Both the position numbers and the translations under genes were made by a program. Source: a virus. Taken from it: a stretch of DNA of 38,688 nt. This document shows, piece after piece, positions 1 to 38,688 of the stretch. The stretch is from positions 1 to 38,688 of the IMG/VR virus record IMGVR_UViG_3300028800_002445; one strand, given 5' to 3'. The stretch's first letter is position 1. Each line of letters begins with the position of its first letter. The notes below the pieces were generated by a model. That model was not told where the DNA came from. It worked only from the letters and a program-made list of their open reading frames with translations, and made no database searches.

Positions 1-516
1 CTAACCAATCTTATAAGATACCCCTTCCCTATCATCCCAATTTTTTGAATATATCTTTGCAAGATTAGCATCTCGAATAATAAGTAGATTTTCAGCATTT
101 CTTTGTTGTGCAGCTTTAGTAAAGTTAAAGGATCCAGTTATGACTGTCTCTCCATCAATAACCATGACCTTATTGTGGGCAATTGCCACCTTGCTATCGA
201 TCCAAGTCGGAATGCCTTCATTAACTAAAAATGTAGAGGAAGAATAACGCTGTTTTTTCTGGCTTTTATCGAGAATTACGCGGACATCAACTCCTCTTTT
301 TTTAGCATCAACTAAGGCTTTAGCAACGGGCGCAGAAGTAAATGAGTAGGCTTGCACGAGTATAGATTTTTTTGCACCGCCAATTGTCGAAACTATCTCA
401 TCTGTACACATCCCGCCAGGCGTAAAACAAACGGTATAAGGCGCATTAGTGAATGTCGAAGCAAATGACGCCAGTGAAAATATTGAAAAGAAAACACCTA
501 GAATTACTTTTTTCAT
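1..516 (-). CDS. Secreted phospholipase D-family endonuclease (Nuc-like)
   Basis: A 171-aa protein with an N-terminal signal peptide: Lys-Lys at residues 2-3, a hydrophobic core, and a likely cut near the Ala/Ser-rich stretch at 17-20. It carries one HKD motif: His114, Lys116 and Asp121, followed by Gly128-Ser129-Phe-Asn131. Single-HKD proteins of this length are homodimeric phosphodiesterases, and the Nuc family degrades DNA in the periplasm or outside the cell. The start is backed by a GAGG ribosome site about 7 bases upstream of the ATG. The window begins exactly at its stop codon. It lies opposite the early-left operon and diverges from PL, so it looks like an independent moron. The substrate is inferred from the family; a phospholipase activity cannot be excluded. 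Confidence 0.85.
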   Translation of the reverse strand: MKKVILGVFFSIFSLASFASTFTNAPYTVCFTPGGMCTDEIVSTIGGAKKSILVQAYSFTSAPVAKALVDAKKRGVDVRVILDKSQKKQRYSSSTFLVNEGIPTWIDSKVAIAHNKVMVIDGETVITGSFNFTKAAQQRNAENLLIIRDANLAKIYSKNWDDREGVSYKIG

Positions 517-572
517 AAAAAAACCTCATATTTAACTTTCGTAAGCGTACCTCAAAAAATATTTGATTTAAA

Positions 573-611
573 ACAAGTTGTGCCTGTTGACAATAAACAG
601 GTATTGCCTGT
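573..611 (+). promoter_or_regulatory. Left operator pair OL (two 15-bp sites)
   Basis: Two imperfect palindromes of the form ACAGG-N5-CCTGT. ACAGG-TATTG-CCTGT at 597-611 lies between the -35 and -10 boxes of PL, and ACAAG-TTGTG-CCTGT at 573-587 overlaps the -35 box. Their centres are 24 bp apart. The same motif occurs three times between cro and cI, so these are inferred CI/Cro binding sites. Confidence 0.8.
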
Positions 612-616
612 ATTAT
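587..616 (+). promoter_or_regulatory. PL, early-left promoter
   Basis: TTGACA at 587-592, an 18-bp spacer and TATTAT at 611-616. Transcription should start near 623. The operator at 597-611 fills the spacer, so bound repressor would block polymerase. It would drive the recombination, csrA and integrase operon. Confidence 0.8.
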
Positions 617-622
617 TTCCCC

Positions 623-768
623 ATCCTCACTAAATATTCAAATTCGTAGGTGGTGAGGATCGGGGCAAGCGATGTTCGCCCCGTTTATGGTGAGCTGGGA
701 TTGATGGGAACATTTTGTCTGGATGGCTACCAAGCCTCTCAGCTCGCCGCCAATTTATAGGGGGATTT
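623..768 (+). ncRNA. Structured untranslated leader of the early-left transcript
   Basis: About 145 bases between the predicted PL start and the first well-supported ATG. Three hairpins can be read. ATCCTCAC (623-630) pairs with GTGAGGAT (653-660). CGGGGC (661-666) pairs with GCCCCG (678-683) and abuts the first stem. GAGCTG (692-697) pairs with CAGCTC (740-745) and encloses a small GGCT/AGCC hairpin. GGA triplets occur at 657, 698, 707, 721 and 763, and the last lies in the ribosome-binding site of the next gene. An antitermination leader or a CsrA target is possible; neither is proven. Confidence 0.5.
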
Positions 769-1074
769 ATGCAAAGCGAAAAAAAGAAATCTCAAGACGC
801 TCTAAATAGCTACGCAGATGACCTGGTCATGTTAGGGCTTAATGACATTGACGATCTTGAGCCAAGTTATGTACGCGGGGTCATCTCACGCATCCTTGAC
901 TTGATTTTCAGCAGGTCGGAGCAAAGAGACAAAAGCGAGCGAAAATACTTTACTGAAGAATTTGAGCGACGGTCAGCGAGTGCGTTTGCAGACATTATCA
1001 ATGAACTCTTAGAGCATAGGCGCCAAATAATTGAAGAGGCGAAAAAAGATAATTACGAAGAATTAGTAGCTTAA
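769..1074 (+). CDS. Early-left protein of unknown function
   Basis: A 101-aa charged, helix-rich protein and the first gene of the PL operon. The ATG at 769 is chosen because a GGGGG ribosome site sits just upstream (760-764). The same frame is open back to a TTG at 715, but that lies inside the structured leader and has no ribosome site. The sequence is rich in Glu, Arg and Lys, with a likely amphipathic C-terminal helix, and has no signal peptide or membrane segment. I do not recognise the family. Its place right after PL is where lambda-like phages keep antiterminators and host-takeover proteins, but nothing in the sequence identifies it as one. Confidence 0.7.
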   Translation: MQSEKKKSQDALNSYADDLVMLGLNDIDDLEPSYVRGVISRILDLIFSRSEQRDKSERKYFTEEFERRSASAFADIINELLEHRRQIIEEAKKDNYEELVA

Positions 1075-1105
1075 ATTTTAACTATATTAATAAGGAGAAT
1101 AGACA

Positions 1106-1255
1106 ATGCAAATTATAAAAGACTTTATAAAGCCAAAGGAAAAATTAAACTTTAAAAAAATAAAGAAAAAGAAATTGTCATTAATGTCTCTTGAGAAAAG
1201 CTTACTTGCACATATTAAAAATAGCACCCTAGCAAATGTTGAGGTAATCCTTTAA
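1106..1255 (+). CDS. Small Lys-rich early protein
   Basis: A 49-codon frame with an AAGGAG ribosome site about 9 bases before its ATG. Its TAA ends one base before the exonuclease ATG at 1256, so the two are probably translationally coupled. The N-terminal half is strongly basic, with several Lys-Lys runs, which could suit nucleic-acid binding. No family recognised. Confidence 0.6.
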   Translation: MQIIKDFIKPKEKLNFKKIKKKKLSLMSLEKSLLAHIKNSTLANVEVIL

Positions 1256-2116
1256 ATGGAACCTGGAATCTACGACATAAGCAATGCTGAATATCACGCG
1301 AGTGAAGGCATAAGCAGGAGTGCTATTTCTGAGATGCAAAAATCTCCTCTGCACTACTGGGAAAAATATTTAATGCCTGATCGTGAGAAGCAAGATCCTA
1401 CTGCCGCAATGATTCTTGGTAGCGCTGTACATACTCTCGTCCTGGAGCCACATAATTTTGATCAAGAGTTTGCTATTTTTATTAAATCAGATGAGCACCC
1501 TAATACTAAGATTGCCCGTGAACATAAGGCTAGTTTTTATGAATCCAGTAGAGGCAAGCAGATAATTACAAAAGAAGATTTTGAAAAAGCCGAAAAAATG
1601 GCCAATGCAGCTTTGTCACATCGAAAAGTAGCACAGATATTAAATAAAGCTCATGTGGAAAAGTCCTTATATTGGGTTGACTCAGAGCTTGGATTGTTAT
1701 GCAAATCTAGACCGGATATCTGGAACAAAGAACTTAATATTGTAGGAGATCTTAAAACTACATCTGATTCGACACCGGCATCTTTTCATAAAGCGGTTAA
1801 AGATGGCAACTATCACATACAAGCTGCAATGCAAGTTGATGCAATTAGAGCATTAACAGGTAAGGCGCCGGACGATTTTATTTTTATCGCAATACAAAAT
1901 AACGCTCCTTATAAACCATATATCTACAGATTAGAGGAAGAAGCAATAGATCTCGGGAGAAGTGAGTACAAAGATGCACTAAGAGTATTTAAAAGATGCA
2001 TAGAAATAAATCACTGGTCAGTAGACAGAGAAACTGTGTTACCACTTTTCTTTAGAAATTTTCAGAAAGAATCAACTTTTTACAAACTAATTGAGGTGTA
2101 TCAATGCCAGAGCTAA
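1256..2116 (+). CDS. RecE-like 5'-3' exonuclease (PD-(D/E)XK)
   Basis: A 286-aa protein of the RecE C-terminal/DUF3799 exonuclease type. Visible motifs are His59 in the GSAVHTLVLEP segment, Asp154 in RPD, Asp165-x-Lys167 in GDLKT, and Gln189 in the following helix. Together these form the metal-binding active site of the lambda-exonuclease/RecE fold. It would resect double-stranded ends to leave 3' single strands for the annealing protein encoded next. The ATG follows the preceding stop directly and has a GAGGTAAT ribosome site inside the upstream gene. It overlaps the next gene by 13 bases. The assignment to the nuclease fold is firm; the RecE subfamily rests on the motifs and the partner gene. 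Confidence 0.85.
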   Translation: MEPGIYDISNAEYHASEGISRSAISEMQKSPLHYWEKYLMPDREKQDPTAAMILGSAVHTLVLEPHNFDQEFAIFIKSDEHPNTKIAREHKASFYESSRGKQIITKEDFEKAEKMANAALSHRKVAQILNKAHVEKSLYWVDSELGLLCKSRPDIWNKELNIVGDLKTTSDSTPASFHKAVKDGNYHIQAAMQVDAIRALTGKAPDDFIFIAIQNNAPYKPYIYRLEEEAIDLGRSEYKDALRVFKRCIEINHWSVDRETVLPLFFRNFQKESTFYKLIEVYQCQS

Positions 2117-2991
2117 TAACACAAAATAAAAACGGATTTGATGATCAACCTATCATTGTACCTAGCAGCGGTGTGCAAATAGAGCAAGCCAAAGTAATAC
2201 AGCAGGTGCAAGCTAGCCTATTGGTGGCAAAAAAATTCCCGAGAGATGAAAACCTGGCTTACGCGAAAATTATAAAGGCTTGTGAAAGACCTTTTCTAGC
2301 TGAGCAATCGACATATGCATTTCCTAGAGGCAAGAATATTGTAACTGGACCATCAATAAGATTAGCCGAAGTAATTCAACAAAACTGGGGAAATATTTAT
2401 TCAGGAATTGAAGAGATTAGCAGAGAAATAATAATGGGAAAGGTTGTGTCTCAAGTAAGAGCTTTCGCCTGGGATCTGGAAACAAATACCATGAGCGAAA
2501 TCAAATTTAGCGTAACACACTGGAGAAATTTAAAAGATGGTGATGGATATGCCATTACAGATGAAAGGGATATTTATGAGTTAGTTGCTAATCAAGGTGC
2601 CCGCAGGAAAAGGTCATGCATTTTAGCAATAATTCCAGGTGATATTACTGAAGCTGCTGTAGAGAAGTGTAAGCAAACACTTGCCTCTGGTACAGAACCG
2701 TTATCTGAAAGAGTAAGGAAGCTAATTATACTTTTCGACGAACTTGGAGTCAAAATTGAGCATCTTGAAAAAAGACTGGGTCATAAGCTCGATGCCGTCA
2801 TTGAAACTGAAATGGTAACTTTACGCGCTGTCTACAAATCAATAAGAGATGGTGTTGCATCGCGCGAAAACTTTTTTGATTTTGGCGCAGTTTCTAGCGA
2901 AGTTTCCAAATCTAAATCATCGCAATTAAATAAAAAACTTGAACCAAATCCTAACCAAGATTTTCTGGATGAAATGGACGGTAAAAAATAA
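2104..2991 (+). CDS. Probable single-strand annealing protein (RecT-type recombination partner)
   Basis: A 295-aa protein overlapping the end of the exonuclease gene, with a GAGGTG ribosome site inside that gene. The conserved core runs from about residue 30 to 190, including a segment around KFPRDENLAYAKI and a later TGPSIRLAEV and ANQGARRKR stretch. I recall this core from phage proteins always paired with RecE-like nucleases. The C-terminal quarter is Lys/Ser-rich and looks disordered. By position it should coat and anneal the 3' strands made by the exonuclease. The annealing function is inferred from the pairing; I cannot assign it to RecT, Red-beta or Erf by motif alone. Confidence 0.6.
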   Translation: MPELITQNKNGFDDQPIIVPSSGVQIEQAKVIQQVQASLLVAKKFPRDENLAYAKIIKACERPFLAEQSTYAFPRGKNIVTGPSIRLAEVIQQNWGNIYSGIEEISREIIMGKVVSQVRAFAWDLETNTMSEIKFSVTHWRNLKDGDGYAITDERDIYELVANQGARRKRSCILAIIPGDITEAAVEKCKQTLASGTEPLSERVRKLIILFDELGVKIEHLEKRLGHKLDAVIETEMVTLRAVYKSIRDGVASRENFFDFGAVSSEVSKSKSSQLNKKLEPNPNQDFLDEMDGKK

Positions 2992-2992
2992 A

Positions 2993-3076
2993 ATGGACAA
3001 TAAAGAGTTCACAATTATTTTAGCAGTTCTCGCAATGGCAGTAATAATGTTTGCATTAATAATTTTTACAACATAG
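2993..3076 (+). CDS. 27-aa single-pass membrane peptide
   Basis: A frame of 27 codons starting one base after the preceding stop. After a short charged start (Met-Asp-Asn-Lys-Glu) it is one continuous hydrophobic stretch of Ile, Leu, Val, Ala and Met long enough to span a membrane. Its TAG (3074-3076) overlaps the csrA ribosome-binding site, so terminating ribosomes would sit on it. It could be a real micropeptide or only a coupling device. No obvious ribosome site of its own is visible. Confidence 0.45.
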   Translation: MDNKEFTIILAVLAMAVIMFALIIFTT

Positions 3077-3083
3077 GAGGTGA
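3075..3083 (+). promoter_or_regulatory. Near-perfect Shine-Dalgarno for csrA
   Basis: AGGAGGTGA matches the full anti-Shine-Dalgarno. It ends just before an in-frame TGA (3081-3083), so the csrA frame cannot begin further upstream. Six bases separate AGGAGG from the ATT at 3087. This ribosome site decides the unusual start. Confidence 0.8.
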
Positions 3084-3086
3084 CTT

Positions 3087-3269
3087 ATTCTTATTTTAAC
3101 CCGTCGCGTGGGAGAGACACTAGTAATCGGTGAAGACGTAACCATTACTGTTTTATCGATTAAGGGCCATCAAATTAGATTTGGTATTAACGCACCAAAA
3201 GAAGTTAGCGTTCATCGGGAAGAAATTTTTTTAAAGATCCAAGCAGAGAAAATGGATAAAACGCAATGA
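3087..3269 (+). CDS. csrA: CsrA-family RNA-binding translational regulator, ATT start
   Basis: A 60-codon frame with near full-length identity to CsrA. It has the N-terminal beta strand with Leu4, Thr5, Arg6 and Arg7, the GETL turn, the I-G-I/V-N-A-P-K-E segment, V42-H43-R44-E45-E46, and a short C-terminal helix. Arg44 and the Leu4/Arg6 face are the RNA-contacting residues in CsrA dimers, and all are kept. No ATG, GTG or TTG exists between the in-frame TGA at 3081 and the conserved second residue. The first codon is therefore ATT (3087) or, less likely, CTT (3084). CsrA binds GGA motifs near ribosome sites and blocks or alters translation. Here it sits in the early-left operon between membrane-peptide genes. 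It could reprogram host carbon or virulence control or act on phage transcripts. The start is short-spaced behind an ideal ribosome site. Confidence 0.92.
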
Positions 3270-3466
3270 TTCAAATTATCATTATTATTTCATTAATCAT
3301 AGCTATAGTAATTTGCAGCCAACTCATGGTTACACCATTTTTGGCAGCAATAAAATTAATGCCAATATGGAGTATGTTTATATCTATATTTTTATTTTTT
3401 ATAACTCTGATGATTTTAATGTTTTTATTATCAAAATGGTTAATAAAGGCGGTGAGAAATGTTTAA
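3266..3466 (+). CDS. Small two-span membrane protein
   Basis: A 66-aa protein whose ATG overlaps the csrA stop (ATGA), so it is translationally coupled to csrA. Two hydrophobic segments, about residues 2-28 and 35-58, make a probable hairpin membrane protein with a short Lys/Arg-containing C-terminus (positive inside). No family recognised. Its coupling to csrA, and the membrane peptide before csrA, suggest a small expressed unit. Confidence 0.65.
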
Positions 3467-3647
3467 GAAAAAAGAACAAAAACCAAAGACTGTGTTTTTT
3501 AAACCTAAACCGTCTCAAGCTCAACAGCTTGAAACAAGCGTGTCTAGCATTAATCATATTGTCGCAAAGCAAGTTCATCCTGATGCTAAGCAGTATGATT
3601 ATCCTAAAGAGAAATCTAAAGGCTGCTGGCCTTGGTGTGGGAGATAG
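3459..3647 (+). CDS. Small basic protein of unknown function
   Basis: A 62-aa frame overlapping the preceding gene by 8 bases, with a GGCGGTGAG ribosome site before the ATG. The N-terminus is rich in Lys and Pro. The C-terminus ends in a Cys-Trp-Pro-Trp-Cys motif, a CxxxC that could bind metal or form a disulfide. No membrane segment and no family recognised. Confidence 0.6.
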   Translation: MFKKKEQKPKTVFFKPKPSQAQQLETSVSSINHIVAKQVHPDAKQYDYPKEKSKGCWPWCGR

Positions 3648-3650
3648 TAA

Positions 3651-3914
3651 ATGGGAGACATGAGAGATGATTTCTTAGCATTGACTCAAGCTCGCAAAGA
3701 ACGTCATGCTGCGTGGTTTGAAAAAAATAAAGAGGAAATAATAAAAAGCAGCTTAACATTTGTTGATAAAGGAACTGTACTGTTATTTAGAAATAACATA
3801 AAAGCTGATTTTTATCCTCATACTGGTAGATGGAGAAGCAATAATAAAACATATAGTGGTGGCGCAAAAACATTTATCAATTGGTTTTTAAAGAATGATA
3901 AAAGGGGGAGATAA
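3651..3914 (+). CDS. Conserved phage small protein of unknown function
   Basis: An 87-aa protein starting three bases after the previous stop. The N-terminal half is a charged helix (Arg/Lys/Glu). The C-terminal half has an aromatic segment with PHTGRWR, then GGAKTFINWF. I recall this short pattern from uncharacterised proteins next to phage recombination genes. Cytosolic, no signal. Function unknown. Confidence 0.65.
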   Translation: MGDMRDDFLALTQARKERHAAWFEKNKEEIIKSSLTFVDKGTVLLFRNNIKADFYPHTGRWRSNNKTYSGGAKTFINWFLKNDKRGR

Positions 3915-3916
3915 CT

Positions 3917-4093
3917 ATGTCAGATAATGAAAACAAACTAAACGATTTTCACCTAAAGCGTCACTGTTTAATTAAAAAACAAGAAGAATTACAACAGGAA
4001 ATTTATAGCATTGGAGAAGAAATATTAGAAGTTTCAAAAAGCATTAAAGATATTTCAGAACCAAAATGCGGGGGGAGCAATGTCAAAGATTAA
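3917..4093 (+). CDS. Small coiled-coil protein
   Basis: A 58-codon frame in the two-base gap after the preceding gene, with a GGGGGAG ribosome site before the ATG. Residues 15-50 are a Glu/Lys/Gln/Ile-rich helix with heptad spacing. It overlaps the next start by 14 bases. No family recognised. Confidence 0.5.
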   Translation: MSDNENKLNDFHLKRHCLIKKQEELQQEIYSIGEEILEVSKSIKDISEPKCGGSNVKD

Positions 4094-4436
4094 TGCTTAT
4101 AGAGAATCAAAAAATAATGCCAATGAAATAAAACAAATAATAGATCAGATTAAGAATAAAAAAATTAAAGGGAAAATTAATTGTTCGGTGCTTGAGAATA
4201 GCCATGTAGTATATTTCATATTTGAAAGCATAGATGATTGTGGCAACGCAAGAAGAACTGTAAATAGGTTTTTATGCGAATGTATAGCAAGTGCTTGCGG
4301 TGAATTGATTAATGAAATTTTAAACAGAGCCATTACAATTGCCTATTGTAAAAAGGAAGCAGCACTTGTTGCAACTCGAGAAGAATTAAAAGATATCTTA
4401 AAAGAAATTGAGGATCATAATGATGAGTGTAATTGA
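4080..4436 (+). CDS. Unknown early protein
   Basis: A 118-aa protein with a GGGGGGAGC ribosome site directly before its ATG. It is rich in Lys, Asn, Glu and Ile and contains six Cys scattered at 35, 54, 65, 67, 72 and 89 (approximate), without a clear zinc-ribbon spacing. The C-terminal 30 residues form a charged helix. No domain recognised. It overlaps both neighbours, as expected in a tight operon. Confidence 0.6.
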   Translation: MSKINAYRESKNNANEIKQIIDQIKNKKIKGKINCSVLENSHVVYFIFESIDDCGNARRTVNRFLCECIASACGELINEILNRAITIAYCKKEAALVATREELKDILKEIEDHNDECN

Positions 4437-4674
4437 TCTGCAGGTTTGGAAAAATCAAAACATCTCTAAGCGACTCTTTATTGCGGCGACCGATTGCAGC
4501 AATGGTGAATGGTTTGGATTTTATTTAGTTGACGAGAATGGAACAAAGATCGAAAACTCCGATCTGTTTGCAATCAGAAAAGACGATGGGCATCTATACC
4601 GCTATGACGGTATCAGCAAAGAATTCGGTTTTGATTTAGATAAATATGGTCGGCTTAAAGTTTTAGATAACTGA
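4420..4674 (+). CDS. Unknown early protein
   Basis: An 84-aa protein from the ATG at 4420 (a second ATG follows at 4423). The start is chosen for the GAGG at 4410-4413; the TTG further upstream lacks one. The content is mixed alpha/beta with many aromatic residues (Trp, Phe, Tyr) and acidic turns. No signal or membrane segment. It lies just before excisionase. Family not recognised. Confidence 0.6.
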   Translation: MMSVIDLQVWKNQNISKRLFIAATDCSNGEWFGFYLVDENGTKIENSDLFAIRKDDGHLYRYDGISKEFGFDLDKYGRLKVLDN

Positions 4675-4682
4675 GGTGATTT

Positions 4683-4889
4683 ATGAAGTGGGTAAGACTT
4701 AAAAAATATTGTGAAATATCTGGGGATAGCGAAGATGCTGTTCACCAAAGAAGAAAGAAAGGGGTATGGATTGACGAGATTCAATGCAGAATTGCACCCG
4801 ATAAAAAACTATGGGTTAACACTGATGAGGTTGATAGATGGGTAGAACACGGATCAAAGTCGATTCTAGAACATTGCCGCCAGGGATAG
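4683..4889 (+). CDS. xis: Excisionase (Xis, PF07825-like)
   Basis: A 68-aa protein with the compact winged-helix pattern of phage excisionases: an N-terminal MKWVRLKKYCEISG segment, a DAVHQRRKKGVW recognition region, and a wing ending in LWVNTDEVDRW. Such proteins bend attachment-site DNA and shift integrase toward excision. It has a GAGGTG ribosome site and overlaps the integrase start by about 50 bases, the usual xis-int coupling. The order xis-int-att matches lambdoid phages. Confidence 0.85.
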   Translation: MKWVRLKKYCEISGDSEDAVHQRRKKGVWIDEIQCRIAPDKKLWVNTDEVDRWVEHGSKSILEHCRQG

Positions 4890-6037
4890 AAATAAGACAT
4901 TTAAATAATGGTAAAACTTCTATCCGTGTTAGCTTTGCTTATAAAGGTGTTAAATGTCGTGAAACATTGAAACTTGAAGCTACCAATCAGAATATTAAAT
5001 TCTCTGAACGGTTGCGCGCAGAAATGCTGAACAATATAGAGAAAGGAACATTTAATTATTTTAGTTACTTTCCAAATTCAAAAAGAGCCAAACTTTTTGG
5101 ATTTAGCAATAGTCAAATGACTGTAAAACAAATGATCCGGGAATGGCTGGGTGATATAGAAAAAACAATTGAACATAGCACTTTTGATAAATATCGAAGG
5201 GACTGTGAAACCTATCTAATTCCTGAATTTGGAGATAAACAACTGAGGGATTTAAAACCAATTCATATTAGAAGCTGGCTGAAAAATTTAAATATTAAAA
5301 TTAAAACAGCGACCAATATTTTAATACCGCTACGCTCTGCATTGGACCAGGCAATAACGGATGAAAAAATTGATCAGAACCCTTTAGACAAAGTAATTTT
5401 AAAAAAGGTCATGACCAAAGAATCAAGGGAAAACAAATTTATAGCGGACCCATTTGATAAGATTGAAATAAAAACTTTTTTAGATGCATGCAAGGATGAA
5501 GAACGAAATTATTGGCAATTTGCATTTTTTACGGGTGCTCGGCCTTCTGAGCAAATTGTGCTTGAGTGGAGCGACATTGACTGGAGAAAAGGCACGATAA
5601 GCATAAACAAGGCTTTTGTGACGAAGAAACTTAAAGATACAAAAACCATTTCAGGAGAAAGAGAGATTATGCTACTACCTCAAGCATTAGAAGCTTTAGA
5701 TAATCAAAAGAAATATACTAAAGGAAAGGGGCTTATATTCAAACACCCAACTACTGGCAAGCAATACTCCAGCGATAGACAGCTTGGGAAGATTTGGCTA
5801 AGGATTATCAAAAGATCTGGCTTACGGTACAGAAATCCATACCAGACGCGCCATACCTTTGCTAGTATGCTCCTCTCCATGGGTGAAAATATTATGTGGG
5901 TTGCAAAACAGATGGGACATATAAATATACAAATGATTATCAAAAGGTATGGAAAATGGATTCCAGATCCATCAGAAACTACTGGGTATAAATTGTCCTA
6001 TAATTGGGCAGAATATCTAGGTAAAAAAGGGGCTTAA
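4838..6037 (+). CDS. int: Tyrosine recombinase, phage integrase
   Basis: A 399-aa site-specific recombinase. Residues 10-80 are a DUF3596-like arm-DNA-binding domain, 93-190 the SAM-like core-binding domain, and 200-390 the catalytic domain. Catalytic residues visible are Arg235 (TGARPSE), Arg338 in the YQTRHTF box with Tyr335 where His is more common, His361 in QMGH, and the nucleophile Tyr371 in RYGKW. The Tyr-x-x-Arg version of the box is frequent in this subfamily, so the enzyme should be active. It reads toward the attachment core located about 165 bases downstream. Overlap with xis implies shared expression from PL. Confidence 0.95.
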   Translation: MGRTRIKVDSRTLPPGIEIRHLNNGKTSIRVSFAYKGVKCRETLKLEATNQNIKFSERLRAEMLNNIEKGTFNYFSYFPNSKRAKLFGFSNSQMTVKQMIREWLGDIEKTIEHSTFDKYRRDCETYLIPEFGDKQLRDLKPIHIRSWLKNLNIKIKTATNILIPLRSALDQAITDEKIDQNPLDKVILKKVMTKESRENKFIADPFDKIEIKTFLDACKDEERNYWQFAFFTGARPSEQIVLEWSDIDWRKGTISINKAFVTKKLKDTKTISGEREIMLLPQALEALDNQKKYTKGKGLIFKHPTTGKQYSSDRQLGKIWLRIIKRSGLRYRNPYQTRHTFASMLLSMGENIMWVAKQMGHINIQMIIKRYGKWIPDPSETTGYKLSYNWAEYLGKKGA

Positions 6038-6352
6038 TTGGGCCTTAAAAACTTAAAGAATAGTAAAAAGGGGCAAAAATGGGGGAATCAACAGACAATG
6101 AAAGAAAACGTCAGACAATAATAATAGGCTATAAAACAAGGTATTAAATTAGGATTTTGTTGTTTGTGGTTGTCTATGGTTGTATTTGATATTATCATTG
6201 CCGGAGGTTCAAATCCTCTCACCCCGACCATATCAAAATACATCTAAAACCTAATAATACCAACGTTTTATAAATAAATTGTCTAATTGCTTTTATGTAA
6301 TTGGGGCTATTTTGGGCCTATTTGTAGTTTATTTTTTATAGGGTATGGGAAT
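6038..6352. other. attP: attP region (attachment site with possible arm sites)
   Basis: About 315 bases without a convincing gene, directly after int. The core is a tRNA-Pro 3' end at 6202-6230. CAGACAAT repeats occur as direct copies at 6092-6099 and 6112-6119 (20 bp apart). Inverted near-copies lie at 6169-6176 and 6278-6285 (one or two mismatches). They fit integrase arm-type sites flanking a core on both sides. The arm-site assignment is inference from repeat position. Confidence 0.6.
6202..6230 (+). other. tRNA-Pro 3'-end fragment, attachment core
   Basis: Twenty-nine bases identical in layout to the end of a bacterial tRNA-Pro: T-stem GGAGG, loop TTCAAAT, T-stem CCTCT, acceptor strand CACCCCG, discriminator A and CCA. 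No anticodon arm or 5' half lies upstream, so it is not a tRNA gene. Phages that insert at tRNA 3' ends carry exactly such a piece to rebuild the tRNA. Confidence 0.85.
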
Positions 6353-6664
6353 ATGAATATTGAGGCAAAGCAAAAGGAACTTTCAGATTTTTATAAATTT
6401 CTGAAAGAACAGGGTTATACAGATATCCGTATGCTGGATATTAAACGATATGCCGCCATTTTTAGATTTGCTTTTACTCACGCAATTATTGTTGGTCAAA
6501 TTGGAGACCAATGCGGCTATGAGGATCGCTGGTGTTACAGCACGTATGATCAAGCAAAAGCTGCTTTAGATGCATGGAATGGATATGGCGAACCTGATGG
6601 CTGGCATAGACACCCAATTTCCGGTAGGCGCAGAAATAACGGCGATGAGTATATTAATTATTAA
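6353..6664 (+). CDS. Small phage protein of unknown function
   Basis: A 103-aa protein from the ATG at 6353, preceded by a GGGTATGGGA stretch. The frame is open further upstream, but that part lies in the att region and has no ribosome site. The C-terminal third has a recognisable pattern: EDRWCYSTYDQAKAALDAW, then GEPDGWHRHPISGRRR. I recall this pattern from short uncharacterised phage proteins. Its stop ends one base before the tRNA gene at 6666. Function unknown. Confidence 0.65.
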   Translation: MNIEAKQKELSDFYKFLKEQGYTDIRMLDIKRYAAIFRFAFTHAIIVGQIGDQCGYEDRWCYSTYDQAKAALDAWNGYGEPDGWHRHPISGRRRNNGDEYINY

Positions 6665-6665
6665 C

Positions 6666-6744
6666 GGGACCATAGCTCAACGGTTAGAGCAGCGCACTCA
6701 TAATGCGTTGGTTGGTTTGGGTTCAAATCCCCCTGGTCCCACCA
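6666..6744 (+). tRNA. tRNA-Ile2 (anticodon CAT), atypical T-arm
   Basis: A 79-base cloverleaf. The acceptor GGGACCA pairs fully with TGGTCCC, followed by A and an encoded CCA. The D-arm is GCTC/GAGC. The anticodon stem GCGCA/TGCGT carries loop CTCATAA with CAT at 6699-6701. The short D-loop and TTGGTT variable region resemble tRNA-Ile2, whose CAT is modified to read AUA, rather than elongator tRNA-Met. The T-arm reads GG-TTT-GGG, TTCAAAT, CCCCC: three extra T residues interrupt the five-base stem. It abuts the upstream gene with no room for its own promoter, so it is probably cut from a longer transcript. Confidence 0.75.
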
Positions 6745-6750
6745 TGGTAG

Positions 6751-6838
6751 CATTTCACATTCACGGCTAGTTTCACTTTGTGAAATGTGTGAACTTACCC
6801 GTGAAATTCGATTCCTAGGCTTTCCACCAAAAGGAAAC
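6751..6838. repeat. Cluster of TTCAC/GTGAA inverted repeats after the tRNA
   Basis: Overlapping complementary words: ATTTCACA at 6752-6759, TTCACGG at 6760-6766, TTTCAC-TTT-GTGAAA at 6771-6785, and CCGTGAA at 6799-6805. A further hairpin TTTCC/GGAAA lies at 6821-6837. Alternative pairings are possible. It could be an RNA processing or stop structure for the tRNA transcript, or a protein-binding array. Confidence 0.45.
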
Positions 6839-6892
6839 TTTATTAATTACATGCTACTTTTTGAGGAGACAGTAATTTGCTATACTAAAGTT

Positions 6893-7051
6893 GCTTAGGC
6901 TTAGTAAAGCTAATAAAGAAAAGATGAAAACCCGCCTCATTGGCATTATTCATCTTTTTTTGGAAGCATAAGAGTTATGCTCTAGCATTTCAGCCCTTGA
7001 ATCAATTACCCGCCAAGCCTCTCAACGATGCGCAACTCTGGCGGGTTTTTT
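6893..7051 (+). ncRNA. Candidate small RNA
   Basis: This fills most of the gap 6745-7160, which holds no gene. An extended -10 box (TG at 6878-6879, then TATACT at 6881-6886) predicts a start near 6893. Hairpins follow: AAAGATGAA/TTCATCTTT (6920-6928 with 6949-6957, followed by seven T), AGCATAA-GAG-TTATGCT (6965-6981), and the strong terminator at 7009-7051. No open frame with a ribosome site was found. The first hairpin could itself stop some transcripts. The -35 box is weak (TTTTTG, 6858). Confidence 0.4.
7009..7051 (+). terminator. Rho-independent terminator
   Basis: CCCGCCA at 7009-7015 pairs with TGGCGGG at 7039-7045, followed by six T residues (7046-7051). It insulates the downstream operon from integrase and tRNA transcription. 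The stem arms are identical to the operator arms at 7086-7100. Confidence 0.85.
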
Positions 7052-7076
7052 ATGCCGAAATACTCTAAATCCACGC

Positions 7077-7106
7077 TTGACACTTCCCGCCAATGGCGGG
7101 TATACT
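7077..7106 (+). promoter_or_regulatory. Strong promoter with palindromic operator in its spacer
   Basis: TTGACA at 7077-7082, an 18-bp spacer and TATACT at 7101-7106. The spacer contains CCCGCCAATGGCGGG (7086-7100), a perfect inverted repeat of seven-base arms around one central base. A dimeric DNA-binding protein bound here would occlude polymerase. The HTH protein encoded at 7417 is the obvious candidate. Confidence 0.8.
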
Positions 7107-7160
7107 ATATCCACAATAGCAATTGAGCCAATATATATAAAATGAACAAGGGGATATAAC

Positions 7161-7379
7161 ATGTTAACCATTAATCACAACAATACACAGATTACTTTAA
7201 CACAGGAGGCTTATTTAGCAGGCACAAATGAGCGCCCAATTTGCCAAGCTAATGCGGCAGATGCAGATGGTAATGAGTATCAAGTAAATTGGGCTGTCAA
7301 TAAAGACTATATGGATCAAGGCGGCGAACTTGATAGCGCATGCGACTGGGATAACCCTACTTCCATCATTAAAATTTGA
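7161..7379 (+). CDS. Small acidic protein, candidate anti-defence gene
   Basis: A 72-aa protein, first in the operon from the promoter at 7077, with an AAGGGG ribosome site before its ATG. It has about ten Asp/Glu against very few Lys/Arg, so it should be strongly acidic. The pattern of an N-terminal beta-like segment, TQEAYLAG, then DADGNEYQVNW and a C-terminal CDWDNPTSI looks familiar from uncharacterised proteobacterial small proteins. It is followed by a small HTH gene. First-gene position, acidity and the HTH partner match known anti-CRISPR operons, but no Acr family is recognised. Function is inferred from context only. Confidence 0.7.
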   Translation: MLTINHNNTQITLTQEAYLAGTNERPICQANAADADGNEYQVNWAVNKDYMDQGGELDSACDWDNPTSIIKI

Positions 7380-7393
7380 TGGGGAGAGATCAC

Positions 7394-7435
7394 GTGCAAA
7401 CAACCGCTTATAAAAAATGGCAATTAAAAAATTAA
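7394..7435 (+). CDS. Possible 13-aa leader peptide overlapping the HTH gene start
   Basis: GTG at 7394 has an excellent GGGGAGAG ribosome site (7381-7388), while the HTH ATG at 7417 has none. The short frame runs 13 codons to TAA at 7433-7435, across the HTH start. It may deliver ribosomes to the HTH gene by reinitiation. Low confidence as a functional peptide. Confidence 0.3.
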   Translation: MQTTAYKKWQLKN

Positions 7436-7623
7436 CAACAAACCAAGAACTAAGACAGCTTAAAGAAAAGCACAAGCTAACCAACGCTCAGCTAGCAAAG
7501 GTCTTAGATCGTTCGATTAGCACCGTCGAGCACTGGTTGGCGAACGAAGACAGCGTTAGCTTTAGGAATGCGCCGAAGGATACGATCGAATTACTTAAGT
7601 ATAAACTTACGGAGATTGAATGA
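7417..7623 (+). CDS. Small HTH (XRE-type) regulator, Aca-like candidate
   Basis: A 68-aa DNA-binding protein. Residues 8-45 form the helix-turn-helix: NQELRQLKEKHKLTNAQLAKVL, then a recognition helix around RSISTVEHWL. The C-terminus is a short amphipathic helix. Size and position right after a small acidic gene fit anti-CRISPR-associated autoregulators, which bind inverted repeats inside their own promoter. Such a repeat is present at 7086-7100. The start lacks its own ribosome site and may be coupled to a short upstream frame. It ends at a repeated junction sequence shared by later genes of the operon. Confidence 0.75.
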   Translation: MAIKKLTTNQELRQLKEKHKLTNAQLAKVLDRSISTVEHWLANEDSVSFRNAPKDTIELLKYKLTEIE

Positions 7624-7625
7624 TG
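7597..7625 (+). repeat. Gene-junction repeat, copy 1
   Basis: AT-rich stretch ending ACTTACGGAGATTGAATGATG. It encodes the end of one protein (…KLTEIE), supplies the CGGAG ribosome site and includes the next ATG. Near-identical copies lie at 7889-7917 and 8291-8318. Confidence 0.85.
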
Positions 7626-7886
7626 CCATTATTTATGCGGAAATGCAGTGAAATGTTAAATGAATGTTTAGCCACGACAATTATTGTTAAAAGCATTGAT
7701 GAATTAGAGCAAGTAATCAATGGAGATAAAGATCCTAGTCGAAAGTATACCGATATAAAAATTGAATCACACAAGAATTTAAAAGACTGTTTTGATAAGC
7801 GGATTGGTTGGTACATACATTATGTTAGCGGCTTGTGGGATAAAGAGCGAATAATAATTGGATCTTTAAGCGAGCCGTTCATTTGA
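7620..7886 (+). CDS. Small protein of unknown function
   Basis: An 88-aa protein starting at ATGATG immediately after the junction-repeat ribosome site and overlapping the HTH stop. Content is mixed, with an acidic central segment and an aromatic C-terminal half (GWYIHYVSGLW). No signal peptide or recognised domain. It belongs to the operon from 7077. The sequence after its stop is a second copy of the junction repeat that still reads as …KYKLAEIE, a leftover of a displaced gene end. Confidence 0.6.
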   Translation: MMPLFMRKCSEMLNECLATTIIVKSIDELEQVINGDKDPSRKYTDIKIESHKNLKDCFDKRIGWYIHYVSGLWDKERIIIGSLSEPFI

Positions 7887-7888
7887 AT

Positions 7889-7917
7889 AAATATAAACTT
7901 GCGGAGATTGAATGATG
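7889..7917 (+). repeat. Gene-junction repeat, copy 2
   Basis: Matches copy 1 over about 27 of 29 bases, including the CGGAGATTGAATGATG ribosome-site/start segment. Here the upstream coding part is no longer used, because the preceding gene stops before it. That points to cassette insertion by recombination at the repeat. Confidence 0.85.
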
Positions 7918-8319
7918 ATTGAACTTCAAAACATTTCATTTAAGGAATTCATAGATCAGGCTATAGAAGATATCAGGAAAGAAAACGCCTCTTTTGAAAG
8001 TCATAGAGACGATTTACTACAGCGTTATCCAGATATAAAAACCATTGGCACAATCATTGAATGCAGTAAACGTCTTCCACCTGAAAAGAAATATGTACTT
8101 GGATATTATGGCGATGATAACTGGACAGACGAAGACGACCAAGATCATGTTAACTTTATTGTTGTGAAACTAGTAAGAAGTAAAGTTGAAGATAACAATA
8201 AGCTTCCTTATAAGTGGCATGAATTCGGGCCAGGACAATTTTTTGGACAAGAAATCACGCATTGGATGCCATTACCCGATGCGCCAATTAAAAGTGAACT
8301 TGCGGAGATTGAATCATGA
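7912..8319 (+). CDS. DUF551-like protein
   Basis: A 135-aa protein started at the ATG supplied by the second junction repeat. The C-terminal half carries the DUF551 hallmarks: a CSKRLPPEKKYVLGYY strand region and a terminal HWMPLPDAP motif. DUF551 domains are common in phage accessory proteins but have no known activity. The N-terminal 35 residues form a charged helix. Its last codons are within the third junction repeat (…SELAEIES). Confidence 0.75.
   Translation: MMIELQNISFKEFIDQAIEDIRKENASFESHRDDLLQRYPDIKTIGTIIECSKRLPPEKKYVLGYYGDDNWTDEDDQDHVNFIVVKLVRSKVEDNNKLPYKWHEFGPGQFFGQEITHWMPLPDAPIKSELAEIES
8291..8318 (+). repeat. Gene-junction repeat, copy 3
   Basis: GAACTTGCGGAGATTGAATCATG matches copies 1 and 2 except for a C in place of G before the ATG. 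It encodes the end of the DUF551-like protein and a following ATG (8316) that opens only a 14-codon frame (8316-8360). Confidence 0.8.
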
Positions 8320-8363
8320 AAAAAATTACCACATCGAATCCTAACATGAGAAGAAGATAAATC

Positions 8364-8687
8364 ATGAACATAGAACAGCTCAATCCATTAGCACAAGAAT
8401 TAAATTCATTGGGCCTGCCAGAGAAAATAGAATCTGATATTTTAAAAACAAACGGAAAATTTATAATTGATATTTTAAACGATTATTTAGATCTTCTAGA
8501 AAAAAATGGGTACATAAAACAATTTTTAACTTTTAAAGTTGATAACAAACATCATAAAGACTATGGGCCAAATTTTCACGTTATTTTAAGCACAGAATTT
8601 AATGTGTGTATCTTATATGATAAGGAAGCCATTTATGAATATAAGTCACGCAAAATGCACAATCCACCTATTATAACTAAGCGCTAA
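8364..8687 (+). CDS. Small protein of unknown function
   Basis: A 107-aa, Lys/Asn/Ile-rich cytosolic protein with a GAGAAGAAG ribosome site. The N-terminus (MNIEQLNPLAQEL) resembles that of the next gene (MNLEQLCTSLEL), suggesting a shared start segment or module. No domain recognised. Same strand and operon as its neighbours, with one base between its stop and the next ATG. Confidence 0.6.
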   Translation: MNIEQLNPLAQELNSLGLPEKIESDILKTNGKFIIDILNDYLDLLEKNGYIKQFLTFKVDNKHHKDYGPNFHVILSTEFNVCILYDKEAIYEYKSRKMHNPPIITKR

Positions 8688-8688
8688 T

Positions 8689-9162
8689 ATGAACCTAGAA
8701 CAACTATGCACGTCGCTGGAATTGTCGAAGAAACTGAAAGAATTAGGAATAAAACAGAGAGCAATATTTTGCTGGCAAAAACCAGATGATAATGATTGGT
8801 ATTTAACTCAACGAGATGAAACTGGATGGGAATTCTTAGAACATGCTCCACAATTTAAAGATAAAGTTATTGCAGCATTCACCGCCGGGGAGCTTGGAAT
8901 TGTACTCCCATCAAATATAATTATACCTTCTTGCTACGATATAAATCCAACGGGAGAACTTTTAAGACTCGCAATAAACTTATTCAAAATAAACGATGAG
9001 TTTTGTTCCATGTATGAAATAGGAAAACTTGATTCAAGTAATATAGTAATACCAGATTCAGAAGTTACCCGAGATAATGAAGTCAATAGCAGAGCCAAAT
9101 TACTAGTTTATTTGATAGAAAATAATATTGTAACAATCGAGGACATCAATGCGAAAATATAA
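8689..9162 (+). CDS. Conserved phage protein of unknown function
   Basis: A 157-aa protein with a pattern I recall from many prophage hypotheticals: SLELSKKLKELGIKQ at the start, a Trp-rich middle, AAFTAGELGIVLP around residues 63-75, and a C-terminal AKLLVYLIENNIVT helix. It is probably a small globular cytosolic protein. It ends the rightward accessory operon and converges with the lysis genes 53 bases away. Confidence 0.7.
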   Translation: MNLEQLCTSLELSKKLKELGIKQRAIFCWQKPDDNDWYLTQRDETGWEFLEHAPQFKDKVIAAFTAGELGIVLPSNIIIPSCYDINPTGELLRLAINLFKINDEFCSMYEIGKLDSSNIVIPDSEVTRDNEVNSRAKLLVYLIENNIVTIEDINAKI

Positions 9163-9214
9163 GAGTTCTAAAACTATTTAAAACTATTCTGCGGAGAATG
9201 TTTAAAAAAATACC

Positions 9215-9475
9215 TCAAAGATCTCCCTCAATCTGTTCATGACACTCATTCACATGATCAACAAGAACCTTAACAGTCATAACATAAGCTTTCCACGTTT
9301 GGGCTGACGTACTGCTCTTAGTTAAATCTTGAATAGGCAAATGAGGTTTTGGCGGTAACTTTTGCTCTGGTTCATTTATAGGTATGGGCACATCAACTTC
9401 AATTGGCTTAGCAGTTGAGCACCCCATCAATAATAAAGATAATATAATTAAACCAATGATTATAATTATTCTCAT
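9215..9475 (-). CDS. Outer-membrane spanin lipoprotein (o-spanin, Rz1-like)
   Basis: An 86-aa lipoprotein with a hydrophobic signal ending in a lipobox LLMG-Cys19. After it comes a Pro-rich stretch (VDVPIPINEPEQKLPPKPHLP), typical of o-spanins, and a short helical C-terminus. Lipidated at Cys19 and sorted to the outer membrane, it would pair with the i-spanin encoded just upstream to fuse the two membranes in the last step of lysis. An AGGTGG ribosome site lies at the end of the i-spanin gene. The genes abut rather than nest. Confidence 0.8.
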   Translation of the reverse strand: MRIIIIIGLIILSLLLMGCSTAKPIEVDVPIPINEPEQKLPPKPHLPIQDLTKSSTSAQTWKAYVMTVKVLVDHVNECHEQIEGDL

Positions 9476-9841
9476 TTAACCACCTGCATACCCTGATGTT
9501 ATTTTTGGCATGAGGTCTATCGCTAGCCCTCTCCCTAATTCGCAATCTTTTGGAAATTCAATAGCTTTTAGAGTACTAACCTCTTCATTAGACTTAACAA
9601 TTTTTTGAGCAACTATGCTTTCTAAAGAAATGATTTTTTTTAAGCGTGCATTTGACTGATCTTTCAATAGCTGGACATTAGTATTTGACTTATTTACTAA
9701 AACATGTAAATCATCTATCTGTTTAGTTAAATTAATATTATCCTTTTCAAGCTCTAGGATATATACCTCACGACCAACACAGAATCCTACTACTAACAAT
9801 GCTAATACTATTAGGCCATAAAATTTAATTTGGTCTATCAT
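9476..9841 (-). CDS. Inner-membrane spanin (i-spanin, Rz-like)
   Basis: A 121-aa protein from the ATG at 9841, which overlaps the previous gene's end. The frame is open further upstream but without membrane-protein logic. Residues 4-22 are one N-terminal transmembrane anchor, and residues 28-100 are a periplasmic coiled coil with regular Leu/Ile/Val spacing. That is the Rz layout. It acts with the lipoprotein encoded next. Family by topology and context, not by strong sequence identity. Confidence 0.75.
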   Translation of the reverse strand: MIDQIKFYGLIVLALLVVGFCVGREVYILELEKDNINLTKQIDDLHVLVNKSNTNVQLLKDQSNARLKKIISLESIVAQKIVKSNEEVSTLKAIEFPKDCELGRGLAIDLMPKITSGYAGG

Positions 9842-10067
9842 CTTTATCTTTCTCCGCAAATAGCTCTTGGAATAATGTAGCTCCAACTCCAACAAATCCA
9901 AGAGCCACACAACATTTAGGGCAATATTGCAGTAAGCCATACAAAGAGCTTGCTGCGGCTAAACATGCTACTAAAACACAATGACAAAAAAACTTAATTT
10001 TAAAAGGTGTTAGTTTTTTATAACATTTGAAACCAAATTCAATATTTTTAAACATTTTCTCTGTCAT
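9825..10067 (-). CDS. Probable holin, multi-span membrane protein
   Basis: An 80-aa protein with two hydrophobic segments (about residues 25-46 and 50-66), several Cys residues (near 29, 49, 52 and 53), and a charged C-terminal tail (AEKDKDDRPN). Size, topology and position between muramidase and spanins fit a class II holin that times membrane permeabilisation. No holin family motif is recognised. It overlaps both neighbours. The other membrane protein, at 10048-10347, is the competing candidate. Confidence 0.6.
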   Translation of the reverse strand: MTEKMFKNIEFGFKCYKKLTPFKIKFFCHCVLVACLAAASSLYGLLQYCPKCCVALGFVGVGATLFQELFAEKDKDDRPN

Positions 10068-10347
10068 CCTTTCCTAACTTTATATCTATATAAGTTGATA
10101 TTTTAGTTAATGAAATGCTGATGTTCTTCATATTCATGCTTAAATCATCGAGCTTATTGTCGATACGATTAAATTTGCTTTCTTGCTCTCTCTTTATATC
10201 CTGGATTTCTTTTTCCTGTGAGATTAGCTGATCTCCCATTACTGACTGAGTTTTATCAAGAGAATATATATAGCAAATAATGGGTATGGCGATTGTTAAC
10301 AAGGCCACAATAATTGTAATCCAGCGGCTCATTTTTTCTTCTTTCAT
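10048..10347 (-). CDS. Single-span membrane protein with coiled coil (holin or antiholin candidate)
   Basis: A 99-aa protein from the ATG at 10347, which overlaps the muramidase stop as ATGA; a further ATG at 10332 is possible. One N-terminal transmembrane segment (about residues 9-29) is followed by a long coiled coil. This resembles phage holin-associated proteins with one anchor and a periplasmic or cytosolic rod. Its job in lysis timing is inferred from the cluster. Confidence 0.6.
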   Translation of the reverse strand: MKEEKMSRWITIIVALLTIAIPIICYIYSLDKTQSVMGDQLISQEKEIQDIKREQESKFNRIDNKLDDLSMNMKNISISLTKISTYIDIKLGKDDRENV

Positions 10348-10880
10348 GAGTAGGTCCTGTTTAACCATCCATTTAGGAATTGACTTAGACTTTTATTGCC
10401 TGCGACAAGCTCTCTATAAAATCCGGCAATGCTACTTCTAAAGGACGCCATCAAAATATCATCCGGGGCGGCATTGATTTTTTGCACTGTAATATCTCCC
10501 AAAATACCGTCATCTAGAATTGATCTATACCCGTAAATTGGCCACATCGATCTTTGGATAAGTTTTACTGCTTGAGGCACACCAGTATTTATAGCTATGT
10601 CGAATAGCTTTGTGGCTATTGATTGTTTGACAATGCGATCAAATCTATACTTATCCCACCAATATTTTTTATAAAGATTTCTCGCTTCTATAACTGTCAT
10701 TTTTTTAATATCATCAACGCTAACATCCCCGTCGTGATCAAAATCACCTATGGAGCCAATATCTTTTAAGTATCTAAGAGAGATACCATAATTCGTGGCA
10801 CCGCCAGGATCTGTAGGGTTATTGGTATAGTGACCTTCGTTCGCTAATACAACATTTACTGCTTCATCAAAACTGCTCAT
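10344..10880 (-). CDS. GH108 muramidase endolysin
   Basis: A 178-aa endolysin. Residues 1-85 are the glycosyl hydrolase 108 domain, with the catalytic Glu15 in VLANEGHYTNNPTDPGGATNYGIS. The C-terminal half matches the PG_binding_3 peptidoglycan domain. An EF-hand/dockerin-like calcium loop (DFDHDGDVSVDD, residues 47-58) is inserted between, as in many GH108 enzymes. It cuts the glycan between MurNAc and GlcNAc. No signal peptide, so release depends on the holin encoded downstream. Confidence 0.9.
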   Translation of the reverse strand: MSSFDEAVNVVLANEGHYTNNPTDPGGATNYGISLRYLKDIGSIGDFDHDGDVSVDDIKKMTVIEARNLYKKYWWDKYRFDRIVKQSIATKLFDIAINTGVPQAVKLIQRSMWPIYGYRSILDDGILGDITVQKINAAPDDILMASFRSSIAGFYRELVAGNKSLSQFLNGWLNRTYS

Positions 10881-10887
10881 AAACCCC

Positions 10888-10916
10888 TTGCTTTAAATCA
10901 TCTGATAACTTACACT
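10888..10916 (+). promoter_or_regulatory. Promoter for the exported moron
   Basis: TTGCTT at 10888-10893, a 17-bp spacer and TACACT at 10911-10916, in the gap before the oppositely oriented gene at 10998. Reasonable sigma-70 match. It would allow expression from the prophage independent of late genes. Confidence 0.5.
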
Positions 10917-10997
10917 GCTAATCATAATTAAAATCGCATATAGATACGTTTAAAAAATAATAAATCCGCTCAAATACTGGGCTGAAACGGAGAGAGC

Positions 10998-11402
10998 ATG
11001 ATCATCAATAGAATCATAATTTCAGCTGTTTTTCTAGTGTTTTCTGCATCTGCGTTGTGCGATGATCAAAACGGTATGTTTTTGAATGAACCTGGGGTTC
11101 CAGTTAAATCTATCGTTAAGTTTGTGTGCCAAGGATCTGGAAAAATAGTTGCCACAATTACTCACCCTGGAGAAAATGTATTGCCACCAGTAGACTGCGG
11201 TCAACTACATGCAGGCAACGCTGACATATTACTCTCAATGCCAGGAGAACAAGATTTAGTTTTAGGGGTTGTTACCTATATTCCAGCAAATTCTTCACAT
11301 CCCAGAAAGATTATTTTTGATTCTACTAGCGAAATGCATGGTTATGTTTTAGGTCTAATACCAACTAATTATACGTTCATCTTATCAAAACATAATCTTT
11401 AA
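10998..11402 (+). CDS. Exported protein of unknown function (moron)
   Basis: A 134-aa protein with a clear signal peptide (residues 1-21, cut after Ala-Leu-Cys/Asp or Ser-Ala) and a GGAGAG ribosome site. The mature part is beta-rich with two Cys (about 43 and 67) that may pair in the periplasm. It is the only plus-strand gene between lysis and tail genes, and has its own promoter. That is the signature of a moron expressed from the prophage. No family recognised. Roles such as superinfection exclusion or host-surface change are only possibilities. Confidence 0.7.
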   Translation: MIINRIIISAVFLVFSASALCDDQNGMFLNEPGVPVKSIVKFVCQGSGKIVATITHPGENVLPPVDCGQLHAGNADILLSMPGEQDLVLGVVTYIPANSSHPRKIIFDSTSEMHGYVLGLIPTNYTFILSKHNL

Positions 11403-11441
11403 TAACAAACTCCTCCTATATAATTAGTGCTATTTATTAAA

Positions 11442-12317
11442 TTAAGTCTTAATACATGCATAAACAACGGCTGCTGGTTGCATAATATTAAATGGAGTTC
11501 CTCCACCAGTATCCCCAGTTATTGAATGAGTCCTATCCGTATCACTACCACTGTTAACGCCAACTCCACCTGCTCCACTATCATAAAGAAATGGACCCAT
11601 GCCAGGAGCTGGCGGGTGATTATGAGACGGCATTTCAGCAATAGTTTGTAAGTGAGTCTCTGCACCACCTAAACTTCCGACTGTATTTGATATTATTCCG
11701 CTTGGCGTACCACCCGATCCAATTCTTGTTCTACGTGCAAGAGTCGGCACATTAAAAGTTGTAGATCCATCACCAGCTCCCCAAGTGATTCCGATTGTAG
11801 CGAACAAAGTAGCGAAGGTCGTTCTGCTAATTGCAGATCCGTCACACAACACAAAACCTGCAGGAGCAACAGCCATACCAAAATCTATTATAGCTCCAGT
11901 AGGAATAGATTCAGAGTTTGGGTCTATTACTCTCCAGTGAGCAGCGTCTGTTGGTAAGTTTGTATTACTATCTATAAGTGATTGATAAATTTTATAATTA
12001 GTTCCAACACCGCTGCTATCATATCTAACAAAAGCATACTTAGCATACGGGAAGGGGGTTCCACCGTGGTCTGTTGTTGTAATAAATTCAGGGACACCAT
12101 GTTCTTGTAAATATTTTAAATTGTTTGTTATATCAAAAAAAAGCTGGTTCATTTGATCTCTTGGAATTGGTTTGGCAGTTGGATCTGTTAATAAATCTTT
12201 TTGATAATCAATAGTCCATCCTTGATCATAACTAACGCTGCCGCTTATTTGAGCGGCGTCAGGAATTGCAGTTATATCTCCATCTACAGCAAAAGCGTTT
12301 AAAAAATATTTTGGCAT
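11442..12317 (-). CDS. Tail fiber with phage collar domain
   Basis: A 291-aa tail protein. The N-terminal 130 residues are a phage-specific attachment part. Residues 140-200 match the tail collar domain (PF07484), with GAIIDFGMAVAPAGFVLCDGS and the GDGSTTFNVPTL element. A Gly/Ser-rich tip ends in the typical PAAVVYACIKT. Such proteins trimerise and bind receptors. Last gene of the leftward late operon, after the baseplate genes. Confidence 0.85.
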   Translation of the reverse strand: MPKYFLNAFAVDGDITAIPDAAQISGSVSYDQGWTIDYQKDLLTDPTAKPIPRDQMNQLFFDITNNLKYLQEHGVPEFITTTDHGGTPFPYAKYAFVRYDSSGVGTNYKIYQSLIDSNTNLPTDAAHWRVIDPNSESIPTGAIIDFGMAVAPAGFVLCDGSAISRTTFATLFATIGITWGAGDGSTTFNVPTLARRTRIGSGGTPSGIISNTVGSLGGAETHLQTIAEMPSHNHPPAPGMGPFLYDSGAGGVGVNSGSDTDRTHSITGDTGGGTPFNIMQPAAVVYACIKT

Positions 12318-12337
12318 TGTAAACTCCCCTATTATTA

Positions 12338-13051
12338 TTACGAAAATTCTGGAATGAAATTACTGTTATTAAAATTATTATAAACATTAATGTAACTAGG
12401 AAATTCTGTTACTTCGTTAAAACCAAAGATTTGATTGGTTACAATTATATATTTTATTTTTACACCAGCAGGTCTTGGCAAAAGATCAAATTTCTCTAAA
12501 ATAAAACGTAAGCTGTAAGACAATTTAAAATCAAAAATGTATGTTATGCTCATATCTAGTCCATCTAGCATATAAGCTGGACCAAAATCAGCAAATAAAA
12601 CGCTTAGAAATTTATTTACTTCTGGTGCTGCCCCTCTAGATATAAGCTGATAGTAACGTAAGCGCAATACAAGTCTTTGCTCCTCAATAGTCAAACGAGG
12701 AGATATGCTGCTCTGACTTGAAAAATTACCATTATTAAAATTTGTATAATCATTTATATATGTTGGAAATGTTACTAATTCATTAAAACCAAATAATGGT
12801 TTTCCATCATCTGGGCTTGGATTAATAAATAAAGGTATTTGTAATATGATTGACCAAACTGCCAATCCAAAAGAATCAGCGGTAATTAAATTAAAAACAT
12901 TCAAATACCACATAGTCCAAAATGTATCATGGTAATTAAAATACCAATTATCCTTTGATTTTAATAATGATTGTATTCTTGTTGAATTATTGTACTGCCA
13001 TAAAATGGCATCTAGAAGTGTAATAGAATTATCAAATTCTTCTATATTCAT
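12338..13051 (-). CDS. DUF2612-like baseplate protein with duplicated C-terminal motif
   Basis: A 237-aa protein next to the J-like wedge gene, in the position of gpI/DUF2612 proteins that link wedge to fiber. Residues 1-165 are the conserved part. A motif FGFNE-x-(5-6)-P-x-YIN-x-Y-x-NFNN-x-NF occurs twice, near residues 87-108 and 211-232. A shorter related element ends the virion protein at 21313-21768. Start codon overlaps the J stop (ATGA). Confidence 0.75.
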   Translation of the reverse strand: MNIEEFDNSITLLDAILWQYNNSTRIQSLLKSKDNWYFNYHDTFWTMWYLNVFNLITADSFGLAVWSIILQIPLFINPSPDDGKPLFGFNELVTFPTYINDYTNFNNGNFSSQSSISPRLTIEEQRLVLRLRYYQLISRGAAPEVNKFLSVLFADFGPAYMLDGLDMSITYIFDFKLSYSLRFILEKFDLLPRPAGVKIKYIIVTNQIFGFNEVTEFPSYINVYNNFNNSNFIPEFS

Positions 13052-14253
13052 GCAGGTAACACCGTAATCATCGAATCTTCTGTGAATGCTATCTGTGATA
13101 TTAAAATTGGGATTTCATCTGTGCTAAATACTGGTGATCCGCTATTAATAGCGGTTTGTACTTCCTTTATATAAATACCTGGTATTTGACAAGTGATAGC
13201 ACCCGCTATTTCAAACGCTGACACATTTTCTCCAACAATGAAACCTCGGAAACCTTCAAGTTGACCACTCGTATAAACTAAAATAGCATTTCTTATAGAG
13301 TCTTCAGGATCTTCTACTGATCCTTCAAGTCTATAAGTTACTTTAATCAAGATATCGACTTCAGCAGGTCTATCAAATTTAACATCGAATATTTGTCCGC
13401 TATATTGCTCAACAACACCAAATGTTACAGTCCCATTGTAATTACATCCGCCACTTTTTTTGCTTAATATTGCTGTTGCTACATCTACCTCTGATCCGCC
13501 TTCCACGCATGCGTACATTGAGTGAGGAACAAGTGTTACTCCATCGATAACAATTGTGGAATCAGTAACATTTTCTCTGAACGATAAACTTGATACTCCT
13601 TCTACTTGAAACAAGGCAGATATAATGGCACCGGCTAATGATGATCCCTGGGATGCTAAAGTAACTTTTCGTAAAGATCTGGCAGATGCATCTGATTGCT
13701 GTTCAGAGCCTGGCACACCTGCGATTGGATTATTAATAGTATCCCAGCCAAGCACTGGTGTTACTATCTGAGTTAGTTTATTAATGGCGATAGTCAGCGG
13801 ACCTGGAATTATTGATCTAAAATCCACTATTGCTTGAGGGGGAGAACCACTTAAAGTTACTGTATTTAGTGATTCATAGATATCACCAGTATCTACATTT
13901 TTTGCTTGTACGCCTGCTGGTATAGAAGTCCCAATTAATCCCTGCAGAACACAACCAGATACAAGTGTTTTAATTTCTGGGTTACGCTGCGCACCTGTTA
14001 AAGCTAATATAGCATCAAGGAAAATTCCTCCAGCTATATTCGGATTTATTTGATTTGCAAGAGCAGCATTATTACTAACAACCTCGCTTCTCGCTATAGT
14101 TTCTGCTGTTATTAGCAATCCTTGTGGTGTTTGTGGATCAACATTCAAATCCTGACCAAAAGCATTTCTATACTCTTGCTGTATACCAGATTGAATTTCA
14201 CTTGTATCAGGAACAATTGTGCCTGTGTCATTAATATATTGATAATTAGCCAT
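13048..14253 (-). CDS. Baseplate J-like wedge protein
   Basis: A 401-aa baseplate wedge component of the gpJ/Baseplate_J family. It has the N-terminal VDPQTPQGLLITAETIARS region, a central beta domain, and a C-terminal part with GENVSAFEIAGAI before a strand-rich end. It should assemble around the hub and signal sheath contraction. It lies between the gp25-like and DUF2612-like genes and overlaps both by a few bases, the standard order in P2/Mu-type baseplates. Confidence 0.9.
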   Translation of the reverse strand: MANYQYINDTGTIVPDTSEIQSGIQQEYRNAFGQDLNVDPQTPQGLLITAETIARSEVVSNNAALANQINPNIAGGIFLDAILALTGAQRNPEIKTLVSGCVLQGLIGTSIPAGVQAKNVDTGDIYESLNTVTLSGSPPQAIVDFRSIIPGPLTIAINKLTQIVTPVLGWDTINNPIAGVPGSEQQSDASARSLRKVTLASQGSSLAGAIISALFQVEGVSSLSFRENVTDSTIVIDGVTLVPHSMYACVEGGSEVDVATAILSKKSGGCNYNGTVTFGVVEQYSGQIFDVKFDRPAEVDILIKVTYRLEGSVEDPEDSIRNAILVYTSGQLEGFRGFIVGENVSAFEIAGAITCQIPGIYIKEVQTAINSGSPVFSTDEIPILISQIAFTEDSMITVLPA

Positions 14254-14602
14254 TTATCTCACCGCTTATTATTCCAACTCCATATATTGTTCTTATTATT
14301 GCGTTATAGTTTAGCGTGAAGTTACTAACAGATGTCACAAGAGATACAACTTCCAAAACACCATCTTCTTGTAATAAAGCACTTCTAATAGCAGAATCAA
14401 ATTGAACTTGATTAGGTACTCCATTAAATATAGTTTCAAAGAATGGGATACCACCATCTAAATTTAAAACCATTTCACCTAAACGAGTTTTTGCAACTTC
14501 TTCACAGCTCTGAATAACAGATTCAAGATCACGCTTAATTGCGATGTTTCCAAATTTATCTAGATATAAATCGCTATTAATTGTTGCAAGAGTTTGTGCC
14601 AT
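14246..14602 (-). CDS. gp25/gpW-like baseplate wedge protein
   Basis: A 118-aa protein with the short gp25-like fold: LGEMVLNLDGGIPFFETIF in the middle and a beta-rich C-terminal half. In contractile machines this lysozyme-fold protein, without lysozyme activity, starts sheath polymerisation on the baseplate. Its neighbours (spike before, J after) support the call. Confidence 0.85.
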   Translation of the reverse strand: MAQTLATINSDLYLDKFGNIAIKRDLESVIQSCEEVAKTRLGEMVLNLDGGIPFFETIFNGVPNQVQFDSAIRSALLQEDGVLEVVSLVTSVSNFTLNYNAIIRTIYGVGIISGEING

Positions 14603-14615
14603 TAAGTTAATTCTC

Positions 14616-15248
14616 TTATGGTGGTATATGTGGCGTAATATCTCCCGATGCTGTAATGTTTCCGCTCACATGAACATCACCTGTGATATTCATACCGTTA
14701 TTGTCTACTACAATTCCGCCAGAAACTTTTAAACCACTTGGTGCTGTTATCTTTATTTTATCAGACCAGATTGCAATGCGTACTGTACCACTAAGATTTT
14801 GCAAAACACAATTTTCATCGTCTTCTGAATTAATTGTGAAGTTGTGCATGATATTTGGGACGAAAACTCCATCAGAGAAACTAAATTTTCTATTTGTGTT
14901 TGGTTTTGATTCTGCATATGATTGCAGAAACAATGATATATCACGATCATTTGCTTCAATCCATCCAAGGTCACCAGGATTTAAATTAAAGTTAAGAACA
15001 ACACCACCGCCTCCTATTTGACAAACAGGTACACTTGCTATTTGAGCGCGTGAAACCTCTGTACCGTCTGTCGTGATCACCTTAATAAGGGGTTGAACTC
15101 GTACTCGATTTGCGTTTCTATCAAATGCTATTACCTGAGCCGGCAATCTTCCACTAACACCCTGTAGTATTTTATTGACAATAAATCTAAAAGCGCCTGT
15201 TAGACTGCCAAGATCAGCGGGATCAATGGACGGTGTATTATAAGTCAT
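14616..15248 (-). CDS. Baseplate central spike (Gp138/gpV-like)
   Basis: A 210-aa protein. Residues 30-110 resemble the Gp138 N-terminal OB domain, with a VCQIGGGGVVLNFNLNPGDLGWIEANDRDIS segment. A C-terminal beta-helix of short repeated strands (GLKVSGGIVVDNNGMNITGDVHVSGNITASGDI) follows. It forms the trimeric membrane-piercing needle. The C-terminal end is Pro/His (HIPP) and lacks a clear metal-binding HxH tip. Confidence 0.85.
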   Translation of the reverse strand: MTYNTPSIDPADLGSLTGAFRFIVNKILQGVSGRLPAQVIAFDRNANRVRVQPLIKVITTDGTEVSRAQIASVPVCQIGGGGVVLNFNLNPGDLGWIEANDRDISLFLQSYAESKPNTNRKFSFSDGVFVPNIMHNFTINSEDDENCVLQNLSGTVRIAIWSDKIKITAPSGLKVSGGIVVDNNGMNITGDVHVSGNITASGDITPHIPP

Positions 15249-16114
15249 AGGTTTCTAATTCCTTCAGCGATCCAATAAAATGGCGTGTCACGATTAGCTA
15301 TTTCAAATCCAAGTTTATAAATCACATAACTACCATTAGCCGCAGGATAAATAGTACTTTTTACCTGGAGGCCACCCCCTAGAGTTGTTTTATTATCAAG
15401 CAGAAACTTAACTTTCATGCCCTGTTCTGTGATCTCAGGTATTCCAATCATTCCGCTATCTAAATCCAATAATCGAACAGTATTGGTAAGCGGCAGACCG
15501 ATAGTTTTAACAATCATTGCAGCATTGTCTGCAAAGACATTTATATTTCCAACTGATGCCAAGTGTTCAAGCTCTTTAAATTGAGATCCTGTATAAGCGT
15601 AATTTGCTATATTTTTATCTTGTGTTTGAAAGATAAGAGTGTTTTTTAAATCTGCTGCTATTTGTTTTGAGAGAAATGATAATGGAACAGTTCCACCCAT
15701 CCCTCTTGTTATAATCTGACCATTTGCAAAATACCCAGTTAAACACTTTAGAGTAACGCCAATATCTGGAGGCTGAGACGGAATAGACGCAACAATATTA
15801 CCCGTGTAAATAAGAGATTTACCGTAAGATTCTCTTCCGGCAGATAGATTTACATTTTTTGGAGTCCTGTTAAGGTTATAAGGAGATGTTTCAGTTAATA
15901 TATAATCCTGCGTTGTTTTATCTAAGTTATAGATCGTGATTTCAGCTTCATTCATATTAGGGTTAGCGTATTTAGTTCCAGATGCCTTAATAGCCAAACC
16001 ATCATATGTTTTAGTTTTTCCGTTAACTTCGACACTTAATTGTACAATTCTTGGATCAAGTTGTTGTTGATTTGCCACGGAAAGTATCCAGTTCTGATTG
16101 TGAAATAAAGACAA
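15245..16114 (-). CDS. Baseplate hub protein
   Basis: A 289-aa protein in the position of gpD/gp27-type hub proteins, directly before the spike gene. It is beta-rich, with a KTYDGLAIKASGTKYANPNMNEAEITIYNL segment near residues 33-65 that I recall from hub proteins of small myophages, and lacks any lysozyme motif. It overlaps the next gene by 4 bases and the previous one by about 59. Confidence 0.75.
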   Translation of the reverse strand: MSLFHNQNWILSVANQQQLDPRIVQLSVEVNGKTKTYDGLAIKASGTKYANPNMNEAEITIYNLDKTTQDYILTETSPYNLNRTPKNVNLSAGRESYGKSLIYTGNIVASIPSQPPDIGVTLKCLTGYFANGQIITRGMGGTVPLSFLSKQIAADLKNTLIFQTQDKNIANYAYTGSQFKELEHLASVGNINVFADNAAMIVKTIGLPLTNTVRLLDLDSGMIGIPEITEQGMKVKFLLDNKTTLGGGLQVKSTIYPAANGSYVIYKLGFEIANRDTPFYWIAEGIRNL

Positions 16115-16379
16115 ACGATTGAGTTATGCCGAATTGAGTGTAATCAGGTAAATCATCGTTTTGAGTTAAGAAAATAAAGTTTCCAGATTCCAAATAATGA
16201 TATGGAATTATAGGAAATCCAGCAACTGCACGCTGATTACTTAAAATAACAATATTGTCTCTAGCTATAGTTACTGACATGCAACCATTAGTTGATTTAA
16301 TAGTAATGTCGTAAAAATGGTCATCAAGCCTTATTGAAAACGATTGATTGGGTATTGCGCTTAATTGGATCGTTATCAC
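16056..16379 (-). CDS. Baseplate plug protein (Pam3 gp18-like, DUF6983)
   Basis: A 107-aa all-beta protein starting MITIQLSAIPNQSFSIRLDDHFYDITIKST. This matches the small plug domain described in the simplified baseplate of cyanophage Pam3 and widespread in small myophages. It would close the hub channel at the tip. It sits exactly between the Dit-like and hub genes, with overlaps on both sides. Confidence 0.75.
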   Translation of the reverse strand: MITIQLSAIPNQSFSIRLDDHFYDITIKSTNGCMSVTIARDNIVILSNQRAVAGFPIIPYHYLESGNFIFLTQNDDLPDYTQFGITQSFVFISQSELDTFRGKSTTT

Positions 16380-16927
16380 TGAACGCCCCCAACTATAAAA
16401 TTATAAGCAGCAGAACCACTTTGAGGGATATCTGTTTGTGGTTGTTGAGTTCCCCTGCCAGTAGTATCAGAATCTGATGGTTTTTTTGTTCGCTTTGAAA
16501 ACTTTGCTGTTACGAACTGGACTTCTTTAAGGCTAATAGCCATTGAAATAGCATTGTATTGATCTGGGCTTTCCTCATGTGGGATTGATGAAATAAGCTG
16601 ATTTTGATAAATCCCAGTTCTTGTCTGAACAACAAGTAAAGTGCCATTTAAATAATACTGTCTAATGCTCTTATAAGTATTTGTGTAATCTAAAGAATTA
16701 AGTATAAGTGATAATTCAATCTCTACTGGCAGAACGATTCTATGATCCGTAACGATAGCTCCTGTTTCGATAGGATGCTCCATTACCTTCGATTCTTCTT
16801 TAACTGTAGCTTTTATAGCTCTCGCGCTTTTGAATAGTTGATTAAAATTTTGATCGAACACAGCAACGCTATCCGATGCAAAACTTGGAAATAGGGTATT
16901 AAAAATATTAGAACTACCATTTAACAT
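16376..16927 (-). CDS. Baseplate/tail-tip structural protein (Dit-like N-terminal region)
   Basis: A 183-aa protein. Residues 15-140 form a beta-rich domain containing FKSARAIKATVKEESKVMEHPIETGAIVTDHRI, which resembles the N-terminal Dit domain of tail tips. A Ser/Thr/Gln-rich tail follows. Position between tape measure and plug genes implies the first ring on which tube and baseplate meet. Family call by pattern and order. Confidence 0.7.
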   Translation of the reverse strand: MLNGSSNIFNTLFPSFASDSVAVFDQNFNQLFKSARAIKATVKEESKVMEHPIETGAIVTDHRIVLPVEIELSLILNSLDYTNTYKSIRQYYLNGTLLVVQTRTGIYQNQLISSIPHEESPDQYNAISMAISLKEVQFVTAKFSKRTKKPSDSDTTGRGTQQPQTDIPQSGSAAYNFIVGGVQ

Positions 16928-18234
16928 CAGGATACGACCCCATCATCAAAAGTTCCAGTCGCCTGCCTTAAATGATATTGCAAACCTTTAACAAATGATG
17001 AGCTTACTTCATCTGCATCTGTTGCTTGTGTATTAATGGTTATATTTCCTGTGCTAAGCGACACATTTTTAGAACTAGTAAGTCCATTATTAAAAATGCT
17101 ATTAGATGTTTGAGGATTTAAAGGGACAGAAGATGCAAATTGTATTGATTTATGAGCATTTAATACTAAGTCGTTCTTACTTGCGAATATTGATTTTAGT
17201 TCTTTTGAAAGAGATACAATCTCCTTTAAAATTCCTAATCCTGGTATTAATGATTGAAAGAAATCATCAAATGAGTCTTTTAGAAGCTTGGTAGCATTCG
17301 GCCATTTATTAATTAATAAACCTATTATTGAATTATTACCTTTCTCAAAAGCTGCAAAATCATCATAGGCTACTGCAAAAGCCCCAATAAGATAACCAAT
17401 TCCCAATGTTAAACCAATCACCGCTGCATTTGCTGCAACAAAAGGAGCTGCAAAAATTATAGCCGCAGCACCTATACCAAGTAGTGAACCCACTATTAAA
17501 TCGCTATGCTCAGTAAAATAGATAGCCATTACTGTAAAACCTTCAACTAATTTTGTAAGGATAGGTAATACAGTACTTCCAACATTTATCCAAACCGATC
17601 GAAACGCATAGCTCATGTTCTGCCAGGCATCATTAAACTTTTTAGAAATTTCTGTATCGCTCTTTGTAACTAAGCCAAGTTCTTTTTGTCTAGCTAGAAT
17701 TGCTTCTAACTCTTTTCTACCTTTCATTAAGAGTAAAATAGTTGGCTCATCTAATCCTATCTTTTGTCCAAATCGTATAGATCGCTCATTGCCAACCTTG
17801 TGAAAAAGATCGGCTAATTGGGGAAGAAGTTTAAGTGCATCTTGATTTCGGATATTAAGGTGTTCTGCTAATCCTTTAAGTGAAGCTTGAAATCTTTCAG
17901 TGGTTCCACCAGTTTTTTGAACTGCCCTACCCCACTGATCTAAAGCTTCAGCATTAACATTTAAAGCTTCTGATGCCTCATGTAACGACAATGAGTATTC
18001 GTACGCATCCTTCAGATTATCTAAGACGGCTTTGAATGATAAAAACCCAGCTACAGCACCTGTCAATGATTTTGCAATGTTTACAAAAGACTCGCCAAGT
18101 TTATCTACGCTTTGAGTGGTTTCTTTTAGATTTTCACTTAGATCTTTAGATGATTTCTTGGCTTCCTCATTTCCTTTTTTGAGCTGCGTTGTATCGCTTT
18201 TAAAAAGATAATAAAATGTATCAATAATAGACAT
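16927..18234 (-). CDS. Tail tape measure protein (short)
   Basis: A 435-aa protein. It has a coiled-coil N-terminus (residues 10-60), a Ser/Ala helical region, two hydrophobic stretches near residues 245-285 that could enter the host membrane, and a Ser/Asn-rich C-terminus. Position after the tail chaperone and before baseplate genes identifies it. In tape measure proteins length sets tail length, so a short contractile tail is predicted. It overlaps the chaperone frame by one base. Confidence 0.85.
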   Translation of the reverse strand: MSIIDTFYYLFKSDTTQLKKGNEEAKKSSKDLSENLKETTQSVDKLGESFVNIAKSLTGAVAGFLSFKAVLDNLKDAYEYSLSLHEASEALNVNAEALDQWGRAVQKTGGTTERFQASLKGLAEHLNIRNQDALKLLPQLADLFHKVGNERSIRFGQKIGLDEPTILLLMKGRKELEAILARQKELGLVTKSDTEISKKFNDAWQNMSYAFRSVWINVGSTVLPILTKLVEGFTVMAIYFTEHSDLIVGSLLGIGAAAIIFAAPFVAANAAVIGLTLGIGYLIGAFAVAYDDFAAFEKGNNSIIGLLINKWPNATKLLKDSFDDFFQSLIPGLGILKEIVSLSKELKSIFASKNDLVLNAHKSIQFASSVPLNPQTSNSIFNNGLTSSKNVSLSTGNITINTQATDADEVSSSFVKGLQYHLRQATGTFDDGVVS

Positions 18235-18482
18235 TACTTACCCCTTTGCTTCTTAGCATGCTCAATTGCTTGATACTCGTTATATTTTGTTACTGCTATT
18301 ATCTCCCACATGTCGAACGCATCTTCTAAGCTATAAATAGTCTTGAGTTCGTTTAATGTGGCTTTTCCACCTGCGACGATTGCGCCGATAAAGCCATCAA
18401 CGTTTTGGAAATCCATTGTGGGATATTCTGGGCGATATCGTCGAAGAAACGTGAGATTCGCCCGTTTTGAAAAAAACTGCAA
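18234..18482 (-). CDS. Tail assembly chaperone, -1 frameshift extension
   Basis: The frame that continues the preceding chaperone after a -1 slip. Read from the slip (TCA at 18470) it adds 78 residues to the 103 N-terminal ones, giving a 181-aa fusion. Its own ATG at 18482 is upstream of the slip and has no convincing ribosome site, so it is probably not an independent gene. Equivalent products (GT in lambda-like tails) bind tape measure and tube during assembly. Confidence 0.8.
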   Translation of the reverse strand: MQFFSKRANLTFLRRYRPEYPTMDFQNVDGFIGAIVAGGKATLNELKTIYSLEDAFDMWEIIAVTKYNEYQAIEHAKKQRGK

Positions 18483-18778
18483 TTGTACTCCAGCATTGCC
18501 ATTTCAATCTTTGCTAATGTTTCCCAAGATCCAACATGATTATCGATAAGCGCCTTATTAGAAAGCCCCATGGTTCTTCCATCTTTCTCAACAGCAACAT
18601 AAGCCATAAGCTTTAACATTGTTTCTTCATTAACTGCATAATCTCCTAGTTTAGGAACAGCCGATAATGGATATTTAGAAATTATTTCTCTTCCTGCAAC
18701 CGCTGGAAATTTGGAGATAATGAATTGCTTCTCATCAATCTCAATCTGCTTGGGATCTATTAGCTTTGGATCTATCAT
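18353..18778 (-). CDS. Tail assembly chaperone, zero-frame product
   Basis: A 141-aa helical protein between tail tube and tape measure genes, the standard place of the tail chaperone. Acidic N-terminus and central helices; no known catalytic motif. Most ribosomes would stop at 18353. A minority slip at a T7 run into the -1 frame to make the longer form. Overlap of the two frames is 130 bases. Confidence 0.85.
   Translation of the reverse strand: MIDPKLIDPKQIEIDEKQFIISKFPAVAGREIISKYPLSAVPKLGDYAVNEETMLKLMAYVAVEKDGRTMGLSNKALIDNHVGSWETLAKIEMAMLEYNCSFFQNGRISRFFDDIAQNIPQWISKTLMALSAQSSQVEKPH
18470..18476 (-). other. Programmed -1 ribosomal frameshift site (T TTT TTT)
   Basis: Seven T on the minus strand, phased AG-T TTT TTT-CAA with respect to the zero frame (codon starts at 18478, 18475, 18472). 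This is the canonical X-XXY-YYZ slippery heptamer. After a -1 slip the next codon is TCA at 18470, exactly in the downstream frame ending at 18234. Confidence 0.85.
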
Positions 18779-18780
18779 CT

Positions 18781-19224
18781 TTAAGCACCTATTTTGTTTT
18801 CAAAGGCAAATGAATACAGCTTTGTTTTAATTCTTCCTGCGCTTGCAACAGCATTTGCAGGATTACCATCTGTAATAACCCCATTAATAAAGGTAATGAA
18901 TCGACCTGTAGGATAAAGTGCGGTCATAGTAAGAATATCTTTTGCCCCAGACTTCCCGCGACCTACTCTGTTGGCTTCCATTAAAATTGACAGAACAATA
19001 TCGTCATCGCTCTCAGCAATAACACTTAACGATGGTTTAATCGGATTAGCCTTAGACCAAAATATTAAATCTCCATTTAACCCCATTGCAGAATCTGCAA
19101 TCTGAAGTGATGGAATATCCAAAGGATCAGAATCATCAGAAAATTGCGTCAAGTTAATCCCAATCGGAAATGTAACTGATGCTATTAAGTTAATTCGTAA
19201 ACCATTGCCTGATATGTCATTCAT
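18781..19224 (-). CDS. Tail tube protein (DUF3277-like)
   Basis: A 147-aa protein following the sheath gene. It is beta-rich with an acidic loop ([21 protein letters not shown]) and a closing strand pattern ([15 protein letters not shown]), as in DUF3277 tube proteins. It should stack as hexamers inside the sheath. Confidence 0.85.
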
Positions 19225-19242
19225 AGTATTTATTCCTCTTTA

Positions 19243-20760
19243 TTATATTAGTACGTGTGTACCTGCAATCTTACGAATATCGTCGTCTTTGCTGTATATC
19301 AAAGTATAGGCAAGTACATATTCAAGAACGCCACTGTTTGGAACTAACTCTTCTTGCTTGATTACGCAATTGACCCAATATCCAATATTTTGAACCTGAT
19401 ACCACGCTTTTGAATCATTAGATAACTCTGTGATATAAAGCTGTTGGAAAGTACTCAATGTTTTCCCTACGCTTATAGTTCCATTTAGTAATGCCAGATT
19501 AATTACTGACTGAAGAATTGATAAAACTTGTCCTCTACCCTGCGTGTTTGCAGATACTTTTGTTAGTATTAATAACAATGTCATAAACGCCGATGTTGCA
19601 GCATCTTTAAGCCATTGCTCATTTGCATATACATTCATATCTAGCGGCGAAGATGGGAGACCCATCAAAACGCCACGCTGGAAGAAGCTTAATAATTGTC
19701 CTGCCTGCTGTGTTTGCCCATAGTAGTTTATTCTCGCCAAGTCTAATGCTCTGGATGTTGTAGTGTCAGTAACACTAGGAGTTAAATTAAATTGCTGGAA
19801 CATGTAATTTTGTACGCTGTTCGGTTGCGTGTAATCAGTTGCTGCCATAATCATTGACGGTGCTTGCTCTGGGTATTCACCACTTGTTAAAGACAGAATC
19901 AAACCAACGCCCGAATAATTTATAAGAGCCGCTGAGTAAGATGAATAAGTACTCATATCTACAGGTACATAATATTGATAGAGAATATTTTGGTTTGTGT
20001 TCCAAGCTGACGCCTCCGTTATTTCATCTAAAGTCAAACTTGGAATGAATATAAATGATCCGAAGTTGTTTGATGCATTAGATGAAGAATCAAGAGCTTG
20101 AGTAATTGTTTGCTCTATTGCTCCATAAGCTATAATTAGATTAACTCCTGCTAACCATCCCATAGTCGCAGCTATATGAGTTCCTGTAGATCCTTCCTGT
20201 ACTGAAATTGTAGCCGCTATTGCTGATCCACCTACAAAGTCAAAACTTCCTCTCGTAGAGTTGTATAGAACAATTGCAGAAGTCCACATAGTCCCAGTTT
20301 CAAGATTAATTGCTGCCTGAATAATAGATGCAACATCCGATAAAGAAGATGCGCCTGAGAAATCTAACCCAGTGAATGTGTGAGCTGTTCCACTAATTGT
20401 AAGACCAAAAGATCCGTTTGTAATTGCTTGCCACTGTGTAAGAGTAGGTAGAGCAATATTATTTCCATAAATTGCAGGAGCAACATCGGTGTTAACCCAC
20501 CTAGCAAAGCTTATTTTTTTAGGACGTGTAATGTTTTTACTTACCCAACCAAAATAAAAAAGAGCCCTAGCATATTCCTGTGAGCTTGTTCCAAAATAAT
20601 TACCAACATCAGAAGCACTTTGAAATTCCAGGGCGGGTAGCTGTGGTGGTATCAAAGGATTTATCGAAAATATTCTTAATATTAATTCACGATCTGCAAC
20701 TAATGTACCAACTCCAACACCAGAGGTTATATCTACATATTGACTAATATCTATTGCCAT
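19243..20760 (-). CDS. Contractile tail sheath protein (DUF3383-like)
   Basis: A 505-aa protein and the defining myophage gene. The N-terminus (MAIDISQYVDITSGVGVG) and a body with repeated beta segments and a VPVDMSTYSSYSAALINYSG region match the DUF3383 sheath family. The C-terminal part (about 370-505) is the conserved sheath core. Strong AAGGGGAAAG ribosome site, as expected for an abundant virion protein. Confidence 0.9.
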   Translation of the reverse strand: MAIDISQYVDITSGVGVGTLVADRELILRIFSINPLIPPQLPALEFQSASDVGNYFGTSSQEYARALFYFGWVSKNITRPKKISFARWVNTDVAPAIYGNNIALPTLTQWQAITNGSFGLTISGTAHTFTGLDFSGASSLSDVASIIQAAINLETGTMWTSAIVLYNSTRGSFDFVGGSAIAATISVQEGSTGTHIAATMGWLAGVNLIIAYGAIEQTITQALDSSSNASNNFGSFIFIPSLTLDEITEASAWNTNQNILYQYYVPVDMSTYSSYSAALINYSGVGLILSLTSGEYPEQAPSMIMAATDYTQPNSVQNYMFQQFNLTPSVTDTTTSRALDLARINYYGQTQQAGQLLSFFQRGVLMGLPSSPLDMNVYANEQWLKDAATSAFMTLLLILTKVSANTQGRGQVLSILQSVINLALLNGTISVGKTLSTFQQLYITELSNDSKAWYQVQNIGYWVNCVIKQEELVPNSGVLEYVLAYTLIYSKDDDIRKIAGTHVLI

Positions 20761-20776
20761 AACTTTCCCCTTAAAT

Positions 20777-21316
20777 TTAAATCGGATAAATATCTAATTC
20801 CAAAGATTCTACCACTGGACTTGTTGATACTCTAATTTGCTTATGAGTAACCGTAAAGTCAAAAGATGGCGATGCCTCATACTGATCACGATCATCTGTA
20901 AAATATGGATTTCTAATTTCTGAAACTCTAAGGATTCCTACATCAGATTGCAACAATGTTTCTCGCGCTGTGTCACTTTGCATTATTGCTGCAACTTCAT
21001 TAACAAGATCTGATGCCGTATATTGATATGGTGTTGTAGGTCTTTGAATTACCAGAGTACTTATTTGAAATGTTGTTTCATATTGTTGTATTTCGGTATG
21101 AACCATCACTTCGTTAATCATATCCCATTCATCATCACGCTTAAGAAATCCGTAACGCTTATCAAATAGTTTATAAAAGTAAACTGTTGGTAAAGAACTA
21201 ACACCTTGCTGAGTTGGTTGATTACCTTGCTTAACAGTAACTCCAGTAAAACCATCAGCGATCAAACCATTGTTGATGATTGGTAAAAATAACCTAATGA
21301 GATCATTGTCCATCAT
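20777..21316 (-). CDS. Tail terminator / neck protein (gp12-like)
   Basis: A 179-aa protein before the sheath gene. It has the pattern of neck terminators: IINNGLIADGFTGVTVKQGNQPTQQG near the start, a LPTVYFYKLFDKRYGF strand, and a C-terminal FDFTVTHKQIRV segment. It would cap the tail and join it to the head. Confidence 0.8.
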   Translation of the reverse strand: MMDNDLIRLFLPIINNGLIADGFTGVTVKQGNQPTQQGVSSLPTVYFYKLFDKRYGFLKRDDEWDMINEVMVHTEIQQYETTFQISTLVIQRPTTPYQYTASDLVNEVAAIMQSDTARETLLQSDVGILRVSEIRNPYFTDDRDQYEASPSFDFTVTHKQIRVSTSPVVESLELDIYPI

Positions 21317-21768
21317 TTGAAATCACCATTATTATAATTAAAGTTACCATTGGAAGAATTATTTTCATCAAAACCATAGATCGGTCGATCTATATCAAGA
21401 TTAGGGCTTGTTATAAGAGCGCAGAGAACTCCGGTCCATCCATCCATAGCAAACCAGTCATTAGCTGATTCGCATTGATAGCGAGCACCTTTGAATGCAA
21501 TCTGATCTGCTGAGACATCCCTCTGCAAGTCGATAACATCAACAGATGCGTAAAAAGTAAAATAACTTTTTTGGAAATCTAGACCGTATGATTGATATAG
21601 TCTTCTAGGGACTGGCTGGAAGCTTCCTCTTACAACCAGAGCAGTATCATAGGTCGTAACATCCTGACCAATATTGTTAAGCGCTCGCCCATTAGCCTTG
21701 TAATAAATTATGCTCTGCGGTGCAATCAGAGAGAGTGCCGTTTTTAAAAGATTGGATCCGGGTATCAT
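21313..21768 (-). CDS. Head-tail joining protein with Asn-rich tail
   Basis: A 151-aa protein between neck genes. The body is beta-rich (VVRGSFQPVPRRLYQSYGLDFQ). The last 25 residues (GFDENNSSNGNFNYNN…) are nearly all Asn, Gly, Ser and Phe, and resemble the duplicated motif of the DUF2612-like baseplate protein. It probably belongs to the connector/stopper ring by gene order. No named family is certain. Confidence 0.65.
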   Translation of the reverse strand: MIPGSNLLKTALSLIAPQSIIYYKANGRALNNIGQDVTTYDTALVVRGSFQPVPRRLYQSYGLDFQKSYFTFYASVDVIDLQRDVSADQIAFKGARYQCESANDWFAMDGWTGVLCALITSPNLDIDRPIYGFDENNSSNGNFNYNNGDFK

Positions 21769-22253
21769 TCATCTTCCACCGAATTTGTTAAAGTGCTGTG
21801 CATTAAACCAGAGTCTATTAATGGTTTATCTAGCGCGCCCACTGTTTTTTTATCTCTGCGCTTTCTTAGCCTTGCCGCTATAGTTTCATCTTTAAGCCTG
21901 GGAGTTGTAACTTCTGATATTGTTTTCTTAAAGTCTCCTTCGGCTTTCAATCCAACTGCTGACATTACATTTGTAGCGTTCCAGCTACCTTTAGCAACTG
22001 CCTTAGCTCCATTCTGAATAATCTCGCTCCATTCTTTTTTCTTATTTTCTACTGTTGCTCTCATTCCAAGTCTAGGGGGTATATTCTTAGAAGGAGCACC
22101 AAACTCCTGTATGGATGCAACCATTGCAACCGGCACACCATTTGGATATTTTGAACGATCTAACCAACCAACCTTAGCGACCTTGCCAGTTAGATTCTTT
22201 ATTAGGTTTTCTATTTCTTTTTTTCCTGGACCATCAACTTGTTTAACACTCAA
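21765..22253 (-). CDS. Neck / tail completion protein (HK97 gp10- or gpG-like)
   Basis: A 162-aa basic protein. The middle contains AMVASIQEFGAPSKNIPPRLGMRAT, the usual signature of gp10/Mu gpG-type morphogenesis proteins (an IQEFG then PPR-FMR-like element). It overlaps both flanking genes by 4 bases. Confidence 0.8.
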   Translation of the reverse strand: MSVKQVDGPGKKEIENLIKNLTGKVAKVGWLDRSKYPNGVPVAMVASIQEFGAPSKNIPPRLGMRATVENKKKEWSEIIQNGAKAVAKGSWNATNVMSAVGLKAEGDFKKTISEVTTPRLKDETIAARLRKRRDKKTVGALDKPLIDSGLMHSTLTNSVEDE

Positions 22254-22687
22254 AAAAACCCTCCAACTTTTCTAAAAGCTGAAAGCTCAGGGCTTCCACC
22301 TGCATAGATACCGCCAACTGATCCAACTTGTAGGATCGCTAATAGTTGCTGTCCATAAGCAGTTTGATTTAGCCACCACTGAAATTGAGTAGGCAGTGGT
22401 GGCGGCGTTAATGAAACTGTTATTTTGTCGATTGTTGCGGACTGGACAAGACCTGGAACTTGTCCATCCGCAATAATCACTGACAGTGCAGCCAGGTGAG
22501 CTGTTATTAAATTTAAGCACCTCAGCCTAGCGGGACCTGGAACTAACAGAGCGGCATCATTATTTTCTATGATGTAAGCTCCTGAATCCCAAAAACTTTG
22601 TAACGTTGCCGTTGGGAAGGCACCCACATCCGCAAAAGCCGGAAAACTAATCCTAAAAGCATTTACGTCGAATGTGAACGCTGTCAA
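22250..22687 (-). CDS. Head-tail connector (DUF4054-like)
   Basis: A 145-aa protein with FRISFPAFADVGAFPTATLQSFWD near the start, a helical middle (LRCLNLITAHLAALS), and a Gly-rich end (GGIYAGGSPELSAFRKVGGFF). These are DUF4054 connector features. It follows the capsid genes in the order seen in small myophages. Confidence 0.85.
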   Translation of the reverse strand: MTAFTFDVNAFRISFPAFADVGAFPTATLQSFWDSGAYIIENNDAALLVPGPARLRCLNLITAHLAALSVIIADGQVPGLVQSATIDKITVSLTPPPLPTQFQWWLNQTAYGQQLLAILQVGSVGGIYAGGSPELSAFRKVGGFF

Positions 22688-23062
22688 TTATATTCCACCT
22701 CTTTCTAATCTTCTGTTTCCATCTTTGTCGGTCACGAAATCTTGAGGTCTAATAGGAGATGATTTATCAGCATCCTTCATATTTACAACGACCTTCTCAA
22801 CTGGCTTTTGCTTCTTTTCTTCAACCGTTATAAATCCATTTTGCATATGCAATTTAAAAACCTCATTGCTTTTCAAATGCTCTAGCTCTTCGGACGTAAC
22901 TTCTGTTACGACTCCTTTCGGGGTAACAAAATTTTTATCAGAAACACCCGTACCACCTTTAATGAGGATATTTTTTTCAATAACTGGAATATCTTTGGTG
23001 TCTGTTTTATAAGTTGCATAACTAACAGGTGACGATAATGTTGAATAAACGTAATGACTCAT
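22688..23062 (-). CDS. Small virion-region protein of unknown function
   Basis: A 124-aa protein between major capsid and connector. It carries Lys/Thr/Val-rich strands, KGGTGVSDKNFVTPKGVVTEVT in the middle and a polar C-terminus. I recall equivalents at this place in related phages, annotated only as hypothetical or capsid fiber-like. No catalytic motif. Strong context, unknown role. Confidence 0.7.
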   Translation of the reverse strand: MSHYVYSTLSSPVSYATYKTDTKDIPVIEKNILIKGGTGVSDKNFVTPKGVVTEVTSEELEHLKSNEVFKLHMQNGFITVEEKKQKPVEKVVVNMKDADKSSPIRPQDFVTDKDGNRRLERGGI

Positions 23063-23111
23063 TCTTTTAACCTTTTATGAAAAGAGGGTTAAATAAATAA
23101 CCCTCGATTAA

Positions 23112-24215
23112 TTAAATACCAGATCGTCTAACAACAGCAAATGGACGTTTGCACATAATGCCAGCTGTGGCATTTGAATAGTCCTCTTCATATCCTTTAG
23201 CTAGTTGTTGTACACCCAATACTCTAAATTTCTGTGGAACAACTTGGATAAAGGTACGACCGTCATCGGTTGACGCATCATTCACAGATTCAGCAAATAA
23301 GTAGAAAACGTTTGCTCCACCATTTGCCAAATCTAATTCAGGTGCAGATACAACGCGGATGCGCGGATAAGCTTTTGATAACCAGTCACTCACAGAGATA
23401 CCAAAATCAGAAGTGGTTGATAACCAATCTACTGAATTAGTAGCTACTGCTAATGTTAAATTAGTAGTTGATGGATCAATAGTATCTTGTGATTGATTAC
23501 GTAAAGCTACGATTGCACCCCGAATATCTTTACAGATTTCAAGGAATGTCTTTGAGCTCCAAAGAGTGGAAGTCGATACACCAACTGGAACAGTTACATA
23601 AGCTGGCAAGTTTGGATCATTCAAAAATCCATAAGTTCGATTAGCGCCGCTGTTATAGCCGAAGAAACCAACTAAGTTACGTACTATTTCTAATGCTAAT
23701 GCAGAACTTTCTCGTTTCATTGATGCAGTGTCAACACGCATACGAGCAGCGGTTTCTTGTTCTTCAACTCCGACTTTCATGCCCTCTTCAAATTTCACAA
23801 CCGTTCTTCGTTCAAAATTGGTATTCCAACTAGAGAGAGGAACATTTGTATAATCGCCATACGGAACTGATGAACCAACTCGTTCTAAAACTCCTTGCAC
23901 AACTTCTTTGTCACTCCATTCACCCACAGTTGCAATACCGACAATTTCATCAATCTTACGGGCCGCGGTAATGACAAATACAAAACCAGGCAACCAGTTT
24001 TGTAAAAACTGTATGGGGGTCGCTATACTTGCAGTAGTGACTGTTGGTTCAACGGCATCCATCGCAAATTTATTCATCATTTCATCAAGGACGTTTTTAC
24101 CAAAACCAATACCTAATCTCGAAAGATCTGGATAATCTTTAGCGTCAAACCCACGAATAGCATTGATATTTCGGGGACTTAGAAATGAGTGTACTTTTGA
24201 TGCAATATTATTCAT
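23112..24215 (-). CDS. Major capsid protein (DUF2184-like)
   Basis: A 367-aa protein. The DUF2184 capsid family is suggested by the LDEMMNKFAMDAVEPTVTTASIATPIQFLQNWLPGF start, the VGEWSDKEVVQGVLERVGSSVPYGDY segment, and the C-terminal NATAGIMCKRPFAVVRRSGI. No N-terminal delta domain is obvious, consistent with a separate or nested scaffold in the protease gene. GGAG ribosome site. Confidence 0.9.
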   Translation of the reverse strand: MNNIASKVHSFLSPRNINAIRGFDAKDYPDLSRLGIGFGKNVLDEMMNKFAMDAVEPTVTTASIATPIQFLQNWLPGFVFVITAARKIDEIVGIATVGEWSDKEVVQGVLERVGSSVPYGDYTNVPLSSWNTNFERRTVVKFEEGMKVGVEEQETAARMRVDTASMKRESSALALEIVRNLVGFFGYNSGANRTYGFLNDPNLPAYVTVPVGVSTSTLWSSKTFLEICKDIRGAIVALRNQSQDTIDPSTTNLTLAVATNSVDWLSTTSDFGISVSDWLSKAYPRIRVVSAPELDLANGGANVFYLFAESVNDASTDDGRTFIQVVPQKFRVLGVQQLAKGYEEDYSNATAGIMCKRPFAVVRRSGI

Positions 24216-24247
24216 TTTAATTTATCTCCAGTTATTCTGTGGAATTA

Positions 24248-24763
24248 CTAATGTGGAATTACTAATGTTGGGGTTAGAGTTATTACAGCTAATCCAGCTC
24301 CGCCTACAGTAAAGTAATCTACAACAGCATTGGCAAATGTTTTTCCTGATGGTAATGATGCTCCTGGCGCAATAGTTGATAAAGCACCTGTAGTGTTATC
24401 AAAAACAACATAATCTCCAATTGCAGCTGATGCTGGTAGTGTCACAACCATTGTCCCCATGTTAACAATGTCAGCTTGAGCATTGTTTGGAAGAGTTAAT
24501 GTTGGGGATAAAGTACCAGAAGAACCTCCCTGTAATGGCGCAGTTTTTGGATTTGCCAAAATACCAGCAAATACTCCGCTCGATGGATTACCTGCTTGAG
24601 CAATGCCTTGTGAAACTATGCTAAATGCAGTGGCGCCTATGATGTTATAAGCTGCACTGACAGAGTTTAAAATAAATGACTCTGCACGAAACGGGCCATC
24701 CGTAAAGTATTCGCCTGGAACACCAAAGCCCTGCTTTAAAGAAACTGTTGATTGAAAGGTCAT
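24248..24763 (-). CDS. Head decoration / structural cement protein
   Basis: A 171-aa Gly/Ala/Thr-rich beta protein directly before the major capsid gene. Position and the SFILNSVSAAYNIIGATAFSIVSQG and PLQGGSSGTLSPT patterns match structural cement proteins of DUF2184-type heads. It would stabilise the shell after expansion. It starts within the stop of the protease gene. Confidence 0.75.
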   Translation of the reverse strand: MTFQSTVSLKQGFGVPGEYFTDGPFRAESFILNSVSAAYNIIGATAFSIVSQGIAQAGNPSSGVFAGILANPKTAPLQGGSSGTLSPTLTLPNNAQADIVNMGTMVVTLPASAAIGDYVVFDNTTGALSTIAPGASLPSGKTFANAVVDYFTVGGAGLAVITLTPTLVIPH

Positions 24764-25365
24764 TATGCGCCCCCATTTAAGTATTTATCAATTTGACTGG
24801 ATGCTGGTTTTTGATCTTGAACAAATATAGATCGTGATGTTTTCTTCGAAGCTGCAAGATAACCATCAAGTACGGATTGCTCATGACCTCGCTTACACTT
24901 TAAACCAAGTTTTTTAATGCCATATTGAGCTACTTCATCAGGTGTCATTTCAGCATGGTCAAAAACTCCAACATGTTTAGCTAATTCGCTAGCAAGAGCA
25001 TTGCGTTGTGAAATCTCACGCATAACGATTTTAGTTGTGTCGGATTTAAGATCTTTAAAATCTTTAGCTAATGATTTAATCTTTGAATCCATCCCGTCTT
25101 TTTTATCATCTTTCTTATCGTCTTCTTTATCTTCATCCGTTACATCCGCTTTCTTAACAAAATCATCGGGTTCTGCATCCTCTGCTTTTTTATCTTTTTC
25201 CTTATCTGTATCTTCATCTGATGCAGTGGATTTATTTCCAAACATCGTTGTTAAGTTTGCAACTGAATCAGCAAGTGATTTTAATTGATCGCCAACTGAT
25301 TGGAGTGTTAATGGTTGTTCACCTTCATCTTTTGTTTCTTTAGTTTCTTCTTTGTTATCCGGCAT
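24763..25365 (-). CDS. Nested scaffold protein inside the protease gene
   Basis: An in-frame internal start (ATG at 25365) inside the protease gene has a GGGAGAA ribosome site (25371-25377 on the plus strand). The 200-residue product is almost entirely charged, with an Asp/Lys/Glu-rich middle and coiled-coil segments. This matches the lambda NU3-type arrangement, where scaffold is made from within the protease gene. Separate translation is inferred from the ribosome site. Confidence 0.65.
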
Positions 25366-26040
25366 TACTATTCTCCCGCTATCAAATGTGAATTTAAAAT
25401 GATCTAGCACTGCTACATCAGGACCCGCGCGACCTTCATTTACTAATGCAACATGGTTACCGCGTATATTGCGTTGAATTGCATCGTAGTGTTGACCGTT
25501 GAAGGAACCTTCGGTCATATCATACTCGCAACGATAACCGATAGACAATTCATTTTTACCGCTTTCAATTAAGTCTGCAAGTTTTTCAGAAAATATTTTT
25601 AAATTTCCTTTTAAGTATCCATCTTCGTAATGAACATCTTCACCAATAATTCCATGTACTCCTTTTTTTTCTGGCGGGGTTAAACCTAAACTTGGATCAC
25701 CTAACATGACATGATCATCAATCCACGGAAGCAATTTAAATGAATCAATTGTTTTTTGATCTGACAACTCTTCTTCCGGTCGATAAACAAAATAAATTTT
25801 ATCTTGATCAAGATCTGAATTAATTTGTTTGCCAAGATATGGAAATACTCCAACCTTTGATAATGGATTATCTTTTATTTCTGCCCAACCATTTATGTCG
25901 AGCACACGACTTGAGCCACTATCCTTTGCAGCTTTGCTATAAGCAATTGCTTTTGCTTGATCTGGATCATGACCCGAATTAATTAATTCTTCAATATTAG
26001 ATGATATAACTTCTTGTGAAGACCCTGTTTTTAAAGGCAT
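24763..26040 (-). CDS. Prohead protease with scaffold domain (DUF2213-like)
   Basis: A 425-aa protein. Residues 40-210 match the DUF2213 (peptidase U35-type) prohead protease, with [14 protein letters not shown], then [11 protein letters not shown] and [13 protein letters not shown] near the end of the catalytic domain. The His of DDHVML and the NHVALV region probably contribute to the active site together with a Ser. Residues 225-425 are a charged scaffold tail. A single protein is expected to drive shell assembly and then cut it out. Confidence 0.85.
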
Positions 26041-26051
26041 TTTAGCCCCCT

Positions 26052-26951
26052 TTATGTATTTTCAAAATCAAGTACTGGTGTCATAGTGCAACGACAATTA
26101 ATTGCTTGTCCTGGTATACCTATAACTGGACTTTCATAACCTCGATCAACTTGTTCTTTATTTATTATTGGCAAGTTATCAAAGCTAAAAATATTTCCAC
26201 CAAGTGCAATGTGACTTCTTCTTGGTTTTTGTCCACCTCCACTATGAATCCATTCAAACTTTTTTATACCGAGCGATTGCATTCGTTGCTTGTTAATTGA
26301 ATTATACGCTTTACGCGTTTGATCTAAAGCAAGATTTTTTGCATGACGTTCAGTTTGTCCGTCGTATTTTTTTATTTGTGGCAAAAGAGTTTTTAAACCT
26401 TCGCCATTTGTAATCGATCGCATAACTGATCCAGTTACGTCTTTGAAATATTGCGACGGAATTGTTTTGATGAGAGATACATTTTCAGCAACGATTGCAG
26501 ATGCGATTTCATTCATGCCTTTCGGAACGACACCTGTCCTTAATGACAAACCATTTGTTAATTGCATTAAGCTTGAGTGCAAATTTGCTTTGCTAGTATC
26601 AGATGCGCCATCTACCATATTAGAGGCAAGCTGTTTTGACTTAAGAGAAAATAACCTTGAAAATCTTTCTGCAAGCTTACTCATTACTTTTTTTGCTTTA
26701 GTGGTAATGCTTTCATCAAGAGCGGCAGCTTGTGCTTGCTGAGATATGAATTCTTCTGCTGTATCGCCTTTAAATAACTTAATGAGTTCGTCTTTAGTCT
26801 CATTAGTCATTTGTCGAATTAGTGATAACAAGGCGCGCTGATATTTAGCTTGTTGACTGGCGTTATAATTAAGCCGTGAGCCACGTAATAATAAATCCTT
26901 TTTCTTGGTAATCCTTTTGGGTTTTTTATCATTCAATTGGATCGTCGCCAT
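26052..26951 (-). CDS. MuF-like minor head protein
   Basis: A 299-aa protein from the ATG at 26951, which lies within the portal gene's end (23-base overlap). The frame is open 13 codons further upstream, but that part has a Lys run and no ribosome site. The N-terminus is basic. The C-terminal domain has the SPP1 gp7/MuF pattern, ending with [17 protein letters not shown]. It attaches to portal and may enter the host with DNA. Confidence 0.8.
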
Positions 26952-28461
26952 AATCCGGATCACTTTCTTCTTCTTGTTCTGGTGCATCACCTGTTAAGCC
27001 TGTATAACCGCTCTTCGGATCAGAAATTATCCTTTGTCGTTCATCATTACCATCAATTGCACCAAGAGATGAAAGTACTGATGCTGTATCTGCCTTTACT
27101 TTATTGAGATCAGCTTCTTCTTTAGCTGTCATGGCGTCTAGAGATTCCCACTCAACGGTAGTTGCAAATGGAGACATATTAAATTGTGGTGCTATTTCTG
27201 ACTTAATTAATAGCATATGGTGGCGCTCTAAGAACGGAGTTAAATCATGAGCTTGGATACTTTCAAGCTCCTCATGATAATTGGCTTCTTCATACTCACC
27301 TGTCGCATTAAAACCTTTGGGCGATGTACCTAAAAGTTTAGTTGCTGGTACGTTCGATGCCGCGGCCACTAGCTGTAGTTGGCTCATGATAACTGTATCT
27401 AAATCAGACAGACTTGTATCGAATTGATTAAGCTCCTCTTCAATTCCTATAGCCTTTGTTCCATAGTTGTCACGATTACTCGCAAAAAATCTTAGTCTTT
27501 CAATCAATCCAGTGGGATTAGCAGCAGCTTTTGGTAAATCAATCTTAAGTACATCTAAACGTTTTGTCATTGCAAGCATGGGGGCTTCATTTGCCGTGCG
27601 CTCCGCTGCATAAACACGTTCATAGATCTTTTGAGGTATTGGAATACCGCCATAGATATAATTAGGCTTTAATATATCTGCAACCTCTTCTGTTCTGAAA
27701 ACTATTAAATGACTACGGTGTATTCGAAGCCCATTGACTCGCCACCAGGTTGGCTCATAAAAATCTGGTGCTGCTGGATCTCCTGCTGCCTGCCCATCAA
27801 GCTCTGGTGTCATCCAATAGGGATCAATCTGCGTTATACCTTTATAGCTTCCCTCCGTAACACCATCAATATTGAATGGATTCAAATAAAAACTTTCAAC
27901 ATCATTTGTTTCAATAATGAAAACAGCAACTCTAATTCCAAAGACACGTCCCATTTGTATAAATTGGACCATTTGCTGATTGATATTATATTTAACGTCA
28001 GCTTTATGAATAGCATCTATGACATCTTCTTCCACCTCAGTACCATCATTAACAGTAACTTTGTAGCCATTTCGAATAGCATCTTTTGCAGGCATTAAAC
28101 AAGCTTTACTGATAAGCCAATGCTGAGCGAGTATCGCAGCCATTTGATACCCAATAAAACCTTGGGATGCATACCAAAGAAATTGCGCGTCAGGAACTAT
28201 CTTTTGAGGCTGAAATCCAAACTTACCTTGTGGGCTTGCATCCATTGCCATACCTGATTGATTAACTGCGATGGGTGGATCTTTTTGAATTGATTTAGCA
28301 ATGGCCCGATCTATTCTCCTCGCTCGATTAAAGCTACCATCTTCGTCCGTTGTAAATATTGGCCATTGTGATTTTTTTCGTTTCTTTTTTTGAAGAACAA
28401 TAGTTTCTTTTTTATTTGATCTAAATCTATTTGTTAATTTATCAACTAATGTATGAATCAC
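26929..28461 (-). CDS. Portal protein (DUF1073-like)
   Basis: A 510-aa protein of the DUF1073 portal family. Features include [40 protein letters not shown] near residues 93-132, [14 protein letters not shown], and a C-terminal region ending in acidic residues. It uses a GTG start (28461) that overlaps the terminase stop by 20 bases, with a GGGGA ribosome site. The dodecamer forms the DNA gate and binds the terminase encoded just before it. Confidence 0.9.
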
Positions 28462-30067
28462 TACTGAATCCCCAAGGTACTCTTTCTGGTTTAGAAAATG
28501 CGATCATTACTGCATCGGCTAAGTTTGGCGACCTAGATCCATCTGGTGATTTATCAACTATTATTTTACCGACTTTATTTTGCGAGTAAGTTGGTTGTGA
28601 TAATTCAATAACAAGCTTTCTGTATTCTGGTAATGAACTAGATATTGATATGATATCGTCTTTATCACACTCTTTCCCATCAACAACCCAGCGATAAGTT
28701 TTTTTAAATCTTTGCCTTAATCTCCACCACTCTTGCGCTTTACGATTATCAAAGAAATCATCATTTGTTCTAGACTTAATAGAGTCGTAATTATTTTCGT
28801 CTTGAAAAGGATCGTCCTCTTTATCAATTACTGCACCCGATCCACGAAAAGGCAAAAAATCTATTCGAAGTTTTGCTACGCGTTGTTCGTTAATGACTCT
28901 TGCATCGCCGCGCGCATCTGCACCTAATCCATCCGCATCGTAATATAATTCTTTGTAGCCAAAAGTATCGCACAATAAAAATGATTTTTGAATAGTCGAG
29001 AAAATGTCACTACCTTTCCCGCTCCACTCATTTAAGTTCTCAATTAATATTCCATATCTGCCGCAAAATGCGTTCTTGTCTCTTCCCTCATCTGCGATAT
29101 CAAGTCCTACATTTCTAATACCTGATGGAGTAATTCCTAATTTAATATGCGCATCAATTGCTGCGTTAACCCAAATAGCAGGAATTAAAACACCTTCGAT
29201 AGATGCTGAATAATCCAAATCTATTTCTTGAGCAATTACGACAGGATCATCTATGTCATGACACTTCTTGTTGTACCACTCAATATCTTTTCGAGGATCG
29301 TCCTGCCAACGAAAACTAAACACATTAATCTTTCCGCCAAATCGTTTGCGCGCGAATGGGTTATTCATCCCGCGCGGAGTAGATATGTCCTGCCTACAAT
29401 TGGTTGTTTGCGATAACGATGCTTCAATTAAATCTGGATGTGGCATCCATGCACTTTCATCGACAATGTAGAAACTAGCTCTTGCACCTCGGCCTATATT
29501 GTCGCCCGCTTCCCCCGATATGATTGAGTTAGTATCAGGAAATACTATCCTCATGTAAGGGGCATGTTTTCTAATATCCCATGTACCACGGAATTCTTTT
29601 GGCAAATAACGAATAAATTGTCGTGCTTTTTGAAGCAATGATTTAGGGTCATCTTTTTTATCAATATATTCTTCTTTACGCGATCCAAAGCCAACCGTAA
29701 CACCATCATTAAATAAGCAAACTGTTGATGCCAATGCTATTGTTAACCAGCTCAAACCCATTTCTCGAGATTTTTCTGTTAACCCTGGCTCCTGTTTTTT
29801 CCACCTGTCAATAAACCATTGCACCCACTCTTCTTGCCGAGGAAATAATAAGAAAGGAATTAACGCAGGCAGTCCACGCTCAACATTACGCGGATCGAAT
29901 GTTGTACCCCAGTCAGTAATAAATTGAGCTGGGTTATCTCGATAAAATCGTTTTAAAGCATCTATTGAATTTGGAGTTTTCCTGATTTTATGTAATCTTT
30001 CGAGTCGCCATTCAAAAACCTGAATATAATCAGGGTTTTTAAAATCAAAAGGAAATGGGATCGGCAT
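28442..30067 (-). CDS. terL: Terminase large subunit (TerL)
   Basis: A 541-aa packaging motor. It has a degenerate Walker A at KSREMGLS (99-106), a Walker B YIVDE (200-204), the coupling motif around STPRG, and a RNase-H-like nuclease domain with [10 protein letters not shown] and [12 protein letters not shown] supplying the metal-binding acids. It translocates DNA into the head and cuts concatemers. No clear ribosome site before the ATG. The gene is preceded by a small gene and a large fiber gene rather than directly by terS. Confidence 0.92.
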
Positions 30068-30108
30068 AGAATGAATAGTTACAGGATTAAATTAATAAAT
30101 TTCTCATC

Positions 30109-30306
30109 TTATGCGCTCCCCCATGGAAGCAATCTTGCTTTTTCTTCCTGTAATTGCTCTTCTTCTTTTATTTTCTGATTTTGCCATTCTTCTTCGGTTT
30201 TTAACTCAACTTTATAAACAATTCTGCTACACCAATATGAAGAATTCCAAAAAGAATAAAGACAATTAGTTATTTTTTCGCAGCTGCTTTTAGGCTTATC
30301 TTTCAT
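30109..30306 (-). CDS. Small protein before terL
   Basis: A 65-aa protein with Trp/Tyr/Cys-rich N-terminal half and a Glu/Lys/Gln helix in the second half (TEEEWQNQKIKEEEQLQEEK). No signal, weak ribosome site. It sits in the packaging operon, but its role is unknown. Confidence 0.5.
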   Translation of the reverse strand: MKDKPKSSCEKITNCLYSFWNSSYWCSRIVYKVELKTEEEWQNQKIKEEEQLQEEKARLLPWGSA

Positions 30307-30321
30307 ATTAATATAACTCTT

Positions 30322-33192
30322 TTAAAACGACATAACAGAGCAATCATTATTTGAGAGCGACGTAGACCCTGTGCCATTTTGTCCAATTTGCATATCAAAC
30401 CAATATGTTGTGCCTGGCGTTAATCCTGTGATAATCGCTGTTTTGGAGTATCCGATTGTAACTGCGGTACCGATTTGATTTATTGCGGTTACTGTTCCCA
30501 CTAATGTCCCCGTTACACTTGCCCCTTGGGCTGGCGCCGATCCAGTACCAAAGCGGATAGCCGCTTGCGTGTTTCCACTTACCGATCCCGCTACTTGTCC
30601 GCAAAAAGTTACCATCGCAGTAGTTCCGCTCGCAACATGTGTCACCGCAAAACCTGCCATTAATGGAGTGGAATTAGTGACGGTTCCACTATTCATTCCA
30701 GCGGTAAATGTTTTCCCGATTGGTAAATTAGTACAACTTGATAAATTTCCAGATGTTGGTGTGCCCAAAGCAGGAGTAACAAGAGATGGAGATGTAGCAA
30801 GTACGATTCCCCCTGATCCTGTTACAGCATTTCCTAAAGCTGTCGCAACACCGGTACCAAGCCCAGAAACTCCTGTGCTGATCGGCAAACCTGAACAATT
30901 AATCAATGTTCCAGACACAGGAGTCCCCAATGCTGGCGTGACAAATGTCGGAGAGTTTGCTAGAGCAATTGACATATTTGCGCCAGAGCGCGCGATAGAA
31001 ATATTTGTTCCGGCTATGATTGGGAGTGGTGTTGATCCACCTGGTGTCGTAAAGGGCAAGCCTGTACAGGAAACCGCTTGTAAAATATTAGCTCCGATCC
31101 ACTTGAAAATCGCAGTATCACTTCCGCCTCCCGATGACCATGTTACTCCAGCACCTCCGATCAATGTGACATTACCCAATATTGCGGTAATACCTGTAGG
31201 TATATTCAATACCCATCCATTTATTCCATCAAGTTCAAAATATTCGCCAACAGACGGGGATGGCAAAGTACATGTAACAACGCCTACGCCATCCAAAACA
31301 TATGCTGTACCATTTACAATATTTAGAGTAGATGCATTTATTGTTTGCGTTCCATTTGGAAAAAGACTATCGCTTACTGGAGTTGCCCAAGTTCCATCTC
31401 CCCGCCAAAATGTAGTGCTTGATGCAGATGTTCCGGAGTTTAAATTACCAACCGGTAAATTACCTGTTACGCCTGACGTTAATGGCAAGCCTGTACAATT
31501 TGTTAATAGACCAGCTGATGGGGTTCCTAAATTCCACTGAGTAATAGTTACTGTTCCACCGGGATTTCCAGCATAGCTTATCGGGTCAAAAGTCCATGAG
31601 GTACTTCCGGATCCTGATGTTGTACCAACGTTTTTCTGACTACAGCCCGTCATGGTTATAACAATACTTCTAAATGGAGATCCGCTGCTAGTCGCTTGTA
31701 TGTTTTGTGCACCGCCCGTATATGCAAACCAATCATTTTGCGCAGACCATGCGATATTAACAGAGCTACTACCGTTATTTATTATAAAATTACTAGCTGT
31801 CAAATTACCTTTTGTATAAATCGTTCCGCCACTAAACGTAGTATTAGTATTACTAATACGGCAATTATTTATATAAAGCGTATCAATCGGTGAGCTGCCG
31901 CCCGGAAAAGTTGCGCGTGACTTAAATGTAATATTTTGTGTGATATTTGTATTAAGTAGATATATCTGGGAAGCAGTTGTACCGCCAATTGTCGCTAAAT
32001 CTAAATTAATTACGGAATTAATCTGACCTGGGCCTGCTATAATCAATGAACCGCCCGATGTCCAGTCTGATGCTACTCCTATGTTACCTGAATTTGCATA
32101 ATTCGAATTAGCCTCAAAATATAAATGTATATACGGTACAAGTAATGCGGGTGTTGAATCAGAAATCAAACCAGATATTTTTATAAGTGCAGGACTAGTT
32201 ACACTCGCTCCGGCTGCTTTAGCAGCAACAATCGCCTTATTAAGCGATGCAAAGGGTAGTGAAATATCGCCTGTCCCAGTTGAATCATTGCCATATTGAT
32301 CAACATACCAAATATTTTCTGGTGTCGTGTAAGTTAGAGGTGCTCGCACAACTGTAACTTGCGACATTGTTGCGCCGCCTGCTAAAACTATTCCGCCTGT
32401 TGGATAAGAGCCATCATCTAATTCAAGAGTTACATGCGTCCCGTTAATTGTTAGGGTGCCTTGTAACCTTGTGCCTCTAATTGCAGCAGAAATATTACTC
32501 GATGAATTTCCAGTTAAAGATACATCTCCTTTAATTACTCCGCCATACCATTCAAAACTCGCATTGCCATTTGATGATGATGGTTGAACAAGAATACTAT
32601 CAATCGTAGAACAATTGTAAAAAGCTCCAGAATGACTATTAAGATTTATCGCGCTTGAAAAATAACAATTCCAAAATTGCGCGATGTTCGATGCATTTGC
32701 GGTCTTTGCACTTAATGTAATCGGTGCAATAAATAACGAAGAAACTGCTTTAATTTGAGAATTTGTAGCAGTAGTTGCTGTAAAATCTAATGTAACTGCA
32801 CTTGAAATATAAAGATTTTGAATTACGGCAGTATTGCCATCTTTGCCATTCCAGCTAGTATCCAATGATATTGGGTTAGTAATCGTAACAACAGGCTGCG
32901 ATGAATTATCTCCCCACAAAGTAATAGACGGCTTTAATGCTAAATTGGTAACTGAATAACTACCAGATGCTATTACAATACCCCACGCAGCAGAAGGTAT
33001 AGCCCCACTGATTTGAGTCATCGCATAAGATGGATCAGCATAAGGTTCATTTCGATATCCTGGAGAACCATTTGATCCGTTTGTTGCCACCCACTTAGTT
33101 AATGCTGGTGAGAAAGATGGGCCAGGAGGCGTACCACCACCAAAAATACCAAAGACCGCGCACCATTTTAAAAAATCTGAAGCAGTGCTCAT
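30322..33192 (-). CDS. Large repeat-rich fiber/beta-helix protein
   Basis: A 956-aa protein, low in charge and rich in Gly, Ser, Thr and Asn. Residues 60-520 resemble a right-handed beta-helix. Residues 540-860 contain phage-fiber repeats of the form LGTP-x-SG-x-L-x-NC-x-GLP-(6)[14 protein letters not shown]. The last 100 residues form a compact tip. This composition is typical of receptor-binding or depolymerase-like fibers. Its place between terS and terL is unusual and suggests it was acquired as a unit. The start overlaps the upstream stop (ATGA). Catalytic residues cannot be assigned. Confidence 0.8.
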
Positions 33193-33377
33193 TGTTTAAC
33201 CCACCCACTAATGTTAGTTACAGTAGTCCCGCTCCATGTAAATGTTTGAACATATGTATTGCCTTGATATGCGACAGTAATCGTACTTAAATTACTTCCT
33301 GAATATGCAAAAGCTTGAGGCAATGAATCTAAATCTATGAAATTACCATCCGGTATTGTCACTGCAATTGTTGTCAT
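33189..33377 (-). CDS. Small beta-rich protein paired with the fiber
   Basis: A 62-aa protein from the ATG at 33377, which has a GGAGTAAG ribosome site; an earlier in-frame ATG at 33431 is inside terS. It is all beta-like ([14 protein letters not shown]…[15 protein letters not shown]). It is translationally coupled to the fiber gene and may be a fiber adaptor or chaperone. Confidence 0.65.
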
Positions 33378-33381
33378 GTTC

Positions 33382-33756
33382 TTACTCCGACATAATCTGC
33401 TGATAAATCTTTGATGCTTCAATTGCATCATTAGTTTTTAACTGCGCTTTAGTTTTTGTTTTTTTCTCGGGTTCTTGCGCATCAATTTTTTCTTGCTCTC
33501 GCCAACGCGCTTGGGTTTTCAAAAAGAACATTGTCATTGCAGGACATTTGCCTTCAACTGCTAATCGATAAGCAGTCTTTGCAACATTTTTTATTTTTGT
33601 TGAACGTCCGCGTTTTAATTCTTTTGAGCAATATCTTTTTATTGAAGCTTCAGAATAACCTATTATGTCTGCAATGTCTTGATCACGCAAACCATAGCCT
33701 GCTAGTTTTTCAATGCGCTTAATTTCTTTTTCAGAAAGATTAATTTTTGCTGTCAT
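33382..33756 (-). CDS. Terminase small subunit
   Basis: A 124-aa protein with an N-terminal DNA-binding helix-turn-helix (residues 10-45, LRDQDIADIIGYSEASIKRYC). A central segment typical of small terminases follows (AVEGKCPAMTMFFLKTQARWRE), then a charged C-terminus. It recognises the packaging site and loads TerL. The gene is separated from terL by about 3.3 kb of fiber genes. Confidence 0.8.
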   Translation of the reverse strand: MTAKINLSEKEIKRIEKLAGYGLRDQDIADIIGYSEASIKRYCSKELKRGRSTKIKNVAKTAYRLAVEGKCPAMTMFFLKTQARWREQEKIDAQEPEKKTKTKAQLKTNDAIEASKIYQQIMSE

Positions 33757-33762
33757 TTTGTT

Positions 33763-33904
33763 TTATATAGGCTCAGTTAACAAACCATTAGCATTTTGTT
33801 TTCTGAAATAAAGATCTAAATCATCTTAGAAATCACATACAACATCAAATGATATTACTTTGATAGGTTCTTTTTTAGATTTACACCGTGTTGCATAAGC
33901 TCTC
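33763..33904 (-). pseudogene. Possible remnant of a small gene
   Basis: The 124-base gap between terS and the next upstream gene reads, in one minus-strand frame, as ISWRAYATRCKSKKEP… then a TAA and …DDLDLYFRKQNANGLLTEPI to a second TAA at 33763-33765. The composition is protein-like, but there is no start codon and one internal stop (near 33829). It could be decayed or chance. No other feature is seen in this gap. Confidence 0.25.
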
Positions 33905-34144
33905 CAAGAGATCTATTTTTTGTTTTAGCTCAGTTAAATAATTATCTTTTATGAAGCTGACATCTTCTTTATCACCATCATCAAAGAAAAACTTTTTTTG
34001 TAATTCACAAGCTGAATGTACCACGCCTGCATTGTACGCATACTCGATCATAAATTTTAAAGTTCCACGTGAAACATTTTCCGCTTGTTTTAAAGTGTCA
34101 ATCAATGCGAGTATTTCATCAAGTATTTTTTGCTGTTGTTTCAT
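33881..34144 (-). CDS. Small helical protein
   Basis: An 87-aa protein, helical with Leu/Ile/Lys/Glu content and an acidic DDGDKED stretch. The start overlaps the DUF3310 gene stop (ATGA). I recall similar short proteins beside phage nucleotide-metabolism genes but cannot name a family. Confidence 0.6.
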   Translation of the reverse strand: MKQQQKILDEILALIDTLKQAENVSRGTLKFMIEYAYNAGVVHSACELQKKFFFDDGDKEDVSFIKDNYLTELKQKIDLLESLCNTV

Positions 34145-34386
34145 TTTCTATTTTCCATTTTTAGTTTGTTCACTTCGTCTTTTAAATACCATAATGCTTT
34201 CTCCAAATCATCTAACTTCTCATTTTTTAAATCACACCTCCAAATGTATTTAATTACGTTTCCCAAATTAAAATTAAAGTTCCTAACCACATCAATGCAC
34301 TCTATTCTTGTCCCGCAATGTGAACATTGCGCATCGAGTGAGTTGTAATGATCAGGATGATGAATTTGTACTTTGTGTTTTTTCAT
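34141..34386 (-). CDS. DUF3310 family protein
   Basis: An 81-aa protein with the DUF3310 signature: HPDHYN at the start, then IECIDVVRNFNFNLGNVIKYIWRC and LEKALWYLKDEV. A CSHCG plus Cys insertion near residues 21-30 may bind zinc. DUF3310 proteins are frequent in phage early regions and are sometimes called nucleotide kinase-like, but their activity is not established. GGAGAA ribosome site. Confidence 0.85.
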   Translation of the reverse strand: MKKHKVQIHHPDHYNSLDAQCSHCGTRIECIDVVRNFNFNLGNVIKYIWRCDLKNEKLDDLEKALWYLKDEVNKLKMENRK

Positions 34387-34400
34387 TATGTTTTCTCCGA

Positions 34401-34586
34401 TTAAATATCGCCTTTATATTTTTCTGTTAATATTTTCTTCTTCGAGCAAAACTTGCAGATGCAAACTGTAGCTTCTATATCCTTTCCCGAGAGAATAAAT
34501 GAAAGTGCCAACGATTCTCGAGGATTAAAATAATACTTATGAAGACCAAAAAAACATTTAACTTTCTGAAGTATCTTTTTCATCAT
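34401..34586 (-). CDS. Small Cys-rich protein
   Basis: A 61-aa protein from ATGATG (34586/34583) with GAGG upstream. The basic N-terminus (MMKKILQKVKCFFGLHKYYF) is followed by a CICKFCSKK zinc-ribbon-like element near the C-terminus. It overlaps the previous gene by 29 bases. Function unknown. Confidence 0.55.
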   Translation of the reverse strand: MMKKILQKVKCFFGLHKYYFNPRESLALSFILSGKDIEATVCICKFCSKKKILTEKYKGDI

Positions 34587-34755
34587 CAGCCTCATTTAGA
34601 ATTTCCAAGATTTCACCCTTAGTTTTTTCATTAATCATAATAAAAGCGCTTATCTTGTTAAGATCGCCCTTAGATCTTGTCTTAAATAAATCTTGAATAA
34701 GTTCATCAAGCGGTTTATTGCAGAGAACTCTTTGAAAATAATTAAGGTTATTCAT
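34558..34755 (-). CDS. Small acidic-tailed protein
   Basis: A 65-aa protein from the ATG at 34755, which overlaps the preceding stop (TAATG) behind a GGAGG ribosome site. Helical, with an acidic C-terminus (EADDEKDTSES). No family recognised. Confidence 0.6.
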   Translation of the reverse strand: MNNLNYFQRVLCNKPLDELIQDLFKTRSKGDLNKISAFIMINEKTKGEILEILNEADDEKDTSES

Positions 34756-35045
34756 TAATCCTCCCACTCGCCGACGACGTCATAGCCAGGTCTAGAATCA
34801 TGTTGTTTTCCATCTTTACGCCAAATAAAATCACCAATTAGGCCAACTACAACCCCAGAGAAATTAAATTCACCTTCATATGAAAATATCGCCTTCATTC
34901 CATTTTCCAATCTATAAAATTTACCGACTTTTAATTTAGTTTCAGGCTTGACGTTATGAAAATTATCTAAAACTATCTTTTTAAAAAAATCCAAAAGATA
35001 TTTTTGAAATTCTTCTGGGCTTAGATCTTCAATCGATTTTTTCAT
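34755..35045 (-). CDS. Small protein of unknown function
   Basis: A 96-aa protein. The ATG at 35045 is preferred to the more upstream 35078 because a GAGAGGAA ribosome site precedes it. A helical N-terminus is followed by a beta region (KVGKFYRLENGMKAIFSYEGEF…GVVVGLIGDFIWRKDGK) that resembles small SH3-like barrels. No known family. Confidence 0.6.
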   Translation of the reverse strand: MKKSIEDLSPEEFQKYLLDFFKKIVLDNFHNVKPETKLKVGKFYRLENGMKAIFSYEGEFNFSGVVVGLIGDFIWRKDGKQHDSRPGYDVVGEWED

Positions 35046-35307
35046 AAATTCCTCTCTTGCCATCCAGCTTTTTAACAATATTACGACGCGCCAAGTTGTA
35101 GAGAGTGGAGCTAACCCAAGTACGTTTTTTTCGTAAGTTGCAAGACCTAAAAAGACTTACCAAAATTTCACTGATTGATAATTGTCTTTTTTGTTCAAAA
35201 AGCTTTAGTAACATTTTTGTTTCCTGCCTAATGTTTAGAACATTAACCTCTTGTTTAAAATCATCTGGCAGGTCATCAATTTTATTCGTATCAAAAATAT
35301 CTGACAT
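35029..35307 (-). CDS. Winged-helix DNA-binding protein
   Basis: A 92-aa protein with an acidic N-terminus. Residues 30-92 follow a winged-helix pattern: LLKLFEQKRQLSISEILVSLF, a recognition helix KRTWVSSTLYNLARRNIV, then a GKRGIYEK wing. It could be an early regulator of replication or late transcription. AAGGGGAAA ribosome site. Confidence 0.6.
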   Translation of the reverse strand: MSDIFDTNKIDDLPDDFKQEVNVLNIRQETKMLLKLFEQKRQLSISEILVSLFRSCNLRKKRTWVSSTLYNLARRNIVKKLDGKRGIYEKID

Positions 35308-35320
35308 AATTTCCCCTTAG

Positions 35321-35485
35321 TTAATCATCATTATCTTGTTCTTTTAACTCGTAATTTATTGCTTTCATAACATTAGTAGCCCATTTAGGTTTCTCCTCAA
35401 TGTCTCGAATTGATGCTTGGATATACCCATAAATCCAAGATAAAAAAATCTTTAGGCGTTGTATTTTATTATCTTTTTCGCTCAT
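35321..35485 (-). CDS. Small protein of unknown function
   Basis: A 54-codon frame (MSEKDNKIQRLKIF…) between the P-like gene and the winged-helix gene. A GGAG site lies about 11 bases upstream, inside the P-like gene end. Contains a Trp/Tyr-rich centre (LSWIYGYIQASI) and an acidic tail. No family recognised. Confidence 0.55.
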   Translation of the reverse strand: MSEKDNKIQRLKIFLSWIYGYIQASIRDIEEKPKWATNVMKAINYELKEQDNDD

Positions 35486-35487
35486 GA

Positions 35488-36039
35488 CTAGTTGTTCTCC
35501 AATGCCAATTCTTCATTAACAATTTTCTTCACTTCGCATATTATTTTCAGGCCCTCTGGATAACGTTGTAAAAAAATTGAATTTTTTTCAGGAAAACCCT
35601 GTGAGCTTGGCGCAGCATTAATTAATTCATCAAGTTTTGCACAAATGTGTTTGTACTCATGCGACTTTGCCCATGCGAAAGCTTCAGCGCTGTTTGTAAT
35701 TTTTTTGCGATTAAGATTGGGGTACAGCCATTTTTCAATTAAATTAATTACTTCATGGAGTTGATCCAAATACGTTTTGCTAGTATCAGGTTGTGACTGC
35801 GATACACCTGCATTAGCTGATATTCTCATACACATTTGTCTAAATTGAGGCAATGTTGGCGCAGAATCTTTAATCCAACTTTTAAGCTCTACATAAAGCG
35901 CATGATTTATTTGCTCATCTGTAATGTCATTTAAAAATGCACCCCAACTTTCAATTGCGGCCTCACGTTTGCTCTGAGGAAATCTGTTATTAAAACTATT
36001 ACCGAACATTTGACCAAGCTCTTCAAATATTTTCAGAAT
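35488..36039 (-). CDS. Lambda P-like helicase loader, probable ATT start
   Basis: A 183-codon gene (35488-36039) following the O-like gene. The start at 36039 is favoured: an AGGAGG ribosome site lies six bases before an ATT, and the product then begins just before the conserved FEELGQMFGNSFNNRFP element, as in P-type proteins. The frame is open to an ATG at 36171, but that would add 44 residues overlapping the upstream gene and lacks a good site; ATG at 36075 is a weaker alternative. The core has ESWGAFLNDITDEQINHAL and LPQFRQMCM, resembling phage P proteins that deliver DnaB to the origin. No Walker motif. Confidence 0.7.
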   Translation of the reverse strand: MLKIFEELGQMFGNSFNNRFPQSKREAAIESWGAFLNDITDEQINHALYVELKSWIKDSAPTLPQFRQMCMRISANAGVSQSQPDTSKTYLDQLHEVINLIEKWLYPNLNRKKITNSAEAFAWAKSHEYKHICAKLDELINAAPSSQGFPEKNSIFLQRYPEGLKIICEVKKIVNEELALENN

Positions 36040-37048
36040 TAGCAGCCTCCTCTTCGAGCTTAGCCTCGGCTTCATATTTTTTTCTGAGCTCAGCATTTTC
36101 GATGTGAGCTCGTTCTGCTGGCGTAGTGAATCTATGACCTGACCCACTGATCTTTCCGTTCGGTGTTGCATTTTTTATTTCCTCTGCTTTTAATTTCATT
36201 TCGTCAGAATTTTTCTTTGCTCGTAAAACTTGTTCGAAGTAATACTTGGGACCGCCTGGTAAACCCCCTAATTTTGTGTTCAGCGCAACGATCTCGGTGC
36301 GAGCAATATCTTCACCTACCCCCGCATTGATCCAAGCTGTAATCATCGCGGTTGTCTCAGTTTTTAAAATTTGCTCTGGACGAAAACCAACATCACTCAA
36401 AATTTGTCGGTACGATGTGAAAATTGTTTGTTCTCGCAACGCCTCTTCCGCAAGTTGCTCGGATGATTTTTCAAAATTAATTCCAGATTTTTTCTCTCTA
36501 GGATCACTGTGGTGTGGTGTGTTAGAGATCTTATTATTTATATCTGATAATGATAATGATAATGAAGTAGAAAGAGATGGTATCCTTTTCTTTTCTTCTT
36601 CGGACTCCTCTTCTTTTATTTTTTTTCTTGGTACAGCGTTATTCTTCGCGGATTTAGAACCATGAACAGCCTTTTTTTGTCGAACATATTCATCACGCAC
36701 CATGCGTGAAGAAAACCACAAAGGTCCGACCTGATTTTCAATTAAATTTACTTCGACTGGAGAAGAGTTCTTTTGAGAGATGGATGTAGAAAAGGATACC
36801 TTTTCTACTAAGGTATCGACTCCTTTTAAGACGCCCTTATTTATTAATTCTTTCAAGATTTTTATTGGCGCGCCTATTGCTTCCGCAATGTCTTTAAGTG
36901 GCCATCTTAGAATTCCATATTCATCGGAATCATGCATTAAACCCATTACTTCGGTCCAAACGCCTTTTGCTTCCCACGAGCTACGTCTCCAATTTGCATT
37001 GCTTCGAAGATCGCTATAATAAAGCGGCATGTAAGGTCGTTTAGCCAT
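36023..37048 (-). CDS. Replication initiator (lambda O-like position)
   Basis: A 341-aa protein. The N-terminal 80 residues (MAKRPYMPLYYSDLRSNANWRRSSWEAKGVWTEVMGLM…) resemble DUF1376/replication N-terminal winged-helix domains. Residues 140-180 are a low-complexity Lys/Glu then Ser/Leu linker, and the C-terminal half is helical with Ala/Glu at the end. Followed by the P-like gene, it should bind the origin and recruit the helicase loader. The linker DNA carries short repeats that could be the origin. Confidence 0.7.
   Translation of the reverse strand: MAKRPYMPLYYSDLRSNANWRRSSWEAKGVWTEVMGLMHDSDEYGILRWPLKDIAEAIGAPIKILKELINKGVLKGVDTLVEKVSFSTSISQKNSSPVEVNLIENQVGPLWFSSRMVRDEYVRQKKAVHGSKSAKNNAVPRKKIKEEESEEEKKRIPSLSTSLSLSLSDINNKISNTPHHSDPREKKSGINFEKSSEQLAEEALREQTIFTSYRQILSDVGFRPEQILKTETTAMITAWINAGVGEDIARTEIVALNTKLGGLPGGPKYYFEQVLRAKKNSDEMKLKAEEIKNATPNGKISGSGHRFTTPAERAHIENAELRKKYEAEAKLEEEAANSENI
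36544..36563. other. Candidate replication origin repeats within the O-like gene
   Basis: Three tandem TGATAA hexamers followed by TGAA, in an AT-rich stretch coding for the Ser-Leu linker of the initiator. In lambda the origin lies inside gene O at a similar place. The repeats are short for iterons. Confidence 0.3.
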
Positions 37049-37055
37049 AAAACTA

Positions 37056-37484
37056 TTACTTATTTTTATAAAATTTATTTGTATATTCTTCTGACGCTCT
37101 ATACATTTCCTGCGAAGCTCTTTCCATTTCTTCTTTAGCTTTTAAGTACCTATCGACTAAAAGCTTTTCTTCATCTTCAGTTTTCTTTTTTATTGGACGC
37201 TCATAACCTAATTCATCACACATAAAAAATAGTGCATCAGCACGATTACAAAACTTACTTATCTCGATAATTCGGCCGAATGTAAGATTCCCATCTTTCT
37301 CCTGATTCACGCATGCTTTTAATTTTGCGTAACCAGTATCTGGTTTTAATTCAGGGTAAAGATGATATGCAGCCTTTTTGTAAGTTTTATCGCTCTCCTC
37401 TACAATGCTACGCTGCGCATCCCACTCGTCCTCATACTTAATTTTTGGATCTCTCAAGCAAGAACCCCTATTATTTTTTTCCAC
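37056..37484 (-). CDS. CII-like regulator (Phage_CP76-like)
   Basis: A 142-aa protein between cro and the replication genes, the place of cII. GTG start at 37484 with a GGGGG site very close; a TTG nine codons later is an alternative. The middle (KKAAYHLYPELKPDTGYAKLKACVNQEKDGNLTFGRIIEISKF) matches the CP76/CII-type DNA-binding domain. The C-terminus is a long charged helix that could oligomerise. It may activate repressor or integrase promoters early after infection. Confidence 0.75.
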   Translation of the reverse strand: MEKNNRGSCLRDPKIKYEDEWDAQRSIVEESDKTYKKAAYHLYPELKPDTGYAKLKACVNQEKDGNLTFGRIIEISKFCNRADALFFMCDELGYERPIKKKTEDEEKLLVDRYLKAKEEMERASQEMYRASEEYTNKFYKNK

Positions 37485-37550
37485 CCCCTAATCTCTACTA
37501 ATTTTTAGGATTGATTAGGAGTGTTACTTTTGGGAAAATTTTTTTAGTTA

Positions 37551-37760
37551 TTATTTAAACTCGCGGTCATAAATGTCAGAATTCAATTCCCATAACGGAA
37601 CTTTTCCTTTAACTAATCTCCAAACCTTTAAAACTCGCCTGGGAGGAATTTTTCCTTTTTCCACCCATTCACCAACGCTCTGCTGTCTCACTCCACATTT
37701 GCGAGCAAGAGCTGTCTGCGATCCGATAATTTGTATTACCTTTTTAATGGCATTTGGCAT
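37551..37760 (-). CDS. cro: Cro-like repressor
   Basis: A 69-aa DNA-binding protein from the ATG at 37760. HTH pattern at residues 4-35 (AIKKVIQIIGSQTALARKCGVRQQSVGEWVEKGKIPPRR) as in small Cro proteins. The frame extends 12 codons upstream, but that part is the operator and promoter itself. The -10 box of PR ends eight bases from the ATG, so the transcript would begin at or next to the start codon (leaderless). It should shut off cI and then both early arms. Confidence 0.85.
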   Translation of the reverse strand: MPNAIKKVIQIIGSQTALARKCGVRQQSVGEWVEKGKIPPRRVLKVWRLVKGKVPLWELNSDIYDREFK

Positions 37761-37767
37761 GAGAAAA

Positions 37768-37796
37768 ATAATACAGGCCATACCTGTATTAGTCAA
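37768..37796 (-). promoter_or_regulatory. PR, early-right promoter
   Basis: On the minus strand TTGACT (37796-37791), a 17-bp spacer and TATTAT (37773-37768). The operator at 37773-37787 fills the spacer. Start predicted near 37761, one base from the cro ATG. Confidence 0.8.
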
Positions 37797-37834
37797 TAGG
37801 CGTTCCCTGTTTGATATATACAGGCAAAGACTGT
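37773..37834. promoter_or_regulatory. Right operator triplet OR
   Basis: Three sites of the ACAGG-N5-CCTGT type: 37773-37787 (exact arms), 37796-37810 (ATAGG/CCTGT) and 37820-37834 (ACAGG/ACTGT). Centres are 23 and 24 bp apart. The outer sites lie in the spacers of PR and PRM, and the middle site between the two -35 boxes, the geometry of lambda OR. Confidence 0.85.
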
Positions 37835-37839
37835 AAATT
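37811..37839 (+). promoter_or_regulatory. PRM, repressor maintenance promoter
   Basis: TTGATA at 37811-37816, a 17-bp spacer and TAAATT at 37834-37839. Start predicted at about 37846-37848, on the cI ATG. The middle operator directly abuts the -35 box, where bound CI could contact polymerase. Confidence 0.7.
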
Positions 37840-37847
37840 TTTTATCT

Positions 37848-38483
37848 ATGACATTAGCCAAAAGACTAAGAAAAGCTAGGCGAGAAAGAAATCTAACTCA
37901 AAAAGAGCTGGCTGCGCTTGTTGGTATTTCTCAACAAACTGTCCAAGAACTTGAAAGCGGCGAATCAAAAAGCAGCAATCATATAATGAAATTTTCAAAG
38001 GCTCTTCAAGTCAAAGCAGGATGGCTTCAATTTGGCGAGGGTAATGATCCATTTGAAGCAATGTCGGATTTATACAAAAAAATACCACATGGCCGCGTGC
38101 CCGTTATTGAGTGGAAGCAAGCCATTCAATGGTCAATCGAAAGTGAGGATGCTATTAACTTTTCTGGTAAAACTATAGCATCCCCTTGTCCTGAAAGAAA
38201 AAATAAAAATATATTTTCTTTACGTATAAAGGGCGACTCCATGATTGGAAAAAATATGGCCTTCACTGAGGGCAGTTATATAGTTATAGACCCCGACCAA
38301 AACCACAAAGAGGGCGATTATGTAGTGGCCATTAAAAGTGCTGCCAAAGAGGCAGTTTTTAGACAGCTAATCACTGAAGGCGGAAACGACATATTAGTCC
38401 CACTCAACCCCCAATATAAAACCATTGAAGAAGATTTTCATATCATTGGTGTTATGATTGTGCACATTAATTATTTCATTTAG
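37848..38483 (+). CDS. cI: CI-like repressor with altered S24 domain
   Basis: A 211-aa protein. The N-terminal XRE helix-turn-helix occupies residues 5-40 (TQKELAALVGISQQTVQELESG) and the C-terminal S24/LexA-like dimerisation domain residues 83-211. Ser131 in GDSM is kept. However, the usual Ala-Gly cleavage pair reads Ala92-Ile93 (VIEWKQAIQW), and the position of the catalytic Lys in the TFKKL element holds Arg172 (AVFRQL, codon AGA). RecA-stimulated self-cleavage may therefore be lost. No ribosome site precedes the ATG, and the PRM start coincides with it, as for leaderless lambda cI mRNA. It should bind OL and OR. Confidence 0.92.
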   Translation: MTLAKRLRKARRERNLTQKELAALVGISQQTVQELESGESKSSNHIMKFSKALQVKAGWLQFGEGNDPFEAMSDLYKKIPHGRVPVIEWKQAIQWSIESEDAINFSGKTIASPCPERKNKNIFSLRIKGDSMIGKNMAFTEGSYIVIDPDQNHKEGDYVVAIKSAAKEAVFRQLITEGGNDILVPLNPQYKTIEEDFHIIGVMIVHINYFI

Positions 38484-38484
38484 G

Positions 38485-38688
38485 TTATATTCTTCGTGAC
38501 AAATCCATCATGCCTTTTTCAGTTATTAAATAAAATATTTTACTCATGCCAGAGCCAGTATGATAATTAATAACTTTAAAATCATTAGTCTTATTTTTAG
38601 ACGGAATGTTTTCAATAATTTTTGATATAATACTATGTGGTTTATTCTTAGCTTTTGCTAAATCAAGAGAGGATGATCTTATTTCCCC
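38485..38688 (-). CDS. Rha/antirepressor-like protein, truncated at window end
   Basis: The C-terminal 67 residues of a protein whose start lies beyond the right edge. The segment (SSSLDLAKAKNKPHSIISKIIENI…KVINYHTGSGMSKIFYLITEKGMMDL) follows the pattern of the Rha/antirepressor N-terminal domain: a winged helix, then a polar strand region and a closing Y-x-LT/E-x-G element. It converges on cI with one base between the stops. If it is an antirepressor, it would inactivate CI. The identification is from pattern only, on a fragment. Confidence 0.55.
   Translation of the reverse strand, partial: GEIRSSSLDLAKAKNKPHSIISKIIENIPSKNKTNDFKVINYHTGSGMSKIFYLITEKGMMDLSRRI

Follow-up and report, generated by a model that had tools for sequence, protein, structure and literature searches.

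An orphan abiF antitoxin RNA in the accessory region of a temperate phage, a candidate decoy against AbiF with counterparts in unrelated phages

A promoter whose spacer is occupied in 15 of its 18 bases by a perfect palindrome, followed by a gene for a small acidic protein and a gene for a small HTH protein, raises the question of what such a locus does for the phage that carries it. A sequence-only reading of this DNA had proposed an operon of the acr-aca kind at 7077-7623 within a counter-defence locus. The window, by which we mean the whole stretch of DNA analysed, is the 38,688-nt IMG/VR virus record IMGVR_UViG_3300028800_002445. Its integrase and CI-like repressor genes indicate a temperate phage; tail and packaging genes are also present, including a terminase with relatives, and a pattern scan of IMG/VR returned no relatives of the integrase. 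The locus lies in an accessory region between the integrase and lysis genes that comprises an ORF (6287-6664), a tRNA-Met gene, an abiF RNA, the promoter with its palindrome, and six small ORFs (7161-9162) (Table 1). With its tRNA, its RNA motif and its small-gene operon, this region looks like a phage counter-defence (accessory) region. The sequence directly after the integrase gene (GGTTCAAATCCTCTCACCCCGACCA, 6206-6231) resembles a tRNA 3' end, probably that of a tRNA-Pro, and is likely the attP core.

Table 1. Features of the accessory region, with positions in the window
Feature	Position	Strand	Basis or remark
tRNA-Met (CAT), phage-borne	6666..6744	+	ARAGORN; Rfam RF00005, 59 bits
A/T-rich hairpin with T-run that probably terminates tRNA transcription	6916..6961	+	Inverted repeat, fold
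Candidate abiF RNA promoter, weak (TTGGAA-17-TAGCAT)	6960..6988	+	8/12; read from sequence
Orphan motif of the abiF antitoxin RNA; a CCCGCC/GGCGGG stem carries the invariant loop GCCTCTCAACGATGC	7009..7046	+	Rfam RF03085
T6 run; abiF stem doubles as intrinsic terminator, like bacterial abiF loci	7046..7051	+	Sequence
Near-consensus sigma-70 promoter (TTGACA-18-TATACT)	7077..7106	+	11/12 consensus matches
Perfect 15-bp palindrome (CCCGCCA-A-TGGCGGG) in promoter spacer, putative operator	7086..7100		7-bp arms
Acidic protein of 72 aa, predicted to have a small, beta-rich fold	7161..7379	+	ORF; AlphaFold2
HTH protein of 68 aa that may repress the 7077 promoter	7417..7623	+	Weak HTH matches
30-nt repeat, copy 1	7596..7625	+	HTH gene 3' end and next start codon
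88-aa ORF, without family	7620..7886	+	Pfam and PHROGs searched
30-nt repeat, copy 2	7888..7917	+	93%
135-aa ORF with DUF551 domain	7912..8319	+	Pfam PF04448, 2.1e-8
30-nt repeat, copy 3	8289..8318	+	80%
107-aa ORF, no convincing family	8364..8687	+	Pfam and PHROGs searched
157-aa ORF, N-terminus matches phrog_31971 (unknown function)	8689..9162	+	PHROGs

The individual elements that had been called from the letters, namely the promoter, the palindrome in its spacer, the acidic ORF and the HTH ORF, were all borne out. Perfect inverted repeats of the palindrome's size are frequent in the window (23 are listed, some twice). For promoters matching the consensus at 11 or more of 12 positions, the window has a single case of such a repeat within the spacer and 30 dinucleotide shuffles have none, and the operator-like site is therefore taken to be real; with promoters of at least 10 of 12 matches, the arrangement arises 0.03 times per dinucleotide shuffle. 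The small-gene operon is a transcript separate from the abiF RNA, starting near 7113, and the HTH product probably represses the promoter that drives it through the palindrome. The start of the HTH gene has no obvious Shine-Dalgarno sequence of its own. A better one, GGGGAGAG at 7381-7388, precedes an overlapping 13-codon GTG frame (7394-7435) that covers the HTH start and possibly serves as a leader peptide or in translational coupling.

The acidic protein contains 11 D/E against 3 K/R residues, for a net charge of about -8, and is modelled by AlphaFold2 with a mean pLDDT of 90.3. The nearest folds to this model are those of uncharacterised phage proteins (best E 1.6e-3, TM 0.71). Searches of Pfam, NCBIfam and PADLOC gave no match to it, and hence to no known Acr family there, nor was any PHROG significant; no sequence relative turned up in the phage and viral collections searched, including IMG/VR by pattern scan. 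The HTH protein matches general HTH families only (HTH_31 in Pfam, 4.8e-5; phrog_7950 in PHROGs, 1.3e-9) and shares about 45% identity, across 58 aa, with a protein of Acinetobacter phage Alexa that is annotated as putatively DNA-binding. No relatives emerged when IMG/VR and GTDB were scanned by pattern, and solved structures offered no clear one (best E = 0.24) and no Aca chain among the matches. Its AlphaFold model is poor (pLDDT 71), which makes a fold search with it meaningless.

What does the operon then encode? On the acr-aca proposal, the acidic protein would be an anti-CRISPR or another protein inhibitor, and the HTH protein an Aca repressor acting on the palindrome. The likeness to acr-aca operons is evident, as an inverted repeat placed in the promoter far above chance is followed by a small acidic first gene, whose confidently predicted fold resembles uncharacterised phage proteins, and by a small HTH gene in the same operon. 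Against this stand the lack of Acr and Aca family matches in the collections searched, the lack of a conserved neighbour relation, since no close relatives were found, and the results of an IMG/VR scan, in which the operator with its TTGACA was absent from other viral contigs. In addition, the HTH gene has further small genes behind it and therefore does not close a compact acr-aca pair. We regard the proposal as unlikely, ahead of the two other alternatives taken up below: its regulatory architecture stands, and its assignment of the two proteins to Acr and Aca gains no support from the searches. In the genes that follow, one small gene after another has the 30-nt repeat ahead of it or at its end, a pattern that insertion of cassettes downstream of the HTH gene could have left; an IMG/VR scan with the repeat gave no match.

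The more general idea of a counter-defence locus finds its support upstream of the operon, in a motif that had been overlooked. An Rfam scan placed the RNA at 7009-7046 within the abiF antitoxin family at 45.1 bits, against a gathering score of 37 for RF03085, and the RNA ends 30 bp upstream of the 7077 promoter. No Abi_2 toxin gene was found in the record by a PF07751 search, so that the RNA is an orphan and the locus is not an AbiF toxin-antitoxin system. The RNA's arms, CCCGCCA and TGGCGGG, are also the arms of the promoter palindrome 40 nt downstream; the palindrome, CCCGCCAATGGCGGG, is the abiF stem minus its loop, and the window holds 8 copies of the heptamer CCCGCCA where 1.7 are expected. 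The idea that phages generally repeat the abiF arms as a nearby palindrome was rejected, as none of 46 other abiF loci has such a palindrome; only in the window are the 7-mers shared in this way. The candidate promoter of the RNA, whose spacer is spanned by a 17-nt inverted repeat (AGCATAA-GAG-TTATGCT, 6965-6981), is not significant by itself, because sites as good arise about 2.6 times per shuffled window.

Where did the RNA come from? Together with its terminator (7008-7056), it is identical at 45 of 49 positions to the abiF RNA of a gammaproteobacterial locus in which an Abi_2 ORF starts 22 nt after the RNA (PF07751, 6.7e-60). An IMG/VR scan gave no match to the 3' half of this RNA. A T-run follows 68 of 72 bacterial copies versus 28 of 80 phage copies, from which it appears that the attenuator has been lost from most phage copies. 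The window copy retains it, which fits a recent capture from a bacterial locus.

In bacteria, the abiF RNA is commonly found with its toxin. A set of 369 genomes, all of the class to which a gammaproteobacterial contig belongs, contained 25 with RF03085 matches at E <= 0.001, 13 of them above the curated cut-off, and Abi_2 made up 19 of the 30 ORFs downstream of these gammaproteobacterial and related loci. A home-built Abi_2 profile detected the toxin just downstream of 65 of 105 bacterial copies versus 2 of 108 viral copies among the matches listed, in sets that are imperfectly matched, the bacterial one being mostly Bacteroidales found with a 20-nt core and the viral one having been found with a 17-nt core. 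About a third of the bacterial copies likewise had no detectable Abi_2 downstream, and the ORFs downstream of these copies showed no recurrent alternative partner. The abiF RNA query went unmatched in E. coli genomes. Two bacterial loci are of separate interest. In one gammaproteobacterium (L269 1552-3036), the place after the abiF RNA is taken not by Abi_2 but by a type I restriction gene of the HsdR kind, and the HsdR-like domains are also present in one other ORF of the same 30; this is possibly an abiF-guarded restriction locus. In an Ignavibacteriales contig (L185 7436-7725), three abiF cores are spaced 135 nt apart in an array-like arrangement, which is of interest for the transition from AbiF to CRISPR-Cas13.

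Orphan abiF RNAs are widespread in unrelated phages, often in tRNA clusters. Scanning IMG/VR for the 17-nt core returned at least 119 stretches, many of them fragments and partly from non-independent lineages. Abi_2 was present anywhere in the record in only 2 of the 110 phage records with the core among the matches listed (PF07751, whole records); in these two IMG/VR records the gene lies directly downstream of the RNA and the system is complete. The named phage genomes with an abiF RNA contained no Abi_2 (0/11), and 10 of the 11 named loci passed the Rfam cut-off, the exception being that of Arthrobacter phage Mimi. The carriers include the Autographiviridae PZL-Ah8 and T7-Ah (Aeromonas, T7-like) and CRP-143 (Roseobacter), Acj61 of the Straboviridae (Acinetobacter, T4-like), cyanophages including cyanomyoviruses, Mycobacterium phages, Mimi, and Salicola phage CGphi29. 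In the named phages the RNA is mostly unannotated.

The phage copies bear the marks of selection as RNA. We examined covariation in 71 distinct phage copies without Abi_2, for which the search had fixed the core only and left the flanking stem free. Paired bases occupied 83% of stem cells, versus 33-49% with slid partners; double changes in the stem numbered 94 versus 31 in shuffles, a count attained by 0 of 500, and the covariation score was 0.373 versus 0.115, again reached by 0 of 500 shuffles. A CAA segment beyond the searched core is also conserved in many unrelated orphans. Because the stem covaries and this segment is conserved, we conclude that selection acts on the phage copies as RNA. 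The orphan phage RNAs show two marks expected of an RNA mimic of the pseudo-ToxI or Racr kind: the defence RNA stands alone, its effector missing from the viral genome, and covariation indicates selection on its structure.

The position of the RNA in phage genomes is also not random. A tRNA lies within 50 nt of the RNA at 22 of 95 viral loci among the matches listed, versus 3.4 expected at random positions of the same loci, which is six times above chance. For example, the RNA is located within tRNA arrays in S-SZBM1, Mimi, S-CREM1 and MrMagoo, next to a single tRNA in Lolly9, and with tRNAs nearby in Acj61 and Thibault. Two papers report tRNA clusters as counter-defence islands (PMC10264068, PMC11555353). 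The Aeromonas T7-like phages carry the RNA in the gap between the portal and scaffold genes (L243 2478-2538, L251 2479-2537), where it starts about 20 nt after a promoter of the phage-RNA-polymerase type, ACTATAGGGA.

We propose, at a probability of about 0.7, that the orphan abiF RNA of the window is a phage mimic of the antitoxin of AbiF (Abi_2, a HEPN ribonuclease) and acts as a decoy against AbiF. Upon infection, the RNA would be made in excess and would bind the host AbiF, replacing or supplementing the host's own RNA. The toxin would thereby be kept off, and abortive infection would fail. RCd22 of C. difficile, which contains two abiF motifs, neutralises AbiF by direct binding both in cis and in trans (PMC12373285), and residues C32 and U38 of AbiFr inhibit the RNase according to the relevant passage of a review (PMC12737573). 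Counting against the decoy in the window is the weakness of the RNA's own promoter, at 8/12 only, and the reading presumes a putative cognate AbiF in the host of this phage. An old report, as that review passage relays it, has a DNA region of phage sk1 protecting lactococcal phage 712 from AbiF (PMC12737573). Neither sk1 nor 712 has a recognisable abiF RNA, so that the RNA is not the sole route of AbiF resistance and the case of these two phages is not explained here. There are two tRNA matches in sk1 (L249 27505-27717) and one in 712 (L250 29388-29458).

A second alternative is that the RNA serves the phage in a way other than AbiF inhibition, for instance by engaging another RNA-binding protein of host or phage or by protecting the transcripts of tRNA clusters. 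Such a role would suit the strong placement in tRNA clusters and the RtcB RNA ligase gene of MrMagoo, which adjoins the cluster holding the RNA. We consider it improbable, since the parts that are conserved are those of the AbiF antitoxin, the window copy is close to an RNA that lies beside Abi_2, and the tRNA clusters are themselves reported counter-defence islands. Least probable is that the RNA is a relic of a phage-borne system that lost its toxin gene, now decaying or kept merely as a terminator, because the two complete systems in IMG/VR and the terminator and flank TTTTTTATGCC that the window copy shares with known bacterial abiF loci are outweighed by the selection on the RNA in unrelated orphans, its presence in virulent phages of the T7 and T4 types that have no Abi_2, and the scarcity of T-runs after the phage copies, which a terminator role does not explain.

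The decoy reading may reach beyond the window. That the same orphan RNA recurs in so many unrelated phages, often in tRNA clusters, suggests that phages widely use it to switch off AbiF defence. A broader version, to which we give even odds, holds that orphan abiF RNAs are general phage inhibitors of AbiF, that the tRNA clusters of phages serve as counter-defence islands of mixed RNA content, with antitoxin decoys travelling alongside replacement tRNAs, and that the HTH protein of the window may read the arms in both the promoter and the abiF RNA, which would connect these two elements.

Several known systems bear comparison. The window copy shares the RNA family, invariant loop, stem and terminator-like 3' end with the type III-like AbiF/Abi_2 toxin-antitoxin systems (RF03085; RCd22, PbAbiFr), but this phage has no toxin gene, hardly any phage record with the RNA has one, and the window RNA has one abiF motif where RCd22 has two. 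Pseudo-ToxI of phage PhiTE (PMC3475682) is likewise a phage non-coding RNA that mimics the RNA antitoxin of an abortive-infection toxin-antitoxin system. Its target, ToxN, belongs to a different toxin family than the HEPN protein AbiF; it is inactive until its repeats expand, whereas the phage abiF copies already look complete, and the orphan abiF RNAs are spread far wider. The solitary repeat units known as Racr are also solitary viral copies of a host defence RNA, used as decoys; the target of the abiF RNA differs in being AbiF, which is related to the Cas13 ancestor, and the Racr survey found no type VI representative (PMC10651486). The abiF sRNA of cyanophage S-CREM1 is an annotated orphan in a phage tRNA cluster, described in the relevant passages of that paper as a conserved sRNA, with an anti-AbiF role not stated there (PMC9964418). 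Antitoxin RNA mimicry, CRISPR repeat mimicry and one annotated orphan phage abiF RNA were thus already known. In the literature searched, we found no earlier proposal that phage abiF RNAs inhibit AbiF, and a prior mention is possible in the main AbiF-Cas13 Cell paper.

The named carriers, among them Aeromonas phage T7-Ah, Acinetobacter phage Acj61 and several mycobacteriophages, make the decoy idea testable now. AbiF is reported to be the ancestor-like toxin from the Cas13 lineage. Should the orphan RNAs inhibit it, antitoxin mimicry would gain a second example after pseudo-ToxI, and there would be a concrete reason for the presence of non-tRNA RNAs in phage tRNA clusters. Sequence alone would then predict which phages resist which type of AbiF, and one 37-nt motif would account for the escape from AbiF of many phages.
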